Made by a program: the position numbers and the translations under genes. This document shows positions 1-64,000 of a stretch of 64,000 nucleotides of DNA, piece by piece. A model generated the notes under the pieces. It saw nothing but the letters and a program-made list of their open reading frames with translations. It had not been told where the DNA came from and ran no database searches. The stretch's first letter is position 1; each line of letters starts with the position of its first letter. Source of the DNA: Labilibaculum filiforme (lineage in GTDB: Bacteria; Bacteroidota; Bacteroidia; Bacteroidales; Marinifilaceae); assembly GCF_002843315.1 (NCBI RefSeq), contig NZ_MVDD01000007.1, forward strand, positions 186,001 through 250,000. The letters run 5' to 3'.

Positions 1-953
1 CGTCCGTCTTTCCATGCAGTATATAATCTTGTATCCACCACTCTTTTCGAGACTTTACCATTGTGCTTATTAAAACACAACTGATCATTCGGCAGTAAAT
101 CCATACTTGTTCCACGAAAATCATCGTTCACTTTTACTTTACCTTCAACCAAGGTGGTCACTATTTCATTCTGATCATTATAAGCATTCACATTAAAGGA
201 AGTTCCCAGCACTTTCACTTCAACACTAGTTACATCCACAATAAATGGGTGCTCTTTATCTTTTGCTACTTCAAAAAACGCCTCTCCTTCCAATTGTACT
301 CTTCTATCGCCTGTTCCAAACTGCGAAGGGTATCTTAATTTAGAATTTGAATTCAACCAAATTTTGGTTCCATCGGCAAGAGTCAATTTATACTCCCCAC
401 CTTTAGGAATTATTATTGTATTATATACCAACTGATTCGCACTAGGTTTTTCAGTTGAATTCCGATAAACAAGCTCTTTCGAACTATTAGATATCTGCGT
501 ACCTTTTTCTTCTAAATTTACTTTTTCGCTTAATTGATATTTCTGTCCACCACTCAATACTAGTAAAGCTTGATTTTTACCTGGTAAAATACTTACTGGT
601 TCAACCTTTGCAGCAGTCTCATGAATAGTATATAAAAACCCACCAACACTAATGGCTACAATTAATACTGCAGCAATCTTCAATACTTGTTGTTTTAATT
701 GAATTCGCCTTTCTCTTTTTACTTTAGCTTGTATTTGTTTCCAAACCTCTTTTTTATTGGCACTTTCAAGTTTTGCTTCCTTATTGAAGTACAATTTCTC
801 AGGGTTTTGTGCAAGTTGATGAAACAGCACAAGATTCTCCTCCTTTGCATATTTCCACTCTTCCAAAAACTGCTCTTCTTCTGCATTCAGCTTCCCCTCA
901 AGCCTCTTTACAATCAAATCTGCAATTTTAAAACCAAATGGTAAATTGTTCAT
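1..953 (-). CDS. FecR-family anti-sigma factor (C-terminus cut by window edge)
   Basis: Inner-membrane anti-sigma factor expected to hold the neighbouring ECF sigma factor until an outer-membrane TonB receptor signals. The protein starts MNNLPFGFKIADLI (ATG at 953), has an N-terminal cytoplasmic helical part of about 90 residues, one membrane segment around residues 95-112 (IAAVLIVAISVGGFLYTI), then a periplasmic FecR domain with the typical run IIIPKGGEYKLTLADGT, WLNSNSKLRYPSQF and GEAFFEVAKD. About 317 codons are visible and no stop is reached, so the C-terminal part lies outside the window. It lies downstream of the sigma gene on the same strand, separated by a strong terminator-like hairpin. 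A SusC/SusD-type pair beyond the edge is usual for this arrangement but is not visible here. Confidence 0.93.
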   Translation of the reverse strand, partial: MNNLPFGFKIADLIVKRLEGKLNAEEEQFLEEWKYAKEENLVLFHQLAQNPEKLYFNKEAKLESANKKEVWKQIQAKVKRERRIQLKQQVLKIAAVLIVAISVGGFLYTIHETAAKVEPVSILPGKNQALLVLSGGQKYQLSEKVNLEEKGTQISNSSKELVYRNSTEKPSANQLVYNTIIIPKGGEYKLTLADGTKIWLNSNSKLRYPSQFGTGDRRVQLEGEAFFEVAKDKEHPFIVDVTSVEVKVLGTSFNVNAYNDQNEIVTTLVEGKVKVNDDFRGTSMDLLPNDQLCFNKHNGKVSKRVVDTRLYTAWKDG

Positions 954-1000
954 ATTACTATTTTCTGTGTGATTAACAGTTACTATAACAGGTGAGATAA

Positions 1001-1040
1001 AAAAAAGGGTGACAAAAGTTTTAACTTTTATCACCCTTTT
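1001..1040 (-). terminator. Terminator-like hairpin between sigma gene and fecR
   Basis: On the minus strand the arms AAAAAGGGTGATAAAAGTT and AACTTTTGTCACCCTTTTT pair almost completely around a two-base loop and are followed by a T tract. It lies about 30 bases after the sigma stop and about 50 bases before the fecR start, so it would act as a terminator or attenuator inside a two-gene unit. Confidence 0.8.
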
Positions 1041-1066
1041 TCTCCTGCAAGTATTTATTCCGACTT

Positions 1067-1621
1067 TTAAACGAAATATAATATCGTAAATAAATTCTTT
1101 AAGTTCTCTTTTAAAAACTTGCCTGCTCTTTGCTTTTGTGTCTTAACTGTATTGATAGAGATATCTAAATCTTCGGCAATTTCGGCATTCTTCAGCCCCT
1201 TTAAACTTAATAAATAAATCAGTCTAGCTGATTCTGGTAATTTCTGAACCGTATCTTTAATCATTCGACTTACCTCTTCCTCTATCACATTATGAAGAAA
1301 ATAATCTTCGTCGCAAATAGTTTTATTGACTTGTCCTTCGTACGATTTACGAACTTTTTGATGTTCGATTTGATTCAAACAAGAATTGCGAACCGTTTTG
1401 TATAAAAATGCACGCAATGCTGCTTCATGATAAAAAGTAGCTCTCTTTTCCCAAACTTTAATAAAACTTTCCTGAATAATATCCTCAACAATATCTTGTC
1501 CCGAAATATATTTTTGGCCAAACAAAAACAACACATCAAAATACTTGTCGTACAAGTGTTTAAACGAGTCTTGATTACCATTTCTAAATAAATTTAGAAA
1601 AGTTTGATCAAAAGTTTTCAT
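1067..1621 (-). CDS. ECF sigma factor, FecI-like (RNA polymerase sigma-70 family)
   Basis: A 184-residue sigma factor with region 2 (YDKYFDVLFLFGQKYISG, then DIIQESFIKVWEKR) and a C-terminal region 4 helix-turn-helix (LKNAEIAEDLDISINTVKT). Length and layout match the Bacteroidota FecI-like ECF group that pairs with FecR anti-sigma proteins and drives one TonB receptor operon. It is immediately upstream of such a FecR on the same strand. The start ATG at 1621 fits the usual N-terminus. The regulated target is not in this window. Confidence 0.93.
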   Translation of the reverse strand: MKTFDQTFLNLFRNGNQDSFKHLYDKYFDVLFLFGQKYISGQDIVEDIIQESFIKVWEKRATFYHEAALRAFLYKTVRNSCLNQIEHQKVRKSYEGQVNKTICDEDYFLHNVIEEEVSRMIKDTVQKLPESARLIYLLSLKGLKNAEIAEDLDISINTVKTQKQRAGKFLKENLKNLFTILYFV

Positions 1622-1749
1622 AGGTTATAGTGGTTAATAATAGTAAAATAGGGATAACAATATTATAAATTATTTTTAAAAGAATACATATTATGAATAA
1701 ACTATTTTCACTAAAGCTTTTAATCTTCAATTTTTACAGCACAAAAAAA

Positions 1750-1772
1750 ATGGATATTCAACGAACATCCAT
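1750..1772 (-). terminator. Terminator of the C1 peptidase gene
   Basis: On the minus strand ATGGAT pairs with ATCCAT over a short loop and is followed by eight T residues. It sits 20-45 bases beyond the peptidase stop codon. Confidence 0.75.
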
Positions 1773-1793
1773 TCACCTATTTAGTACTGTAAA

Positions 1794-2972
1794 TTACAAA
1801 GCCAATTTCTTCTTCAGCTCTTTTGGAACTGCATCTTTATGAATCATTATGGCAACTGTTTTAAGTTTCACATAAGCTTCGCTCATGTTTAAATAACCTC
1901 CAAATTGATTACTATTAGCTGCCCAAGAATTTTTTGTTTTATAATAAACCGTTCCATTTTGATCCTTAACAATTCCTGTTAAATGCATCAAATGATCATC
2001 TGTTGTTTCAAAATTATCAAAGGTAGTCTGACGAAGTTTTTGATCTACTTCCTGCTCGCTACTGGTAGTAGAATTCTCCTTTTCATTTTTAGCAAGACTA
2101 TTTTCCCACTTTGCAATTTCAGAATCGGTCATATCCACGGCTTTTTCAGCTGGTAGTGTTGCGTAACCATTTCGATGAGAAAAACCCGATTCGCTAACGT
2201 CTCCATCCCAACAAACCGAAAATCCATTCATCAAAGCATAGTTAATTACACTCATCATCTCCTCCATCGGAACATTGTAGTACAAATCATCCGACCAATT
2301 ATCCGGAATCTCTAAATTTACCAACTGATAATACGGATGATCATTATAGGAAGTCAATTCGATGTAATCGTTCGGATTAAAACCTAATTTCTTTGCATAC
2401 GAAACCGGTGTATACTTAGCTCCATCCATTTCAAAACTAGTTGGTACTTTTCCCATATAAGTATCTAATACTCCATTTACCGATTCCTCCCAAACTGGTG
2501 TGATTTTTCTATTTGGATTTTTAACGATTTCATCCATCATAGCTTTGGTTGATTGCACCATTTCTTTGTGAATATGAAAATCGCTTCCATATCTATTTCC
2601 TGAATAGATACTTTCCGGCACAAATCCATTCTCCTTCACCACATTTAAAACATCGTGAGCTTGTCCTCCTTCGCTATAATTTCCTTTTCCATGATAACGA
2701 AAATATCTTTTTGCTTTTTGAGAATAAGCCAAGCGAACGATATACATTTCTGACAAATCGATTTCCTTTTCTCCTAAACGAAGTAATTCTGTCTCGATAA
2801 ATGAAATACCAGCAAAACACCAGCAAGTACCAGTACTTTGTTGATTTTTGACTGAGCTTGTTGGAATATCTACTACTGTAGAATATTGCTTTTCGGTTGT
2901 TGTTTCCTGCGCTGTTATCAGATTATTACTACAAAAGACAAGAATAATGAGTACTAAAAGTATTTTCTTCAT
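1794..2972 (-). CDS. Secreted C1-family cysteine peptidase (bleomycin hydrolase / PepC-like)
   Basis: Papain-fold cysteine peptidase of 392 residues, probably exported. A signal peptide (MKKILLVLIILVFCSNNLIT) is followed by the active-site block QQSTGTCWCFAGISF, with the catalytic Cys near residue 50 and the oxyanion Gln just before it. Near the C-terminus DDHLMHLTG supplies the His and KNSWA the Asn, in the order seen in the bleomycin hydrolase/PepC group. The central region differs from classic PepC, and PepC itself is cytoplasmic, so the substrate is unknown. It follows the YjbR-like gene by 46 bases on the same strand and ends with its own terminator. Confidence 0.88.
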   Translation of the reverse strand: MKKILLVLIILVFCSNNLITAQETTTEKQYSTVVDIPTSSVKNQQSTGTCWCFAGISFIETELLRLGEKEIDLSEMYIVRLAYSQKAKRYFRYHGKGNYSEGGQAHDVLNVVKENGFVPESIYSGNRYGSDFHIHKEMVQSTKAMMDEIVKNPNRKITPVWEESVNGVLDTYMGKVPTSFEMDGAKYTPVSYAKKLGFNPNDYIELTSYNDHPYYQLVNLEIPDNWSDDLYYNVPMEEMMSVINYALMNGFSVCWDGDVSESGFSHRNGYATLPAEKAVDMTDSEIAKWENSLAKNEKENSTTSSEQEVDQKLRQTTFDNFETTDDHLMHLTGIVKDQNGTVYYKTKNSWAANSNQFGGYLNMSEAYVKLKTVAIMIHKDAVPKELKKKLAL

Positions 2973-3018
2973 AGTTTAATTCGTAATTGTTGTTAGTATT
3001 AAGATTTAAAGGAACTTA

Positions 3019-3384
3019 TTATTTAATCTGTTTCCAATTCCTTAATTCATTCTGTTTCGTTTTAGTCATTTTATTCACCACCTGATCGTACGAATCATCA
3101 ATCCACTCCTCAATTTGTTGGTTCGATACACTCCCATCTAACACTACTGTATTCCAATATTTTTTATTCATATGATATCCAGGCAATACCGATGAGTAAG
3201 CTTCTCTTAATTCAATGGCTTTTTCCGGCTCACATTTCACATTCATTCGAAGCTCTCCGGTAATATTTGTCAACAAAAACATCTTATCCAGCACCTTAAA
3301 AACTAAAGTTTCCTCATCAAAAGGAAATCCCTCGCTTACCGCAATTTTTGAAAGACAATACTCCCTCAGCTCCTCAATATTCAT
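3019..3384 (-). CDS. MmcQ/YjbR family protein
   Basis: A 121-residue protein of the YjbR (double-wing) fold family. Visible family hallmarks are EELREYCLSKIAVSEGFPF at the N-terminus, the FKVLDKMFLLT strand, the MNVKCEPEKAIELRE block, and MNKKYWNTVVLDGS followed by EEWIDDSYDQVVNKM. The family is widespread, and its proposed DNA-binding role is not well proven. A Bacteroidota -7-like box (TATATTTG on the minus strand, 3419-3426) lies about 35 bases upstream of the ATG. The next gene, the secreted peptidase, follows closely and may be co-transcribed, without an obvious functional link. Confidence 0.88.
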   Translation of the reverse strand: MNIEELREYCLSKIAVSEGFPFDEETLVFKVLDKMFLLTNITGELRMNVKCEPEKAIELREAYSSVLPGYHMNKKYWNTVVLDGSVSNQQIEEWIDDSYDQVVNKMTKTKQNELRNWKQIK

Positions 3385-3672
3385 TTGTATATGTTAGTTG
3401 GTTATTAAATCATGAAAACAAATATAAATACTTTTCAATAAAATTCTAAAATGCTAGGTGTTAAGATGAATAATACTCCTTTTTTAAGCCAAACCACAAG
3501 GAAAGCATAATTTTATTTAACCTTACTTAGAATATTTTAACTCTCTACTATACTGCCATTTAGATAATTTTATAGAATGTATTTTTCAATATTCGTAGAA
3601 ATGTTTTTTTTTTACTTAACCCAATTTTGTATATTTAGTTCACGTAAGAATGTTGAATAGATATATTTACCC

Positions 3673-4074
3673 ATGAAAGACACTGGCTACGCCCAAAAAT
3701 ATAATTGGAAAAACAAGCGAATTCTCATTGTAGAAGATGAAGAAATTAACAACATGTTTTTTGATGCAGCTCTTAGTAGAACTGAATCAAAATTGCTGTG
3801 GGCAAAAAATGGCAAAGAAGCAGTAGATATAATTGAAGCATCAGATAATATTGATGTGATTTTAATGGATATTCGATTACCAATAATGGATGGTTGCGAA
3901 GCCACACGTAGAATCAAAAAAAACCATAAAACAATTCCTATTATTGCACAAACTGCGTATGCACTTGAAGGAGATAAAGAACGTATTTTGGATGCTGGAT
4001 GTGATGATTATTTATCCAAACCTATTCGTTTTGAGGAACTTTTAGCTACTATCGATAAATACCTTGCCGATTAA
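3673..4074 (+). CDS. Stand-alone response regulator receiver domain (CheY-like)
   Basis: A 133-residue single receiver domain. The acidic pair is in ILIVEDEEINNMFF, the phospho-accepting Asp in VILMDIRLPIMDG, the Thr/Ser switch in IIAQTAYA, and the Lys in YLSKPIRFEE. There is no output domain, so it must act by protein-protein contact or by relaying phosphate. The sequence resembles receivers of hybrid kinases more than chemotaxis CheY. No kinase is adjacent; its stop codon overlaps that of the convergent yraN. Confidence 0.93.
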   Translation: MKDTGYAQKYNWKNKRILIVEDEEINNMFFDAALSRTESKLLWAKNGKEAVDIIEASDNIDVILMDIRLPIMDGCEATRRIKKNHKTIPIIAQTAYALEGDKERILDAGCDDYLSKPIRFEELLATIDKYLAD

Positions 4075-4436
4075 TCGATAGGTGCACTAAATGCATCTTC
4101 TATATGCTCAATTTCAAACTTTAAACCTTTTTTTATCACGCTAATAACATCAAAGCGTACTTCCTGTTCTATTTCTTTCGAATCAACATACCCTTGCGTA
4201 GCGCGCACCAAAAATTTTATTTTTGATAGTGTAATCGCATCTGCTGGATGCTCAAAATATTCGGTAGATCGTGATTTAACTTCTACCACTACCAAAAGAT
4301 TATCTTTTAGAGCTACAATATCCAGCTCTTTTTTTTGGTAGATCCAATTCCTATCAAGGATTCGATACCCACATTTAAGAAGATAATTTGTAGCAAGATC
4401 TTCACCTAATTTCCCTAAATCATTGTGTTCTGCCAT
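4071..4436 (-). CDS. YraN family protein (UPF0102, endonuclease-like fold)
   Basis: A 121-residue UPF0102 protein. The N-terminus LGKLGEDLATNYLLKCGYRI, then ELDIVALKDNLLVVVEVKSR carries the E...D...ExK residues of a restriction-endonuclease-like core, followed by KIKFLVRATQGYV and VRFDVISV. The family is related to Holliday junction resolvases by fold, but its job is unsettled. It starts 7 bases after the LD-carboxypeptidase gene, so the two are likely co-transcribed. Its TAA and that of the receiver gene share the four bases TTAA at 4071-4074. Confidence 0.93.
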   Translation of the reverse strand: MAEHNDLGKLGEDLATNYLLKCGYRILDRNWIYQKKELDIVALKDNLLVVVEVKSRSTEYFEHPADAITLSKIKFLVRATQGYVDSKEIEQEVRFDVISVIKKGLKFEIEHIEDAFSAPID

Positions 4437-4443
4437 ATTTAAC

Positions 4444-5361
4444 TTATTTCCCTACCTTATCCCAAATAAATTTCGCTCCCTTTTCACTAACATCCATTTT
4501 TAGGAATCTTCCAAATGGCAAAGCCCAATTTTCCTGAATATGTCCTGCCGGAAAATCAAATACAACAGGGTAGGAGTAATTATCAATCGACTCCAAAATT
4601 ATTTCATAAGCCGTTTTCCCAAATTCAGGAATTCCAGCTTTCATCCCGCTCATTCCACCAACAATCAATCCCTGCAGTTCTGATAACTTTCCACCCATTT
4701 TAAAATTCCGCATCATCCGATCCAAATGATAGAGCTCTTCTCCAACATCTTCTATAAAAAGAATTTTTCCATGAGTTTCAAAATCCAGTGCAGTTCCTCT
4801 TAAGCTATATAAAATAGACAAATTTCCACCTACCAATTCTCCCTCAGTCCTTCCCATACGATTTAACGAATGAGAAACAATTTCATAATTCTGAAAATTT
4901 CCCGATAAAGATTGAAAAAGTGTAGATATGGAATTATTTACATCCACATCGGAAGGAAAATTAATAGGCATAGTAGCATGTAAACTTTCTACTCCCAATA
5001 TATTATTCAAATAGCTATGAAACACAGTAATATCGCTATATCCAACTATCCATTTAGGACTGCGAATGAATAAGTCAAAATCTAAATGCTCTAGTATTCG
5101 CACACTTCCATATCCACCTCGTGCACAAAGAATTGCTTTTATTTCAGGATCATCAAGCATAAGTTGAAAATCGCGTAAGCGATCCATATCACAACCTGCA
5201 AACTGATTATCCACATCAAAAACATGATTTCCTAAAACTACTTTATATCCAGCAAGCTCTAATTTACTCACTGCAACTCCCACTTTTTCTGGATTAATTT
5301 TTCCTGCTGGAGAAATGATTCCAATTTTATCTCCTTTTAGTAAAGCAGCCGGCTGATACAT
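4444..5361 (-). CDS. ldcA: LD-carboxypeptidase (muramoyltetrapeptide carboxypeptidase, S66 family)
   Basis: A 305-residue serine peptidase that removes the terminal D-alanine from tetrapeptides during peptidoglycan recycling. The N-terminus GDKIGIISPAGKI is typical. The nucleophile Ser lies in CARGGYGSVRIL, the Glu in ILFIEDVGEELYHLDRM and the His in FDFPAGHIQENWALPFG, giving the S66 Ser-Glu-His set. Length matches the family. No signal peptide is visible, so it is cytoplasmic. It is followed by yraN on the same strand. Confidence 0.93.
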   Translation of the reverse strand: MYQPAALLKGDKIGIISPAGKINPEKVGVAVSKLELAGYKVVLGNHVFDVDNQFAGCDMDRLRDFQLMLDDPEIKAILCARGGYGSVRILEHLDFDLFIRSPKWIVGYSDITVFHSYLNNILGVESLHATMPINFPSDVDVNNSISTLFQSLSGNFQNYEIVSHSLNRMGRTEGELVGGNLSILYSLRGTALDFETHGKILFIEDVGEELYHLDRMMRNFKMGGKLSELQGLIVGGMSGMKAGIPEFGKTAYEIILESIDNYSYPVVFDFPAGHIQENWALPFGRFLKMDVSEKGAKFIWDKVGK

Positions 5362-5563
5362 ATCTATTTAGTTTTTTGAAGTAAGCACAAATTAAGAATA
5401 AAATACAAATGGATAACTACGTTTTTGCCAATTCTATCTTATCTTTGCAAACAATTCTGGTTGAAAAACCGAATTTCGATCAATAATAAGTAACCAAAAT
5501 TAACAGAGGAATCCCTTTTCTCAAAACAATAAAGGAAATTCCTTAAGAAAAATAAAATCTCAA

Positions 5564-7594
5564 ATGAAGAAATTTAATAGAACACTTGTTACTACGGCTT
5601 TACCTTATGCAAATGGACCAGTTCATATTGGACATTTAGCAGGTGTATATGTTCCTGCAGATATCTATACAAGATATCTTAGAATGAAAGGAGAAGATGT
5701 ACTACTAATTGGAGGTTCTGACGAACATGGTGTACCTATTACAATCAAGGCTCAAAAAGAAGGTATTACTCCACAAGATGTAGTGGACAAGTATCACAAT
5801 ATTATCAAAGATTCATTTGAGAAATTTGGAATTACCTTCGACATATACTCTAGAACAAGTTCACCAGTTCATCACGAAACTGCATCTAATTTTTTTAAAA
5901 CCTTAAATGACAAAGGGGAGTTTATTGTAAAAACAAGTGAGCAGTATTACGATTCCCAAGCAAATCAATTCCTTGCCGACAGATATATTACTGGAACTTG
6001 TCCGCATTGTAATAGTGAAGGTGCATATGGCGACCAATGTGAAAGTTGTGGTACCTCATTAAATGCTACGGATCTAATCAATCCTACTTCTTCAATTACC
6101 GGAAATAAACCTGAATTAAAAGAAACTAAACACTGGTATTTACCTTTAGACAAATATGAAAATCAGTTAAAAAGCTGGATTTTAGAAGAACACAAAGAAT
6201 GGAAACCTAATGTTTACGGACAATGTAAATCGTGGTTAGATACTGGTTTACATCCAAGAGCAGTAACCCGAGATCTTAATTGGGGAGTTCCTGTTCCTGC
6301 TGAAGGTGCTGAAGGAAAAGTTCTTTACGTTTGGTTTGATGCTCCAATAGGCTATATATCAGCCACTAAAGAATTAACACCAGATTGGGAAAAATACTGG
6401 AAAGCTGATGATTCAAAAATGGTTCATTTTATTGGTAAAGATAATATTGTATTCCACTGCATTATTTTCCCTGCAATGCTAAAAGCGGAAGGATCGTATA
6501 TTTTACCAGAAAATGTTCCTGCTAATGAATTCCTAAATTTAGAAGGCGATAAAATTTCGACCAGCAGAAATTGGGCGGTTTGGTTACACGAATACTTAGA
6601 AGAATTCCCTGATAAACAAGATGTTTTAAGATATGTTTTAACTGCAAATGCTCCAGAAACAAAGGATAATGACTTTACTTGGAAAGATTTTCAGGCTAGA
6701 AATAACAATGAATTGGTAGCAATTCTTGGCAACTTTGTGAATCGTGCTTTGGTGCTAACACACAAATACTATAAGGGAATAATTCCTGCACAAGGAGAAT
6801 TAACCGATTTCGATAAAGAAACATTAGCTCAAATTCCTGTTTTTAAAGAACAAGTGGAGAAGAATCTTGAAACCTATCATTTTCGAGAAGCATTAAAAGA
6901 AGCTATGGGTTTAGCACGATTAGGAAATAAATATTTGGCAGATACCGAACCTTGGAAATTGATTAAGACCGATGAAGAAAGGGTGAAAACAATCATGAAT
7001 ATTAGTCTTCAGATTACAGCGAACCTATCTACTTTAATAGAACCATTTCTGCCGTTTACTGCAATCAAGCTTCGCCAATTTTTAAATATTGAGCCACTTG
7101 CTTGGCAAAATATTGGTGCTAATGTAATTGCAGATCATCACCAAATAAATACAGCATCTTTACTTTTCGAAAAAATTGAAGATGAAACTATTCAAGCCCA
7201 AGTAGATAAACTTTTAACTACAAAAGCCTCTAACGAAGCAGAAAAACGAGTTGTTGCTCCGGCAAAAGAAAATATTAATTTCGATGATTTTATGAAATTA
7301 GATATTCGAGTTGGTACAATTACTGCCGCTGAAAAAGTAGCAAAAACAAAAAAATTATTAAAGTTAACTGTTGATACTGGAATCGATCAAAGAACTGTAG
7401 TTTCGGGTATAGCAGAACACTACACTTCGGAAGAAATTATTGGTAAACAAGTTAGTATACTTGTAAATCTGGAACCAAAAAAATTAAAAGGAATTGAATC
7501 TCAGGGGATGATTTTAATGGCTGAAGATGCCGACGGAAAATTATCTTTTGTTTCTCCAGACACAAAAATAAAACCAGGTTCTGAAATAAGATAA
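5564..7594 (+). CDS. metG: Methionyl-tRNA synthetase
   Basis: Charges tRNA-Met with methionine. The 676-residue protein has the HIGH motif at residues 21-24 ([14 protein letters not shown]) and a zinc knuckle in the connective peptide ([18 protein letters not shown], residues about 147-165). The KMSKS loop is in the variant form DKISTSRNW (about residue 331), and an EMAPII/Trbp111-like tRNA-binding domain follows at the C-terminus ([14 protein letters not shown], from about 573). This is the full-length class Ia form with the C-terminal dimer/tRNA-binding appendix. A TATCTTTG -7-like box at 5440-5447 suggests a leader of about 110 bases. A terminator follows. Confidence 0.97.
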
Positions 7595-7614
7595 CTCAAA
7601 ATTGAAGTAAAAAG

Positions 7615-7647
7615 AAAAGCGCTTTACAATGGAAAGCGCTTTTTTTT
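7615..7647 (+). terminator. Bidirectional terminator between metG and the SPOR gene
   Basis: AAAAGCGCTTT and AAAGCGCTTTT pair over a short loop, with eight T residues on the plus strand and a T-rich tract on the minus strand. It serves two convergent genes. Confidence 0.88.
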
Positions 7648-7653
7648 AATTCT

Positions 7654-8598
7654 TTATTTTTCTAGAATCCAGCAAAACGCTTTCGAATTCTTAGCAATTA
7701 CTTGTTTCTTAAAATGATCTGCATCTGTTCTTTTTTCAAACTGATTAATTGCAACAGAATATAGATTTTTATTTTTTATTATTACTGCCGGATAAGACTT
7801 GGAAATTAATTCTTGTTTCAAAATCTCTGCATTTTCAATGGAAGTAAAGCTACCTGAAATTAAATAAAACTTTCCCTCTTGCAAATCATCCAGTTTCGCT
7901 TCTTTTCTAAGTTTAGGCTCAAATCTCACCATTTCTTCAGGTGGCGAAATTACAGGCTTTAACGGAACAATTTTCTCCGTAATTTCCTTTTTACCTTCCA
8001 ATAATCCTAAAGAAGCCTCATTACCCATAAACGAACGTTCGGTATTCATAGGAAGCAAAGCAATAGTTAGCAGAAATGGAATTGTTGCCGCAGCATACCA
8101 CAAACGCTTTGTAGTAAAAAGACTTCTTACTTTAACTTGCGATATAATTGCTGGATGCACCTTTTCTTCAGTAAATACCGAAAGTTGAGGAAGCTCTATT
8201 TGCTCCATACCAAACGCATCCACCAAAAAATTAAGCTCTTTAGATGGCTCAAACAGCATATTATGCCTTCTATCGTTATAAAAACATCCTACCTGATTCA
8301 ATACAACTCTTTCGCCACGTTGAATTCGCACACGAATATCTTCAGTAAAAAACTGAACCGATTTTGTAGCCTCTGAATAACTCAAATTTTCCGATTCGGC
8401 CAATCTATTAATCAGTAAACCATCGTTTTTCGATAAATTACGGTTAAATCCAATAGTTTTGGATGGAGGAGATACAATATTTAAACTATTGTTGATATGT
8501 GCAGGTTTATAGTTGGCTACAAAGCCACCAAACCCAGGCAATATCACACAATCGTGAATAAATAAGAGGTCTTTAATATATTTTGATACTTCCAGCAT
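7654..8598 (-). CDS. HU-CCDC81 and SPOR domain membrane protein
   Basis: A 314-residue single-pass membrane protein. The N-terminal 140 residues resemble the bacterial HU-CCDC81 domains of Bacteroidota (MLEVSKYIKDLLFIHDC, ILPGFGGFVANY, then GERVVLNQVGCF). A membrane segment follows at about 167-183 (LWYAAATIPFLLTIALLP), then a linker and a C-terminal SPOR-like peptidoglycan-binding domain (about 240-314, GKFYLISGSFTSIENAE). It could link a cytoplasmic HU-like domain to the cell wall, perhaps at the division site; this is inference. The ATG at 8598 is chosen over an upstream TTG (8607), because that TTG lies within the promoter -7 box and the MLEVSKYI start is typical. Confidence 0.88.
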   Translation of the reverse strand: MLEVSKYIKDLLFIHDCVILPGFGGFVANYKPAHINNSLNIVSPPSKTIGFNRNLSKNDGLLINRLAESENLSYSEATKSVQFFTEDIRVRIQRGERVVLNQVGCFYNDRRHNMLFEPSKELNFLVDAFGMEQIELPQLSVFTEEKVHPAIISQVKVRSLFTTKRLWYAAATIPFLLTIALLPMNTERSFMGNEASLGLLEGKKEITEKIVPLKPVISPPEEMVRFEPKLRKEAKLDDLQEGKFYLISGSFTSIENAEILKQELISKSYPAVIIKNKNLYSVAINQFEKRTDADHFKKQVIAKNSKAFCWILEK

Positions 8599-8604
8599 AA
8601 TACA

Positions 8605-8634
8605 CAAATATAGTCAAAAATACATACCTCTCAA
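8605..8634 (-). promoter_or_regulatory. Bacteroidota-type promoter directly abutting the HU-SPOR start codon
   Basis: On the minus strand TTG (8634-8632), 19 bases, then TATATTTG (8612-8605) match the phylum consensus TTG-N19-TAnnTTTG. Only six bases separate the -7 box from the ATG, so the transcript would have almost no leader. Confidence 0.7.
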
Positions 8635-8845
8635 ACCGAAAACCCCCTAAAAAAAATAATTAACTATAAACCAAGCTTTTCGCAATACAAAAAGAAATTT
8701 ACAAGTCTAAATACAAATAAGTTATCAAGGAAATTATTGTATTTTTGATGAACATCGAAATAATTATCAACTGTTTCCACTATTTTTCTCCTTTAAAAAT
8801 AGCTTAAGCATTTTAAAGGTGTATCACTTTAAAAATTATCTGAAC

Positions 8846-9901
8846 GTGAAAAAAAATATATTAATTACAGGAGGTGCGGGTTTTATAGGTTCGCACGTGG
8901 TTCGTTTATTTGTAAATAAATATCCAAACTATCAAATTATTAACCTTGATGCTTTGACCTACGCTGGCAACCTGGAAAATTTAAAAGACATTGATACCAA
9001 AACTAATTACACTTTTATTAAAGGTGATATTACAGACTTGGCATTTGTATCCAAATTGTTCAAAGAATTTAAGTTTGAAGGCGTTCTGCATTTGGCTGCC
9101 GAATCTCATGTAGATCGGTCCATTTCTGATCCGTTAGCATTTATCACAACCAATATTGTAGGAACAGTAAACCTTCTTAATGCAGCAAAAGAATGCTGGA
9201 CTAATAATATGGAGGGAAAGAAATTCTATCACATTTCCACCGATGAAGTTTATGGTTCTTTAGGCAAGACAGGAAAATTTACCGAGACAACTTCTTACGA
9301 TCCCAGGAGCCCTTATTCAGCTTCAAAAGCTAGTTCGGATCATTTGGTACGAGCGTACTTTCACACCTATAAGCTTCCGGTTGTTTTATCGAATTGCTCG
9401 AATAATTACGGTGCAAATCAGTTTCCCGAAAAACTAATTCCTTTGGTAATAAATAATATAAAAAACTCGAAACCACTACCAATTTATGGAAAAGGTGATA
9501 ATATTCGAGATTGGTTATTTGTAGAAGATCATGCTTTGGCTATCGATTCCATTTATCACAATGGAAAAATTGGAGAGACCTATAATATTGGAGGAAATAA
9601 CGAATGGACCAATCTTGATTTAGTGAAGAAACTATGCGATATCATGGATAAAAAAATGAATCGCGAAACAGGAAGTTCACAAAAACTAATCACTTTTGTG
9701 AAAGACCGTGCAGGTCATGACCAGCGATATGCTATCGACGCTTCAAAAATTAAAAAAGAACTAGGCTGGAAGCCAAGTATTCAATTTGAAGAAGGATTTG
9801 AGCAAACAATTGATTGGTATCTCAAAAATTTAGATTGGCTAGAAAATATACTATCAGGTGATTACGAAAAGTTCTACGAGCAACAATATACCAACCGATA
9901 A
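8846..9901 (+). CDS. rfbB: dTDP-glucose 4,6-dehydratase
   Basis: Converts dTDP-glucose to dTDP-4-keto-6-deoxyglucose, the second step towards dTDP-L-rhamnose and other deoxysugars of surface polysaccharide. The NAD-binding ILITGGAGFIGSHVVRLF is at the N-terminus, HLAAESHVDRSI follows, and the catalytic STDEVYG and YSASKASSDHL (YxxxK) are present, as is NCSNNYG. The GTG at 8846 gives the usual N-terminus (351 residues); a GTG at 8819 would add nine residues without homology. No rfbA, C or D gene is adjacent, so the rest of the pathway lies elsewhere. A TATTTTTG -7-like box is at 8740-8747. Confidence 0.95.
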   Translation: MKKNILITGGAGFIGSHVVRLFVNKYPNYQIINLDALTYAGNLENLKDIDTKTNYTFIKGDITDLAFVSKLFKEFKFEGVLHLAAESHVDRSISDPLAFITTNIVGTVNLLNAAKECWTNNMEGKKFYHISTDEVYGSLGKTGKFTETTSYDPRSPYSASKASSDHLVRAYFHTYKLPVVLSNCSNNYGANQFPEKLIPLVINNIKNSKPLPIYGKGDNIRDWLFVEDHALAIDSIYHNGKIGETYNIGGNNEWTNLDLVKKLCDIMDKKMNRETGSSQKLITFVKDRAGHDQRYAIDASKIKKELGWKPSIQFEEGFEQTIDWYLKNLDWLENILSGDYEKFYEQQYTNR

Positions 9902-9903
9902 AA

Positions 9904-9942
9904 AAAGAGCGATGTGAATGAAACACATCGCTCTTAATTTTT
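9904..9942 (+). terminator. Terminator between convergent rfbB and glmS
   Basis: AAGAGCGATGTG pairs with CACATCGCTCTT over a short loop, followed by a T-rich tract on the plus strand; the A tract before it gives a weaker T tract for the minus strand. Confidence 0.85.
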
Positions 9943-9954
9943 TTGAATTTTCAA

Positions 9955-11790
9955 CTACTCTACAGTAACCGATTTAGCTAAGTTTCTTGGTTGATCCACA
10001 TTGCAACCTCTATAAACAGCTATATAGTAGGATATTAGCTGAAAAGGAATAACTGTTAACAAAGGTGCTAATGGTTCCAATGTTTCAGGAATTTCCACCA
10101 CATGATCGGCCATCTCACTAATCACCGTATCTCCTTCGGTAACAATAGCAATTACGTGACCTTTTCTGGCTTTTACCTCCTGAATGTTACTAACTATTTT
10201 TTCGTAAGATTTATCCTTTGTGGCAACAACAAAAACTGGCATTTGCTCGTCAATAAGTGCAATTGGTCCATGTTTCATTTCCGCAGCTGGATATCCTTCT
10301 GCATGTATGTAAGAAATCTCTTTCAATTTTAAAGCACCTTCCAAAGCTACAGGAAATAGGAATCCTCGTCCTAAATAAAGAGCATTGGTTGAATCCATAT
10401 ATTTCTTCGACAATTCCTTAATATCCTCTTCCTTATCTAAAATTCTCTTGATTTTCTCTGGGAGATTAGCAAACTCTGCAATTAGTTCTTGATACACCTC
10501 TTTCGAAAGAGTTCCTTTACGATATCCAACAAGCATTGCCATCATAGTAAGCACAGTAACCTGAGCTGTAAATGCTTTTGTAGATGCAACTCCAATTTCT
10601 GGACCAGCATGAGTATAAACTCCCGCATGAGTTTCGCGAGGAATGCTAGAACCAACCACATTACAAATACCCAAAACAGTAGCTCCTGCTTCTTTAGCCA
10701 ATTTAATCGCTGCTAAAGTATCCGCAGTTTCACCACTCTGACTAATTGCCAAAACAATATCATCCTTAAAAATTACGGGATTTCTGTAACGAAATTCAGA
10801 AGCATACTCTACCTCTACTGGAATTCTAGCGAATTCTTCAAATAAATATTCTCCAACCATTCCAGCGTGCCACGAAGTACCACACCCAATAATTAATATT
10901 CTACGAGCATTTACTAATTGCGGAATAACATCATTTATTCCCCCTAAAAATACTTCTTTATTTGTTGTAGAAATTCTTCCTCGAATAGTATCGTGAATAG
11001 AACTGGTTTGTTCGAAAATTTCCTTTAGCATGAAATGATCGTAACCACCCTTTTCAATTTGCTCAATATCCAAATCTAGTTGTTGAATATGAGGAGTTAG
11101 CTTGTCATTTTGAATAGTTTTTAAAACCAATTCATCTCGACTTATTATTGCAACATCATTATCGTTCAAATAGATAACGCTATTTGTATATTCAATAATT
11201 GGAGTAGCATCCGAGGCAAGAAAATATTCACCGTTCCCAACACCAACAACCAATGGACTTCCTTTTCTGGCAGCAATCAATTTATCAGGCTCATCATCAC
11301 AAATAACCACCAAACCATAGGCTCCAACCACTTTGGTTAAAGCTAATCGAACAGCAAGTTCCGCCGAAACTTCCCCTTTCAAATAGATATACTCAATCAA
11401 ATTTGCCAAAACTTCCGTATCGGTATCACTTTGAAAAGTGTATCCTCTTTTAATTAGTTTTTCTTTTAAAGAAGAGTAGTTTTCAATAATTCCGTTATGA
11501 ATAATTACAAATTTATTATTCATAGAACTATGTGGATGTGCATTTTGGTCGTTTGGCTCCCCATGAGTTGCCCAACGTGTATGCCCTATTCCGATACTTC
11601 CCGAAACATCACTTCCTTTTGCATGATTTTCCAGATCCTGAACCTTTCCCTTGCACTTAAATACCTGAGTCCGATTTGTACGCAGAGCGACTCCAGCCGA
11701 ATCATACCCTCTATATTCTAATCTTTTAAGACCATTAATTAGTATAGGATAAGCCTGCTTATCCCCAATGTAACCAACTATTCCACACAT
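9955..11790 (-). CDS. glmS: Glutamine-fructose-6-phosphate aminotransferase (isomerizing)
   Basis: Makes glucosamine-6-phosphate, the entry to peptidoglycan and lipid A amino sugars. The 611-residue protein begins MCGIVGYIGD, with Cys2 as the glutaminase nucleophile after Met removal. The N-terminal glutaminase domain carries GIGHTRWATHGEPN and HNGIIENY. Two SIS domains follow (GCGTSWHAGMVGEYLFEE, ISQSGETADT, then EGYPAAEMKHGPIALID), and the C-terminus ends DQPRNLAKSVTVE as in E. coli. The length is normal. No glmS ribozyme motif was recognised in the 259 bases upstream. Confidence 0.97.
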   Translation of the reverse strand: MCGIVGYIGDKQAYPILINGLKRLEYRGYDSAGVALRTNRTQVFKCKGKVQDLENHAKGSDVSGSIGIGHTRWATHGEPNDQNAHPHSSMNNKFVIIHNGIIENYSSLKEKLIKRGYTFQSDTDTEVLANLIEYIYLKGEVSAELAVRLALTKVVGAYGLVVICDDEPDKLIAARKGSPLVVGVGNGEYFLASDATPIIEYTNSVIYLNDNDVAIISRDELVLKTIQNDKLTPHIQQLDLDIEQIEKGGYDHFMLKEIFEQTSSIHDTIRGRISTTNKEVFLGGINDVIPQLVNARRILIIGCGTSWHAGMVGEYLFEEFARIPVEVEYASEFRYRNPVIFKDDIVLAISQSGETADTLAAIKLAKEAGATVLGICNVVGSSIPRETHAGVYTHAGPEIGVASTKAFTAQVTVLTMMAMLVGYRKGTLSKEVYQELIAEFANLPEKIKRILDKEEDIKELSKKYMDSTNALYLGRGFLFPVALEGALKLKEISYIHAEGYPAAEMKHGPIALIDEQMPVFVVATKDKSYEKIVSNIQEVKARKGHVIAIVTEGDTVISEMADHVVEIPETLEPLAPLLTVIPFQLISYYIAVYRGCNVDQPRNLAKSVTVE

Positions 11791-11990
11791 AAATACAAAT
11801 ATTTCAGTTTCGGTACCACGCGAAACTTATTAAAAAATAATCGCCTAGTTAAACACAATTCGCTCACTAATTGGTAGTTACGATCACAATTAAGCTCGTC
11901 GATTGAATTATTATAGACGCAGCTAAAAATACGATAAGTTCGAATGCTCTCCAAACTTCTTAAAGTTTATTCCTTATTCGGATAAAAAAA

Positions 11991-12028
11991 TAAAGGTGTA
12001 TTTAAGCAATTGCTTGAATACACCTTTA
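11991..12028 (-). terminator. Near-perfect palindromic terminator after the GT5-domain gene
   Basis: A 38-base palindrome (arms TAAAGGTGTATT and AATACACCTTTA, centre AAGCAATTGCTT) with one wobble position. On the minus strand it is followed by seven T residues, and it lies about 20 bases after the stop of the minus gene. Confidence 0.87.
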
Positions 12029-12049
12029 AAATATATTTTAAACTCGTAA

Positions 12050-12859
12050 CTATTCTGCTACTAATTTATCGTAAAATTCCGAATAAGCTTCCACATATTC
12101 ATCCTGACTTTTGTGCTCTAAAAAAGGTTTCCCGGAAGCCAACGCATAAGCTTTCACTTCTTCGTTTATTTGAGGACTTCCCATTATAAAAGCATCAGAC
12201 TGATCAATTGCTAATTTATGAAGAGCTACATAAGTTGCATCTTCTAAAATACTAACATCTTCCTGACTTACTCCTTCAATAATAGATTTATCTCTGAATT
12301 GATTACTGAATTTTGATGAAAATTCATCATCATACAAAGAAAAAACAACTTTGGTATCAGTAAACAATGGATCCTCGTTAAATGATTTTTTCAAATACAA
12401 AGGCACCAAGCCAGTAAACCAACCTTGACAATGAACAACATCTGGCGCCCATCGTAACTTCTTAACTGTTTCTAGTACTCCTCGTGCAAAGAAAATAGCT
12501 CTTTCATCATTATCCCCGAAAGCATCTCCATTTTCATCTAAAAGAATTTCTTTTCGGTGGAAATAATCCTCATTATCAATGAAATAAACTTGCATACGAG
12601 CAGCCTGAATAGAAGCAACTTTAATAATCAACGGATGATCTGTATCATCAATTATTAAATTCATTCCAGAAAGGCGAATTACTTCGTGCAACTGATTTCT
12701 TCTCTCGTTAATGCACCCATAACGAGGCATGAAAGTTCTGATTTCTTTTCCCTTTTCCTGGATTCCCTGGGGTAGATATCTACCAATTGCAGACATTTCA
12801 GTTTCAGGAAGATAAGGGGTAATTTCTTGTGAAACAAACAATACTTTTGTCTTTTCCAT
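12050..12859 (-). CDS. Stand-alone glycogen/starch synthase N-terminal domain (GT5)
   Basis: A 269-residue protein that matches only the N-terminal Rossmann half of glycogen synthase. MEKTKVLFVSQEITPYL replaces the usual KVLFVAxEVAPY start, followed by IGRYLPQGIQEKGKEIRTFM (counterpart of the ADLP-ALxxxGHxV-MPxY block), MQVYFIDNEDYFHRKE, DNDERAIFFARGVLE and PDVVHCQGWFTGLVPLYL. The second domain, which binds ADP-glucose and carries catalytic residues, is absent. Similar short proteins are common in Bacteroidota, often beside panC, so this is probably an old paralog rather than a fresh truncation; its function is unknown. It is divergent from panC-panD. A TAATTTTG -7-like box is at 12894-12901. 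Confidence 0.85.
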   Translation of the reverse strand: MEKTKVLFVSQEITPYLPETEMSAIGRYLPQGIQEKGKEIRTFMPRYGCINERRNQLHEVIRLSGMNLIIDDTDHPLIIKVASIQAARMQVYFIDNEDYFHRKEILLDENGDAFGDNDERAIFFARGVLETVKKLRWAPDVVHCQGWFTGLVPLYLKKSFNEDPLFTDTKVVFSLYDDEFSSKFSNQFRDKSIIEGVSQEDVSILEDATYVALHKLAIDQSDAFIMGSPQINEEVKAYALASGKPFLEHKSQDEYVEAYSEFYDKLVAE

Positions 12860-13054
12860 ATAGTCGCTAATAATATAATACAGATTATCTGCGCAAAATT
12901 AATAAAAATAATCCACATACCTGCCCGAATGTGAAGCTTAAAGCTCCTACAATACAATTAAATGCAATTAATATTTCTCCGATTTACATTTATTTATTTT
13001 ATTTGCAGTCTAAAATAAAAACCAATCAGATTTCACAGACACAATATTTAAGGG

Positions 13055-13894
13055 ATGGAAATAGTAAAACTTGTTGCTGAAATAAAGACTAAAATCAGCA
13101 AGTTTAAGTCAGAAGGAAAGACAATCGGATTTGTTCCTACAATGGGTGCACTTCATGAGGGACATTTATCTCTTACCGATATATCTGTACAAAACAATGA
13201 TATTACAATAGTTAGTATTTTTGTAAACCCGACACAATTCAATAATCCGGAAGATCTATCGACCTATCCACGAACCATTGAAGAGGATCTAGAAAAATTA
13301 TCGGCCTTTAAACCAGACCTAATATTTATTCCAGAAGTAAAAGAAATTTATCCGGAACCAGACTCAAGAATTTTCAATTTTGGTTTACTGGATCAAGTAA
13401 TGGAGGGAAAAAATCGTCCAGGGCATTTCAATGGAGTTGCTCAAGTTGTGAGTCGACTTTTTGACATTATCAGCCCCGACAATGCCTATTTTGGACAAAA
13501 AGATTTCCAACAAGTAGCTGTTATTAAGCAGATGACAAAAGATCTTAAGTTAAGTGTAAATATCGTTCCATGCCCCATTATTAGGGAGAAAGACGGCTTA
13601 GCAATGAGCTCAAGAAATGTACTGCTTTCTGAAGATCAGAGAAAAAATGCTTGCAAAATATCTGAAACTTTGTTTAAAGCTCGTAACTTAGCAGCGAAGT
13701 TAAGTGTATCTCAACTGAAAGAATGGGTTGTTGAAGAAATCAATAAAAACATATATCTTTCGGTAGAGTATTTTGAAATTGTTGATGATACAAGCCTTGA
13801 GGTGATTAAGGACTGGAATGAGCCTAATAACAAAGTAGGATGCATTACAGTTCAAGTTGGAAAAACACGCTTGATCGACAACATTACTTTTTAA
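13055..13894 (+). CDS. panC: Pantothenate synthetase
   Basis: Joins pantoate and beta-alanine using ATP to give pantothenate, the coenzyme A precursor. The 279-residue protein has the nucleotidyltransferase HxGH motif in VPTMGALHEGHLSL, the VSIFVNPTQFNNPEDL block, VMEGKNRPGHFNGVAQVV, and the KMSKS-like LAMSSRNVLLS. It forms a two-gene unit with panD, which starts 18 bases downstream and supplies beta-alanine. Full length, no oddities. Confidence 0.97.
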   Translation: MEIVKLVAEIKTKISKFKSEGKTIGFVPTMGALHEGHLSLTDISVQNNDITIVSIFVNPTQFNNPEDLSTYPRTIEEDLEKLSAFKPDLIFIPEVKEIYPEPDSRIFNFGLLDQVMEGKNRPGHFNGVAQVVSRLFDIISPDNAYFGQKDFQQVAVIKQMTKDLKLSVNIVPCPIIREKDGLAMSSRNVLLSEDQRKNACKISETLFKARNLAAKLSVSQLKEWVVEEINKNIYLSVEYFEIVDDTSLEVIKDWNEPNNKVGCITVQVGKTRLIDNITF

Positions 13895-13912
13895 ATATTA
13901 GTAAAAAACGAT

Positions 13913-14263
13913 ATGTACATTGAAGTTTGTAAATCGAAAATTCACAAAGCATCAGTAACTGGTGCTGATCTTCAGTATGTTGGAAGCATTACCATTGACG
14001 AAGACTTAATGGATGCTGCTAATCTTATTGAAAATGAAAAAGTTCAAATTGTTAACGTTAACAATGGTGAACGATTAGAAACCTATGTTATTAGAGGTGA
14101 AAGAAACTCTGGAATCATCTGTTTAAATGGTCCTGCTGCCAGAAAATGTGCAGTTGGTGATATTGTTATCATCATCTCCTATGCATCAATGGAATTTGAG
14201 GAAGCTAAATCGTGGGAGCCAAGTTTGGTTTTTCCTGATACTGCTACCAATAAGTTGATTTAA
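13913..14263 (+). CDS. panD: Aspartate 1-decarboxylase proenzyme
   Basis: Pyruvoyl enzyme that makes beta-alanine from aspartate for panC. The 116-residue precursor begins [16 protein letters not shown], with the self-cleavage pair Gly24-Ser25 in [10 protein letters not shown] as in E. coli. Lys9 and the later [15 protein letters not shown] and [12 protein letters not shown] blocks match the family. It lies 18 bases after panC and is followed by a terminator, so panC-panD is a bicistronic operon. Confidence 0.96.
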
Positions 14264-14287
14264 ATTATCTTATTTAAATAAATACTG

Positions 14288-14315
14288 GGCTGTTCTAACC
14301 GAACAGCCTTTTTTT
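14288..14315 (+). terminator. Terminator of panC-panD
   Basis: GGCTGTTC pairs with GAACAGCC over a five-base loop and is followed by seven T residues, 25 bases after the panD stop. Confidence 0.9.
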
Positions 14316-14390
14316 ATGCTTAAGACAGAAATTGCAAGAAAAATATTACTCAATTTTTAAAATGGAAAGAAAACAATTCTTTCACGAACC

Positions 14391-14421
14391 TTGATACTTT
14401 GTTTCCGATACTTTATACTTG
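14391..14421 (+). promoter_or_regulatory. Promoter of rfaE2-radA
   Basis: TTG (14391-14393), 20 bases, then TATACTTG (14414-14421), one change from the Bacteroidota -7 consensus TAnnTTTG. The start codon follows 32 bases later. Confidence 0.5.
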
Positions 14422-14453
14422 TAAGTTATTAGCATCAATCAAAATCAACCCCA

Positions 14454-14957
14454 ATGAATAAACTAGATATTGTAAAAAATAAAATTATCACAAATAAAGA
14501 GAGTGCCTTTAATCTCCTTCAAACCTGGCGTTTTAAAGAAAATAAAATTGTTTTCACGAATGGTTGTTTTGACTTGGTTCATCGTGGTCATTTAGACTAT
14601 TTAGCTTCCGCTGCTTCAATGGGCAATAAGCTAGTTATTGGTTTAAACACCGATGCTTCCGTACAAAAGCTTAAAGGTACCAACCGTCCTATTATTGATG
14701 AATATTCAAGAGCTTTCCTACTAGCTTCATTGGGCTTTGTTGATATGGTTATCTATTTTGAAGAACAAACACCATACGAACTAATTAAATTTATACAGCC
14801 TGACATTTTAGTAAAAGGAAGTGATTATAATGCCGAAGATATTGTTGGCTACGATATTGTGAAAGCTAAAGGTGGAGAAATTAAGACTTTAGATTTTCTC
14901 GAAGGCTTTTCTTCCACAGGTATCATTAATAAAATAATAAAAACAACCACTAAATAA
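14454..14957 (+). CDS. rfaE2: D-glycero-beta-D-manno-heptose 1-phosphate adenylyltransferase
   Basis: Nucleotidyltransferase that activates heptose-1-phosphate with ATP for ADP-heptose, a sugar of the lipopolysaccharide inner core. The 167-residue protein corresponds to the C-terminal half of E. coli HldE. It shows FTNGCFDLVHRGHLDYL (the HxGH motif), NTDASVQKLKGTNRPI, the RAFLLASLGFVDMVIYF block and DILVKGSDY. The kinase half (rfaE1) is a separate gene not seen in this window. radA follows 12 bases downstream. Confidence 0.94.
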   Translation: MNKLDIVKNKIITNKESAFNLLQTWRFKENKIVFTNGCFDLVHRGHLDYLASAASMGNKLVIGLNTDASVQKLKGTNRPIIDEYSRAFLLASLGFVDMVIYFEEQTPYELIKFIQPDILVKGSDYNAEDIVGYDIVKAKGGEIKTLDFLEGFSSTGIINKIIKTTTK

Positions 14958-14969
14958 TTATTCGTATTT

Positions 14970-16346
14970 ATGGCCATTAAAGCAAAAACAAAAAGCGCCT
15001 GGTTTTGTCAATCCTGCGGAGTAGAGTCTACAAAATGGGTAGGAAAATGTCCTTCGTGCGGAGAATGGAATTCGTTTGTTGAAGAAGTTGTTGTAAAATC
15101 AACTGCTACAACAATAGTAGGAACTAATGGTCAAGGAAAAAAAAATAAGCCACAAAAAATTTCCGAAATATCCTCCACCGAAGAATCTCGATTCGACACT
15201 AAAAATGAAGAACTAAATCGTGTGTTAGGAGGAGGTTTAGTTCCTGGATCACTAATACTAATAGGCGGTGAGCCAGGAATAGGAAAGTCGACTTTAGCCC
15301 TTCAAATTGCCTTAAATCTAAAGAATTACACTACTTTATATGTATCGGGCGAAGAAAGTGCTCAACAAATAAAGTTGCGCGGAAATCGTATTAATTCCGA
15401 TAACGAAAACTGCCTAATTGTAAGTGAAACATCCATGGAAAATATTTTTTCTCACGTAAAAAATACTTCTCCAAACATTATCGTTATCGATTCTATTCAA
15501 ACTCTTGCTACCGAAACGATAGAAGCTGGTCCTGGTAGCGTATCACAAATAAGAGAGTGCACATCTCAGCTACTGCGATTTGCGAAAGAATCCTCCACGC
15601 CAGTAATTTTAATTGGCCACATTACAAAAGATGGAAATTTAGCTGGTCCTAAAATTTTAGAACATATGGTTGACACCGTTCTTCAGTTCGAAGGAGATCA
15701 AAACCACATGTATCGAATATTACGATCTACGAAAAATCGTTTCGGCTCCACCTCCGAAATGGGCATTTATGAAATGCAGCACAATGGTCTCCGCGAAGTA
15801 TCTAACCCTTCAGAGTTGCTTCTTTCGCAGGAAGATGAAAACTTAAGCGGAGTAACTATTTCGGCTTCAATAGAAGGAATGAGGCCTTTCCTTATAGAAA
15901 TACAAGCTTTGGTCAGTTCCGCGGCTTACGGAACCCCGCAACGCTCCTCAACAGGTTTCGATCTTCGTCGATTAAATATGCTATTAGCTGTTTTAGAAAA
16001 AAGAGCTGGGTTCAAACTTTCTACCAAAGATGTATTTCTAAACATTGCTGGGGGAATTAAAGTAAACGATCCAGCTATCGATTTGGCTGTAATTCTCGCT
16101 GTTTTATCATCAAGCACAGACATCTCAATTCCTAAAGAAGTGTGTTTTTCAGGCGAAATTGGCTTGTCGGGAGAAATTAGACCAGTTAGCAGAATTGATC
16201 AACGCATTAGTGAAGCGGAAAAATTAGGATTCAAACAAATATTTATTCCAAAATACAACTCTAAAGGTTTAGATACCAATAAATTCAAAATAAAAATTCA
16301 TTTAGTTAGTAAAGTTGGAGAAGTCTTCCAAAAACTTTTTAGATAA
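14970..16346 (+). CDS. radA: DNA repair protein RadA
   Basis: RecA-like ATPase that drives branch migration in recombinational repair. In 458 residues it has an N-terminal zinc finger (Cys13, 16, 27, 30: CQSCG and CPSCGEW), Walker A GEPGIGKST at about 100-108, Walker B around IIVIDSIQTL, the RadA signature KNRFGSTSEMGIYEM near residue 254, and a C-terminal Lon-protease-like domain (DLAVILAVLSS) lacking proteolytic function in this family. It is probably co-transcribed with rfaE2. The hairpin after its stop lacks a T tract on this strand. Confidence 0.97.
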   Translation: MAIKAKTKSAWFCQSCGVESTKWVGKCPSCGEWNSFVEEVVVKSTATTIVGTNGQGKKNKPQKISEISSTEESRFDTKNEELNRVLGGGLVPGSLILIGGEPGIGKSTLALQIALNLKNYTTLYVSGEESAQQIKLRGNRINSDNENCLIVSETSMENIFSHVKNTSPNIIVIDSIQTLATETIEAGPGSVSQIRECTSQLLRFAKESSTPVILIGHITKDGNLAGPKILEHMVDTVLQFEGDQNHMYRILRSTKNRFGSTSEMGIYEMQHNGLREVSNPSELLLSQEDENLSGVTISASIEGMRPFLIEIQALVSSAAYGTPQRSSTGFDLRRLNMLLAVLEKRAGFKLSTKDVFLNIAGGIKVNDPAIDLAVILAVLSSSTDISIPKEVCFSGEIGLSGEIRPVSRIDQRISEAEKLGFKQIFIPKYNSKGLDTNKFKIKIHLVSKVGEVFQKLFR

Positions 16347-16351
16347 AAAAT

Positions 16352-16377
16352 AAGGCCGAAACTTACGTTTCGGCCTT
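16352..16377 (-). terminator. Terminator directed at the minus strand (end of the riboswitch RNA)
   Basis: AAGGCCGAAAC and GTTTCGGCCTT form a perfect 11-bp stem with a four-base loop. The T-rich tract (TTATTTTTTATC) is on the minus strand; the plus strand continues AAAACAG. The hairpin therefore suits a minus-strand transcript better than radA. Confidence 0.8.
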
Positions 16378-16494
16378 AAAACAGTTACTATGAATTTTTC
16401 TTGATTCGAGTATGGCATTTCGAATCGAATAGCGTCGGAATAAGAAAGAAATAAACTGAATCTTTCCGCTTTTTCCACCGAAAGCTAAATCCAT
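16363..16494 (-). CDS. Putative 43-residue ORF directly after the cobalamin riboswitch
   Basis: ATG at 16494 lies three bases after the closing P1 strand of the riboswitch, and the TAA falls in the loop of the terminator hairpin. The product would start MDLAFGGKSGKIQFISFLF and end NCFKAET. It has no recognised relatives, no signal peptide and only a weakly hydrophobic stretch. It could be a short regulatory peptide, a decayed start of a B12 transport gene, or simply untranslated RNA with a chance reading frame. Its position between riboswitch and terminator is the only support. Confidence 0.3.
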   Translation of the reverse strand: MDLAFGGKSGKIQFISFLFRRYSIRNAILESRKIHSNCFKAET

Positions 16495-16496
16495 GA

Positions 16497-16667
16497 TTTT
16501 AGGCAGGTCTTCTGGCTTATTCCATTTTAAACACCTTCCCATTCCATACAGAACAGTGGCTTACTTGTTTAAAATATTGATTCGAAAAACGAACCGGAAC
16601 TTACAGCTGCGGGGACAGCTCCTGCTTAAACAGGATTCCCTATTATTCCCTTTAGAGGAACCTAAAA
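16497..16667 (-). ncRNA. Cobalamin (B12) riboswitch
   Basis: Read on the minus strand it contains the class hallmarks in order: P1 TTTTAGG, GGTTCC, AATAGGGAATCC, GGAGCTGTCCCCGCAGCTGT, GCCACTGT, ATGGGAAGGTG, the B12 box AGCCAGAAGACCTGCC, and the closing P1 CCTAAAA, which pairs perfectly with the first strand. The fold is complete at about 171 nt. Such riboswitches normally control B12 uptake or B12-independent enzymes. Here the only thing downstream on the strand is a 43-codon ORF and a terminator, then the 3' end of radA in the opposite direction. Confidence 0.93.
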
Positions 16668-16674
16668 CTCCTTA

Positions 16675-16705
16675 CAATTTTAAAGAAAAAATATCGATCT
16701 TCCAA
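16675..16705 (-). promoter_or_regulatory. Candidate promoter of the riboswitch RNA
   Basis: On the minus strand TTG (16705-16703), 20 bases, then TAAAATTG (16682-16675), one change from TAnnTTTG. A start a few bases downstream would lie right at the riboswitch P1 stem. Confidence 0.5.
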
Positions 16706-16724
16706 CAATAATTTTGAATGGAAT

Positions 16725-19097
16725 CTAAAAGAAATCTTCATTCTCCGATTCAATCAATCCATTATTGTTAGATTCATCATCACAATCGAGATTTATACTT
16801 ACCCCTCTTGGTTTTTCGAAATCTCCTTGGCTAATATTCAAACTTTTATCCGCATAAACTTTTTGCATGTACAAGGCCCAAATTGGCAATGCCATATTTG
16901 CTCCCTGCCCTTGCCTAATCCCCTCAAAATGAACGGAACGATCTTCTGCGCCAACCCATACACCTGATACTAATTCGGGAGTTATTCCCATAAACCAACC
17001 ATCCGAATGATTCTGTGTTGTTCCCGTTTTTCCTCCAATCGGGTTATTCATTCCGTATTTAATTCTTAATCTTATCCCAGTACCTCTTTTAACCACACCT
17101 TCCAGTAAGTTCGTCATCAAATAAGCCGTTCTTTCGTCCATTACTTCCCGTTTTCTAGAAACCGAGCGAGCAATTAAATTTCCTTTATGATCTTCTATTT
17201 TAGTAACAAAGCTTGGTTTAATGTAAACTCCTTTATTTACAAATGTAGAATAAGCCCCAACCATTTCGTATACAGATATTTCCGAAGTACCTAAATAAAT
17301 AGATGGAACCGGATCGATATAACTAATCACACCCATTTTATGAGCCATATCGGCAACCGATTCAGGAGTAGTTTGTTTCAACACCCAACCCGAAATATTA
17401 TTCACCGAATTAGCCAATCCCCATTTTAAAGTCACCATCTCCCCTTCGTGCTTATCATCCGAATTTTTCGAAGCCCAAGGAGTTCCGTCTGGCAAAATAA
17501 ATGTTTGCGGAATATTTGGTACTTTATCGCAAGGCCCGAGCCCCTCTTGCATAGCGAGCGTGTACAAAAATGGTTTAATAGTAGAGCCAACCTGACGTTT
17601 TCCAACAGTAACCATATCGTACATGAAATTCTCATAGTTCGGTCCTCCAACGTAGGCACGCACCTCACCGGTTTGTGGTTCCATCGACATAAAACCAGCA
17701 CGCAAAAATCCTTTCATATATAGCATGGAATCATTAGGACTAAGAATCGTATCTCTTTCTCCTTTCCAAGTAAAGATTTTCATATTAGTAGGATTCTTAA
17801 ATACCAACCTTATCGAATCCATGCTCATGCCATTTTTCTTTAAAACACGATACCTTTCACTTCTTCGCATCGAAGTTTCAATATTATGCTCTACATCATC
17901 ATTGCTTAAATCATCCGAAAAAGGTGGATTTCTATGGTTCTCCTTTTCTCTATTAAAAGCCTTTTGCAAATCCAGTCCTAAATGTTCTACCACAGCTTCT
18001 TCGGCATACTTTTGCATTCTAGAATCAATAGTAGTATAAATTTTCAATCCATCCTTATATATATTGTATGGTGTTCCATCTGCTTTTACATTTTTATTAC
18101 ACCATCCATAAAAAGGATTGGTTTCCCATTCTATCGAATCCTTTACAAACTGCTGATGTGCATAAGATGGATACCTATCCTTAACCGGCTCATTTGCAGT
18201 TAACGACGTGCGCAAATACTCCCGAAAATAAGGAGCCATTCCTCTTTTATGATCTACTTTCTGAAAATCAATTCCCAACGGAAGGTTCTTAAGGGAATCA
18301 TATTGCGTTTCCGATAAGTAATCATACTTTACCATTTGCGATAAAACCACATTACGTCGGTTTAAAGTAAGTTCAGGGCGTCGTAGGGGATTAAAATACG
18401 ATGGGTTTTTAGCCATTCCCACCAACATAGCAGCCTGCTCAATATGAAGGGAGTCGGGTGTTGTGTTAAAGTATACATTTGCCGCCGATTTCACACCCAC
18501 AGCAAGGTTTAAGAAATCAAATTTATTAAAGTACATGGTCATGATCTCTTCCTTGGTGTAACTTCTCTCCAGTTTCACCGCAATTACCCACTCCCTAAAT
18601 TTTCTAAAAACAATCTCCATTTTTTTCTCGAAACTCTCCCGCGGGAACAACATTTTAGCCAACTGTTGCGAAATTGTACTACCTCCTCCAGCACTTTTGT
18701 CTCCTGTTACCAATCCTTTCGCAACACGTCCCAAACCTCTAACATCAATACCAGAATGATCATTAAACCTTACATCTTCAGTAGCAATTAATGCATCCAC
18801 CAAGAAAGGAGACAATTCAGGATACTCAACAAAAGATCTATTTTCAAAATAGAACTTCCCAATTAAACTGCCATCTACCGTATATACTTCCGTTGCTAAA
18901 CTGTTTTTAGGATTTTCCAATTCTTCAAACGAAGGCATGAAACCAAATGTACCATTTGAAACTCCAGCAAAAAACAGAACAGCACTTACTATTCCTATCG
19001 AAAAAACCAACCAAAAAATAATCAGTGGTTTTTTAAACATTTGTATTTTCGAAATTGATTCGTTATCCGAGTTAAACTCAGTGTTTCTTTCTGACAT
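16725..19097 (-). CDS. Penicillin-binding protein 1A (bifunctional transglycosylase/transpeptidase)
   Basis: Class A PBP that polymerises and crosslinks peptidoglycan at the inner membrane. The 790-residue protein has a short cytoplasmic tail and one membrane segment (about 25-45). The GT51 domain shows EDVRFNDHSGID near residue 106, GGGSTISQQLAKMLF, and KEEIMTMYFNKFDF. The transpeptidase has SxxK as STIK (about 502), SxN as SVNN and KTGT as GGKTGTTQNHSDGWFMG (about 690). Length and order match PBP1A/MrcA. The acidic C-terminal tail (DCDDESNNNGLIESENEDFF) is extra. No terminator separates its end from the riboswitch promoter. Confidence 0.95.
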   Translation of the reverse strand: MSERNTEFNSDNESISKIQMFKKPLIIFWLVFSIGIVSAVLFFAGVSNGTFGFMPSFEELENPKNSLATEVYTVDGSLIGKFYFENRSFVEYPELSPFLVDALIATEDVRFNDHSGIDVRGLGRVAKGLVTGDKSAGGGSTISQQLAKMLFPRESFEKKMEIVFRKFREWVIAVKLERSYTKEEIMTMYFNKFDFLNLAVGVKSAANVYFNTTPDSLHIEQAAMLVGMAKNPSYFNPLRRPELTLNRRNVVLSQMVKYDYLSETQYDSLKNLPLGIDFQKVDHKRGMAPYFREYLRTSLTANEPVKDRYPSYAHQQFVKDSIEWETNPFYGWCNKNVKADGTPYNIYKDGLKIYTTIDSRMQKYAEEAVVEHLGLDLQKAFNREKENHRNPPFSDDLSNDDVEHNIETSMRRSERYRVLKKNGMSMDSIRLVFKNPTNMKIFTWKGERDTILSPNDSMLYMKGFLRAGFMSMEPQTGEVRAYVGGPNYENFMYDMVTVGKRQVGSTIKPFLYTLAMQEGLGPCDKVPNIPQTFILPDGTPWASKNSDDKHEGEMVTLKWGLANSVNNISGWVLKQTTPESVADMAHKMGVISYIDPVPSIYLGTSEISVYEMVGAYSTFVNKGVYIKPSFVTKIEDHKGNLIARSVSRKREVMDERTAYLMTNLLEGVVKRGTGIRLRIKYGMNNPIGGKTGTTQNHSDGWFMGITPELVSGVWVGAEDRSVHFEGIRQGQGANMALPIWALYMQKVYADKSLNISQGDFEKPRGVSINLDCDDESNNNGLIESENEDFF

Positions 19098-19234
19098 GTT
19101 GAAGCAATTAATTTAATTTTCGCTGTAAAAATAGCAAATATTATTTGAACAATTATTGGTGGCACATCTTCTAATGATTTAGAATTATTTTATATAAATG
19201 AAATGGGTAATTTCAAAATAATCATCATAAAATT

Positions 19235-19265
19235 TTGAAGTTAGCCTCCTTATTGTTTTACTTTG
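19235..19265 (+). promoter_or_regulatory. Promoter of topA
   Basis: TTG (19235-19237), 20 bases, then TTACTTTG (19258-19265), one change from the Bacteroidota consensus. This would give a leader of about 35 bases before the ATG at 19307. Confidence 0.5.
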
Positions 19266-19306
19266 CAGAAATTTTAACCTCAACTTTCCAAAGTAAAGAT
19301 ACAAGT

Positions 19307-21715
19307 ATGGTAGAGAATTTAGTAATAGTCGAGTCCCCAGCAAAAGCAAAAACTATTGAGAAGTTTTTAGGAAAAAACTTCATTGTAAAGTCTAGCTTTG
19401 GGCACATTAGAGACTTAGAGAAGAAAGATTTTGGAATTGACATTAAGAATAATTTCACCCCCAATTATATTGTTTCCACAGACAAGAAAAAGGTTGTTGC
19501 TGAATTAAAGAAATTGGCAAAGGAAGCAAAAGTAGTCTGGATCGCATCCGATGAGGATCGCGAGGGAGAAGCTATCGCATGGCACTTATATGAGGTGCTT
19601 AAACTTAAAAAAGAAAATACAAGACGAATCGTTTTTCATGAAATTACGAAGGAAGCGATCCTTAAAGCAATCGAAAATCCACGCGATCTAGATGTAAATT
19701 TAGTAAACGCCCAACAAGCGCGAAGAATTCTTGATAGATTAGTGGGATTTGAAGTTTCACCTGTTTTATGGAAAAAAGTAAAACCTCAATTGTCTGCTGG
19801 ACGAGTACAATCTGTTGCCGTTCGTTTAATTGTTGAAAGAGAACGGGAAATTATCGATTTCACCTCCGAATCTTATTTTAAAGTTGTTGCTCTTCTTACC
19901 GTAAAGGATGCGAATGGCGATGAAAAAACAGTAAAAGCAGAACTACCGAAAAGATTCTCAACAAGAGAAGAAACACTTAAATTTTTAAATAGTTGTAAAA
20001 ATGCAGAGTATGGTATCAATGAGATCGAGAAAAAACCATCGACTCGCAAACCAGCAGCACCATTTACAACCTCTACCTTACAACAAGAGGCTAGTAGAAA
20101 GCTTGGATTTTCAGTAGCGCAAACAATGACCGTTGCTCAACGCCTTTATGAAGCTGGAAATATTACCTACATGAGGACTGATTCGGTAAATCTTGCGGAA
20201 ACAGCACTTACCGCTGCCAAAGAGGAAATAACCAAACGTCATGGAGCTGAATACGTTCAAACTAGAAGATACAAAACAAAAAATAAAGGAGCTCAAGAAG
20301 CTCACGAGGCAATTCGTCCTACCTATTTAAATAAGGAAGAAATTTCTGGAGAATCGAATGAAGTCCGCTTATACAATTTAATTTGGAAGCGAACCATTGC
20401 ATCTCAAATGGCCGATGCAAAACTTGAGAAAACCAACATCAAGATTGGCATCTCCACCAATAATAAAGAGTTAGTAGCATCCGGAGAAATGATTAAATTC
20501 GATGGATTCTTTAGAGTATATATGGAGTCATCAGATGATGACAATCAGAAAGAAGAAGAAACCCTTCTACCGAACGTTAAAGTTGGTGATATACTTCAGG
20601 AAGAAGTAATGAATGCAACTCAAAATTTCACTTATCGTCCGGCAAGATTCACCGAAGCTAGTTTGGTTAAAAAATTAGAAGAATTGGGAATTGGCCGACC
20701 ATCAACTTATGCCCCAACCATAACCACAGTTCAAAATCGTGGTTATGTTGTTAAAGAATCTCGTGATGGTGTAGAAAGAAATTATGAAGTAATAACTCTT
20801 ACTAACAATCAAATTTCGGAAGAAACTAAAACACAAATAACTGGAGCTGAAAACAAAAAACTTTTCCCTGCAGATATAGGAATGGTAGTTACCGACTTTT
20901 TAAATAAACACTTTACCACCATCATGAATTACAATTTCACAGCTGATGTGGAGAAGGAATTTGATGATATTGCTATTGGTAAATTAGTGTGGTACGAAAT
21001 GATTGGTAAATTCTATAACCCATTTCATGCAAACGTAGAAAAGACGCTTGAAGAATCGGAGCGTGAAACTGGAGAAAGAATTCTCGGCAAAGATCCAGTT
21101 ACTGGTAAAGTAATTCTTGTACGTATCGGTCGCTATGGCCCAATGGCACAATTAGGCGAGAGCTCTGATAACGAAGAAGAGGAAGCTCCTAAATTCGCGA
21201 GCTTGCGCACCGGACAACATCTGGAAACAATCACCTTAGAAGAAGCCATCGATTTATTTAAACTTCCTAGAGACTTGGGGCTTTATGAAGACAAAAAAGT
21301 AGTAGTAGCCATTGGACGCTTTGGTCCTTACGTTCGTCACGATGGAAAATTTGCCTCTTTAAAGAAAGATGTGGATGATCCAATGAAAATAGATTTAGAA
21401 AGAGCTATTGTTCTTATTGAGGAAAAAAAGGAAAAAGACCGATTAAAACACATCAAATCTTTTGAGGAAGATGCCGATTTACAGATCCTTAATGGTCGTT
21501 GGGGACCTTATATATCCTTTCAAAAAGAAAATTATCGACTTGCCAAAGATTTAGAGAATCCCAAAACGCTTAGTTATAAAGACTGTTTAAAAATTATTGA
21601 AGCTGCGCCGAAGAAAAAATCAACAAAAAAGGCTCCAGCCAAAAAGAAAGTTGCTGTTAAAAAGAAAGCGACAACAACGAAAAAAACTTCTACTGCCAAA
21701 AAGACCAAGAAATAA
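19307..21715 (+). CDS. topA: DNA topoisomerase I (type IA)
   Basis: Relaxes negative supercoils. With ATG at 19307 the protein is 802 residues and starts MVENLVIVESPAKAKTIEKF, the normal N-terminus; an upstream in-frame TTG coincides with the promoter -33 box and is rejected. TOPRIM residues are in VESPAKAKTIEKFLG and ASDEDREGEAIAWHL. QLSAGRVQSVAVRLIVERE is conserved, and the active-site Tyr is in YMRTDSVNL (about 287). C-terminal repeats of the type GRYGPMAQLG, GRFGPYVRHDG and GRWGPYISF replace the E. coli zinc fingers. The tail is a Lys/Ala/Thr-rich basic segment of about 40 residues, as in histone H1-like proteins, probably for DNA binding. Confidence 0.97.
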   Translation: MVENLVIVESPAKAKTIEKFLGKNFIVKSSFGHIRDLEKKDFGIDIKNNFTPNYIVSTDKKKVVAELKKLAKEAKVVWIASDEDREGEAIAWHLYEVLKLKKENTRRIVFHEITKEAILKAIENPRDLDVNLVNAQQARRILDRLVGFEVSPVLWKKVKPQLSAGRVQSVAVRLIVEREREIIDFTSESYFKVVALLTVKDANGDEKTVKAELPKRFSTREETLKFLNSCKNAEYGINEIEKKPSTRKPAAPFTTSTLQQEASRKLGFSVAQTMTVAQRLYEAGNITYMRTDSVNLAETALTAAKEEITKRHGAEYVQTRRYKTKNKGAQEAHEAIRPTYLNKEEISGESNEVRLYNLIWKRTIASQMADAKLEKTNIKIGISTNNKELVASGEMIKFDGFFRVYMESSDDDNQKEEETLLPNVKVGDILQEEVMNATQNFTYRPARFTEASLVKKLEELGIGRPSTYAPTITTVQNRGYVVKESRDGVERNYEVITLTNNQISEETKTQITGAENKKLFPADIGMVVTDFLNKHFTTIMNYNFTADVEKEFDDIAIGKLVWYEMIGKFYNPFHANVEKTLEESERETGERILGKDPVTGKVILVRIGRYGPMAQLGESSDNEEEEAPKFASLRTGQHLETITLEEAIDLFKLPRDLGLYEDKKVVVAIGRFGPYVRHDGKFASLKKDVDDPMKIDLERAIVLIEEKKEKDRLKHIKSFEEDADLQILNGRWGPYISFQKENYRLAKDLENPKTLSYKDCLKIIEAAPKKKSTKKAPAKKKVAVKKKATTTKKTSTAKKTKK

Positions 21716-21738
21716 AAAATAATTAAAAAAAAAGTTAA

Positions 21739-21770
21739 GGGTTGTCTTTCTACACAGACAGCCCTTTTTT
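21739..21770 (+). terminator. Terminator of topA
   Basis: GGGTTGTCT pairs (with G-T) with AGACAGCCC over an eight-base loop and is followed by six T residues, 24 bases after the stop. Confidence 0.87.
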
Positions 21771-21877
21771 ATTGCCTTACAGTTAAATTCAAACACATAT
21801 TTATTATTTTTTATTGTTTATTATAAATTAAAAACCACAAAAATTCTTAACAAAACAATAAAACCCACGTAAATAAG

Positions 21878-21950
21878 TCTTACAATAAAATAAGGGAACT
21901 ACTTCTCTGTCGAGGTAGATAAACTATCCCTTATTTAATTTAATGTAAGA
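21878..21950 (+). promoter_or_regulatory. Long imperfect hairpin upstream of the porP-gldKLMN operon
   Basis: TCTTACA...TAAAATAAGGGA pairs with TCCCTTATTTAATT...TGTAAGA, giving a stem of about 20 pairs with small bulges, and an inner CTAC/GTAG helix. No T tract follows on the plus strand, so it does not look like a terminator for this direction. It is 144 bases before the porP ATG. It may be an RNA leader element, a small RNA or a DNA operator. The remainder of the 21716-22084 gap shows only the topA terminator and AT-rich sequence. Confidence 0.5.
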
Positions 21951-22093
21951 ATTAAAAAAATTAAGTTTTAAATGGAAACCTAAAAAATATTGATTAATGC
22001 ACCTGAACCTCTGATAAAACTTGTAAGGAACATTTATTTTTATTTACTTTACTCCTAACAGTTTTAGATCTTTACTGAACCATAATGTATTAC

Positions 22094-23026
22094 ATGAAAA
22101 AATTTATTTTCTTCATCTTTTTGTCTTACTTCACCTTAACAATTAAGGCTCAGCAAGACCCACAGTTCAGTCAAAACATGTTCAATATTCTTTCTGTGAA
22201 CCCAGCGTTTGCTGGAGCAGACAAGGATATTTTTGTGTCGGCTATTAATCGTCAACAATGGGTAGGTTTCGAAAATGCTCCTGTTACCACGGTGTTTAAT
22301 ATAAGCACACCGATCACTTTTATGGGAGCAGATCACGGAGTTGGTTTAACCATCTTAAGTGACAAATTAGGCTTTGAAAAGAATACCAGCATGCGTTTTA
22401 GTTATGCATATCAAAAAAAAATAGGTGAAAGTTCTTTAAATTTTGGTGTCAGTTTCGGTTTTCAGAACAATTCTCTTCAAGGAGAGTGGTTTGTGCCAGA
22501 TGGAGATGGTTTTTCAACACCTGAAGATGATTTGGGTGCTGCTAGTGTTGATGATAGTAAGATGGTTTTTGATTTAGGTTTCGGAATATATTATAAAACA
22601 GACAACCTTTACATAGGAACTTCCGTAAGTCATCTGAACCAGCCCAACGTTGGTTATAATGAAAATATTGAAACCTATCTCGCTCGTCATTATTATGCGA
22701 TGGCTGGATACCGATACGAATTAAATGAATCGTGGGAAATTTTACCTTCAGTTTTTTATAAAACAGATGCTGTTGTTTCTCAATTTGATTTAAATACAAA
22801 CATCAGATACAATAAAAAGATCTGGGGAGGCGTTTCATATAGGGTTGATGACGCCATAGTTGGACTGTTAGGAGTTTTGTTTAATAATGGTATTCAAGTA
22901 GGATACGCTTACGACATTTCGACCTCAAAAATTGCAAAAGGATCGCATGAGTTTTTATTAGCTTATCGATTCAATACTAAATTGGAAAAACGAATTCAAA
23001 AATATAAGAGCATTCGATTTTTATAA
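22094..23026 (+). CDS. porP: PorP/SprF family type IX secretion system membrane protein
   Basis: Outer-membrane beta-barrel associated with the type IX secretion and gliding apparatus. A signal peptide (MKKFIFFIFLSYFTLTIKAQ) is followed by the family start QDPQFSQNMFNILSVNPAFAG. A series of amphipathic strands follows, with the typical NRQQWVGFENAPVTT and GYRYELNESWEILPSVFYK. The ATG at 22094 gives the cleanest signal peptide; an ATG three codons upstream is possible. 310 residues, normal for the family. It heads the gldKLMN cluster, as porP does in Porphyromonas and sprF-like genes do elsewhere. Confidence 0.93.
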   Translation: MKKFIFFIFLSYFTLTIKAQQDPQFSQNMFNILSVNPAFAGADKDIFVSAINRQQWVGFENAPVTTVFNISTPITFMGADHGVGLTILSDKLGFEKNTSMRFSYAYQKKIGESSLNFGVSFGFQNNSLQGEWFVPDGDGFSTPEDDLGAASVDDSKMVFDLGFGIYYKTDNLYIGTSVSHLNQPNVGYNENIETYLARHYYAMAGYRYELNESWEILPSVFYKTDAVVSQFDLNTNIRYNKKIWGGVSYRVDDAIVGLLGVLFNNGIQVGYAYDISTSKIAKGSHEFLLAYRFNTKLEKRIQKYKSIRFL

Positions 23027-23072
23027 TCATTAAAAGAAAATCTATACAATTAGTATAATTTATAAAACCACT

Positions 23073-24407
23073 ATGAATAAACTACTTACAACACTTTGTG
23101 TAATTGTTTTGTTGTTCTTAGCCAGTTGCGGAAAAAATACTGGTAACGGAGAACTTATTGGTGCGGGTCAGAGAGGTAATTGGTTTGAACCCAAACCTTA
23201 TGGTATGGTTTTAATTCCACGCGGAAGCTTTACCGTAGGTCCAAACGATCAGGATGTAGCTTGGGCACTAAACGCCACTGCTAAAACCGTATCCGTAGAA
23301 TCTTACTGGATGGATGAAACCGAAATTACAAATAATGAGTACCGTCAGTTTGTATATTGGGTTAGAGACTCCATAGCACGCGAGTTATTAGGACAACAAT
23401 TCGAAGAGTTTCTAATTGCCGAAGATGATAATGGCAACCCGATAGATCCTCCTTATCTTAATTGGGAAGAACGATTGGAATGGGACAATGAGGAATATAC
23501 CGAAATTTTGGAGGACATGTATTTGCCTGTCAACGAAAGATTCTTCAGAAACAAAGAAATTGATTCCCGTAAACTGAAATATCAGTACGAGTGGGTTGAT
23601 CTTTTACAAGCTGCAAAAAAGTCGAACCGTTACAATTACGAAACAGGAGAGTATGAAGGAATGGTAGATGATTACAAAGGTGGTCGTAAACAAATTGAAG
23701 ACCGTTCTTCTTTTATTATGAAAGAAGCCCTTAATATTTACCCTGATACCTTATGTTGGATTCAGGATTTTACCTACTCCTATAATGAGCCTTGGACAAA
23801 ACAATATTTTTGGCATCCTGGTTACGATGATTATCCTGTAGTTGGAGTTTCTTGGAAACAAGCATCTGCTTTTTCCATTTGGAGAACACGCTATCATAAT
23901 TCTGCTTTAAAAGCAGAAGGAGATTATCCAGTTCAAGATTATCGTTTACCAACAGAATCGGAATGGGAATATGCTGCTAGGGGTGGAATATCCTTAAATA
24001 TGTACCCATGGGGCGGTCCTTACACAAGAAATGATCAAGGATGCTTTCTTGCCAATTTCAAACCTCTTCGTGGTAATTACGTTGATGATGGAGGACTTGT
24101 AACCTTACCGGTTGGGAGCTATGAGCCAAACGAATTTGGCTTATATGATATGGCTGGTAATGTTGCCGAATGGACTTCTGGAGCTTATGATGAATCAGCA
24201 TATTCATTTACTCATGATATGAATCCAAACTACGAATACAATGCATTACCTGATGATCCACCAGCATTAAAAAGAAAAGTTACCCGAGGTGGTTCGTGGA
24301 AAGATATAGGATACTATTTACAGTGTGCTACCAGAACCTACGAGTATCAGGATACTGCAAAATCTTATATTGGATTCCGTTGTGTTAGAACTCATTTAGG
24401 TAAATAA
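23073..24407 (+). CDS. gldK: Type IX secretion lipoprotein GldK/PorK
   Basis: Outer-membrane lipoprotein that forms the periplasmic ring of the T9SS with GldN/PorN. The 444-residue protein has a lipobox (LFLASC, Cys19) and an FGE-sulfatase-like fold: PRGSFTVGPNDQD at the start, YWMDETEITNNEYRQFV, YPVVGVSWKQASAFSIWR, RLPTESEWEYAARGG, and the end WTSGAYDESA, VTRGGSWKD and YIGFRCVRTH. The enzymatic Cys residues of true formylglycine-generating enzymes are not evident, as in other GldK proteins. It is the second gene of the operon. Confidence 0.94.
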   Translation: MNKLLTTLCVIVLLFLASCGKNTGNGELIGAGQRGNWFEPKPYGMVLIPRGSFTVGPNDQDVAWALNATAKTVSVESYWMDETEITNNEYRQFVYWVRDSIARELLGQQFEEFLIAEDDNGNPIDPPYLNWEERLEWDNEEYTEILEDMYLPVNERFFRNKEIDSRKLKYQYEWVDLLQAAKKSNRYNYETGEYEGMVDDYKGGRKQIEDRSSFIMKEALNIYPDTLCWIQDFTYSYNEPWTKQYFWHPGYDDYPVVGVSWKQASAFSIWRTRYHNSALKAEGDYPVQDYRLPTESEWEYAARGGISLNMYPWGGPYTRNDQGCFLANFKPLRGNYVDDGGLVTLPVGSYEPNEFGLYDMAGNVAEWTSGAYDESAYSFTHDMNPNYEYNALPDDPPALKRKVTRGGSWKDIGYYLQCATRTYEYQDTAKSYIGFRCVRTHLGK

Positions 24408-24457
24408 CAATTACCCGTTAACTATTTATTTTAGACCTTTTTCAAATTTAACTGATC

Positions 24458-25408
24458 ATGAATATTACCGAACTTGTTCAATCTCCGAAATGGAAAAAAT
24501 TTATGGGCTATGTGTATGGCTGGGGTGCATCCGTAGTTTTGATTGGTGCACTTTTTAAAATACAGCATTACCCATTTGCTGGAGAACTTCTTACTGTTGG
24601 TATGTCTGTAGAAGCGATTATTTTCTTCTTCTCGGCATTTGAACCTCCACATGAACAACCAGACTGGAGTTTAGTCTATCCAGAATTAATTGGTTTAGAA
24701 CCAAGAGAAAATTTTGGTGGCGGAGGTGTACAAGTTGAAGGATTAGAACAATTACAATCCCTACTTGAAAAAATGAGTGTTCAACCTGATAAAATTTCCA
24801 ATTTAAGTCAGGGACTTGCAAAACTAACCAATGCAGCAGAAAACCTTTCTAATCTTTCTGAAGCCTCGGTTGCAACAAATGGTTATATAGAAAGCATGCA
24901 GAAAGCTTCCAACTCTGTTGGAGAATTCTCTAATAAATATGCAGAATCAACTGAAGAATTATCAAATTCGGCTCAGAAGTTAAGTAACTCCTATCAGGAA
25001 ACTGCAAATACAATTTCCACTTCAGGTGAAGGATTTGCTAAAAATGTTAACGAGTCAGGAACTAAATTATTAGAATCCTATCAAGGTATTGATAAATCTT
25101 TACAAACTGAATTTGATAAAATCTCTGAAAACAGTAATGCATTTAATGGTTCAATGTCAACATTAAATAACAATCTGTCTTCACTAAATGCGATTTATGA
25201 GTTGCAACTAAAACAAAGCAATGAGCAAATGACTAATTCAAAAACTGTACATCAGGATTTGGACAAAGTTCTTGAAACATTAACATCAACTCTACAAAAT
25301 GCACAAGCTTACAAAAAAGAAACAGAACAGTTAAATCAAAACCTTGCGACACTTAATACCATTTATGGTAATATGTTAAGTGCTATGGATGTAAAGAAGA
25401 AAAATTAA
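24458..25408 (+). CDS. gldL: Gliding motility / T9SS motor protein GldL
   Basis: Inner-membrane motor subunit that with GldM converts proton motive force into rotation for secretion and gliding. The 316-residue protein begins with the conserved KWKKFMGYVYGWGASVVLIGALFKIQHYPFAGELLTVGM, which spans the first membrane segment (written here as positions about 10-48) and includes the conserved histidine and glycine-rich stretch. A second segment follows (EAIIFFFSAFEPPHE). The remainder is a long, mostly helical coiled-coil-like cytoplasmic part rich in Ser/Asn/Gln. It is 50 bases after gldK and 23 before gldM. Confidence 0.93.
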   Translation: MNITELVQSPKWKKFMGYVYGWGASVVLIGALFKIQHYPFAGELLTVGMSVEAIIFFFSAFEPPHEQPDWSLVYPELIGLEPRENFGGGGVQVEGLEQLQSLLEKMSVQPDKISNLSQGLAKLTNAAENLSNLSEASVATNGYIESMQKASNSVGEFSNKYAESTEELSNSAQKLSNSYQETANTISTSGEGFAKNVNESGTKLLESYQGIDKSLQTEFDKISENSNAFNGSMSTLNNNLSSLNAIYELQLKQSNEQMTNSKTVHQDLDKVLETLTSTLQNAQAYKKETEQLNQNLATLNTIYGNMLSAMDVKKKN

Positions 25409-25431
25409 TTTAACTGTCAAGCTAAGCTGAA

Positions 25432-26979
25432 ATGGGAGCATCGAATTGTAAAGAAACGCCACGGCAAAAAATGATTGGAATGATGTATTTATTTCTAACA
25501 GCAATGTTAGCGATAAATGTATCAAACGAAGTACTTGATGCGTTTTCGATTATTGATAACGGTTTATCAAAAACCATTCAAACTTTCGAAGAAAAAAACA
25601 AAAACAAATACTCGGATTTCCAAATTGCTCTAGAAGCAAACGAAACTAAAGTGCAAGGAGCATGGGATAAAGCAGATAAGATTCGTATTGAATCGGACAA
25701 ACTATCTACTTTTATCAACGAACTTAAGCACCGAATGGTTAAGCGAGCAGATGGTGAAGAGTATGATATAAATAATATTAATAGTAAAGATAACCTGGAT
25801 GTACCACCTGAAGTAATGATAGTTGGTGGACAAGGGAAAGTTTTAAAAGAAGCGATTCAAACGTATCGAGACTTGGTTCTTAGTCATGTTGATGAGAAAG
25901 ATTCAACCCTTCGTAATGCAATTTTGGAAACATTACATACGAGTAAACCTGAAAAGGAAACAAAAGGGGATCCAAATTATACTTGGGAGTCACAACAATT
26001 TTCTCATACTCCTTTGATTGGAGCCATCACCTTACTATCTAAAATTCAAACTGACATTCGCAGTACCGAATCTGATATTGTAAGTTATTTGTTTAATCAA
26101 ATTGAAGCTGAATCTTTTAAATTTAACAAGTTAAGAGCTGAAGTATTTTCAAAATCGAATTATATTTTAAAAGGAGATACTTACGAAGCTCAAGTTTTTC
26201 TTGCTGCAATTGATACCACGCAAAATCCTAAAATTGTTGTTGATAGAACAGGACCTATTACCACTTTTAAGGATGGAAGAGGAATGTACTCTGCGAAAGC
26301 TGATAAAGTTGGAGAGGTGAAATGGGGAGGTGTAATTACTTATACCAGTCCATCGGGAATTGATAAAAAATACGATTTTGAAACCTCTTATATCGTAGCG
26401 GAACCTAATGTGGTTGTTTCGGCTACAAAAATGAATGTATTTTATGTAGGAGTTGATAACCCAGTTAGTATATCAGCACCTGGATTTAGCTCAGATCGGG
26501 TAAGAGCAAGCATGACAAATGGTAATTTAGTGAAACAAGGTGATAGTTATGTTGCCAGACCTAAGGTTGCATTTAAGACATCGAAAGTAGAAGTAGAAGC
26601 GCAATTTGAAGACGGTTGGAGACCTTTACGAACCGTAGACTTTAGAGTAAAACCAATTCCAGATCCAATTGCAAAAGTAGCAGGTTCGGGCGGTGGAAAA
26701 ATCAAAAAGAATTTACTCTTAGCACAAACAGGTGTTGATGCAGTTATGGATAATTTTGATTTCGACTTAAAATTTAAAATTACCGGCTTTACCGTTTCTA
26801 CTATCGTAAAAGGTTTTACTGTTGATCAGGAATCTAGATCGGATATTTTTAGCCAAGAACAACTTGATATGTTCCGAAACTTAAAAAGAAGTCAAAAAGT
26901 TTATATTGAGGATATAAGGGCAATGGGACCAGATGGGGTGACCAGAGACTTACCTACAATTTCATTTAGAATTGAGTAA
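25432..26979 (+). CDS. gldM: Gliding motility / T9SS motor protein GldM
   Basis: Partner of GldL; one N-terminal membrane helix and a large periplasmic shaft reaching the GldK-GldN ring. The 515-residue protein begins MGASNCKETPRQKMIGMMYL, with the conserved membrane stretch LFLTAMLAINVSNEVLDAF (about 21-39), followed by a helical domain (FEEKNKNKYSDFQIA) and Ig-like domains (PNVVVSATKMNVFYVGVDNP, the latter at about residue 325; SAPGFSSDRVRASMTNG). Length and order match GldM/PorM. Confidence 0.94.
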   Translation: MGASNCKETPRQKMIGMMYLFLTAMLAINVSNEVLDAFSIIDNGLSKTIQTFEEKNKNKYSDFQIALEANETKVQGAWDKADKIRIESDKLSTFINELKHRMVKRADGEEYDINNINSKDNLDVPPEVMIVGGQGKVLKEAIQTYRDLVLSHVDEKDSTLRNAILETLHTSKPEKETKGDPNYTWESQQFSHTPLIGAITLLSKIQTDIRSTESDIVSYLFNQIEAESFKFNKLRAEVFSKSNYILKGDTYEAQVFLAAIDTTQNPKIVVDRTGPITTFKDGRGMYSAKADKVGEVKWGGVITYTSPSGIDKKYDFETSYIVAEPNVVVSATKMNVFYVGVDNPVSISAPGFSSDRVRASMTNGNLVKQGDSYVARPKVAFKTSKVEVEAQFEDGWRPLRTVDFRVKPIPDPIAKVAGSGGGKIKKNLLLAQTGVDAVMDNFDFDLKFKITGFTVSTIVKGFTVDQESRSDIFSQEQLDMFRNLKRSQKVYIEDIRAMGPDGVTRDLPTISFRIE

Positions 26980-26994
26980 TAAAATTTATATACC

Positions 26995-27840
26995 ATGAAA
27001 AAAAGCCTATTACTAATAATTGGTCTTGTATTGATTTGTGCTTCCTATTCTGGTGCTCAAACAATTGCTACAAGTGTATATACAAAAGATCATATTAAAA
27101 ACAGAAAGCCTATTCCCTACTCAAATATACGTGAGTCGGATGTTATGTGGTCGAAGTTAGTTTGGAGATTTATTGATTTACGGGAGAAGCTAAATCTTCC
27201 AATGTACTATCCAACAACTCCGGAAGATGATCGCTATAGCTTGATTGACCTTTTGATGTATGGCATAGAAAATGAAGGATTAACTGCCTACGAAACTAAT
27301 GATGATGAATTTAAGGTTCCCATGACTATGGATCAAATTCGCTCAAAGTTCGATGCTCAGAATGACACAATAACACAACGAAACAGATTAACTGGCGAGT
27401 TGGAAGAAAAAGTGCTTTCTGGTGAAATGCATACCGATGATGTAAAAAGATATATGGTAAAAGAACAATGGTTCTTCGACAAACAAACATCTACTTTACA
27501 GGTTCGAATTATTGGAATTTGCCCAATTCGCGAATACATTAAGGACGGTGATTCGGAATTAGATGGTATTCAACAGAAAAAACTATTTTGGATTTATTTC
27601 CCTGAAGCTAGACCATTACTAGCTTCTCATGAAGTATTTAATCCAAATAACGATGCTGCTCGTTATTCATTTGATGATTTATTCTTAAAAAGACACTTTT
27701 CAAGCTTTATTTCACAAATTTCTAATGTTCACAACAATCGTCAGATTAGCGAATATACAGTAGGTTTAAATTCGATGCTTGAAGCGGAACGAATTAAGAA
27801 TGACATATTCACATTCGAACATGACCTTTGGGAGTTTTAA
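26995..27840 (+). CDS. gldN: T9SS ring protein GldN/PorN
   Basis: Periplasmic partner of GldK. A signal peptide (MKKSLLLIIGLVLICASYSGA) precedes the family pattern: KNRKPIPYSNIRESDVMWSK, WRFIDLREKLNLPMYYP, SLIDLLMYGIENEGLTAY, EQWFFDKQTSTLQVRIIGIC and the C-terminal LFLKRHFSSFISQ. 281 residues. It is 15 bases after gldM and is followed by a strong terminator, which closes the porP-gldKLMN operon. Confidence 0.94.
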   Translation: MKKSLLLIIGLVLICASYSGAQTIATSVYTKDHIKNRKPIPYSNIRESDVMWSKLVWRFIDLREKLNLPMYYPTTPEDDRYSLIDLLMYGIENEGLTAYETNDDEFKVPMTMDQIRSKFDAQNDTITQRNRLTGELEEKVLSGEMHTDDVKRYMVKEQWFFDKQTSTLQVRIIGICPIREYIKDGDSELDGIQQKKLFWIYFPEARPLLASHEVFNPNNDAARYSFDDLFLKRHFSSFISQISNVHNNRQISEYTVGLNSMLEAERIKNDIFTFEHDLWEF

Positions 27841-27860
27841 GCAAAATATACGCACATAAA

Positions 27861-27887
27861 AAAAGGACCTTTTCAGGTCCTTTTTTT
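27861..27887 (+). terminator. Bidirectional terminator between gldN and manC
   Basis: AAAAAGGACC and GGTCCTTTTTTT pair around a short loop; both strands have a T tract. It ends at the stop codon of the convergent manC gene. Confidence 0.9.
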
Positions 27888-28974
27888 ATACAAACTTTTT
27901 TCCTTTTGTAATTTTGACATCGTTTACAATTTTCCGTATCTCCTGCTCTTCTTTTCTAGGACATATTAATAGTGAGTTATCCGTTTCAACAACAATATAA
28001 TCCTTCAAACCCTGTACTACAACCAACTTATCGTTAGGCACATTTACAAGACAATTTTTCGATTCGTAAAGCATTACATTTTCACCTTGAATTGCATTTG
28101 CATTATGGTCTTTCCCCGAATGTTCGTATAAGGATCCCCAAGTACCAAGATCGGACCATCCGAACTCAGAACAATAAACGAAAACATTCTCCGACTTTTC
28201 AAGAATACCATAATCTATAGAGATATTTTCACATTTTGGATATATCTGATTAATGAATTCTTGCTCTTCCACTCCATCTATTTTATCCTCGATAGATTCG
28301 AAAAGATGCTTAATCTCAGGCAAAAAGGCACTAAAAGCGTTTTGTATTGCTCCTAATTTCCAAACAAAAATTCCTGAGTTCCAGAAAAATTCACCTGACT
28401 CATGAAAAATCTTCGCCATTTCGAGATGTGGTTTTTCGGTAAAAGTTTTCACCGGATAAACATCCGCATAACTATCCTCAGACTTATTTTCCACTTGAAT
28501 ATAACCATAACCAGTCTCTGGTCTTGAAGGAGTAATTCCGAGCGTGAGCAATTTATCACCATCCTGTACAAATTCTATTCCCTCACTAAGTACTTTTAGA
28601 AACTTTGTTTCATTTAATATTAAATGATCGGCAGGAGTAACAATAATAGAGGCATTCGGATTCCGTTTTTCTATTTTATGATTGGCGTAAGCAATACAAG
28701 GAGCGGTATTTCGTCTTATGGGTTCCAATAAAACCTGATCTTCTTTGATATGTGGAAGCTGTTCCAATACAAGACTCTTGTAATTAGCATTAGTTACCAC
28801 GAAAAAATTTTCTTTAGGACAAATCGAAGAAAACCGTTCGTAAGTTAACTGTATTAGCGTTTTACCAGCACCAAGAATATCAAGAAATTGTTTGGGGTGT
28901 TTATCTTTACTTAATGGCCAAAACCGTGAACCTACACCGCCAGCCATAATTATACAATAATTGTTTTTATCCAT
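27886..28974 (-). CDS. manC: Mannose-1-phosphate guanylyltransferase
   Basis: Makes GDP-mannose, the donor for mannose, fucose and related sugars in surface glycans. The 362-residue protein has the nucleotidyltransferase signature IIMAGGVGSRFWPLSKDKHPKQ (as positions about 8-29; key GGVGSRFWP and KxKQF), TPADHLI, VKTFTEKPHLEMA, FFWNSGIFVWKLG and FGWSDLGTWGSLYE. The C-terminal mannose isomerase domain of the bifunctional type is absent, so this is the short, monofunctional form. Cytoplasmic. It is divergent from mlaE and convergent with gldN. Confidence 0.94.
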   Translation of the reverse strand: MDKNNYCIIMAGGVGSRFWPLSKDKHPKQFLDILGAGKTLIQLTYERFSSICPKENFFVVTNANYKSLVLEQLPHIKEDQVLLEPIRRNTAPCIAYANHKIEKRNPNASIIVTPADHLILNETKFLKVLSEGIEFVQDGDKLLTLGITPSRPETGYGYIQVENKSEDSYADVYPVKTFTEKPHLEMAKIFHESGEFFWNSGIFVWKLGAIQNAFSAFLPEIKHLFESIEDKIDGVEEQEFINQIYPKCENISIDYGILEKSENVFVYCSEFGWSDLGTWGSLYEHSGKDHNANAIQGENVMLYESKNCLVNVPNDKLVVVQGLKDYIVVETDNSLLICPRKEEQEIRKIVNDVKITKGKKFV

Positions 28975-29153
28975 TGGGAAATATTTATCTCAATTCCTGC
29001 TATTTAATTAGAATTTAAGAGTCGTAAAAAATTATACTCTAAAATACTCAAAAGCCTTATTAAATCAAAAAAGAATAGAAAATTCAATAGATAGCCATAT
29101 CCTAAGGAATAGTAAATAAATAATTTGTAATTTTATCGTAAAGCAAAATAACT

Positions 29154-29894
29154 ATGAACCTGTTTGAAAACGTAGGAAAATTCTCCAGATTTCTGGTATT
29201 GGTATTTTCGAAACCAGAAAAAAGCAAGACTTTATTCTCGCAAATAATACGTGAAATTGATAAACTAGGAATCAATTCTATTGGTATTGTTGTGATTATA
29301 TCTTTGTTTATGGGAGCAGTTATCACCCTGCAAACCGCATACAATATGCTAAACCCTTTGCTACCCGATTATTTAGTTGGTTATACTACAAGGGAATCGA
29401 TGATTCTTGAATTTTCGTCGACCATAGTTGGTTTAATATTAGCTGGAAAAGTTGGTTCCAATATAGCCTCCGAAATTGGTTCGATGAGAGTTACTGAACA
29501 AATTGATGCCTTAGAAATAATGGGAATTAACTCGGCCAACCACTTAGTTTTACCAAAAATTATTGCGGCCATATTTATTAATCCATTTTTATATATTCTT
29601 AGTGTATTTGTAGGAATAATGGGAGGATTAATTGCTGGATCGCTTACCGGAACAGTTATTTTAACCGACTATATTGAAGGCGTTCAGTACGGCTTTATTC
29701 CCTACTACATCAGCTATTCTTTAATAAAAACCGCTGTTTTTGCCTTTATAATTACCGCAATACCATCTTTTTATGGATACTACGTAAAAGGTGGCGCACT
29801 AGAGGTAGGTAAAGCAAGTACAAAGGCAGTTGTAAACAGCAGCATTCTAATTCTTCTTGCAAATGTTATCCTCACTCAAATCCTTTTAAAATGA
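29154..29894 (+). CDS. mlaE: MlaE-family ABC transporter permease
   Basis: Inner-membrane permease of the Mla/Mce lipid transport type, which moves phospholipids between inner and outer membrane. The 246-residue protein has the conserved block IVVIISLFMGAVITLQTAYN, LVGYTTRESMILEFSSTIVG, the EIGSMRVTEQIDALEIMGIN coupling motif, and several further membrane segments. It overlaps the ATPase gene by four bases (ATGA at 29891). The Mce (MlaD) partner and soluble carriers are not in the window. Confidence 0.9.
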   Translation: MNLFENVGKFSRFLVLVFSKPEKSKTLFSQIIREIDKLGINSIGIVVIISLFMGAVITLQTAYNMLNPLLPDYLVGYTTRESMILEFSSTIVGLILAGKVGSNIASEIGSMRVTEQIDALEIMGINSANHLVLPKIIAAIFINPFLYILSVFVGIMGGLIAGSLTGTVILTDYIEGVQYGFIPYYISYSLIKTAVFAFIITAIPSFYGYYVKGGALEVGKASTKAVVNSSILILLANVILTQILLK

Positions 29895-30643
29895 TCACTG
29901 TAAATAACGTATATAAATCATTTGCCGATTTAAAAGTGCTGAATGATATCTCCATTACTTTTGAAGCTGGAAAAACCAATCTTATTATTGGACAAAGTGG
30001 ATCAGGAAAAACTGTTTTATTAAAATCCATAATTGGTTTACATGAGGTTGACTCGGGAAGTATTTTCTATAATGATAGAAATTTTACTGCTATGAATTTA
30101 AAAGGAAGAAAAGAAATTCGAAAAGAGATGGGAATGGTATTTCAGGGAGGTGCTTTATTTGATTCTATGACAGTGGAAGAAAATGTTCTTTTTCCATTAA
30201 ACATGTTCTCGAATAGCAGTGAAAAAGAGAAAAAAGAAAGAGCCAATTTCTGTTTGAACCGTGTAAATATTCAAAATTCAAATCATTTATTTCCAGCTGA
30301 AATTAGTGGTGGTATGCAAAAAAGGGTAGCAATAGCAAGAGCAATTGCTCTAAATCCAAAATATCTATTCTGTGATGAGCCTAACTCTGGCTTAGACCCT
30401 GTTACTGCAATTCTAATTGATAATTTGATTTTAGAAATTACAAAAGAATATAATATTACCACCATTATTAATACCCACGATATGAATTCAGTAATGGAAA
30501 TTGGTGAAAAAATTATCTTTATCAGTAAAGGAAACAAAGTTTGGGAAGGTACAAAAGATGGTATATTTGATACTGATAATGAGGATTTAAATAATTTTGT
30601 ATTTGCTTCGGAATTGTATAAAAAGATTAAAAAAATAAGCTAG
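29891..30643 (+). CDS. mlaF: MlaF-like ABC transporter ATP-binding protein
   Basis: ATPase partner of the MlaE-like permease. In 250 residues it shows Walker A GQSGSGKT, a Q-loop around GMVFQGGALFDSMTVEEN, the signature SGGMQKRVAIARAIA, Walker B KYLFCDEPNSGLDP and the switch His in INTHDM. SGGM rather than SGGQ is typical of MlaF proteins. Translationally coupled to mlaE by an ATGA overlap. Confidence 0.93.
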   Translation: MITVNNVYKSFADLKVLNDISITFEAGKTNLIIGQSGSGKTVLLKSIIGLHEVDSGSIFYNDRNFTAMNLKGRKEIRKEMGMVFQGGALFDSMTVEENVLFPLNMFSNSSEKEKKERANFCLNRVNIQNSNHLFPAEISGGMQKRVAIARAIALNPKYLFCDEPNSGLDPVTAILIDNLILEITKEYNITTIINTHDMNSVMEIGEKIIFISKGNKVWEGTKDGIFDTDNEDLNNFVFASELYKKIKKIS

Positions 30644-30710
30644 TAGCTTTCCTGTATGCACATTCTTTACGATTTATTATCTTTGCTTTCAGATCAACAA
30701 GTAACAATTC

Positions 30711-31538
30711 ATGAATAAAGTACTACTTTTCTTATTTTGCTGTACATTCACCTTTTTTGTATCCTGCAAAGAGAATAAAAACAATAAGCCAAAACTAAAT
30801 AAGGATCAGTTCATTAATATGCTTATTGACATTCATATTATTGATGGGACTTTAGATGCTCAAAATATTTACCGCTCGGGAGATAATTTTCGCCCAAGTT
30901 ATTACTACAACTCTATTTTCCAGAAATACGATATTACCCGCGAACAATTTGATTCTTGTGTTGCTTTCTATTCAAACGACACAAAAAATTTCACTCAAAT
31001 TTACGATGTAATTATCGACTCGCTTAATCGACTTGAAACTAAATATAGGATTGAAGTTAAAAATAAAAAGCTGGAACAAGACACCGTGAACTTGTGGGCA
31101 AAAAAACAACATTGGATCATTACAGCGAAGGATAAAAATAAAGTAGATTTTGCAATCCCAATTTCACAAAAAGGAATCTATACTATAAAAACTTCCATCA
31201 AAATATTTGAGGACGACCAAACCGACAATCCTAAAATAGAAGCCTATTTCTGGAAAAAAGACACTTTAGGCGACGAACATAAAATTTCGTTTATGCCACA
31301 ACCAATTACTAAGGATTCGAAACTCAACACCTACGAAATTAGTTTAACTTACCCCGATTCTAGCTACACAGAATTGCGAGGTAATCTTTTCGCTGGCGAA
31401 AACGATTTAGTTGAATTTACCCAACATTTCGAAATTAAAGATATTTTAATTTTCAATCCGGAAATAAGACCTGATTCCATACAAGTAATGAAGGAAATTA
31501 AAGAAGAAGAAGACATGAAATCATTGCGACAACGATGA
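30711..31538 (+). CDS. DUF4296 domain lipoprotein
   Basis: A 275-residue putative lipoprotein (lipobox FFVSC, Cys19). The N-terminal 110 residues resemble DUF4296 (KLNKDQFINMLIDIHIIDG, then YNSIFQKYDITREQFDSCV). The C-terminal part looks like an independent beta-rich domain. Function unknown; the family is confined to Bacteroidota as far as I know. A TATCTTTG -7-like box is at 30678-30685. It overlaps the next gene by four bases, so the two proteins are likely made together. Confidence 0.8.
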   Translation: MNKVLLFLFCCTFTFFVSCKENKNNKPKLNKDQFINMLIDIHIIDGTLDAQNIYRSGDNFRPSYYYNSIFQKYDITREQFDSCVAFYSNDTKNFTQIYDVIIDSLNRLETKYRIEVKNKKLEQDTVNLWAKKQHWIITAKDKNKVDFAIPISQKGIYTIKTSIKIFEDDQTDNPKIEAYFWKKDTLGDEHKISFMPQPITKDSKLNTYEISLTYPDSSYTELRGNLFAGENDLVEFTQHFEIKDILIFNPEIRPDSIQVMKEIKEEEDMKSLRQR

Positions 31539-32350
31539 GAAAAATAGCCGCAAATTATATTTTTCCGGTAACTTCTGAACCACTTAGAAATGGTATTATC
31601 ATTCTCGATTCGGAAAATAAAATTGTTGATTTAATAGATACCAAGGGAGATTTTAAGGAGATTTCAAATTTGGAATTTTATAGTGGAGTACTTATTCCTG
31701 GTTTGGTAGATGTATTTACACTACTCAGCATTTCGTCCTTTTCAAAAATTGATTTTGAAGCTTGTTTGCAAGATGATTTTGCGTTTACACTAAAACAAAT
31801 TTTACAAGAAAAAGAGAATACACCAACTTCGGTACAAAAAGGGATTAATCAATTGGAAGCATATGGTACTGTTCTCGCTGCCGATTATTTTCAGGAAAAT
31901 AATCATGCCAATCAGAAGCAAAAATCCAAAACAACTTTTCGTGATATAAATCTTACAGAGTCAATTTGCAAGCTACACCTTCCTATTGCCAAATCACAAA
32001 GGAAGACTTGTCACTCCCTATTTATAAATCGTATTATTCTGGAAAAATTTTCGGATTTTAAAGCTTGTGAAAACGAAATGAATCAGTGCTGTATAGGAAC
32101 AGGATCACTTGGAACCCATGATAAGCTTTCTGTTTTCGAGGAGATAAAAACTTTACAAGAAATGCAAACAAATCTCACTTTCTGGGATTTGATTAAATGG
32201 GGAACTATAAACGGAGCAAGACATTTACAACTTGAAAATACATTTGGAAGTCTGGAAATAGGTAAAAAACCAGGATTAAACCTCCTCAGCAATCTTGATT
32301 ATCAGAATCAAAAGTTCACAAGTAAAAGTGAGCTAAGAGTTATCGCTTAG
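31535..32350 (+). CDS. Amidohydrolase-like protein without metal ligands
   Basis: A 271-residue protein related to amidohydrolases: the N-terminal beta region (AANYIFPVTSEPLRNGIIIL), the strand IPGLVDV and the C-terminal FWDLIKWGTINGARHLQLE with SLEIGKKPGLNLL are clear. The usual metal site after PGxVDxH is replaced (VDVFTLLSIS in place of an HxH stretch), and the GTDS Asp is replaced (IGTGSLGTHDKLS). The barrel is about 100 residues shorter than normal. The reading frame is intact, so it is more likely a pseudoenzyme than a pseudogene. It is translationally coupled to the DUF4296 lipoprotein. Confidence 0.75.
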   Translation: MRKIAANYIFPVTSEPLRNGIIILDSENKIVDLIDTKGDFKEISNLEFYSGVLIPGLVDVFTLLSISSFSKIDFEACLQDDFAFTLKQILQEKENTPTSVQKGINQLEAYGTVLAADYFQENNHANQKQKSKTTFRDINLTESICKLHLPIAKSQRKTCHSLFINRIILEKFSDFKACENEMNQCCIGTGSLGTHDKLSVFEEIKTLQEMQTNLTFWDLIKWGTINGARHLQLENTFGSLEIGKKPGLNLLSNLDYQNQKFTSKSELRVIA

Positions 32351-32441
32351 TCAGAACTGCTTCACTTCTTGATTAAAACTAGTCAATTTAGGAGATCAAC
32401 TCCAAAATTTCTCTAAATTTGCACCACAAAAATACGCGCAA

Positions 32442-33221
32442 ATGGCTACTTTTCTTTTCGACAAAATCATATTTGGCCCTGTAAAAAGCAGAAGACTTGG
32501 GGTTTCCTTAGGTATTAATTTATTACCGAACGATTGCAAACTCTGCAGTTTTAATTGCATTTATTGTGAGTGTGGATGGAATCCAGAGCAATACGAGCAA
32601 AAAATTGATTTCCATCCTAAAAATCAAGTAAAAGAGAGTCTGTTCGAAAAATTGAGCCAAATGAAGGCCAATAACGAAGATTTGGATGTGATTACCTTTG
32701 CGGGAAATGGAGAACCAACACTTCATCCGGAATTTGGCGAAATAATTAACTACACCATTGAAGTTCGTAATCAAGTGTTTCCTAAAGCTAGAATAGCAGT
32801 TCTTTCCAACTCTTCGATGATACACAAAAAGTCGGTATTCGAAGCTCTAAATAAGGTTGACGATAACATTTTAAAACTAGATGGCGGTACAGAAGAAACG
32901 ATTATTAATTTAGATCAACCCGTTGGTAAATTCAACTTAAATAATCTGGTTGAACTTCTTTCAGAATTCGATGGTAACTTAATTATTCAAACCCTCTTTA
33001 TTCGAGGAGAATACGCAGGTAAAATTATTGACAATACGACAACTGCGGAAATAGAAGCATGGATTTCACATCTTCAAAGAATAAAACCAAAAGAAGTAAT
33101 GATTTATACTATTTTCAGAGATACACCAAGTGATAATTTGGAAAAAATATCCTTGGAAGAATTGCAGCAAATTGCAAAAAAAGTAGAAGAAGCCGGATTT
33201 AAAACACAAATAAGTGGATAA
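32442..33221 (+). CDS. Radical SAM protein (COG0731-like)
   Basis: A 259-residue radical SAM protein. The cluster motif CSFNCIYC (CxxxCxxC), preceded by CKLC, is at about residues 26-40, and the SAM-binding TFAGNGEPTLHPEF and VLSNSSMI follow. It resembles the small radical SAM proteins of the wybutosine-synthesis/COG0731 group, of unknown function in bacteria. A TAAATTTG -7-like box is at 32414-32421. It lies 91 bases after the amidohydrolase-like gene and probably has its own promoter. Confidence 0.85.
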   Translation: MATFLFDKIIFGPVKSRRLGVSLGINLLPNDCKLCSFNCIYCECGWNPEQYEQKIDFHPKNQVKESLFEKLSQMKANNEDLDVITFAGNGEPTLHPEFGEIINYTIEVRNQVFPKARIAVLSNSSMIHKKSVFEALNKVDDNILKLDGGTEETIINLDQPVGKFNLNNLVELLSEFDGNLIIQTLFIRGEYAGKIIDNTTTAEIEAWISHLQRIKPKEVMIYTIFRDTPSDNLEKISLEELQQIAKKVEEAGFKTQISG

Positions 33222-33543
33222 TATTTCCCCTTTTTAGCTTCCGTTGTTATTAAAAATTACGCACTAATTGTTATTATTTAATAGGAGTTGAAAAAAACAA
33301 AAACAAAACTACTTTTCAAAAGAAAAAACATTTTACTCCTCTAGAATATCAGTAAACAGGACAAATATAACCTTAATAAGTGAAAATTGAATTTCGTTTT
33401 TACGGTAGTAGATATCTTTTGTTTCTCCAATTAATGAGTTTTTATACAATTAGTACATATAAACCTTTTTTGTTTGCATTTTATCCCTAAAAGTTTAACT
33501 TTAAGTTTATTACAAAAAAAACCTAAGCGAAATCAACAAATCT
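33222..33543. other. Intergenic region without a recognised gene
   Basis: 322 bases, strongly AT-rich. No ORF of note in either strand. A loose pair of arms (AGGAGT and ACTCCT, about 33282-33341) encloses a purine-rich stretch; it has no T tract. The region presumably holds the promoter of the lipoprotein gene, but no clear TAnnTTTG box was found. Confidence 0.4.
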
Positions 33544-34440
33544 ATGTTTAAAACATCTATTAAAATAAGCTGTTTCATTCTTCTTTTCACTTCATCAGTT
33601 CTAACTTTTGGTTGTCAAAATAAGAAAGCTTCGACAGATAAAGTGTCTGAGATAAAAGCACCTCAACAAAAGGAGTTTAAATCGGTTAAAACCCTATTTT
33701 ACAATGTACCTAGTCCGATTGAAGTAACAGGAATCATTAAGGAAATGAATCTTCCCTATCATCCTGATTTAATGAATCCAGTTTCTAATGCCGACAATTA
33801 TTTATCGCAAGCAGATGTAGCTATTAATATTGGTATTTATGGTGCCGATTTAAGTTACATTCGAATTTATGAACAGTTTCAGGATGCTGCTAGATATTTG
33901 GCCGTAATTAAAAAATTTACACGTGAATTAGGAATTCCTGAAGAGCAAGAAAAAATTACTGCTCAAAGAATGGAAAGAAATATTGAAAATCAAGATTCAT
34001 TACTTCATATTATTACCGAAACTTTCACCAAATCGGACAGTTATCTAAAAGAAAACCAAAGAGGTGGAATTGCAGCTTTAATTGTTTTTGGTGGATGGAT
34101 TGAAACCCTTTATTTGGCAACTAATATTGTAGATTTAAAAAATCCTCAGAAAGAAATGGTCAACTTAATATCGCAGCAAAAGCATTCTGTGAAAAATTTA
34201 ATTGGCTTGTTAAATCAATACAGAGACAACTATAAAATAAAACAAATTCTGCCAGATTTAAAGAAACTAGATGCTAAATTTCAGGAAATATCACAAACCA
34301 AATCATCTGCATCGAGTATTAAAACAAAAGACGGAAAAACAGTCATTAAAAACCAGGTTACTCTAACTGCCTCGAACGAAACGCTACGAGATATAAAAGA
34401 AATAAACAATAAAATTAGAGAAACTATTACTGAATTATAG
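33544..34440 (+). CDS. Lipoprotein of unknown function
   Basis: A 298-residue protein with a type II signal peptide (lipobox LTFGC, Cys24), a short Lys-rich linker, then a helical body. Recognisable runs are VKTLFYNVPSPIEVTGIIKE, YGADLSYIRIYEQFQDAARY, IVFGGWIETLYLATNIV and KNLIGLLNQYRDNYKI. I do not recognise a named domain; similar proteins occur in Bacteroidota. It is likely anchored in a membrane facing the periplasm. The next gene starts 26 bases downstream and is probably co-transcribed. Confidence 0.8.
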   Translation: MFKTSIKISCFILLFTSSVLTFGCQNKKASTDKVSEIKAPQQKEFKSVKTLFYNVPSPIEVTGIIKEMNLPYHPDLMNPVSNADNYLSQADVAINIGIYGADLSYIRIYEQFQDAARYLAVIKKFTRELGIPEEQEKITAQRMERNIENQDSLLHIITETFTKSDSYLKENQRGGIAALIVFGGWIETLYLATNIVDLKNPQKEMVNLISQQKHSVKNLIGLLNQYRDNYKIKQILPDLKKLDAKFQEISQTKSSASSIKTKDGKTVIKNQVTLTASNETLRDIKEINNKIRETITEL

Positions 34441-34466
34441 GATTGGAGAGCACTAAAACGATTGGA

Positions 34467-34925
34467 ATGAGAAAGACTATAACAGCAATACTACTTATTT
34501 TTCACTTATTCGCATTGCCAAATATTGTATTGGCGCAATGTAATGAATACACAAAAAAAGAATGTATTCCGCAACTAACCCCTTACACGTTTAACGGACA
34601 ATTAAATAATGCCGTATTATCAGAAGGAGAAACTGCTGAATTACAACTTACTTTTTATAAAGATCAGGAATATAGAATTTTGGTGGAGGGAGAAGATGCC
34701 CTTGGCAAAATTCAATTTCAGCTTTTTGATACCGATTACAATCTTTTATACGATAATGCGGACGAGGGGCACACAAAATTATGGGATTTTATGGTAGAGA
34801 GTACCGACGATTTTGTAATTCGTATACTGATACCAGAAGATAAACAAAAGGCACAAATTGAAAGTGGTTGCGTTTCTATTCTTATAGGCTTTAGAGCTTT
34901 TGGATCGCGAACTATTTTTAAATAG
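34467..34925 (+). CDS. Secreted protein of unknown function
   Basis: A 152-residue protein with a signal peptide (MRKTITAILLIFHLFALPNI, cleavage after VLA or nearby). The mature part is beta-rich and has four Cys (QCNEYTKKECIPQLTPYTF, later SGCVSIL). FQLFDTDYNLLYDN and FMVESTDDFVIRILIPE are suggestive of a jelly-roll or pre-peptidase C-terminal-like fold, but this is a guess. ATG at 34467 is preferred over a TTG eight codons upstream because it begins the signal peptide. A terminator follows. Confidence 0.78.
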   Translation: MRKTITAILLIFHLFALPNIVLAQCNEYTKKECIPQLTPYTFNGQLNNAVLSEGETAELQLTFYKDQEYRILVEGEDALGKIQFQLFDTDYNLLYDNADEGHTKLWDFMVESTDDFVIRILIPEDKQKAQIESGCVSILIGFRAFGSRTIFK

Positions 34926-34952
34926 TTTTCCTATTCGAAAATTACGATACAA

Positions 34953-34983
34953 AAAAACCATCCTTTACGGGATGGTTTTTTTT
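34953..34983 (+). terminator. Bidirectional terminator
   Basis: AAAAACCATC and GATGGTTTTTTTT pair around an eight-base loop, with T tracts on both strands, between two convergent genes. Confidence 0.88.
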
Positions 34984-35002
34984 GATTCAATATTTTATTC
35001 GA

Positions 35003-35890
35003 CTATTTCAGTAAAAAAGCAGCGGAACCGATATGGTTTCCCTCGGTAAAAACATCCACTTTATATTCTCCTTCAATAAGACTTCCATCATTATCCCAGA
35101 ATACAGCAACATCAAGCTGTTCCCCTTCGTAATCAATTTCCCGGGTTGCAGAATAGCTTAATTTAGTATTCTCGAAATTAAATAAAAGGTTTTCAGGATT
35201 TCCAAGAACTACTTCATCTGGTCGAGTAATGCGAACATATAATGCTTTAAGACCTGTACTTGCAGTTACATTCTTTTGTATTGTAAAATTGGTGACTAAT
35301 TTTTCCGTTTTGGAAATCTTTTTCACGTCTTTCCCTTTTCGATTAATAGGAGTACAAGCAAGATCTATAAGCGTAAGAGTTGCTGCTTTACTAATCACCT
35401 CTTTCATTGTTTCGGTTGACTCCTCGAGTTTGGTATTACGATCCTTCACCCAATCGATTTGCTTTTTAACACGAACATTTTCGGCCGTAAGTAATTGATT
35501 TCTTGTATTTAAAGAGTCTATTTGAACAATATAATCTCTTAGAACACCTTTTAAAGTTCCTAATTCCTTTTTGTATTTATTAATTTCGAAATACGAATTG
35601 TTTCGAAAAACTTTCATTCTATCCAACAGTTCTGTGATCTTCTCCTGTTCCATTTTAAGTTGAACATTCAAAGTATCGTTACTTGTTTGCAGAGAATCGT
35701 AATCCTGCGAAAGCAATTTCAATTCATTTTCCAAACTTATTTTCTCGGTAGTAATTTCAGAAATATAGCGTTTATTATCTCTATGTTCCATGTAATACAT
35801 TACCGCTAAAATCACAAGAATTACACCTAAAGATGCCAACACTCCAATGTAAATGTTGTCCTTTTTACTGTTTCCTCTATTCTCTGCCAT
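35003..35890 (-). CDS. Membrane-anchored coiled-coil protein of unknown function
   Basis: A 295-residue protein: short cytoplasmic N-terminus, one membrane helix (about 14-33, YIGVLASLGVILVILAVMYY), a long coiled coil (about 40-165), then a compact C-terminal domain of about 120 residues (LTLIDLACTPINRKGKDVKK, EYKVDVFTEGNHIGSAAF). The C-terminal domain looks beta-rich. Proteins of this layout are common in Bacteroidota and lack an assigned function. A TAAATTTG -7-like box on the minus strand (35916-35923) lies 26 bases upstream of the ATG. Confidence 0.85.
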   Translation of the reverse strand: MAENRGNSKKDNIYIGVLASLGVILVILAVMYYMEHRDNKRYISEITTEKISLENELKLLSQDYDSLQTSNDTLNVQLKMEQEKITELLDRMKVFRNNSYFEINKYKKELGTLKGVLRDYIVQIDSLNTRNQLLTAENVRVKKQIDWVKDRNTKLEESTETMKEVISKAATLTLIDLACTPINRKGKDVKKISKTEKLVTNFTIQKNVTASTGLKALYVRITRPDEVVLGNPENLLFNFENTKLSYSATREIDYEGEQLDVAVFWDNDGSLIEGEYKVDVFTEGNHIGSAAFLLK

Positions 35891-35920
35891 AAAAATTCTA
35901 CTTAATTAATTCGCACAAAT

Positions 35921-36094
35921 TTACTTATCTTTTTTTAAATTGTATTCTCTGTTGCCTAGTTTGTTTGAGAACATTCTACGGATCAATAATAAACGAATAA
36001 TTTCCCTTAAGAAACCAAATGTACTTATCGGGCGAAGTATAACAATAAATACACCAACAATTGAAAGGCTAACATCCCAAACAAAATAACGAGG
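35921..36094 (-). pseudogene. Open frame without start codon, possible remnant of a small membrane protein
   Basis: Between the TonB receptor stop and the coiled-coil gene the minus strand has an open frame of 57 codons ending in TAA. It encodes a plausible membrane helix and basic tail (DVSLSIVGVFIVILRPIS, then REIIRLLLIRRMFSNKLG). No ATG or GTG lies in frame upstream of the helix. A 12-base repeat (GGATGTTAGCCT, twice within about 35 bases, about 36076-36103) sits at its 5' end, so a deletion, duplication or frameshift may have removed the start. It could also be chance. Confidence 0.35.
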
Positions 36095-36167
36095 CTAACA
36101 TCCTGTTAAAGAATGCGCCCCGTAATTTACACTAAGCCAAAATGTTTTTTTATTTAGTGGCTATTTT

Positions 36168-38648
36168 CTACAAAATGTTTCCCAATTTCACACCCAGATA
36201 AATTGTTCTTGGATTTAATGGTCCGTATACGTATCCAGCATCACGTGCCGATCCGTAATCAAAATCATCTTGGAAAGAGTTAAAGATATTCTTCACTCCC
36301 AAATCGAATTGTAATTTAACATCTTTTCCTAAATCGAAATGATAGGACAAATTGATTCCCAAATCCATAAAATCATCTGTTTTTACGAGACTTTCCTGAA
36401 TCTCATTTCCATATTTATCCAACGCTCCGAAAATTTTATTTCCTTCCTCATCGAAGCCAGCACCTAAGTGAACCAATGTCATTGTACCAGTATACGATCC
36501 CGATAGCGTTGCTGTAAACTCATGAATTGGTTTCCAGTTCATGGCAAAATATCCGTAATGATGCGGTGTTCTTAAAATTTCATCCGTAGTTGTGCTTTCC
36601 TCGTCCGCATCATTACCCTGATCTACCGGATCGTCGTACTTACTAGATTGGATGGTGAAACCCATCTGATAATCGAACTTATAGGAAGGAGCTATTTTAA
36701 ATTCAAAATTCATTCCTTTTACCACTGCTCCATTGGCATTTTTACGAATCATTACCATATTTCCTTCTGCATCCACATCACTAAATTCGTTGAAAAAAGG
36801 ATCAATTAACTGTGTATAGAAACCTTCGGCAAGGAAATAAGCTTGTGTTTTACCTAAGGTTTTGGTGTAATCCCAGGATACGGTATAACTATTGGATTTT
36901 TCTTCTGTTAAATCAGCTGCCAATTCGTGAATAACACGTCGGGCAGTAGATGCTTCAATATGTAAATCCTCGTCGAAAATTTGTGGTGCTCTAAATCCTC
37001 TGGCATAACTCATACGCAATTGAGCTGCTTTTGAAATACCAAATAAAGCATTTGCTCTAGGACTAAATACAGTATTAGAGTAGCTGGAACCATCTGCCGA
37101 GTTTTCGATTTTATAAGAATCCATTCGAACGCCCATTAAAAATTTAACAGCCCCCAAATCCCACTTACTTTGAGCGAAAGCTCCTACCGTATTCGAAGTT
37201 TGATCGGCAATATTTGTTGTCTCTACAAAAGTGTTATTTGTATAGTCGTAGTAACCTAACTTATCATCTTTCAAGCTATTGTAAACATTCTCCAATCCAA
37301 GTACAATATCTGCCGGAGCGAAAAATAATCGATCGAATTTGGTGAAAAACTGTGCTCCTGCAGAGACAGCCAAATCGTCGGTTTGACCATAAGCTCCATA
37401 ATCTGGAACTGGTGTGACTAATTCCACTCCATTTTCGTCGAGCGTAGTTGCAGCACCATAGTAAGAGTCTCTATCGATACTTTGTCCAGAAGCATAAATG
37501 GACAATTTACTGATTCTATCCTGATTAAAATATTGATCCCAAGCAAAACCTCCCGAATTAATTCGATGACTTACTTCTTCGGCAATAGTTGCTTCGTGAG
37601 CTTTTAAATTTAGCTTATCGCCACCACGTCGGTACTCATCCACCACATGATATTCGAGCGTTAATTTTGCCAAATCGGAGAAACGATGATAAGCACGCAA
37701 ACCAGCACTTATATTTTCCATAGTCACCAATTCCGAATAGCCATCCTTATTTCCATCCCAATCGTCGCGTTGCCGATTCATTCCGAATACAAAAATTCCA
37801 CTTTGATGATCTTCGGATACCACAGAAGCATTAAAATCAGCAGTAATATCGGAAGCAGCACTACCGCTATCGTTAACACCTACTCCGATAATACCGTATT
37901 TTAGGCCAGCTTTAAACGAATTACTAATTGGATCTTTGGTGATAATATTAATCGTTCCAGCAATAGCATTGCCACCAAAAAGTGCTGAACCACCACCACG
38001 AACAACTTCTACACGTTGAATCATACTTGCTGGAATATGCTCCAAACCATAAACACCAGCCAATCCACTAAAAATAGGACGACTATTGATTAGTATTTGC
38101 GTATAAGGTCCCTCCATGCCATTCATACGCACTTGAGAAAAACCACAATTTCCACAATCATTCTCAACACGTAAGCCTGGCGAAAAAACTAAACCGTCGG
38201 CCAGCGTTAAAGCTGCTGTTTGTTCCAATAATTTTGTAGAAATTGAATTCACCACAACCGGTGCATCTTTTCGTTGAATTTTGTTTCGGTCGGCAGTAAC
38301 CACTACCTGATCCAATCCAATAAAATCTTCGGCAATTTTAAACTCAAGAGCCTTATTTACTCCTCCTTTTAGATCAAGTTCTTTTGCTTCTAATTTGTAT
38401 CCCACGCAGGTGGCAATAACATGGTAATGACCAACCGGCACATTTTCAATTATAAATTCACCTTCGAAATTAGTTACTGCTCCCATACTCGATCCTTCCA
38501 AAGCAACACTTGCATAGGGAATTGGTTCGTTACTATTACTATCGATCACTTTTCCTTTTACACTGGTAGTAATATTTTCTGCAGCTACAGAAAATGCAAT
38601 GCCAATTAGCATAGCAATGCTTATAAATAGATGAGTTAATATCCTCAT
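36168..38648 (-). CDS. TonB-dependent outer-membrane receptor with CarboxypepD_reg-like domain
   Basis: An 826-residue receptor for active uptake across the outer membrane. A signal peptide is followed by a CarboxypepD_reg-like domain (about 28-110, VKGKVIDSNSNEPIPYASVA). The plug carries two Cys in a CGNC motif ahead of SQVRMNGMEGPYTQILINSR and VYGLEHIPASMIQRVEVVRG. The 22-strand barrel ends GPLNPRTIYLGVKLG. The Cys pair in the plug and the His-rich membrane protein upstream suggest a metal or metal-complex ligand; this is inference. It is probably co-transcribed with the His-rich gene, 136 bases upstream. Confidence 0.93.
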   Translation of the reverse strand: MRILTHLFISIAMLIGIAFSVAAENITTSVKGKVIDSNSNEPIPYASVALEGSSMGAVTNFEGEFIIENVPVGHYHVIATCVGYKLEAKELDLKGGVNKALEFKIAEDFIGLDQVVVTADRNKIQRKDAPVVVNSISTKLLEQTAALTLADGLVFSPGLRVENDCGNCGFSQVRMNGMEGPYTQILINSRPIFSGLAGVYGLEHIPASMIQRVEVVRGGGSALFGGNAIAGTINIITKDPISNSFKAGLKYGIIGVGVNDSGSAASDITADFNASVVSEDHQSGIFVFGMNRQRDDWDGNKDGYSELVTMENISAGLRAYHRFSDLAKLTLEYHVVDEYRRGGDKLNLKAHEATIAEEVSHRINSGGFAWDQYFNQDRISKLSIYASGQSIDRDSYYGAATTLDENGVELVTPVPDYGAYGQTDDLAVSAGAQFFTKFDRLFFAPADIVLGLENVYNSLKDDKLGYYDYTNNTFVETTNIADQTSNTVGAFAQSKWDLGAVKFLMGVRMDSYKIENSADGSSYSNTVFSPRANALFGISKAAQLRMSYARGFRAPQIFDEDLHIEASTARRVIHELAADLTEEKSNSYTVSWDYTKTLGKTQAYFLAEGFYTQLIDPFFNEFSDVDAEGNMVMIRKNANGAVVKGMNFEFKIAPSYKFDYQMGFTIQSSKYDDPVDQGNDADEESTTTDEILRTPHHYGYFAMNWKPIHEFTATLSGSYTGTMTLVHLGAGFDEEGNKIFGALDKYGNEIQESLVKTDDFMDLGINLSYHFDLGKDVKLQFDLGVKNIFNSFQDDFDYGSARDAGYVYGPLNPRTIYLGVKLGNIL

Positions 38649-38784
38649 TTTATTAGAATTTAGGTCGTTGTTTGTGTTTATATATACACAGAATAATCCC
38701 AGACGCTATCATCTAGCATCTTGAAAAACTTATGTAATTATTGATTGAAAGGCACCTTATGAAAGGCGTTAAAAAATGGTAATG

Positions 38785-39150
38785 CTACAAGAAAGCAGGA
38801 GGAGCCCTATTACCAAGAATAGATCTTGAGTATTCCTTCTTCACCCGAAGGTGGTAGATATTTATAATCTCAAAAGCTTTTCCAATTAGAGCCGCTAAGA
38901 AAAAAATGGTAGTAAGCGAAAAAAGGAAACTTGTAATTTGCTGTAAAGCAAAACATTCGTGTGAAGAATGGTGATGATTTGCAGTTCCGTTGGTACTCCC
39001 CGATTTTTGGTATGGGTGAGCGTGAACCATAACATAGCCATGCGAATCTCTATGAACATGAAGATTAAAAACAGCATTACCCGCCAACACCATCATTGCT
39101 GGGAGCAGTATACTTACAATTGCTATTTTAAACTTTCTGAAACCGTTCAT
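38785..39150 (-). CDS. Small His-rich membrane protein
   Basis: A 121-residue protein with two hydrophobic segments (about 9-28 and 72-93). Between them is a loop with many His residues (NLHVHRDSHGYVMVHAHPY, then ANHHHSSHECF), expected to face the periplasm and able to bind metal. The C-terminus ends NRAPPAFL, a short end also seen in some small proteins linked to copper uptake or resistance. The ATG at 39150 is chosen over a TTG two codons upstream. Promoter and operator-like sites lie directly upstream; a TonB receptor follows. No named family is recognised. Confidence 0.75.
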   Translation of the reverse strand: MNGFRKFKIAIVSILLPAMMVLAGNAVFNLHVHRDSHGYVMVHAHPYQKSGSTNGTANHHHSSHECFALQQITSFLFSLTTIFFLAALIGKAFEIINIYHLRVKKEYSRSILGNRAPPAFL

Positions 39151-39182
39151 AAACAAATTAAATTGCTATAATTATCACGGTT

Positions 39183-39213
39183 CAAAAGTAACCAGTACCA
39201 ATTCGTTTAACAA
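39183..39213 (-). promoter_or_regulatory. Promoter of the His-rich protein / TonB receptor unit
   Basis: On the minus strand TTG (39213-39211), 20 bases, then TACTTTTG (39190-39183), matching TTG-N19/20-TAnnTTTG. The ATG follows about 33 bases later. Confidence 0.55.
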
Positions 39214-39234
39214 TACCTAAATGTTGGTATTAGG
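39212..39234. promoter_or_regulatory. Operator-like inverted repeat overlapping the -33 box
   Basis: Two overlapping dyads, AATACC/GGTATT (39212-39231) and CCTAA/TTAGG (39216-39234), surround the same centre region and touch the -33 TTG. This is where a repressor or metal sensor would act. No regulator gene is adjacent. Confidence 0.45.
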
Positions 39235-39248
39235 CAATAAGTATCCTG

Positions 39249-40577
39249 TTATAAAACACATTTGCCATTCATTTCATTAAAATACTTCCTTATTACCTCT
39301 TCGGAAGCTACTAAATCTGAATCCAATACGGGGTTATCTTTTCTAATTCGAGAAATATAATCCTGTTTCGAGCAAATCATTTCGTTGTGGTACAAATACC
39401 AAAACTGAACATAAATCCAGAGGTCATTTCCTGGTCCGAATTTAGACCGTAATTCGTAAGCTTTTTCGGTAAGTTCTTCTATTTCGGAGCCAAATCGGTA
39501 AAACATATTTTTAAAAGCAAGCGGAGGCACGCCTGTTTGTTTCGCTTCATCGAAACGATAATCGCCAAATTCGATAAGTTGCTGTATTTCTGTTTTCCCT
39601 TCAAATTTTGTATCGATAACAGGAAGTATTGATAGTTGTTGCAACAATTTAGAGGAAGAGATGGAAAGCTTATTGTCAATCATTTCAGCAAGGTCGGTAA
39701 GTTGATTTTTTAGTGAATCGTTCGCACTTGTCTCTACCAAATTCGAACTGATAATATCCTCTTCACTAAATTTACTTTCCCATTTCACCAAACGATTTAT
39801 TTCCTGAATAAGTTTCCTAACAAATTGTCTATTATCCGATTGAGAATCGCAGATAATCAGGAAATAATCTTGATATCGAACCATTCTTACCAAAACACCA
39901 TCAAGTGTAAACTTTAAACTTCTTTTTAAATAAAGACCTTTTTTACGTAGATAAAAGCGAATCTCGGTTTTTGTAGCTACCTTATATAGCTCTGAAAAAG
40001 AAAGTAAAGAATGATAAGAAACGGAATACAAGTTTGATTTTTCTCCTATTTTATCGCGAACCAATAACTCCCTCTCACTTTTAATTTCAGTGCTTATATG
40101 ATTTAAAACTACAAGCCCTTTACGAACTGCACTTTTCAATAAAGAAAGCAGCAACCTATTGGTAGATATCTTAAATTCCTTATCGATATAAACCGCATCA
40201 TCGGTTTCTGTGGTAAGCATTGCCTCATACTTTGAAATGTCTTTATCGCGAATACTTCCTGGAAATATTTTTTTCCATTTCGAAACATTACGCTTTACAT
40301 TCAAATATTCGTCGGGTAAAATTAAATGAGGAAAGCGATTACGAAGTGCTAGAACAAAAGAATTGGTACTTTCCGAAGTAGTTACAATAGGATGCAAAGA
40401 TTCTTGAAAATCATTTTCGGTAAAAATTGCACATTTATAACCATTAGTTACAGCCAGAAAAGCAAACAAAACCTCCTTAATACCAGCACTTAAAATCACA
40501 AAATCGAAAGTCGAATTGCTTGCTGCTTCAATAAATTTATCTCTTTTTAACACGGAATATTGTAAGGAGTCCTCCAT
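39249..40577 (-). CDS. Degenerate glycerol-3-phosphate dehydrogenase (GlpD)-like protein
   Basis: A 442-residue protein with the overall plan of GlpD but a damaged FAD site. FDFVILSAGIKEVLFAFLAV stands where GlpD has the GxGxxG loop, followed by CAIFTENDF (GlpD: ALIExxDF), ALRNRFPHLILPDEYL (GlpD: LLRNAPHLVxPLPF), a DAVYIDKEFKISTNRLLLSL segment (GlpD: DxRLxLxLxxxA) and a C-terminal helical domain with YHNEMICSKQDYISRIRK like the GlpD EMAxTxEDVLxRRTR block. The Gly residues needed for FAD are mostly lost. The frame is intact. Probably a pseudoenzyme; function unknown. It may also be only distantly related. Confidence 0.6.
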   Translation of the reverse strand: MEDSLQYSVLKRDKFIEAASNSTFDFVILSAGIKEVLFAFLAVTNGYKCAIFTENDFQESLHPIVTTSESTNSFVLALRNRFPHLILPDEYLNVKRNVSKWKKIFPGSIRDKDISKYEAMLTTETDDAVYIDKEFKISTNRLLLSLLKSAVRKGLVVLNHISTEIKSERELLVRDKIGEKSNLYSVSYHSLLSFSELYKVATKTEIRFYLRKKGLYLKRSLKFTLDGVLVRMVRYQDYFLIICDSQSDNRQFVRKLIQEINRLVKWESKFSEEDIISSNLVETSANDSLKNQLTDLAEMIDNKLSISSSKLLQQLSILPVIDTKFEGKTEIQQLIEFGDYRFDEAKQTGVPPLAFKNMFYRFGSEIEELTEKAYELRSKFGPGNDLWIYVQFWYLYHNEMICSKQDYISRIRKDNPVLDSDLVASEEVIRKYFNEMNGKCVL

Positions 40578-40648
40578 TTTACTTTTATTAACTTATTTTT
40601 GTTTTGAATCTTTGTAATTTTGTTGCCTAATAATCAAAACTAATCAAT

Positions 40649-42535
40649 TTGAAAAAGATAGCTTTTTATATCCTTTTGGGATTTGCAATTTCAACCGTAC
40701 TATATTCGTGTGCACGAAGAGGAATTCCAACCGGAGGACCTATCGACCATCAAGCTCCCAAGGTTATTTTAACCAAACCTATTAATTACGCCACCAACTT
40801 TAAAGGTGGAAAAGTAGAAATTTTCTTCGACGAATTTGTACAACTAAAAGATATAAGTGAAACTTTCACAATATCGCCACCACTTAAAAAGAAACCTTTG
40901 GTAAAATTAAAAGGTCGCTCTATTTATGTGAAATTAGAAGAGAAACTTCGCGAAAACACTACTTACACACTCGATTTTGGAACGGGAATTACCGATAACA
41001 ACGAAGGAAATCCTTTGGGGGAATATCAATTCGTGTTCTCAACAGGGAAACAATTAGATTCATTAAGCATTAAAGGTAAATTAGACAATTCCTTTAATCA
41101 ATTACCCGTTGAAAAAGCGATGGTAATGGCTTATTTAAATACGAACGATTCTGTTCCTTACTCGGTAATACCAAGTTACGTAGCCAAAACCGATTCGGCA
41201 GGATATTTTCAATTGAATAATTTAAGTGCTGGAGATTATAAGTTATTTGCAATTGTGGATGGCAACCGCGACTTTTTTTATAATGGTCCTGGAGAGATGA
41301 TTGGTTTTAGCAATGAAATTATTACGCCAGCAATTCATACTTACGAGCAATTAGATAGCATTGGAGCCGATTCGGTGAAAATTACTAAAATGATGACCAC
41401 CGAACCATCGAATATTTACATTAGAATGTTTGATGAAGAAAATCCGCTTCAATACCTTACCACCTTCAAAAGAGACCGAAGAGAACAAATTTATTTCGAA
41501 TTTAATTCGAAAAGAAAAGATAGTTTAAAAATTGATTTTATTGATGTGGATGAAAAAGAGGATTGGTTTTTATTGGTGAAAAATAAAACGAACGATACGC
41601 TATCCTACTGGATTACCGATTCGACCATTTACCAAAGAGATACACTTCTGGCTAAACTGGAATACATGAAAACCGACTCGTTGGGACAACTAATAAATTT
41701 TACAGATACGGTAAAATTAAATTACAAAGATCCGAAAAAAGCAAAAGCATCGAAAAAAGAAAAAAAGAATCAGAAACTAAAAATACCTAGCTACGAATTT
41801 AAATTTAATGCAAGCAGCACGCAGGATTTAAATAAGAATTTAATTATTGATTTTAATGAACCTCTGGCTCAAATGAATACCGACAGCATTCATTTCTATC
41901 AAATTCAGGATACTTTAGAAATCCCTATTGATTATAGCATTGAGAAAGATGCTTCGAACATTCTTCGTTACCATGTTAAAATAAACTGGAAGCCTGAAAC
42001 TCAATACAAAGTGGAGTTTGATTCTACCGCATTTTTAAATATTTATGGCATATACAGCGATAAGTATGAAGGTAAAATGAAAACTAGAGAAGAAGAATAT
42101 TATGGAAAAATATTGCTAAATGTAACGAATGTAAAATCGCCTTTGCTGGTACAACTATTAAAGAATAACAAAAGTGAAAATATCATTCAAACTAAAAAGA
42201 TTTACTCCGATCAAACTGTAATTTTCGATTACTTGGCTCCCGACACCTATATTTTTAAGGTAATTATTGATGCCAATGACAATGGCAAATGGGATACTGG
42301 GAATTACAAGGAAGGTTTGCAACCAGAAATGGTACTTTACTTTAGAAAAGAGATTAAAGTACGTTCGTATTTTGAGGTAGAGGATGGTATTTCGATTTCG
42401 GAAAGTGGACCAGAAATTAATTTTAATCAGCATTTAATTGATCTGGAACAAAAACGCAAGAAAGAATTAGAAAAAGCCCTGCTGAAAGAAGCGGAACAAA
42501 ATAAAAAGAAAACAAGAAACAAACAGAACAATTAG
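40649..42535 (+). CDS. Ig-like (Big_5) domain lipoprotein
   Basis: A 628-residue putative lipoprotein, starting at TTG (40649), lipobox TVLYSC (Cys21) followed by ARRGIPTGGPIDHQAPKVIL, a start typical of Bacteroidota Ig-like-domain lipoproteins. An Ig-like domain follows (about 33-130: NFKGGKVEIFFDEFVQL, YTLDFGTGITDNNEGN), then carboxypeptidase-regulatory-like beta domains (FQLNNLSAGDYKLFAIVDGN) and a basic coiled tail. Role unknown; likely periplasmic or surface-exposed. TTG is accepted because the signal peptide begins there and a TAATTTTG -7-like box is at 40615-40622. It is followed by the thiamine-binding gene after two bases. Confidence 0.85.
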   Translation: MKKIAFYILLGFAISTVLYSCARRGIPTGGPIDHQAPKVILTKPINYATNFKGGKVEIFFDEFVQLKDISETFTISPPLKKKPLVKLKGRSIYVKLEEKLRENTTYTLDFGTGITDNNEGNPLGEYQFVFSTGKQLDSLSIKGKLDNSFNQLPVEKAMVMAYLNTNDSVPYSVIPSYVAKTDSAGYFQLNNLSAGDYKLFAIVDGNRDFFYNGPGEMIGFSNEIITPAIHTYEQLDSIGADSVKITKMMTTEPSNIYIRMFDEENPLQYLTTFKRDRREQIYFEFNSKRKDSLKIDFIDVDEKEDWFLLVKNKTNDTLSYWITDSTIYQRDTLLAKLEYMKTDSLGQLINFTDTVKLNYKDPKKAKASKKEKKNQKLKIPSYEFKFNASSTQDLNKNLIIDFNEPLAQMNTDSIHFYQIQDTLEIPIDYSIEKDASNILRYHVKINWKPETQYKVEFDSTAFLNIYGIYSDKYEGKMKTREEEYYGKILLNVTNVKSPLLVQLLKNNKSENIIQTKKIYSDQTVIFDYLAPDTYIFKVIIDANDNGKWDTGNYKEGLQPEMVLYFRKEIKVRSYFEVEDGISISESGPEINFNQHLIDLEQKRKKELEKALLKEAEQNKKKTRNKQNN

Positions 42536-42537
42536 AT

Positions 42538-42849
42538 ATGTCAGTACTATTGGAATTTGCTATTTTCCCAACCGACAAAGGAGATAGCGTAAGTAAACAG
42601 GTTAGTAAGGTAATTAAATTGATCCGCGAAAGCGGTATTAGCTACCAACTAACAGCAATGGGAACGCTGATTGAAACAGATGGATTACCGGAAGCTTTAG
42701 CGCTTGTAAATAGTTGTTATGATGTTTTAGCAGAAGATTCGGAACGAGTTTACACTACAATGACGATTGATATTCAGAAGAACAAGCACAATCGACTAAA
42801 AACAAAAGTGGAAGCCATCGAAAATAAAATTGGCAAGGTGAACAGGTAA
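42538..42849 (+). CDS. Thiamine-binding protein (MTH1187/YkoF-like, DUF77)
   Basis: A 103-residue ferredoxin-fold protein. The family pattern is clear: SVLLEFAIFPTDKGDSVSKQV, then ESGISYQLTAMGTLIETDGL and ERVYTTMTIDIQKN. The fold binds thiamine or related ligands in studied members. It lies two bases after the Ig-like lipoprotein gene, so it belongs to that transcript. Cytoplasmic, no signal peptide. Confidence 0.88.
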   Translation: MSVLLEFAIFPTDKGDSVSKQVSKVIKLIRESGISYQLTAMGTLIETDGLPEALALVNSCYDVLAEDSERVYTTMTIDIQKNKHNRLKTKVEAIENKIGKVNR

Positions 42850-42924
42850 GGTTCAAGGAACAAGTGTCAAGTGACAAGGAACAAATCTCATCTCTCGCAT
42901 CTCAAATCTCAAGAAAATTCTCGA
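42850..42924 (+). repeat. Low-complexity intergenic segment
   Basis: Short internal repeats of the forms CAAGGAACAA, CAAGTGTCAAGTGACAAGG, and ATCTCATCTCTCGCATCTCAAATCTC. The style matches scattered simple intergenic sequence in Bacteroidota. It lies between two co-directed genes and has no obvious gene. Confidence 0.5.
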
Positions 42925-43803
42925 ATGAAACATGTATTCCCATTTAAGTACAGTATTTTCTCCAAAAGAACCATTTTGGTTCTGCTTCTGCTTCTGCTTA
43001 TGGGAACATTTGCTGTAAAAGCACAGTGCTTGGAGAATAACTTTGCTTTTCAGTCGGGCGAAAAATTAGTTTTTAGAGGATATTACAATTGGGGATTTAT
43101 TTGGGTGGCAGCCGGAGAAGTTAGTCTATCGGTTCGAACCACTAAGTTTCAGAACAAAAAGACATTTAAAATTGAGGGTGAAGGCAAAAATACAAAGGCG
43201 TTTGACTGGTTTTTTAAACTTAGAGATACGCTTACCTGTTATGCCGACACAAAAACTCTTGCTCCTCTCTATTTCGACAGGCGAACGCATGAGGCCAAAT
43301 ACGATGCGCATCATGAGTACTGGTTCGATTATGAGAAAAACCAGATTAGATCGAAAATTCAGAAACGCGACAAAGCGGTGAAGTTCGACACGCTAAAAAA
43401 TAAGCCTTGTACTTTCGATATTTTATCGGTGGCTTACTATGTGCGCAATCTCGATTTTGCGAAATACAAAAAAGGCGATAAAATTCCTCTTTCGATGCTG
43501 GTCGATAACGAAATTCACTCCCTATACATTCGCTTTCGCGGATTAGAAACGATCAAAACCAAATCGGGCGAAAGCTTTGAGTGCCTTAAATTCTCTCCTC
43601 TTTTGGTGGAAGGAACCATGTTTAAAGGCGGCGAAGACATGACGGTTTGGTTGAGTAACGACGACAATCGAATTCCTATAATGGTGGAAGCAAAAGTACT
43701 GGTTGGCAGCGTTAAAGGGCTTTTGGAAAGCTACGAAGGATTGCGAAACACCAAAAATTCACTTTTCAAAAACGAGAAAGGAAATTTAGAAATTGCGGAA
43801 TAA
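42925..43803 (+). CDS. DUF3108 domain protein
   Basis: A 292-residue exported protein with a signal peptide ending about FAVKAQ. The DUF3108 domain follows: NNFAFQSGEKLVFRGYYNWG, AGEVSLSVRTT, DRRTHEAKYDAHHEYWFDYE and the C-terminal DNRIPIMVEAKVLVGSVKG. Function unknown; the fold is probably beta-rich and periplasmic. ATG at 42925 is chosen because the upstream GTG frame (from 42871) runs through the low-complexity repeat. Confidence 0.87.
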   Translation: MKHVFPFKYSIFSKRTILVLLLLLLMGTFAVKAQCLENNFAFQSGEKLVFRGYYNWGFIWVAAGEVSLSVRTTKFQNKKTFKIEGEGKNTKAFDWFFKLRDTLTCYADTKTLAPLYFDRRTHEAKYDAHHEYWFDYEKNQIRSKIQKRDKAVKFDTLKNKPCTFDILSVAYYVRNLDFAKYKKGDKIPLSMLVDNEIHSLYIRFRGLETIKTKSGESFECLKFSPLLVEGTMFKGGEDMTVWLSNDDNRIPIMVEAKVLVGSVKGLLESYEGLRNTKNSLFKNEKGNLEIAE

Positions 43804-44434
43804 AACGAAGACTACAACTGATTCGTATATCAGAATAAATTAGTAGTAAGTTATAGCCTGACAAGCACAGCTTGTTTAAAGTCAGAGTTTGATTTTACTG
43901 GAACTTTTGCTTTTCCTGTTCGGCAATAAGAGTATTTGCAGCAAAGCGGGTAATTACGCAACTAAAAACTCCGCTTTTAATCTTAACGAGTGGTTTGCAC
44001 AAAAAAAATTACCATTTTTTACATTATTCCTGGCATTTCTTCTTCGGCAACAGCTAAAAATGAACTCATATTTCAACTCCGAAGAGAAAGTAGCCAAAAT
44101 GTCGTTCAAATTGACCATTTTATATGAGGAAATGAGCTCGTTTATGTTCAAATCGCGTATTTTATATCAGAATTGGTCGCAATTACATTCAAATCGACCA
44201 TTTCACATCAGAAATACCGAATTTGAACTTCAAATTGCTCATTGCCGAAGAGATTAACCTTCAATTTTATAGAAACGAGTTCAATTCTGATGAGAAATCT
44301 GCCAAATTGTCCTTCTAATTGCAATTCCGGGGAAGAATTGCCCCCATTGAACTTCAATTACTCTATTCCGTTGAGTTTGCGCTATTATTACATGTGAAAA
44401 GATAATTTCAGAGAGAAACGACACTAGCTCCACC
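43804..44434. other. Intergenic region with a degenerate tandem repeat and no accepted gene
   Basis: 631 bases. The first half is AT-rich and has no recognised element; the second half carries the tandem repeat described separately. The only long ORF (122 codons from 43889) runs straight into the repeats and lacks any family likeness. Confidence 0.5.
44070..44395 (+). repeat. Degenerate tandem repeat of about 41 bp
   Basis: About eight divergent copies, most easily seen by the recurring TTCAAATTGACC/TTCAAATCGACC/TTCAATTCTG starts at 44105, 44147, 44188, 44229 and 44280. Spacings are 42, 41, 41 and 51 bases. A second shared part is GAAGAGAAAGTAGCC (44081) and GATGAGAAATCTGCC (44288). Copies are roughly 60-80% alike. 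No spacers of a CRISPR type, no coding frame kept. Confidence 0.65.
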
Positions 44435-45556
44435 CTACAAATAGGTCTTCGCAAAAGCTTCGGCAGCTATTTCAAGGTAAACTCCTGCATTTTTAATAGA
44501 ATCCTCAATCCCGGAAGCATAACTTGAAACTTCGGCAATGTGCTCAATTTTCAATTCCTTTATTCTATCAGGTTTCAAATCAATCAATCCGCAAAAAATC
44601 GCGAGCTTTTGATCGGTAATGGAATCCAATACGCCGCGAATCACTTTTCCCGAGAAGGTCTGCTCATCCAATTTTCCCTCTCCGGTAATGATCCAGTCGG
44701 CACCTTTGATGTTTGTATCAAATTTTGCCTCTTTCTTAATTAAATCGATGCCTGAATTCAACACAGCATTTAAAAACAGAATACAACCTGCTCCCAAACC
44801 ACCTGCTGCACCTGCACCACTTATTCCCTGCAAATCGACCTCAAATTGTTTCTGCACCACCTCATTAAAATTCTGTAATCCGGCATCTAATTCCAATACC
44901 ATTTTAGGCGTTGCACCTTTTTGCGGAGAATAAATATAGGCAGCTCCATTCTCACCATACAAAGGATTGTCAACATCGCAGGCAAGTTCAAACTTCACCT
45001 CTTTTAGTTTGGGGTGTACTGCCGAATTATCAATGAAATTAAGGCGTATTAAATCTTCTCCAAGTCCTTTTAACTCACCATTATCTTTATCGAAAAAAGA
45101 ATATCCCAAGGCACGCGCCATGCCCAAACCAGCATCGTTGGTAGCACTTCCACCTATTCCTAAAATAATATGCTTCACACCGCGGTTCAGTGCATCTATA
45201 ATTAATTCGCCGGTTCCATACGTACTCGTTAGCATCGGATTTGCCTCATCGCCATTCAGCAAACAAATACCCGAAGCTGCTGCCATTTCGATATATGCAG
45301 TTTTCTTTCCGGCAGAGTATAAGTAGGAAGCTTTAATTTTTCGATGCAAAGGATCGTGCACCTTAACAGATAGTATTTCTCCTTCGAGATAAAAATTCAG
45401 CACTTCGATGGTTCCATCGCCACCATCGGCCAAAGGAAGTTGAATGATTTCGATATCGGAGGTATGTTTTCTGATTCCTCTCTCAACAGCCTCACAAAAC
45501 TGCATTCCGCTTAAAGAACCTTTAAATTTATCGGGAGCAAGTATTATTTTTTTCAT
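44435..45556 (-). CDS. glxK: Glycerate kinase
   Basis: Phosphorylates glycerate (2- or 3-phosphate product not decidable here). 373 residues from ATG at 45556 (MKKIILAPDKFKGSLSG); an ATG five codons upstream is less likely. Class I glycerate kinase marks: LPLADGGDGTIEVL, AAASGICLL, STYGTGELI, ILGIGGSATNDAGLGMARAL, ISGAGAAGGLGAGCI, ADWIITGEGKLDEQTFSGKV. Cytoplasmic. The gene ends in TAG at 44435. The neighbours do not form a pathway with it. Confidence 0.94.
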   Translation of the reverse strand: MKKIILAPDKFKGSLSGMQFCEAVERGIRKHTSDIEIIQLPLADGGDGTIEVLNFYLEGEILSVKVHDPLHRKIKASYLYSAGKKTAYIEMAAASGICLLNGDEANPMLTSTYGTGELIIDALNRGVKHIILGIGGSATNDAGLGMARALGYSFFDKDNGELKGLGEDLIRLNFIDNSAVHPKLKEVKFELACDVDNPLYGENGAAYIYSPQKGATPKMVLELDAGLQNFNEVVQKQFEVDLQGISGAGAAGGLGAGCILFLNAVLNSGIDLIKKEAKFDTNIKGADWIITGEGKLDEQTFSGKVIRGVLDSITDQKLAIFCGLIDLKPDRIKELKIEHIAEVSSYASGIEDSIKNAGVYLEIAAEAFAKTYL

Positions 45557-45625
45557 TGGTGATATTAGCATACAATCAAAACGACTTAAACCTGCACCTT
45601 ATCGGCAACATGAAAAAAAAGAAGC

Positions 45626-46753
45626 TTACTTCTTAGCCATTTTAATTTCGAATAATTTAGGCCATCTTTTACCAGTAACAAATAATCTACCACCAATCGA
45701 ATCCCAAGCAATTCCATTCAACACCTCATCTCCCTCTACCAATATTTTCTTATCTGCAAATTTTAAAATTTTGGCCAAATTTAAATTTCCTTCTACTCTT
45801 CCCGTTTCCGGATTTATAATTACGATACGATCGGTAAGCCAAACATTCGCATAAATTTTTCCGTTGATATATTCCAATTCGTTTAAATTGGTAACCATTC
45901 CTGCCTCGTCATACACTTCAATAACACGCTTTCTACTATAATTATCGGCATCGAGCACAGTAAGCACATTCGTTCCATCCGAAATAATTAGTTCATCATT
46001 TATCGAAGTAATACCCCAACCCTGATTGTTCGTAGTATTTGGTTCGAAAGTATCCTTCTGATCAAAAGTCACTGGATCTACAACAAAAACCTTTCGTGAA
46101 TTCCAGGTCAACTGAATAATTTTTCCTTTCGAATAAGTAATTCCTTCGCCAAAATATTCCTGCTCTAAATTCTTCACCGAAAGAGCCTCTCCATTTTCCA
46201 ATTTTACTTTTCTCAAAGTCGATTCTCCTTTTTGTCCGGTTCCTTCGTAAAGATATCCTTCATGATAAAACAAACCTTGCGTATAGGAGCCTCTATCATG
46301 AGGATACTCATTAATTATTTCATAGGAATATTCTACTGGAGGAACATTCGATTTCAAATTTACATAGGTAGAAACCAAACCAATAGTACCATCCTCATGG
46401 TAAGCCATCACTTTCAGATCTTGCTTTCCCATTTTTTCATCCCGAGGAGTCCATTTCATATTCCATGGCTCCTTTTTCAGACTGCCAATTAAGCTTTCAT
46501 TCGCCCAAAACTGCACAGAGTCTATAGCTGCAGATTTTCTTCTTGGATTCATTTTTATGTCAATAGCTTCTCCCATGGAAAATAAATCTGCCCGATGAGG
46601 TTCTTTTAATCGTAAGGTATTTACAATCACCATTGTTGTTTCCGTCGGCTCTTCAGAACTTTTACCTGCAAGTTTATTTTTAGTTGCACCATTACCATTG
46701 CAGGCAACTATAAGTAGCGAACAAAGAAGAGATAAGAAAAAGCGAGTGTTCAT
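45626..46753 (-). CDS. Glutaminyl-peptide cyclotransferase, lipoprotein
   Basis: Forms N-terminal pyroglutamate on peptides or proteins. The 375-residue protein starts at ATG 46753, with a lipobox (LLIVAC) after a short signal segment. A beta-sandwich-like linker precedes the five-bladed glutamine cyclotransferase propeller (from about 145: YPHDRGSYTQGLFYHEGYLY, EGTGQKGESTLRKV, YFGEGITYSKGKIIQLTW, NQGWGITSINDELIISDG, NELEYINGKIYANVWLTDRI, LNGIAWDSIGGRLFVTGKRW). This is the plant/bacterial type. In Bacteroidota the enzyme acts in the periplasm on exported proteins that expose an N-terminal Gln after signal cleavage. Confidence 0.92.
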   Translation of the reverse strand: MNTRFFLSLLCSLLIVACNGNGATKNKLAGKSSEEPTETTMVIVNTLRLKEPHRADLFSMGEAIDIKMNPRRKSAAIDSVQFWANESLIGSLKKEPWNMKWTPRDEKMGKQDLKVMAYHEDGTIGLVSTYVNLKSNVPPVEYSYEIINEYPHDRGSYTQGLFYHEGYLYEGTGQKGESTLRKVKLENGEALSVKNLEQEYFGEGITYSKGKIIQLTWNSRKVFVVDPVTFDQKDTFEPNTTNNQGWGITSINDELIISDGTNVLTVLDADNYSRKRVIEVYDEAGMVTNLNELEYINGKIYANVWLTDRIVIINPETGRVEGNLNLAKILKFADKKILVEGDEVLNGIAWDSIGGRLFVTGKRWPKLFEIKMAKK

Positions 46754-46849
46754 AGTATTTCTTTTTAGGATAACACAATCTGTTAAAAACGACATTAGGT
46801 TTTGTATGCAATACGGTTTTACGAACTTTAAAATTAGCTAAAAAATAAA

Positions 46850-46877
46850 AAACTGTCCCGATCAATCAGGACAGTTT
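46850..46877 (-). terminator. Terminator of cysS
   Basis: AAACTGTCC and GGACAGTTT pair over a ten-base loop; on the minus strand they are followed by TTTTATTTTTT. It starts four bases past the cysS stop. Confidence 0.85.
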
Positions 46878-46880
46878 ATA

Positions 46881-48353
46881 TTATTTTAAGATTTCCCATT
46901 CATAACCATCTTTGGTATCTTTTACAACAATACCTAAATTGGTTAATTCATCTCTTATTTTATCGGCAGTAGCCCAATCTTTATTCTTTTTAGCCTCATC
47001 ACGAGTCGAAAGCAGCAAACGAACCACCTTATCCAGTATTTCGTTATTTTCTCCTGCTTCGCCTTCCTCTTTCAAACCCAAAACATCGTACACCAAGTTA
47101 TCATACAATTCCTTTAAGCTTGCAAAATCCAGAGCAGTAATCTTCTCTTTTCCTGTCGCTAATGAATTAATCATTTTCACACCATCAAATAGGTGAGCAA
47201 TTAATATCGGAGTATTAAAGTCATCATTTAAAGCCTCGTAGCATTTTGTTTTTAATTCTGCCACAGCATTCGTAGATACTTCCGATACTTTAATTTTATC
47301 GATAGTTTCAACAGCAGTCATTAAACGTTTAAAGCCTTTTTCGGCAGCCTGAAGTGCATCGTTCGAGAAATCCAACGGACTGCGATAATGAGCCTGCAAC
47401 ATAAAAAAGCGAATGGTCATTGGACTGTATGCTTGTTCCAATACATCATTCTCTCCCGAAAACATAGCCGATAAATTCACAAAGTTTCCTAAGGATTTAC
47501 CCATTTTTTGGCCGTTAATGGTTATCATGTTGTTATGCATCCAGTATTTTACCGCTTCGTGTCCATTCGCACCTGTCGATTGCGCAATTTCACATTCGTG
47601 ATGTGGAAACTGCAAATCCAAACCACCTCCATGAATATCAAATTCGGCACCTAAATATTTCTGACTCATTGCAGAACATTCCAAATGCCATCCTGGAAAT
47701 CCATCACTCCATTTCGAAGGCCAACGCATAATATGTTCGGGACTTGCTTTTTTCCAAAGTGCGAAATCGAAACTATTTTTCTTTTCACTTTGTCCATCCA
47801 AATCGCGGGTATTCGAAATTAATTCTTCAATTTTTCTTCCAGACAACTTACCATAGTCGTATTTTTCGCTGTATGCTTTTACATCAAAATATACAGAACC
47901 ATTACTTTCGTAGGCAAATCCATTGGCAAACAATTTTTCAATCACCGCCATTTGCTCAATAATATGACCCGATGCTCGAGGTTCAATACTTGGCTTCAAT
48001 ACATTCAAAGCCTCCATATCATTGTGATAACGATCGGTGAAAAACTGTACAATTTCCATTGGTTCCAGTTCCTCTAAACGCGCTTTTCTCGCAATTTTAT
48101 CCTCACCCTCATCTGCATCATTCACCAAATGTCCTACATCGGTAATGTTTCTAACGTAGCGTACTTTATATCCTAAATGTTTTAAGTAACGAAAAACCAA
48201 ATCGAAGGTAATTGCTGGCCGGGCATGACCTAAATGCGCATCTCCATATACCGTAGGACCACATACATACAACCCAACATGAGGAGCATTAATGGGTTCG
48301 AACAACTCTTTTTTACGACTTAGGGTATTATAAATGAATAACTTATTTTCCAT
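46881..48353 (-). CDS. cysS: Cysteinyl-tRNA synthetase
   Basis: Charges tRNA-Cys. The 490-residue class Ia enzyme shows [16 protein letters not shown] (HIGH motif as HLGH and the first zinc Cys), [20 protein letters not shown], the zinc-site segments GWHLECSAM and [11 protein letters not shown], and the KMSKS loop as [10 protein letters not shown]. The C-terminal anticodon-binding part is present. Length is normal. It is followed by its own terminator. No T-box or other leader was recognised upstream. Confidence 0.97.
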
Positions 48354-48583
48354 AACTGTAATATAATCGAAATTCTATTGGGACTGTAAAATTATAAAAA
48401 ATTATTGCTCGCCATAAAATATCTTGCGAATAACTTTAGAATTCTGATAGATAGAATCCATTTTTAATGATTTCTGACTTCCACGAGCAGAAATTAGTCG
48501 AATTGAAATTCTTTTCAATGCCAAAATTATTACCCCAATTCAAGTTTAATATTTACAGAAGCTCTATAATTTAATCTTTATTA

Positions 48584-48613
48584 TTGTATCTATTGATTCC
48601 TTCACTATCTTTG
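48584..48613 (+). promoter_or_regulatory. Promoter of rnr
   Basis: TTG (48584-48586), 19 bases, TATCTTTG (48606-48613): an exact match to the Bacteroidota consensus. Transcription would begin near 48620. Confidence 0.7.
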
Positions 48614-48906
48614 CAGTAGAAATATTCTATCCAATATCCATAGTTGCGATTACTGTCATCAGTAAGAAAACCAAAAAAAACATTCACATCCTCTTTGAAT
48701 GTAAAGGAAAATCAACAAAGGAATAACAACAAGAATAATATAGAAATGGTCCAAACCTGGATAGTATAAATGCAGTTCATAAACTGATAAGAAAATCATA
48801 AAAATGGAATCGTACTTAAAGCACAATAAATACATTTTTTATTCTTACTTTAAACTATAAATCTGCTACGGGATCAATTCTATTGTAGAATTACAAAATT
48901 TAAAAA
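48614..48906 (+). promoter_or_regulatory. Long leader of rnr
   Basis: About 290 bases between the promoter and the rnr ATG. It contains a small hairpin (ACATTC/GAATGT, about 48681-48703) and two short ORFs, of 7 codons (ATG at 48746) and 18 codons (ATG at 48804). RNase R genes in other bacteria are often cold- or growth-regulated, and a long leader would fit. The part before the promoter (48354-48583) is AT-rich, without a recognised feature. Confidence 0.4.
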
Positions 48907-51072
48907 ATGTCAAAAAAAAATAAAAAAGAACATAGAAAAGGAGGGCAACAACTTAATCGCCAGACTTTATCAAAACTAATAGATGGGATATTTGCACAAA
49001 ACCCAACTAAAACACTCAATTACAAACAAATTTCAAGCGAATTAGGAATAAAAGACATGGGTACTAAACAGCTCGTAGTCGGAATTCTTTGCGATTTGGT
49101 TGATTTAGAGGTATTGAGTGAAATTTCAACCGGAAAATACAAACTAAAATCGAAAATGGGCAACATTACCGGTAAGGTGGATATGACTGCCCGAGGATCT
49201 GCCTTTATTGTTTCAGAAGAAATTGAAGAAGATGTTTTTGTATCTCAAGGCAATTTAAATCGTGCTTTGCATGGCGATATTGTGAAAGTATCCTTGTATG
49301 CACGTAAAAAAAGCAAACAACCCGAAGGAGAAGTGGTTGAAATCATCAAGAGAAAGAAAACCACATTTGTGGGAATTGTTGATGTTTCTAAGAACTACGC
49401 ATTCTTGGTTTCTTCCGGAAAACAAATGCCTTACGATATCTTTATTCCACTACCAAAGCTAAATGGCGCTCAAAACGGCGATAAGGCAATTGCACAAATC
49501 ACTGAATGGCCAAAAAAATCGAAGAATCCAGTTGGTCAAATTACAACTGTTTTAGGAAAACCCGGCGAAAACAATACCGAAATGCATGCCATTCTTGCGG
49601 AGTTCGACCTACCACATATTTTCCCTGAAAATGTAAATGTAGCAGCCGAGGATATTTCGGAAGAAATTACCAAAGAAGAAATTGCGCTTCGTAGAGATTT
49701 TAGAGATGCAACTACCTTTACTATCGATCCGCACGATGCGAAAGATTTCGATGATGCTTTATCCATAAAAATGCTTGAGAATGGCAATTGGGAAATTGGT
49801 GTTCACATTGCAGATGTTACCCATTACGTAAGAAAAGGAAGTATTATTGAACAGGAGGCTTTCGACAGAGCAACCTCTGTTTATTTGGTAGATAGAGTAG
49901 TTCCAATGTTACCAGAGCGTTTGTCGAACGGAATTTGCTCCTTGCGCCCTAATGAGGAAAAATTAACTTTTTCTGCCGTTTTCGAGATGGATGAAAATGC
50001 AGATATTATTAATACTTGGATTGGGAAAACCGTTATTAATTCGAACCGACGATTTACCTACGAAGAAGCACAGGATATTATTGAAACCGGAAAAGGAGAT
50101 TTTAGTGAGGAAGTTCTTGAATTAGATAAACTTGCTAAGCTACTTCGTAAAAGAAGGTTCAAAAAAGGAGCTATTGATTTTGATCGTTTCGAGGTAAAAT
50201 TTGAAATTGACGAAACAGGAAAACCAACCCGCGTGTATTTTAAAGAATCGAAAGACTCAAACAAATTAATTGAGGAATTTATGCTTTTGGCCAACAGACG
50301 GGTGGCTGAAGTTATTGGACGTGTTCCAAAAGGAAAAACTGCAAAAACTTTTATTTACAGAACTCACGATCAGCCAAATCCTGAAAAGCTAAATACCTTT
50401 AACCAATTTATTCAAAAATTCGGATACAGTCTTAAAACTAGCAGTGCCAGTGCAATTTCTACCTCATTAAATACATTACTGCACGATGTAAAAGGGGAAA
50501 GTATTCAAAATTTAGTAGAAACTTTAGCGATTCGCTCCATGGCAAAAGCCGAGTACTCTACCATAAATATTGGTCACTACGGTTTGCATTTCGATTATTA
50601 CTCTCACTTCACCTCGCCAATTAGAAGGTATCCCGATATGATGGCTCACCGATTGTTAGAGAAATACTTCTCGGGAGCTAAGTCGGTGAACAAAGAAAAA
50701 TACGAAGAATACTGCCAACATTGTAGTGAAATGGAGCAAAAAGCTGCAAATGCAGAACGAGCATCTATAAAATACAAACAGGTGGAATTCATGCAAGAAC
50801 ATCTCGGACAAGAATTTATTGGAACAATTTCAGGAGTTACCGAATGGGGTTTTTACGTAGAATTGGATGAAAATAAATGCGAAGGAATGGTTTCCATTCG
50901 TGAGCTGGAAGATGATTTCTACGAATTCGACGAGGACAACTACTGCATTGTAGGTCGCAATCATCGTAAAATTTATCAGTTAGGAGATAAGGTTGAAATT
51001 TTAGTTGCCAAAGCCAATTTAGTTGCCAAACAATTAGATTTTGTGTTAGCCGATTCTGAGAAAAAAAAATAA
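48907..51072 (+). CDS. rnr: Ribonuclease R
   Basis: Processive 3'-5' exoribonuclease that degrades structured RNA. The 721-residue protein begins with a winged-helix-like region (about 20-75), then cold-shock/OB domains (GNITGKVDMTARGSAFIVS, EEDVFVSQGNLNRALHGDIVKV). The RNB catalytic core has Asp residues in TIDPHDAKDFDDALSI (about 273-288) and the conserved SNGICSLRPNEEKLTFSAVF. The C-terminal S1 domain begins about residue 637 (FIGTISGVTEWGFYVELDEN). Length and order match VacB/RNase R. Confidence 0.96.
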   Translation: MSKKNKKEHRKGGQQLNRQTLSKLIDGIFAQNPTKTLNYKQISSELGIKDMGTKQLVVGILCDLVDLEVLSEISTGKYKLKSKMGNITGKVDMTARGSAFIVSEEIEEDVFVSQGNLNRALHGDIVKVSLYARKKSKQPEGEVVEIIKRKKTTFVGIVDVSKNYAFLVSSGKQMPYDIFIPLPKLNGAQNGDKAIAQITEWPKKSKNPVGQITTVLGKPGENNTEMHAILAEFDLPHIFPENVNVAAEDISEEITKEEIALRRDFRDATTFTIDPHDAKDFDDALSIKMLENGNWEIGVHIADVTHYVRKGSIIEQEAFDRATSVYLVDRVVPMLPERLSNGICSLRPNEEKLTFSAVFEMDENADIINTWIGKTVINSNRRFTYEEAQDIIETGKGDFSEEVLELDKLAKLLRKRRFKKGAIDFDRFEVKFEIDETGKPTRVYFKESKDSNKLIEEFMLLANRRVAEVIGRVPKGKTAKTFIYRTHDQPNPEKLNTFNQFIQKFGYSLKTSSASAISTSLNTLLHDVKGESIQNLVETLAIRSMAKAEYSTINIGHYGLHFDYYSHFTSPIRRYPDMMAHRLLEKYFSGAKSVNKEKYEEYCQHCSEMEQKAANAERASIKYKQVEFMQEHLGQEFIGTISGVTEWGFYVELDENKCEGMVSIRELEDDFYEFDEDNYCIVGRNHRKIYQLGDKVEILVAKANLVAKQLDFVLADSEKKK

Positions 51073-51093
51073 TTTAGAATTCAAATATAAACT

Positions 51094-51128
51094 AAGGTCG
51101 GACTTCTTTTTTTTGAAATCCGACCTTT
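51094..51128 (+). terminator. Terminator of rnr
   Basis: AAGGTCGGA and TCCGACCTT pair over a T-rich 17-base loop, followed by TTC; 22 bases after the stop. Confidence 0.75.
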
Positions 51129-51260
51129 TCTATTGTTAATCACACCAACTAGGTACAATATCTTAATAAATCATAAAATAAGAGGCATCATTTCATTCGT
51201 CCACTCTTTTTATGTAATTTTGATTGAGACCAATATACATTAACAAAGGTAAGGTTCCGC

Positions 51261-52613
51261 ATGAAGAAGATTTTAATTATTGATGATGACCCAACGATAT
51301 GCCTGATGCTTCAGGGCTTACTAAAGCGTAAAAACTTTGATGCCGATACAGTGTTTTCTGCTGGAGAAGCATTAAAAAGATTGGAAAACAATCAATTTAA
51401 CCTGGTATTAAGCGATTTTCGCTTACCCGATTTTGATGGCTTGGAACTTCTTCAGAGAATTAAAGCCATGCATCCGCAAGTTCCTGTAATTATTATGACT
51501 TCGTATGCAGATATTAGAACTGCGGTGAATGCAATTAAAATGGGAGCATTCGAATACGTAACCAAACCTCTTAATCCCGACGAGATTCTTTTATTAATCA
51601 ACTCTGCTCTTGCAAAATCGGAAACTCCGAAGGATTCTAAAAATCCGAAAGAAAAAAAGAACAAGGAAGAAGTTGATTTTGTGCGTGGTAACAGTTCCAA
51701 TTCCTTACAAATAGATCAATATATTAAATTGGTAGCACCTACCGATATGTCTGTAATTATTGAAGGAGAAAGTGGAACCGGAAAAGAAATTGCAGCCCGA
51801 CGAATTCACTTTGATAGCAAAAGAAAGAAAAAAGCTTTTATAGCTGTTGACTGTGGTGCATTATCTACCGATTTAGCTGGAAGCGAACTGTTCGGACACA
51901 TTAAAGGCTCTTTTACCGGAGCTATCAACGATAAAGAAGGTCAGTTTGAAGCAGCACAAGGTGGCACCTTATTTCTGGATGAAATAGGAAACCTATCCTA
52001 CGAAATTCAGGTAAAGCTTTTAAGAGCCTTACAAGAACGTAAAGTGAGACGAATTGGTAGCAATAAAGATATTGATGTAGATGTTCGTATTGTTGTAGCA
52101 ACCAACGAAGACTTATCTGTTTCTGTAAATAATGGTGAATTTAGAGAAGACCTTTACCATCGTTTAAACGAATTTAAAATTACGGTTCCAGCCTTGCGAA
52201 ACCGCATTGAAGATATCGAACTATTCTCGAATTACTTTCTTGAACTTTCTAATAATGAACTAAATAAAGATATCGCTGAATTTAGCACCGAAGTTTTGGA
52301 AAAATTCAAATCGTATTCGTGGCCAGGTAATTTAAGAGAGCTTAGAAATGTTGTAAGAAGATCCGTTTTGCTAAGTCCTGACAATAAAGTAGAACTTATT
52401 AGTTTACCTAACGAAATATTAAATGATAGTGCCAATAGTGGTTTTATTGTAGAAGGTTCCAACCTTAAATTAATTCAGGCAGCAAACGAAAAGGAGTTGA
52501 TCATGTCAACACTTCGAAAAGTAAACTATAACAAATCGAAAGCTGCACGCTTGCTTAATATCGACCGAAAAACTTTATACAATAAAATTAAACAATACAA
52601 CATAGACATTTAA
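51261..52613 (+). CDS. Sigma-54-dependent response regulator (NtrC family)
   Basis: A 450-residue transcription activator for RpoN promoters. The receiver domain has ILIIDDDPT and the phospho-Asp in LVLSDFRLPDFDG (about 54); a linker is followed by the AAA+ domain with Walker A GESGTGKE (about 170), GSFTGA in place of GAFTGA (about 214), Walker B GGTLFLDEIGNLS, and a C-terminal Fis-type helix-turn-helix (NKSKAARLLNIDRKTLYNKI). It faces a hybrid kinase gene tail to tail, eight bases apart, which is a plausible partner. A TAATTTTG -7-like box is at 51215-51222. Confidence 0.95.
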   Translation: MKKILIIDDDPTICLMLQGLLKRKNFDADTVFSAGEALKRLENNQFNLVLSDFRLPDFDGLELLQRIKAMHPQVPVIIMTSYADIRTAVNAIKMGAFEYVTKPLNPDEILLLINSALAKSETPKDSKNPKEKKNKEEVDFVRGNSSNSLQIDQYIKLVAPTDMSVIIEGESGTGKEIAARRIHFDSKRKKKAFIAVDCGALSTDLAGSELFGHIKGSFTGAINDKEGQFEAAQGGTLFLDEIGNLSYEIQVKLLRALQERKVRRIGSNKDIDVDVRIVVATNEDLSVSVNNGEFREDLYHRLNEFKITVPALRNRIEDIELFSNYFLELSNNELNKDIAEFSTEVLEKFKSYSWPGNLRELRNVVRRSVLLSPDNKVELISLPNEILNDSANSGFIVEGSNLKLIQAANEKELIMSTLRKVNYNKSKAARLLNIDRKTLYNKIKQYNIDI

Positions 52614-52621
52614 TAGGTAGC

Positions 52622-55165
52622 CTACACAACAATTTCACTTTGTATGGATGCAATAACGGTATTTGTATTCGTGGTAAGTGCTTCAATCAATTCTCCTAAC
52701 TCTTTGTCGTTAAGATTAATATTTTCTTTTTTATGAAGAAGGCCTTCCAATTTGGTTAAAATAGGAACTACACTTATCACTCGAAGTTGCTGAAAGGACG
52801 AGAGCATTTTATGTGCGATTTCGCCAATTGCTAAATAGTTTTTACTCCTTAATGCTGTATTCATGCGCTCTACATTCTCCTTTGCAGAGATAATAAACTG
52901 CTCCAAAATTTGGTTTACTAATTCCTGATCATCCAAAGTAAATTGCTTAATCTGCGATAAATCAAAAAGATCATCCAAATAAATCTTGTCAGAACTAATT
53001 GATGCGGGACTCTGTTGTTCGGTCTCGCAAAATAAGTCATGTAACATAGCCAATAAAACAGTTTCATCGAATGGCTTTACCAAACACTCCGTCATTCCCG
53101 ACTCTATGTATTTTTTCAGATCAGCTTCTCTCACATTTGCCGTTAAAGCAATAATTGGAATTTCAGACTTTTTACTTTCCTCCATCTTTCTAATATTCTC
53201 ACAAAGCTCTATCCCTCCCATTTCGGGCATATGAATATCCGTAAGAAGTAGATCGTAACTTTTTTGTTGAATTAATTCCAATGCTTTAGAACCATCCTCC
53301 ACAAAATCAGCCCTTAATCCCCAACTCGCAAAAATAGTTTTTAATAGTAACAAACTGTAGGGATCGTCATCGGCGGCCAAAAACGATTTTTGCCTTAAAT
53401 AATCGGGAATTGAAAGCTCTTTTAGTTCACTATTTTCGGTAGCAATCTCTTTCGATTCCAATAAGGGAATTCGCAAAGTAAAACAAGAACCTTCTCCTAT
53501 CTCACTCTCCACAAACAAATCGCCACCCAACAATCGCGATAATCTTCGGCTAATTGCCAAGCCCAATCCCGTTCCACCATATTTTCTTGCCGAAAACGAA
53601 TCTGCCTGACTAAAATCTTCAAAAATAGCATCTAATTTACTCTCCTCAATCCCAATTCCTGTATCAATTACATTCACTTCAAAAACAAAATAATTATCCA
53701 TTTTAATAAGCGATGCTTTAATCGTAACAGCACCCTTTGAAGTAAACTTTATAGCATTACTCCCTAAATTCAATAAAATTTGTTTAATTCGAAACGGATC
53801 ACTTTCTAAATGAATTAAAGAATCCCCATCGTACTCCCAGGTAAAATCAATTTCTTTATTTTCCGTATTCACTTTCAGAACATCGTAAACATCAAAAACA
53901 AGTGAATGCGGGTGAAACGCTATATTTTCAATATGCAGTTTTCCTGCTTCTATTTTCGATAAATCAAGAATTTCATTTACCAATCCTAACAAATGTTTCG
54001 ACGAATTTTTAAGAACCCTTACGAATCCTTTTTGTTGTTCTTCCAATTTTGTTTTATTTAGCTGATTGGTAAAACCAATAATCGCATTCAGAGGAGTTCG
54101 AATTTCGTGACTCATTATGGCCAAAAAATCTTCCTTCACTTTCGCCAATTTTTCCGCATTTCCTTTCGCAACAATTAATTCCTTTCTATAAAAATTACTT
54201 TTAGTGATATCAGTAAGAATAAAAATTATAAACAAGATCCCTAAAATAAATCCTACAATAATTATTACAGAAATAACAAAAATGGAATTACTTGCAATAT
54301 TTTTTGCGCTTTCCGATTCATGAGTTAGTTGCTGTAACCTTTCTGTTTCAAGTTGGCGCAAAAGCACCTTTATCTTATCCCACATCAACGAATTTTCCTC
54401 CACCAACCGCAACTCTTCATTCGAAACAATCTCTCTGTTCAATCTTTCTTTCGCCTGAGCAACCAATAACATATTTTCAAGACTTCTCAATAAACTATCC
54501 GTTTGTGGCAAATAACTAGTATCGACCTGAACACGGGTGCGTTGAATAACTGTTTCAATAGAATCTATTTTTGTCTCGCTCTTTTTGCCACTAAAAAGTC
54601 TAGCTACAAATCCTTTCTTCTTTGTTTCTTTTACCTCAGTAGGAGTAACCAAAGTATCTAAAGTAGTGGTAGTAGTAGTTGTCGTTTTAATTTTAGTTTT
54701 TGCAGCTCCAGAAACCTCACTAAGCTGATCCATTGCTATTTGGGAAAGGTTTTCCTTTTCTTTTGACCGTTTTAATTCAACAAATTTCTCTAATTTATCG
54801 GCACGTTCCTCCAACAAATAGTTCATTGAATCAATTAAAAAAAAAGATTTACTACTAGTAGCACTATAATATCTAAGTGAATCCAAATCGCTTTGAATCT
54901 CTATAATATTTTCGGCATAATTAGCCAAATATTGTTCCTTTTTGGTTAATGAATAAATTCTGATTTTATTTTCGGCTTCCGACAAATTCGTTAAAATCCG
55001 ATTCATTCGGGCAATTTCGGCATCTGGTTTTGATAGAAATACAACTGAATCAAGAAGTTTATTATACGACTGATAAGCAATAAGTACCGAAGCAATTATA
55101 GCCAGAAATACAAATATGTACCCCGAAACTACTTTTATCTTTATATTACTTCTATTCTCAGTCAC
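52622..55165 (-). CDS. Hybrid sensor histidine kinase with receiver and Hpt domains
   Basis: An 847-residue inner-membrane kinase, starting at GTG (55165). Two membrane helices (about 12-30 and 290-313) flank a sensor region with coiled-coil-like segments and a Thr-rich stretch (KIKTTTTTTTTLDT, about 155-168). Then HisKA (FLAIMSHEIRTPLNAIIGFT, His about 351), HATPase (LGSNAIKFTSKGAVTIK, VIDTGIGIEESKL, GGTGLGLAISRRL), a receiver (LLLTDIHMPEMGG) and a C-terminal Hpt (IGEIAHKMLSSF). It can thus run an internal His-Asp-His relay. The nearby sigma-54 activator is the obvious candidate target. Confidence 0.94.
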   Translation of the reverse strand: MTENRSNIKIKVVSGYIFVFLAIIASVLIAYQSYNKLLDSVVFLSKPDAEIARMNRILTNLSEAENKIRIYSLTKKEQYLANYAENIIEIQSDLDSLRYYSATSSKSFFLIDSMNYLLEERADKLEKFVELKRSKEKENLSQIAMDQLSEVSGAAKTKIKTTTTTTTTLDTLVTPTEVKETKKKGFVARLFSGKKSETKIDSIETVIQRTRVQVDTSYLPQTDSLLRSLENMLLVAQAKERLNREIVSNEELRLVEENSLMWDKIKVLLRQLETERLQQLTHESESAKNIASNSIFVISVIIIVGFILGILFIIFILTDITKSNFYRKELIVAKGNAEKLAKVKEDFLAIMSHEIRTPLNAIIGFTNQLNKTKLEEQQKGFVRVLKNSSKHLLGLVNEILDLSKIEAGKLHIENIAFHPHSLVFDVYDVLKVNTENKEIDFTWEYDGDSLIHLESDPFRIKQILLNLGSNAIKFTSKGAVTIKASLIKMDNYFVFEVNVIDTGIGIEESKLDAIFEDFSQADSFSARKYGGTGLGLAISRRLSRLLGGDLFVESEIGEGSCFTLRIPLLESKEIATENSELKELSIPDYLRQKSFLAADDDPYSLLLLKTIFASWGLRADFVEDGSKALELIQQKSYDLLLTDIHMPEMGGIELCENIRKMEESKKSEIPIIALTANVREADLKKYIESGMTECLVKPFDETVLLAMLHDLFCETEQQSPASISSDKIYLDDLFDLSQIKQFTLDDQELVNQILEQFIISAKENVERMNTALRSKNYLAIGEIAHKMLSSFQQLRVISVVPILTKLEGLLHKKENINLNDKELGELIEALTTNTNTVIASIQSEIVV

Positions 55166-55503
55166 CAGCTATATTTATAAGTTCTATCTGTTCCACATTA
55201 CATTTATAAATCAATAAGATAAAGTTAGTAAGAATTTTTTTAGTCATTAGCTCTGGTTGTTGAAATCTAGTTTTTATACACATGGGGATTTTATACACAA
55301 AAAATGGGGAAATATTCCCCAAGCTTAATTTGGCAACTTTTCAACAAATCTATCCTGCTAAATCACAACAATAAAATTTACTGCTGATAATCTTACACTT
55401 AGCATATCTCAGTTAAGAAAAAATGAGGAAATAAAATCTTGGCATGATATTCACATATATAGGAGAAACAAGATTGTGAAACCAAATCTCTAAAAATTAA
55501 TTT
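55166..55503. other. Intergenic region upstream of the coiled-coil lipoprotein
   Basis: 338 AT-rich bases between divergent genes. It holds the paired repeats and palindrome at 55272-55321 listed separately. No ORF or RNA gene is recognised. A TTGGCATGATATTCAC run (55440-55455) is a poor match to a sigma-54 site. Confidence 0.4.
55272..55321 (+). promoter_or_regulatory. Direct repeats and palindrome, operator-like
   Basis: TTTTATACACA occurs at 55272-55282 and 55289-55299, each followed by TGGGGA (55283, 55305). The second TGGGGA opens a 17-base palindrome TGGGGAAATATTCCCCA (55305-55321). A site for a DNA-binding regulator is possible, for either divergent gene. Confidence 0.45.
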
Positions 55504-56367
55504 ATGAAACGTATTCTTATAGCATTGCTGATTGTTCCTTTATTTTTTTCTTGTAATCAGAAAGAATTAAAACAATTAAGAGAGCAAAATCAGCAACTAA
55601 CTGTAATGGCTCAAGAAAAAGATTCTTCTATTAATGAATTTGTTGAATCCTTAAATTCAATTGAAGAAAACCTTGAAATAATAAAGCAAAAAGAAAATAT
55701 TATTGCAGTTAACTCCGAGAATCCAAGTCAATCTCAAAAGCAAAAAATTGCAAGCGATCTATCTTCCATTAATAATTTATTGGAACAAAATAAATTGAAA
55801 ATAGAAGAATTAGATAAAAAACTAAATAACAGCTGGTACCAAAACTCAAAACTACGCAAGTTAACCGATCGTTTAAAAACAGAATTAGAAGCTAAAGAAG
55901 GCGAAGTAATTGTTTTAAACGAAAAGGTAGCAAAACTGAATATTGAAGTAGAAAACCTGAATGGACAAGTTAGCGAGTTAAGTGGAACCGTAGTAGCTTT
56001 GAATACTGAAAACGAAAACAAAGCGAAAAAAATAGAAAACAAAACAAACGAACTGAATACAGCTTTCTATGCATTCGGAACTAGCAAAGAATTGCAGGAT
56101 AAAAATATTATCAGCAAAGACGGTGGATTTATCGGAATAGGAAAAACTGCCGTTCTAAACAAAGATTTTGATACAAGTGAATTTGAAAAAATTGATATCA
56201 CCAAAGTTACTACTATTCCTGTTATCGGGAAGAAGATTAGTATTGTAACCAATCATCCAAGTAGCTCTTATAAGGTTGAGGGAGTCGAAACAGTTGAAGG
56301 TATTACAATTCTTGATCCAGTTGAATTCTGGAAGTCTTCAAAGTATTTGGTAATCGCGGTAAGATAA
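55504..56367 (+). CDS. Coiled-coil lipoprotein
   Basis: A 287-residue lipoprotein (lipobox PLFFSC, Cys17) with a long coiled coil over about residues 20-190, rich in Lys, Glu, Asn and Leu, and a compact C-terminal domain (NTAFYAFGTSKELQDKNIIS, KDGGFIGIGKTAVLNKDF, FEKIDITKVTTIPVIGKK, TILDPVEFWKSSKYLVIAVR). Similar Bacteroidota proteins have been linked to a collagen-binding adhesin type (Cbp1-like), but I cannot confirm that here. Facing the periplasm or cell surface. Confidence 0.82.
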   Translation: MKRILIALLIVPLFFSCNQKELKQLREQNQQLTVMAQEKDSSINEFVESLNSIEENLEIIKQKENIIAVNSENPSQSQKQKIASDLSSINNLLEQNKLKIEELDKKLNNSWYQNSKLRKLTDRLKTELEAKEGEVIVLNEKVAKLNIEVENLNGQVSELSGTVVALNTENENKAKKIENKTNELNTAFYAFGTSKELQDKNIISKDGGFIGIGKTAVLNKDFDTSEFEKIDITKVTTIPVIGKKISIVTNHPSSSYKVEGVETVEGITILDPVEFWKSSKYLVIAVR

Positions 56368-56397
56368 TCAATACATGGTTGAGTTTTAAGGTTGTCC

Positions 56398-56429
56398 AAG
56401 AAAGGCTGTCAGGAGTGGCGGCCTTTCTT
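56398..56429 (+). terminator. Possible terminator after the coiled-coil lipoprotein gene
   Basis: AAGAAAGGC pairs with GCCTTTCTT over a 14-base loop, 30 bases past the stop. No long T tract follows, so termination may be weak. Confidence 0.5.
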
Positions 56430-56535
56430 ATGCGTTCTATTTTGTAAGCAATATTTCTAAAGATACAACTGTTTTGATTGTTACTTAGTTTTTGTATTTT
56501 AGTATCTTAATTTGATTTAAATAAAGATAACAATC

Positions 56536-56922
56536 ATGAAAGAAGCATACCAAATCAATAAGATTTATTCTATAATCCTAATATTAGCTGGATTAATCGG
56601 AATTACAGCAAGATACTTTGAAGTAGGTGATTGGCAATTTACAGCCTTAATTCCTGCTTTTTTTGGCCTTGTATTATTCTTTTGCACCACAGGAATTCAA
56701 AACGAGAATGCTGTAATTGGACATGTTGCTGCACTACTAACAAGTCTTTTAATTATTATGTCGGTGGTAATGCTTTCGAAAGGCATTTTAGGCGATGCCG
56801 GATGGAGCCGAAAGCAATGGATATTCCTAATTGTAATTGTGGGTGGAATATGGAGTTTACGCAGTCAGATAGTGTATTTTAAAACACAACGAAAAAGAAA
56901 AGCCTCAAAAAACAAGAGCTAA
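56536..56922 (+). CDS. Small four-helix membrane protein of unknown function
   Basis: A 128-residue integral membrane protein: four hydrophobic segments (about 10-27, 35-50, 60-83, 94-108) and a basic C-terminal tail (KTQRKRKASKNKS). No motif of a known transporter or enzyme is visible. ATG at 56536. It ends just before a bidirectional terminator shared with lspA. Confidence 0.75.
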   Translation: MKEAYQINKIYSIILILAGLIGITARYFEVGDWQFTALIPAFFGLVLFFCTTGIQNENAVIGHVAALLTSLLIIMSVVMLSKGILGDAGWSRKQWIFLIVIVGGIWSLRSQIVYFKTQRKRKASKNKS

Positions 56923-56923
56923 A

Positions 56924-56945
56924 AAAAAGCCCTAATGGGCTTTTT
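56924..56945 (+). terminator. Bidirectional terminator between the membrane protein and lspA
   Basis: AAAAAGCCC and GGGCTTTTT form the stem over a four-base loop; T tracts are present on both strands. Confidence 0.85.
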
Positions 56946-56947
56946 CT

Positions 56948-57559
56948 TTATTTGTGTTCTTTTATAAAGTATTTTCTCTGAAACAGTAAAATGAATGATA
57001 CTCCGATGGTTATGTAGGAATCGGCAATATTAAACACCGGACGAAAGAAAATATAATGTTCTCCTCCCCACATCGGAATCCATTCTGGAAATCTTCCTTC
57101 TATAATTGGAAAGTAAAGCATATCTACCACTTTGCCATGTAAAAAGGAGGCATATCCACCAGCATCTGGCATAAAAGTAGCAACCTGATAGTAACTATCA
57201 TTAAAAATCAAGCCGTAAAAAGCACTATCGATAATATTTCCCATTGCTCCAGCAAATATTAAAGCGATAGAAATTATTAATCCCAAAGGAGCTTTCTTAG
57301 TAGCAATATCGTATAGATACCAACCAATACCACAAACAGCAAAAATTCGAAACAAGCTTAAAAGAATTTTTCCCCACTCGCCTTCCAGTTCCATTCCGAA
57401 GGCCATTCCATTGTTTTCAATGAAATGAATCAAAAACCAGTCTCCAAATACCGAAAACTCTTCTCCCAACATCATATGGGTTTTGATCCAAATTTTTACT
57501 ACCTGATCCAATATCAGAAGTACCACAATAAGTGCTATCGATTTTTTAAATAAAGACAT
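56948..57559 (-). CDS. lspA: Lipoprotein signal peptidase (signal peptidase II)
   Basis: Cleaves signal peptides of lipoproteins at the lipid-modified Cys. The 203-residue, four-helix protein has the conserved ENNGMAFGMEL, AGAMGNIIDSAFYG with the first catalytic Asp, and FNIADSYITIGV with the second. It is longer than E. coli LspA because of an insertion before the last helix (about 125-160), as in other Bacteroidota. Many lipoproteins in this window depend on it. It follows the dksA-like gene on the minus strand, separated by a terminator. Confidence 0.95.
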   Translation of the reverse strand: MSLFKKSIALIVVLLILDQVVKIWIKTHMMLGEEFSVFGDWFLIHFIENNGMAFGMELEGEWGKILLSLFRIFAVCGIGWYLYDIATKKAPLGLIISIALIFAGAMGNIIDSAFYGLIFNDSYYQVATFMPDAGGYASFLHGKVVDMLYFPIIEGRFPEWIPMWGGEHYIFFRPVFNIADSYITIGVSFILLFQRKYFIKEHK

Positions 57560-57624
57560 ATTGACTAATTAATCGTTAACTGCAAATCTATTTCAAATAA
57601 CTAAAACCCTTGCTTGTAAACAAA

Positions 57625-57654
57625 AATGATTGGAAGAATATTCTTCCAATCATT
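57625..57654 (-). terminator. 30-base perfect palindrome, terminator of the DksA-like gene
   Basis: AATGATTGGAAGAATATTCT continues as its own exact complement, TCCAATCATT. On the minus strand it is followed by TTTTG. It lies 22 bases after the stop of the minus gene. Confidence 0.75.
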
Positions 57655-57676
57655 AAGATATATTCAAGAAAAGATC

Positions 57677-58051
57677 TTACTGTTTGTTTTTAGCCTCGAT
57701 ACTTAAAGTGGCGTGAGGAACAGCACGAAGCCTTTCCTTGGCAATTAAATTACCAGTCTCGCGACAAATACCATAGGTTTTATTCTCAATGCGAATCAAA
57801 GCTACTTCCAAATGAGAAATAAACTTAGACTGACGTTCAGCTAAACGCCCTGCTTCTTCTTTCGATAATACAGAAGCCCCTTCTTCCAATACTTTAAAAG
57901 TAGGCGAAGTATCTTCGGTATCATTTCCAGAACTATTCGAGATCACTGCTTTTAAAGTCAAGTAATCTTTTCTCGCTTTTTCAAGTTTTGCATTAATCAA
58001 TTCTTTGAATTCCTGCAACTCTTCGTCTGTATATCGCTTCTTTTCTGTCAT
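57677..58051 (-). CDS. TraR/DksA-family protein lacking most zinc ligands
   Basis: A 124-residue DksA/TraR-like protein that may modulate RNA polymerase through its secondary channel. ATG at 58051; a TTG nine codons upstream is less likely. The coiled-coil part is present (about 10-85), with RKDYLTLKAVISNSSGNDTE. The DksA end YGICRETGNLIAKERLRAVP keeps the first Cys, and the later HATLSIEAKNKQ has no CxxC. Only one of the four zinc Cys remains, a change known in Bacteroidota members. It starts 36 bases after ileS ends on the same strand. Confidence 0.88.
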   Translation of the reverse strand: MTEKKRYTDEELQEFKELINAKLEKARKDYLTLKAVISNSSGNDTEDTSPTFKVLEEGASVLSKEEAGRLAERQSKFISHLEVALIRIENKTYGICRETGNLIAKERLRAVPHATLSIEAKNKQ

Positions 58052-58086
58052 TGTTTCTATTTTTTTTAAAGATAACAAAAAATCGA

Positions 58087-61000
58087 TTATTCACTAACTT
58101 TTTCAATCTTAATAAAGCTCTCTACACCTTGCTCAATCTCTACTGCTTTAGCTTCATTAGCTGCTAATTTCTCTACTAATTCGATACTAACAGCTAAAGT
58201 TTGACTCCCAATATATTCTTTATGAGTAAGTACCGCTTCATTAATAGAATCATGCATCATAATTTGAAGCTTAATTTTATCGGTTACTTCAAAATCACTA
58301 TCCTTTCTTAAATTCTGAATTCTATTGATAAACTCTCGTGCAATACCTTCTTTACGTAATTCATCGGTTATGTTTACGTCCATTGCAACAGTAAGTTTTC
58401 CTTCATTGGCAACTAACCAACCTGGAATATCTTCCGAAACAATTTCAACATCTTCGGGAGTCAAGCTGATATTTTGGTCGTTTACCACAATGGTATAACT
58501 ACCCTCTTTCTCGAAAGTAACAATATCTTCTTGATTCATTTTACCTATTACAGCAGCAATTTGTTTCATTATCTTTCCATGCTTAGGCCCTAAGGTCTTA
58601 AAGTTAGGTTTGATATTTTTCACTAGAACGCCTGTTGTATCTGTAATAAATTCCATTTCCTTCACATTAATTTCGGAAAGAACAATGTGTTTAATTGCCT
58701 CTAACTGAGGAATCATAGAATCGTCAAGAATAGGAATAATAATCTTACTTAATGGCTGACGCACACGTATTTTCACTTTTCGACGCAATCCCAGGGACAT
58801 GGACGAAATTTTTTGTGCCATATCCATTCTTTCTTCCAAGGCAATATCAATTACTTCTGCTTCGTATTTTGGAAAATTCACCAAATGAACCGATTCTTCG
58901 GTAAAACGACCAGTAACTGAATTCAAATCTTTAAACAATTGATCCATATAGAAAGGAGCAATTGGAGAAGCCAAAATAGAAATGGTTTCTAAACATCTGT
59001 ATAGCGTTTGGTAAGCAGAAATCTTATCCGTAGAATATTCTCCGCCCCAATATCTTTTACGACACAAACGAACGTACCAATTCGATAGATTTTCATTTAC
59101 AAAATTCTGAATAGCACGACCAGCACGAGTTGGTTCGTAAGCTTCGTAACACTCTTCTACTTCTTTAATTAATGAATTTAAAAGAGAAAGAATCCAACGA
59201 TCTATTTCAGGACGGTCTTCCATTGCAACATCAGCTTCCGAATAGGTAAATTGATCGATGTTAGCATATAATTGGAAGAAACTATAGGTATTATAGAGAG
59301 TACCGAAGAATTTACGACGAACTTCTTCAACGCCACCTAAATCAAATTTTAAATTATCCCAAGGCTGTGCATTGGTAATCATATACCAACGTAAAGGATC
59401 CGAACCATATTTTTCTATGGTAGTAAATGGATCCACTGCATTACCAAGACGTTTCGACATCTTGTTTCCAGAAGCATCCAATACCAAACCGTTAGAGATA
59501 ATATTTTCGAAAGCTACCCCATCGAAACACATGGTTGCAATAGCGTGCAGTGTAAAGAACCATCCGCGAGTTTGATCCACACCTTCAGCAATAAACTGAG
59601 CTGGGAACAATTTGTCGAAATTCTCTTTATTTTCGAATGGATAATGTTGTTGTGCATATGGCATTGCTCCTGAATCGAACCAAACATCGATCAAATCGAG
59701 TTCACGAACCAATTTTTGACCAGTTTCACTCACCAAAATTAAACCATCTACGTAAGGACGGTGCAAGTCGAATTTCTGGTAATTTTCTTTACTATTATCG
59801 CCTTCCACGTAATCAGCAAGAATATTTTCGGTCATGAAACCCGCTTTGATTGATTTTTCAATCTCAGCTTTTAATTCGGCTACAGAACCAATACACTTAA
59901 TTTCAGCGCGATCCTCACTCACCCAAATTGGAAGTGGTGTTCCCCAATAACGAGAACGGGAAAGGTTCCAATCTTGTAAATTCTCCAACCATTTTCCGAA
60001 CCTTCCCTCACCAGTTGATTTAGGTTTCCAGTTAATGGTTTTATTTAGTTCGATCATACGATCGCGAACTTTTGTTGTTTCGATGAACCAAGAATCCAAA
60101 GGATAGTAAAGAATTGGTTTATCGGTTCTCCAGCAATGAGGATAGTTGTGGACGTGTTTCTCCACTTTAAAAGCCAAGCTATCTTTCTTCAAAGCAACTG
60201 CAATATCAATATCCAAAGTTGCGTCGTTCTCGGTTAAAGTAGTATCGTAAGCGTTTTTCACAAAACGACCAGCATACTCTTTATAAGCCTCAACATTCAC
60301 ATATTCTTTAACAAATTCCTCGCTTAAATCTTCAATTTTAAAGAATTTACCGGTACGATCAACCATTGGTTGCATTTTACCTTCTTTATCGCGAAGAATT
60401 AGTGGAGAAATTCCTGCCACTTTAGCAACCCGATCATCATCTGCACCAAAAGTTGGAGCAATATGAACGATACCAGTACCATCTTCAGTGGTAACAAAAT
60501 CGCCAAGAATAACGCGGAAAGCATCCCCTTCTGGTTTTACTAAAGGCATTATTGGTTCGTAACGTAAACCTTCCAACTCAGTTCCTACGTGTTCCGAAAG
60601 TTTCTTAAAAGTTAAGCGTTTGCCACCAACTTCATATTCTCCCAATTCAAGTCCTTCGTATTTTTTATCGAAGAAATTATAGAACAAGTTTTTAGCCAAC
60701 ATCACGACACAAGGAATTCCTGTATAGGGATTAAAAGTTCGAACACGAACGTATTCTATTTTTGGTCCAACCGCTAAAGCCGTATTCGAAGGCAATGTCC
60801 AAGGAGTAGTTGTCCAAGCAATAAAGTAAGCATCGCAATCGATACCTTCATAAATAAATTCGCTTTTAGCATCGCGAGCCACTTTAAACATACCAACTGC
60901 AGTAGTATCTTTCACATCTTTATAGCAACCAGGTTGGTTTAACTCGTGAGTTGATAAACCAGTACCTGCAGCAGGAGAAAACGGTTGGATGGTATATCCT

Positions 61001-61527
61001 TTGTAAAGCAAATCTTTCTCGAATAGTTGCTTTAACAACCACCAAAGCGTTTCGATATAACGGTTATCGTAAGTAATATATGGTTCTTCCATATTTACCC
61101 AATATCCCATTTTAGTGGTCAAATCTTCCCACTCGCGAGTATATTTCATTACATTGGTACGACAAGCCAGGTTGTATTCGTCAACCGAGATTTTTGTACC
61201 AATATCTTCTTTTGTAATTCCTAATTCTTTCTCAACACCAAGTTCTACTGGTAAACCATGAGTATCCCAACCTGCTTTTCGGTTTACTTGAAATCCTTTT
61301 AATGTTTTATATCTACAAACAATATCTTTAAGAGCACGAGCCATAACATGGTGAATACCCGGCATTCCATTTGCAGAAGGTGGTCCTTCGTAAAAAACAA
61401 AAGTTGGATTGCCCTCACGAGTCTCCAAACTCTTCTCAAATGTGTTATTCTCGTTCCAATCTTTTAGAATATCCTTGTTGACCTGTGATAGATCAAGATT
61501 CTTGTACTCTGGGAATTTAGTGCTCAT
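58087..61527 (-). CDS. ileS: Isoleucyl-tRNA synthetase
   Basis: Charges tRNA-Ile and edits valine. The 1146-residue enzyme is longer than the E. coli form. It has the HIGH region as PSANGMPGIHHVMARALKD (about 50-68), the editing domain with TAVGMFKVARD and AWTTTPWTLPSNTALAVG, the KMSKR loop in SGNKMSKRLGNAVDP (about 690), and an extended C-terminal part. The sequence resembles the eukaryotic-like IleS type common in Bacteroidota. No second ileS is in view. The DksA-like gene follows and may be read from the same transcript. A TATATTTG -7-like box on the minus strand is at 61668-61675. Confidence 0.97.
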   Translation of the reverse strand: MSTKFPEYKNLDLSQVNKDILKDWNENNTFEKSLETREGNPTFVFYEGPPSANGMPGIHHVMARALKDIVCRYKTLKGFQVNRKAGWDTHGLPVELGVEKELGITKEDIGTKISVDEYNLACRTNVMKYTREWEDLTTKMGYWVNMEEPYITYDNRYIETLWWLLKQLFEKDLLYKGYTIQPFSPAAGTGLSTHELNQPGCYKDVKDTTAVGMFKVARDAKSEFIYEGIDCDAYFIAWTTTPWTLPSNTALAVGPKIEYVRVRTFNPYTGIPCVVMLAKNLFYNFFDKKYEGLELGEYEVGGKRLTFKKLSEHVGTELEGLRYEPIMPLVKPEGDAFRVILGDFVTTEDGTGIVHIAPTFGADDDRVAKVAGISPLILRDKEGKMQPMVDRTGKFFKIEDLSEEFVKEYVNVEAYKEYAGRFVKNAYDTTLTENDATLDIDIAVALKKDSLAFKVEKHVHNYPHCWRTDKPILYYPLDSWFIETTKVRDRMIELNKTINWKPKSTGEGRFGKWLENLQDWNLSRSRYWGTPLPIWVSEDRAEIKCIGSVAELKAEIEKSIKAGFMTENILADYVEGDNSKENYQKFDLHRPYVDGLILVSETGQKLVRELDLIDVWFDSGAMPYAQQHYPFENKENFDKLFPAQFIAEGVDQTRGWFFTLHAIATMCFDGVAFENIISNGLVLDASGNKMSKRLGNAVDPFTTIEKYGSDPLRWYMITNAQPWDNLKFDLGGVEEVRRKFFGTLYNTYSFFQLYANIDQFTYSEADVAMEDRPEIDRWILSLLNSLIKEVEECYEAYEPTRAGRAIQNFVNENLSNWYVRLCRKRYWGGEYSTDKISAYQTLYRCLETISILASPIAPFYMDQLFKDLNSVTGRFTEESVHLVNFPKYEAEVIDIALEERMDMAQKISSMSLGLRRKVKIRVRQPLSKIIIPILDDSMIPQLEAIKHIVLSEINVKEMEFITDTTGVLVKNIKPNFKTLGPKHGKIMKQIAAVIGKMNQEDIVTFEKEGSYTIVVNDQNISLTPEDVEIVSEDIPGWLVANEGKLTVAMDVNITDELRKEGIAREFINRIQNLRKDSDFEVTDKIKLQIMMHDSINEAVLTHKEYIGSQTLAVSIELVEKLAANEAKAVEIEQGVESFIKIEKVSE

Positions 61528-61846
61528 TTATAGTAATATTTATCTTGAATTCGTAACCGCCAATTTGCATTTGTAGTAATCAATATATAACTAAGTCAGC
61601 TACTGATTAACAAGTTTCTATCGGCAATATTCCGACTAAAATTATCTTAACTGTTCTAAAAAGTTTACAAATATAGAAAAAATACAAGAATTGATGGTTA
61701 TAGTGTTTGCAGAATCAAGGGACTAAGCTCTATTTAATCGGGCATGAATAGTTCCCAATTTTAGGATTTTGCAGATTGCTTCTAATTCGAAATAATTAAA
61801 TGTATTTAGGTTTTAATTTGAAAGAAATCCATAGGCGTTTAAAACG
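61528..61846. other. Intergenic region upstream of ileS
   Basis: 319 bases, AT-rich, between ileS and a small minus-strand gene. Holds the likely ileS -7 box (61668-61675) and a short palindrome (GCGTTTAAAACGC, 61835-61847) that touches the stop of the small gene. No ORF or RNA gene seen, and no T-box. Confidence 0.4.
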
Positions 61847-62062
61847 CTATTTTATAAATGTAAGTTTCTGTTTAATCTTATCTAAAAATTTATATCTTTT
61901 ATCCAAAAGAAGCAAAACGCTTACAATTACACCTACAATTATATTTTTCTCAATTTTAACCCAATCATAAATCCAAAATTCGATAGCTGTTGTAACAATC
62001 ACAAAAATCATAGAAAAAATTAGTACGAATATGATATTTTCTTTTGTATTATTCACTTTCAC
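61847..62062 (-). CDS. Small membrane protein of unknown function
   Basis: A 71-residue ORF starting at GTG (62062) with two hydrophobic helices (about 10-30, 40-53) and a basic tail (DKRYKFLDKIKQKLTFIK). The pattern is typical of small inner-membrane proteins, but nothing specific is recognised. The start is uncertain: another GTG lies two codons later and there is no clear promoter. It could be a spurious ORF; the helices argue for it. Confidence 0.5.
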   Translation of the reverse strand: MKVNNTKENIIFVLIFSMIFVIVTTAIEFWIYDWVKIEKNIIVGVIVSVLLLLDKRYKFLDKIKQKLTFIK

Positions 62063-62230
62063 ATTATGTTAGTTTAACTAGATATATAACAGCTTGATTA
62101 AAAAAGAGGGTGACAAAGTAATCCTATAATTTCACAAATAACCTCATCGTGCTGTTTGTAATTTTAATGGTAAAGCGTAAATTCACAAAACAAAATATAC
62201 ATTGATACCTTCATTAAACACAAAAACAGC

Positions 62231-62641
62231 ATGACAACCATCAAATCGAAATACCTAGGCGATTTACGAACAGAGTGTATTCATTTACAATCGGGAGCAA
62301 AAATTTTTACAGATGCCCCAACTGACAATCAGGGGAAAGGGGAAGCATTTTCGCCAACCGATTTATTAGCAACATCCTTAGGTTCGTGCATTATGACCAT
62401 TATGGGAATTGTTGCTCGCGACAATAATATTGATATTACGGGAACCGAACTCGATATCACAAAAATTATGGCAAGTGATCCAAGAAGAGTAGCAGAAGTA
62501 ATCGTAGAATTTAACTTTCCGGATAAAAATTATACTGCAGAAGAAAAACAAATTATTGAAAGTGTAGCAGGAACCAGCCCTGTACCATTAAGCGTTCATT
62601 CACAAATGACACAATCCATTAAACTAAACTGGAAGAGATAA
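62231..62641 (+). CDS. OsmC-family protein with one conserved Cys
   Basis: A 136-residue OsmC/YhfA-like protein, a family that includes thiol-dependent peroxidases. Visible are FSPTDLLATSLGSCIMTIMG with the first Cys, and GTSPVPLSVHSQM where other members have a second Cys (CPVxxSL). That position is Ser here, so peroxidase action by the usual Cys pair is doubtful. The frame and length are normal. Two REP-like repeats follow. Confidence 0.87.
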   Translation: MTTIKSKYLGDLRTECIHLQSGAKIFTDAPTDNQGKGEAFSPTDLLATSLGSCIMTIMGIVARDNNIDITGTELDITKIMASDPRRVAEVIVEFNFPDKNYTAEEKQIIESVAGTSPVPLSVHSQMTQSIKLNWKR

Positions 62642-62652
62642 AAGAAAATCAG

Positions 62653-62717
62653 AACGCAAAGGCGCGCATAGGTACAAAGCTATATTCCCTTAAATTGTGG
62701 CTTAGAGGACTTGCGTT
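62653..62717 (+). repeat. REP-like intergenic repeat, copy 1
   Basis: Begins AACGCAAAGGCGCGC and ends GGCTTAGAGGACTTGCGTT, so the ends form an imperfect dyad (AACGCAA/TTGCGTT). The core ATTCCCTT is shared with copy 2. Such hairpins are scattered between genes in Bacteroidota. Confidence 0.55.
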
Positions 62718-62750
62718 ACAACATTTATTAACACATTGAATAAAAGAAAA

Positions 62751-62813
62751 ACAAGCTAAGGCACAAGGGGCAAAAATAAATTCCCTTCATTGCCTCTTAG
62801 CGGCTTTGCGTTT
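62751..62813 (+). repeat. REP-like intergenic repeat, copy 2
   Basis: Begins ACAAGCTAAGGCACAAGGGG and ends TCTTAGCGGCTTTGCGTTT. It shares the core AAATTCCCTTCATTG with the first copy (TATATTCCCTTAAATTG). The arms AAGCTAAGGC and GCCTCTTAGC... pair imperfectly. Confidence 0.55.
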
Positions 62814-62849
62814 CAACTCACATTCACTCATTAAGATATTCACTAAAGC

Positions 62850-63857
62850 ATGATTTTAGTTACCGGCGGAACAGGTCTTGTAGGCTCGCATTTATTATTT
62901 GATTTACTTTCGAAAGGCAATAAAGTTCGTGCGCTGAAAAGAAAAAGCAGCAATACCGAATTGGTGAGAACTACTTTCGCATTTTACAGCCAAAATGCCG
63001 ATGAACTATTCGAAGCAATTGAATGGTTCGATGGAGATATGTTAGATCCTTTCTCGTTGGAAGATGCTTTAGTTGGAATGAAAGATGTGTACCATTGTGC
63101 TGCTTTGGTATCTTTTAAGAAAGAAGATGGGAAAAATTTGCAAGATATTAATGTAGAAGGAACCTACAATATAGTAAATGCTTGTTTAGATGCCAACATT
63201 CGGAAATTTTGCATGGTGAGTTCTATTGCTGCCTTGGGTTCGCCCGAGGAAGGAGCAAATACCGTTAGTGAGAAAACACCTTGGATTCCCGAAGAAAAAA
63301 GATCGAACTATTCGAGCAGTAAGTTTAAATCGGAATTGGAAGTTTGGAGAGGCATAGAGGAAGGATTGAATGCCGTAATTGTGAATCCATCTATTATTTT
63401 GGGTCCTGGACAATGGGATAAGGGAAGTTCGTTACTATTTAAAACGGTTACCAAAGGATTAAAGTACTACACCAAAGGAATTACGGGTTATGTTGATGTT
63501 CGTGATGTGAGCCGTTCGATGATAGAATTAATGAGCAGCGAAATTAGAAATGAGCGTTTTATTCTGAACAGCGAAAACTGCACTTTCGAATTCGTTTTTA
63601 AAACTATTGCTAAAAATTTAGGTCTGCCCGGCCCCACAAAATATGCAAGCAGAAAAATGACCGAAATTGCTTGGCGATTGGCTTACCTAAAAAAAGTATT
63701 TCTGTTTCGTTCGGCAGGTTTCACAAAAGAAAATGCAAGATCTGCTCATCATATAAAACACTACAACAACCAGAAAATAAAAGAAGCTTTGGGTTTTGAG
63801 TTTATTCCTGTTGAGAAAAGTTTTGAGGATACGCTGAGGCATTATCCTATTAAATAA
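62850..63857 (+). CDS. NAD-dependent epimerase/dehydratase (extended SDR)
   Basis: A 335-residue extended short-chain dehydrogenase. The nucleotide-binding ILVTGGTGLVGSHLLFDLLS is at the N-terminus, VYHCAALVSF and NVEGTYNIVNACL follow, and the active-site YxxxK lies in NYSSSKFKSELEVWR (Tyr about 152). The PSIILGPG and YVDVRDVSRSMI blocks are typical of the dihydroflavonol-reductase-like/saccharopine-like SDR group. The substrate cannot be read from sequence. It is a single gene; the downstream 143 bases to the window end contain nothing recognised. Confidence 0.9.
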   Translation: MILVTGGTGLVGSHLLFDLLSKGNKVRALKRKSSNTELVRTTFAFYSQNADELFEAIEWFDGDMLDPFSLEDALVGMKDVYHCAALVSFKKEDGKNLQDINVEGTYNIVNACLDANIRKFCMVSSIAALGSPEEGANTVSEKTPWIPEEKRSNYSSSKFKSELEVWRGIEEGLNAVIVNPSIILGPGQWDKGSSLLFKTVTKGLKYYTKGITGYVDVRDVSRSMIELMSSEIRNERFILNSENCTFEFVFKTIAKNLGLPGPTKYASRKMTEIAWRLAYLKKVFLFRSAGFTKENARSAHHIKHYNNQKIKEALGFEFIPVEKSFEDTLRHYPIK

Positions 63858-64000
63858 AAAAGATAAATTAAAAACCCATATAACCAGAAGAGTTCAAATA
63901 GTTACATCGATCGAGGATTAACAATTACAAATTTAGTACAATTACCATTCCCAAAACACCTGCTTAGCTCGCATATAATGATTAATAGTACTTATCCTTA
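63858..64000. other. Window end, no feature recognised
   Basis: 143 AT-rich bases after the SDR gene with no terminator-like hairpin of note and no open frame that can be assigned. Confidence 0.3.

Follow-up and report, generated by a model that had tools for sequence, protein, structure and literature searches.

An orphan cobalamin riboswitch of Labilibaculum filiforme, probably part of a free-standing RNA directed at the mutA start

Trans-acting RNAs under riboswitch control are few, and the B12 examples described in the sources cited here, EutX of Enterococcus faecalis with Rli55 of Listeria, and AspocR of Listeria, come from Gram-positive bacteria (PMC5821096, PMC8079631, PMC9943018). As far as these sources describe them, EutX/Rli55 are encoded beside the eut genes and bind the EutV protein (PMC5821096, PMC8079631), AspocR is transcribed across its target pocR (PMC8079631, PMC9943018), and these RNAs are full-length when B12 is absent (PMC5821096, PMC8079631). 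SreA of Listeria, according to the text cited, is a short product, bound to SAM, that comes from an ordinary leader (PMC8079631). A sequence-only reading of the locus studied here stated that no such RNA was known in Bacteroidota, and our search of the open-licence literature (mostly titles and the beginnings of abstracts) agrees; in the same material we found no cobalamin-switched sRNA against methylmalonyl-CoA mutase.

The window, i.e. the whole stretch of 64,000 nucleotides of Labilibaculum filiforme DNA that was analysed, indeed carries on its minus strand the complete B12 riboswitch that had been recognised by reading the letters. The element is a predicted cobalamin aptamer and an ordinary member of RF00174 (16485..16680, minus strand): the Rfam search of the window gave a match at 16680-16485 with 99.4 bits against a gathering threshold of 31.5 (E = 1.2e-23), covering model positions 1-189 in full, and no Rfam family other than RF00174 was found in the 64-kb window at gathering threshold. 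The promoter-like sequence TTG-N20-TAAAATTG is present as described and ends at 16675; it consists of an upstream element, TTGGA (16701..16705, minus strand), and of TAAAATTG near the predicted RNA start (16675..16682, minus strand), a box that we take to resemble the Bacteroidota-type promoter consensus. A scan of the region with a sigma-70-type consensus gave no excess of promoter-like sites (3 versus 5.2 expected from shuffles). The hairpin said to suit the minus strand alone is a predicted intrinsic terminator (16345..16378, minus strand), with 12 pairs and a 4-nt loop at 16378-16351 followed by TTTTTT, and it was reported for that strand alone.

Between these ends lies a predicted RNA of about 326 nt, in which the aptamer is followed by a structured body of about 125 nt and then by the terminator. 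In the consensus fold, all on the minus strand, a stem formed by AUGGAUUU (16487..16494, 100% of cells paired) and AAAUUCAU (16390..16397) closes around three hairpins: a P13-like hairpin GCUUU...AAAGC (16468..16485), invariant in 21 sequences; a purine/pyrimidine hairpin GGAAAGA...UUCC (16437..16467), the third of the set and a candidate expression platform; and a covarying hairpin GAUUCGA/UCGAAUC (16403..16426), with 5/7 pairs changed on both sides, which presents the loop sequence UGCCAUA (16417-16411). A tail, GUAACUGUUU (16379..16388, minus strand), stands between the closing stem and the terminator, and its AGUAACUGU is invariant in 21 sequences.

We then compared this switch with the others of the genome (5.2 Mb, 55 contigs), in which the RF00174 search found 10 cobalamin switches, including that of the window. 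Seven of the nine others open into same-strand frames of at least 395 codons starting within 330 nt; the eighth is followed, after about 450 nt, by a transporter-like frame of 551 codons, and the ninth, after about 530 nt, by frames that resemble cobalamin-synthesis genes, in both cases on the same strand and named by eye. Since all nine lead to same-strand genes, the window's switch is alone in the genome without one, and the claim of an orphan switch lacking a downstream transport or metabolic gene was borne out.

The element was found by DNA search in 15 other genomes among 59 (including this one); 13 of them keep the whole element, with 79-91% DNA identity over most of its length, and two (G024 and G034) match its first part only, at 78%. 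This conservation speaks against the proposal that it is the leftover of a lost uptake gene, and an uptake-like frame directly follows the element in none of 21 loci (by eye). The pattern scan of named genomes gave 16 matches, in Labilibaculum, Marinifilum, Ancylomarina, one unclassified Marinifilaceae MAG and one Sanguibacteroides; we rejected the last (L075), which looks like chance, since no aptamer-like sequence precedes it when the stretch is read by eye. A covariance model of the body gave strong matches (E ≤ 8.4e-15) in 22/56 family genomes, a count that leaves out matches with E ≥ 0.07 and in which many of the 22 are sequences used to build the model. Carriers are all genomes of the genera g5, g7, g9, g10 and g17, and 8/9 of g1, the sole g1 genome without a match being 63% complete. 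In the PBP1A neighbourhoods of 15 family genomes without a model match GTAACTGT was not found, and phage records gave no match.

Six GTDB genera share the promoter boxes, the aptamer, the structure of the body and the function of the terminator. The boxes TTG and TAAA(A/C)TTG show no change among the orthologues aligned (16/16), and TTTAGCTTTCGG, AAAAGC and AGTAACTGT are invariant in 21 aligned sequences. The consensus structure has 98.1% of cells paired (20 distinct rows), changes on both sides in 6/24 pairs (reached by 7/500 shuffles) and a covariation score of 0.210 (reached by 0/500 shuffles), figures that lean towards structure because the structure was derived from the same alignment; the closing stem has one-sided changes only. 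Three unrelated hairpins take the place of the terminator, a GGCCGAAAC-like one in 10 of the 21, GAGGATGTC in 6 and AAGGATTGTAA in 5, the window's type being replaced by the two others in other genera, and a T-rich stretch follows each type. Therefore, of the readings first offered for the locus, that of a B12-controlled small RNA is supported: there is no downstream gene, and terminator and promoter are conserved, the promoter by consensus.

The other readings on offer, an RNA antisense to radA, a regulated peptide or a remnant of a btuB-type leader, start from the orphan position beside radA and from a 43-codon ORF, and we give them next to no credence. The ORF is present in this genome as described but is not conserved in relatives: read from the conserved ATG (GTG in L021 and L022) it stops after 6-7 codons in 12/21 sequences, and in the remaining 9/21 it has 23-53 codons in differing frames, which argues against a peptide. 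Convergent radA (14970..16346, plus strand; TIGR00416, 599 bits) faces the element directly in 12/21 loci; three Marinifilum loci have about 1 kb between the element and the end of radA, and in five Ancylomarina loci the next gene is another one, a same-strand response-regulator-like gene that starts about 40-85 nt past the terminator, depending on the start codon (locus L071 ends too early to place radA). The predicted 3' end of the RNA falls close to the radA stop codon (16346), and a useful overlap with radA is therefore not expected. No downstream gene is constant over the 21 loci, the neighbour varies between genera, and the RNA does not run antisense into a target gene as AspocR does, which is the defining feature of an antisense-acting riboswitch (PMC9943018). 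Preservation over six genera with a constrained structure also argues against a remnant.

On the other side, a cell-wall gene of the PBP1A family (16725..19097, minus strand; TIGR02074, 461.5 bits, below the cut-off of 508.75) ends 29-229 nt upstream of the element in 21/21 loci. This constancy would fit an element that is part of the 3' UTR of the PBP1A message and gives B12-responsive control of its end or stability. We hold this to be quite unlikely: invariant promoter boxes stand between gene and element, the orphan switches of three gut relatives (G010, G013 and G018, see below) sit elsewhere, facing a NadD-like frame rather than PBP1A (by eye), and we know of no link between a PBP and B12. 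Neither PBP1A nor radA is thought to be part of the mechanism. In G028, the PBP1A gene (L023 / G028:C3:86061-88446) comes as two matches, each containing an in-frame stop, possibly a frameshift or an assembly error.

The sequence-only reading had given no target, and the evidence presented below points to mutA, which encodes the small subunit of methylmalonyl-CoA mutase (TIGR00642 is the best match, 599.7 bits, slightly below the cut-off of 617.25). While checking the B12-related genes of the genome, we observed the antisense of the RNA tail just before the mutA start codon, in a region that reads AACAGTTACagtTATGGCAG. The RNA has two seeds predicted to be single-stranded, the loop UGCCAUA and the tail GUAACUGUU, with mean unpaired probabilities in the 326-nt RNA of 0.97 and 0.88, respectively. 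The tail is complementary to AACAGUUAC and the loop to UAUGGCA over the mutA start codon, in a consistently antiparallel order. The two-site target, AACAGUUAC-agu-UAUGGCAG, is identical in 14/14 clade genomes (the 12 of the first comparison plus G024 and G034; G001 gave no MutA, and G026 and G028 were outside the sample), and complementarity of the tail to a distant mRNA start is thus conserved in 14/14 mutA leaders. In G005 the mutA site is identical though the RNA was not found there. In Marinifilum the loop reads CGCCAAA, which leaves a match to mutA of no more than 4 nt. Before mutA in G016, G024 and G034 (leaders L114, L195 and L202), a AACAGTTACA unit occurs twice in tandem.

Among 516 gene starts (781 kb of this genome), a convenience sample that includes chosen candidates such as MetH, mutA has the best duplex energy and shares first place for the tail match (10 nt); no other start combines a tail match of at least 8 nt with a loop match of at least 6 nt. 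MetH is confirmed in this genome, and its start does not reach this combination. MetE was ruled out as a target, being absent from this genome. From these data we propose that the element is a free-standing, B12-controlled and trans-acting sRNA against the mutA start with a B12-sparing role, a reading to which we assign a probability of about two in three. Its parts and how far they are conserved, the structure as predicted, and both complementarities with their recurrence are read directly from the genomes.

Recurrence was observed in gut relatives. An RF00174 search of ten family genomes without a strong body-model match gave 49 matches, and in six of the genomes (G010, G013, G018, G019, G020 and G021) AACAGTTAC precedes mutA. 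By our own call, one switch is an orphan in each of G010, G013, G018, G020 and G021; in G020 and G021 frames of 112 and 159 codons, respectively, start after the terminator and were judged spurious. In four gut relatives these orphan RNAs under a B12 switch, which the body model does not detect, have matches to the mutA start of the same genome: G020 with AACTGTAACTGTT (13 nt) and CTGCCAT; G021, which was examined after the idea arose, with ACGTAACTGTTT (12 nt) and TCTCTGCC; G018 with GTAACTGTTT and TCTCTGCCA; and G013 with TTCTCTGCCA only. The G010 orphan has neither seed and shows a 10-nt AT-rich match instead, so that G010 and G013 are both without the tail seed. The start-codon seeds of G018, G013, G021 and G020 are predicted to be unpaired in hairpin loops.

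A start-codon match of at least 7 nt together with a leader-motif match of at least 7 nt was found in 4/9 orphan-type versus 0/45 gene-linked switches, with classes assigned by us, thresholds set after the data were seen, and 3 of the 9 orphan-type switches (L178, L257 and L258) possibly serving genes farther away. This comparison covers 54 switches, including 8 of the 10 of this genome; 3 more were dropped for lack of a recognised box. In G019 the mutA motif is present and a matching orphan switch was not found; its switches reach at most 8 nt, in a length comparison from which four G019 switches were dropped, these scoring 0-5 at the start codon. In G009, AACAGTTAG is present and an orphan switch was not found, and G011, G015 and G022 gave neither the mutA motif nor an orphan switch. 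Three of the switches deserve mention for themselves. L257 and L258, in G019, are cobalamin switches after which no frame of at least 60 codons begins for some 450 and 650 nt, respectively; they have no mutA match and may be orphan RNAs of another kind. L178, in G013, is a cobalamin switch whose leader of more than 350 nt precedes a 4-hydroxybutyryl-CoA dehydratase-like frame (by eye).

To see how specific the target site is, we searched six genomes for AACAGTTACN{0,6}ATG and found 46 places, compared with 21 for the reversed pattern. Six of the 46 are the RNA gene, six are mutA, and among the 34 others 30 lie inside frames of at least 100 codons, 2 open frames of at most 4 codons and 2 are gene starts. 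The first gene start is that of a reductive dehalogenase in G014 (gene L218 70-1503, minus strand; TIGR02486, 246 bits versus a cut-off of 160), whose leader AACAGTTACaaTATGGCA copies both mutA sites. The second is that of an MmdA-like gene in G003 (TIGR01117, 774.7 bits, below the cut-off of 998.8), which has the tail site only, as AACAGTTAC just before the gene (L210 ~1500-1517, plus strand). Reductive dehalogenases are corrinoid-using enzymes, and MmdA has its place on the propionate route to which methylmalonyl-CoA mutase also belongs. About one chance gene start is expected in the six genomes from base composition, so either single match could be due to chance; what stands out is that both are in B12-linked metabolism. 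MmdA was rejected as a conserved target, the site of G003 being absent from nine other clade leaders. With the 16-nt tail antisense (AACAGTTACTN{0,2}TGAAT), a single match outside the element was found in 31 genomes, in G044. A further AACAGTTACTATAACAG copy lies outside the element at 975-991 of the window (plus strand), probably by chance.

Several results weigh against mutA as the target. When duplex energy was compared with shuffles, using stretches that run past the likely ends of both RNAs, p was ≤ 0.01 in 11/17 genomes and higher in G017 (0.023), G020 (0.043), G012 (0.06), G013 (0.24), G018 (0.49) and G010 (0.59). In G000 and G017 the longest match differs from the tail seed, and several single-genome p values based on length are 0.05-0.10. 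Chance matches of 10 nt against mutA occur in four gene-linked switches, and a match of that length is therefore weak evidence by itself. Moreover, in this genome the gene-linked leader of a TonB-receptor-like frame (L002 1770-1783, switch G000:C11:19584) contains ATCTGCCATAACTG, which is antisense to the mutA start over 14 nt without a mismatch, and the control class of gene-linked switches is therefore not clean. In Labilibaculum the ATCTGCCATAACTG match is only partly conserved; across the related switches it has 14 nt in G000 and G001, 12 in G002, G006 and G008, 11 in G016, 9 in G003 and G004 and 7-8 in G005, G007, G017 and G028, and it is unrecognisable in G034; it either indicates the extent of chance or would be a second source of seed in an ordinary leader.

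It might thus be that the B12-controlled non-coding RNA is real and that mutA is not its main target, the RNA acting on other messages or sequestering a protein as EutX does, with the mutA match partly a coincidence. This we consider unlikely, while giving it real weight: the seeds are short, the ranking covered 516 gene starts only, the match in L002 is chance-like and the Marinifilum loop is mismatched, but two correctly ordered seeds fall on the start codon of a B12 enzyme, gut relatives show the same link and a second corrinoid enzyme carries both sites. Since relatives that lack a body-model match have the mutA motif too, the conservation of the motif is not due to this RNA alone. Along with the proposed action on mutA, we tentatively put forward, at somewhat less than even odds, a B12-sparing regulon of Marinifilaceae (in the GTDB sense), in which each lineage would have its own stand-alone sRNA with a cobalamin riboswitch, its body and its place in the genome would have turned over beyond recognition, the loop-displayed mutA seeds would persist and further corrinoid enzymes, e.g. 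the reductive dehalogenase, would have been recruited through copies of the two-site target.

How could such a free-standing RNA spare B12? Here we infer that the RNA is transcribed, in which direction B12 acts on it, that it pairs with its target in the cell and that it represses it. The RNA would start at its own promoter just 5' of the aptamer and end at its own terminator. By analogy with the known B12-switched RNAs, EutX/Rli55 and AspocR, it should be complete or active at low B12, when both seeds would be presented and would cover the mutA leader and start codon; synthesis of the mutase would then stop, and B12 would be left for the methionine synthase MetH. At high B12 the RNA would be incomplete or its seeds masked, and mutA would be translated. 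The RNA might instead be made at all B12 levels, with the aptamer controlling exposure of the seeds, or a short, B12-rich form might be the active one, as in the polarity of SreA. No clear terminator is evident between aptamer and body, and a seed directly follows P1 in G018 and G021, which would suit either version; cofactor logic, and the known B12-switched RNAs that are full-length without B12 as far as described (PMC5821096, PMC8079631), make both very unlikely. As regards physiology, in the portion of a study on which we draw, genes of propionate fermentation are strongly expressed in situ in Marinifilaceae and several subgroups are marked in a table as incomplete for cobalamin synthesis (PMC9765461), which makes a B12-sparing response by the proposed RNA plausible.

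If the proposal is true, a single RNA of these sediment bacteria would hold a whole cofactor-sparing circuit, its B12 sensor acting directly through an sRNA that silences enzymes dependent on B12. Methylmalonyl-CoA mutase is on the route to propionate, a main product of many Bacteroidota, and propionate output would in this way be tied to the supply of B12. With its two short sites the target allows sharp mutational predictions, and the orphan switches of gut relatives widen the test.

The logic proposed here is that of the iron-sparing sRNAs of the RyhB type, which shut off the making of cofactor-dependent proteins under cofactor shortage; RyhB is under the control of the Fur protein, whereas the present RNA would be controlled by a riboswitch in the same molecule. 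With EutX/Rli55, in so far as the sources describe them, the RNA shares a cobalamin aptamer in a free-standing non-coding RNA and, in our proposal, a B12-dependent pathway that is kept off without B12 (PMC5821096, PMC8079631). Unlike those protein-binding RNAs, it is proposed to base-pair with an mRNA, lies far from its target and belongs to Bacteroidota. In AspocR, as outlined in the texts cited, a B12 switch likewise controls an RNA that holds B12-dependent metabolism off, but the RNA described here has no overlap with its proposed target (PMC8079631, PMC9943018). In the account available, the riboswitch RNA SreA pairs in trans with the leader of the prfA mRNA and blocks translation, as proposed for mutA, whereas we deal here with a stand-alone gene carrying a B12 aptamer (PMC8079631). 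By analogy, the device would thus work like EutX in its form, like AspocR in its logic and like SreA in its pairing.
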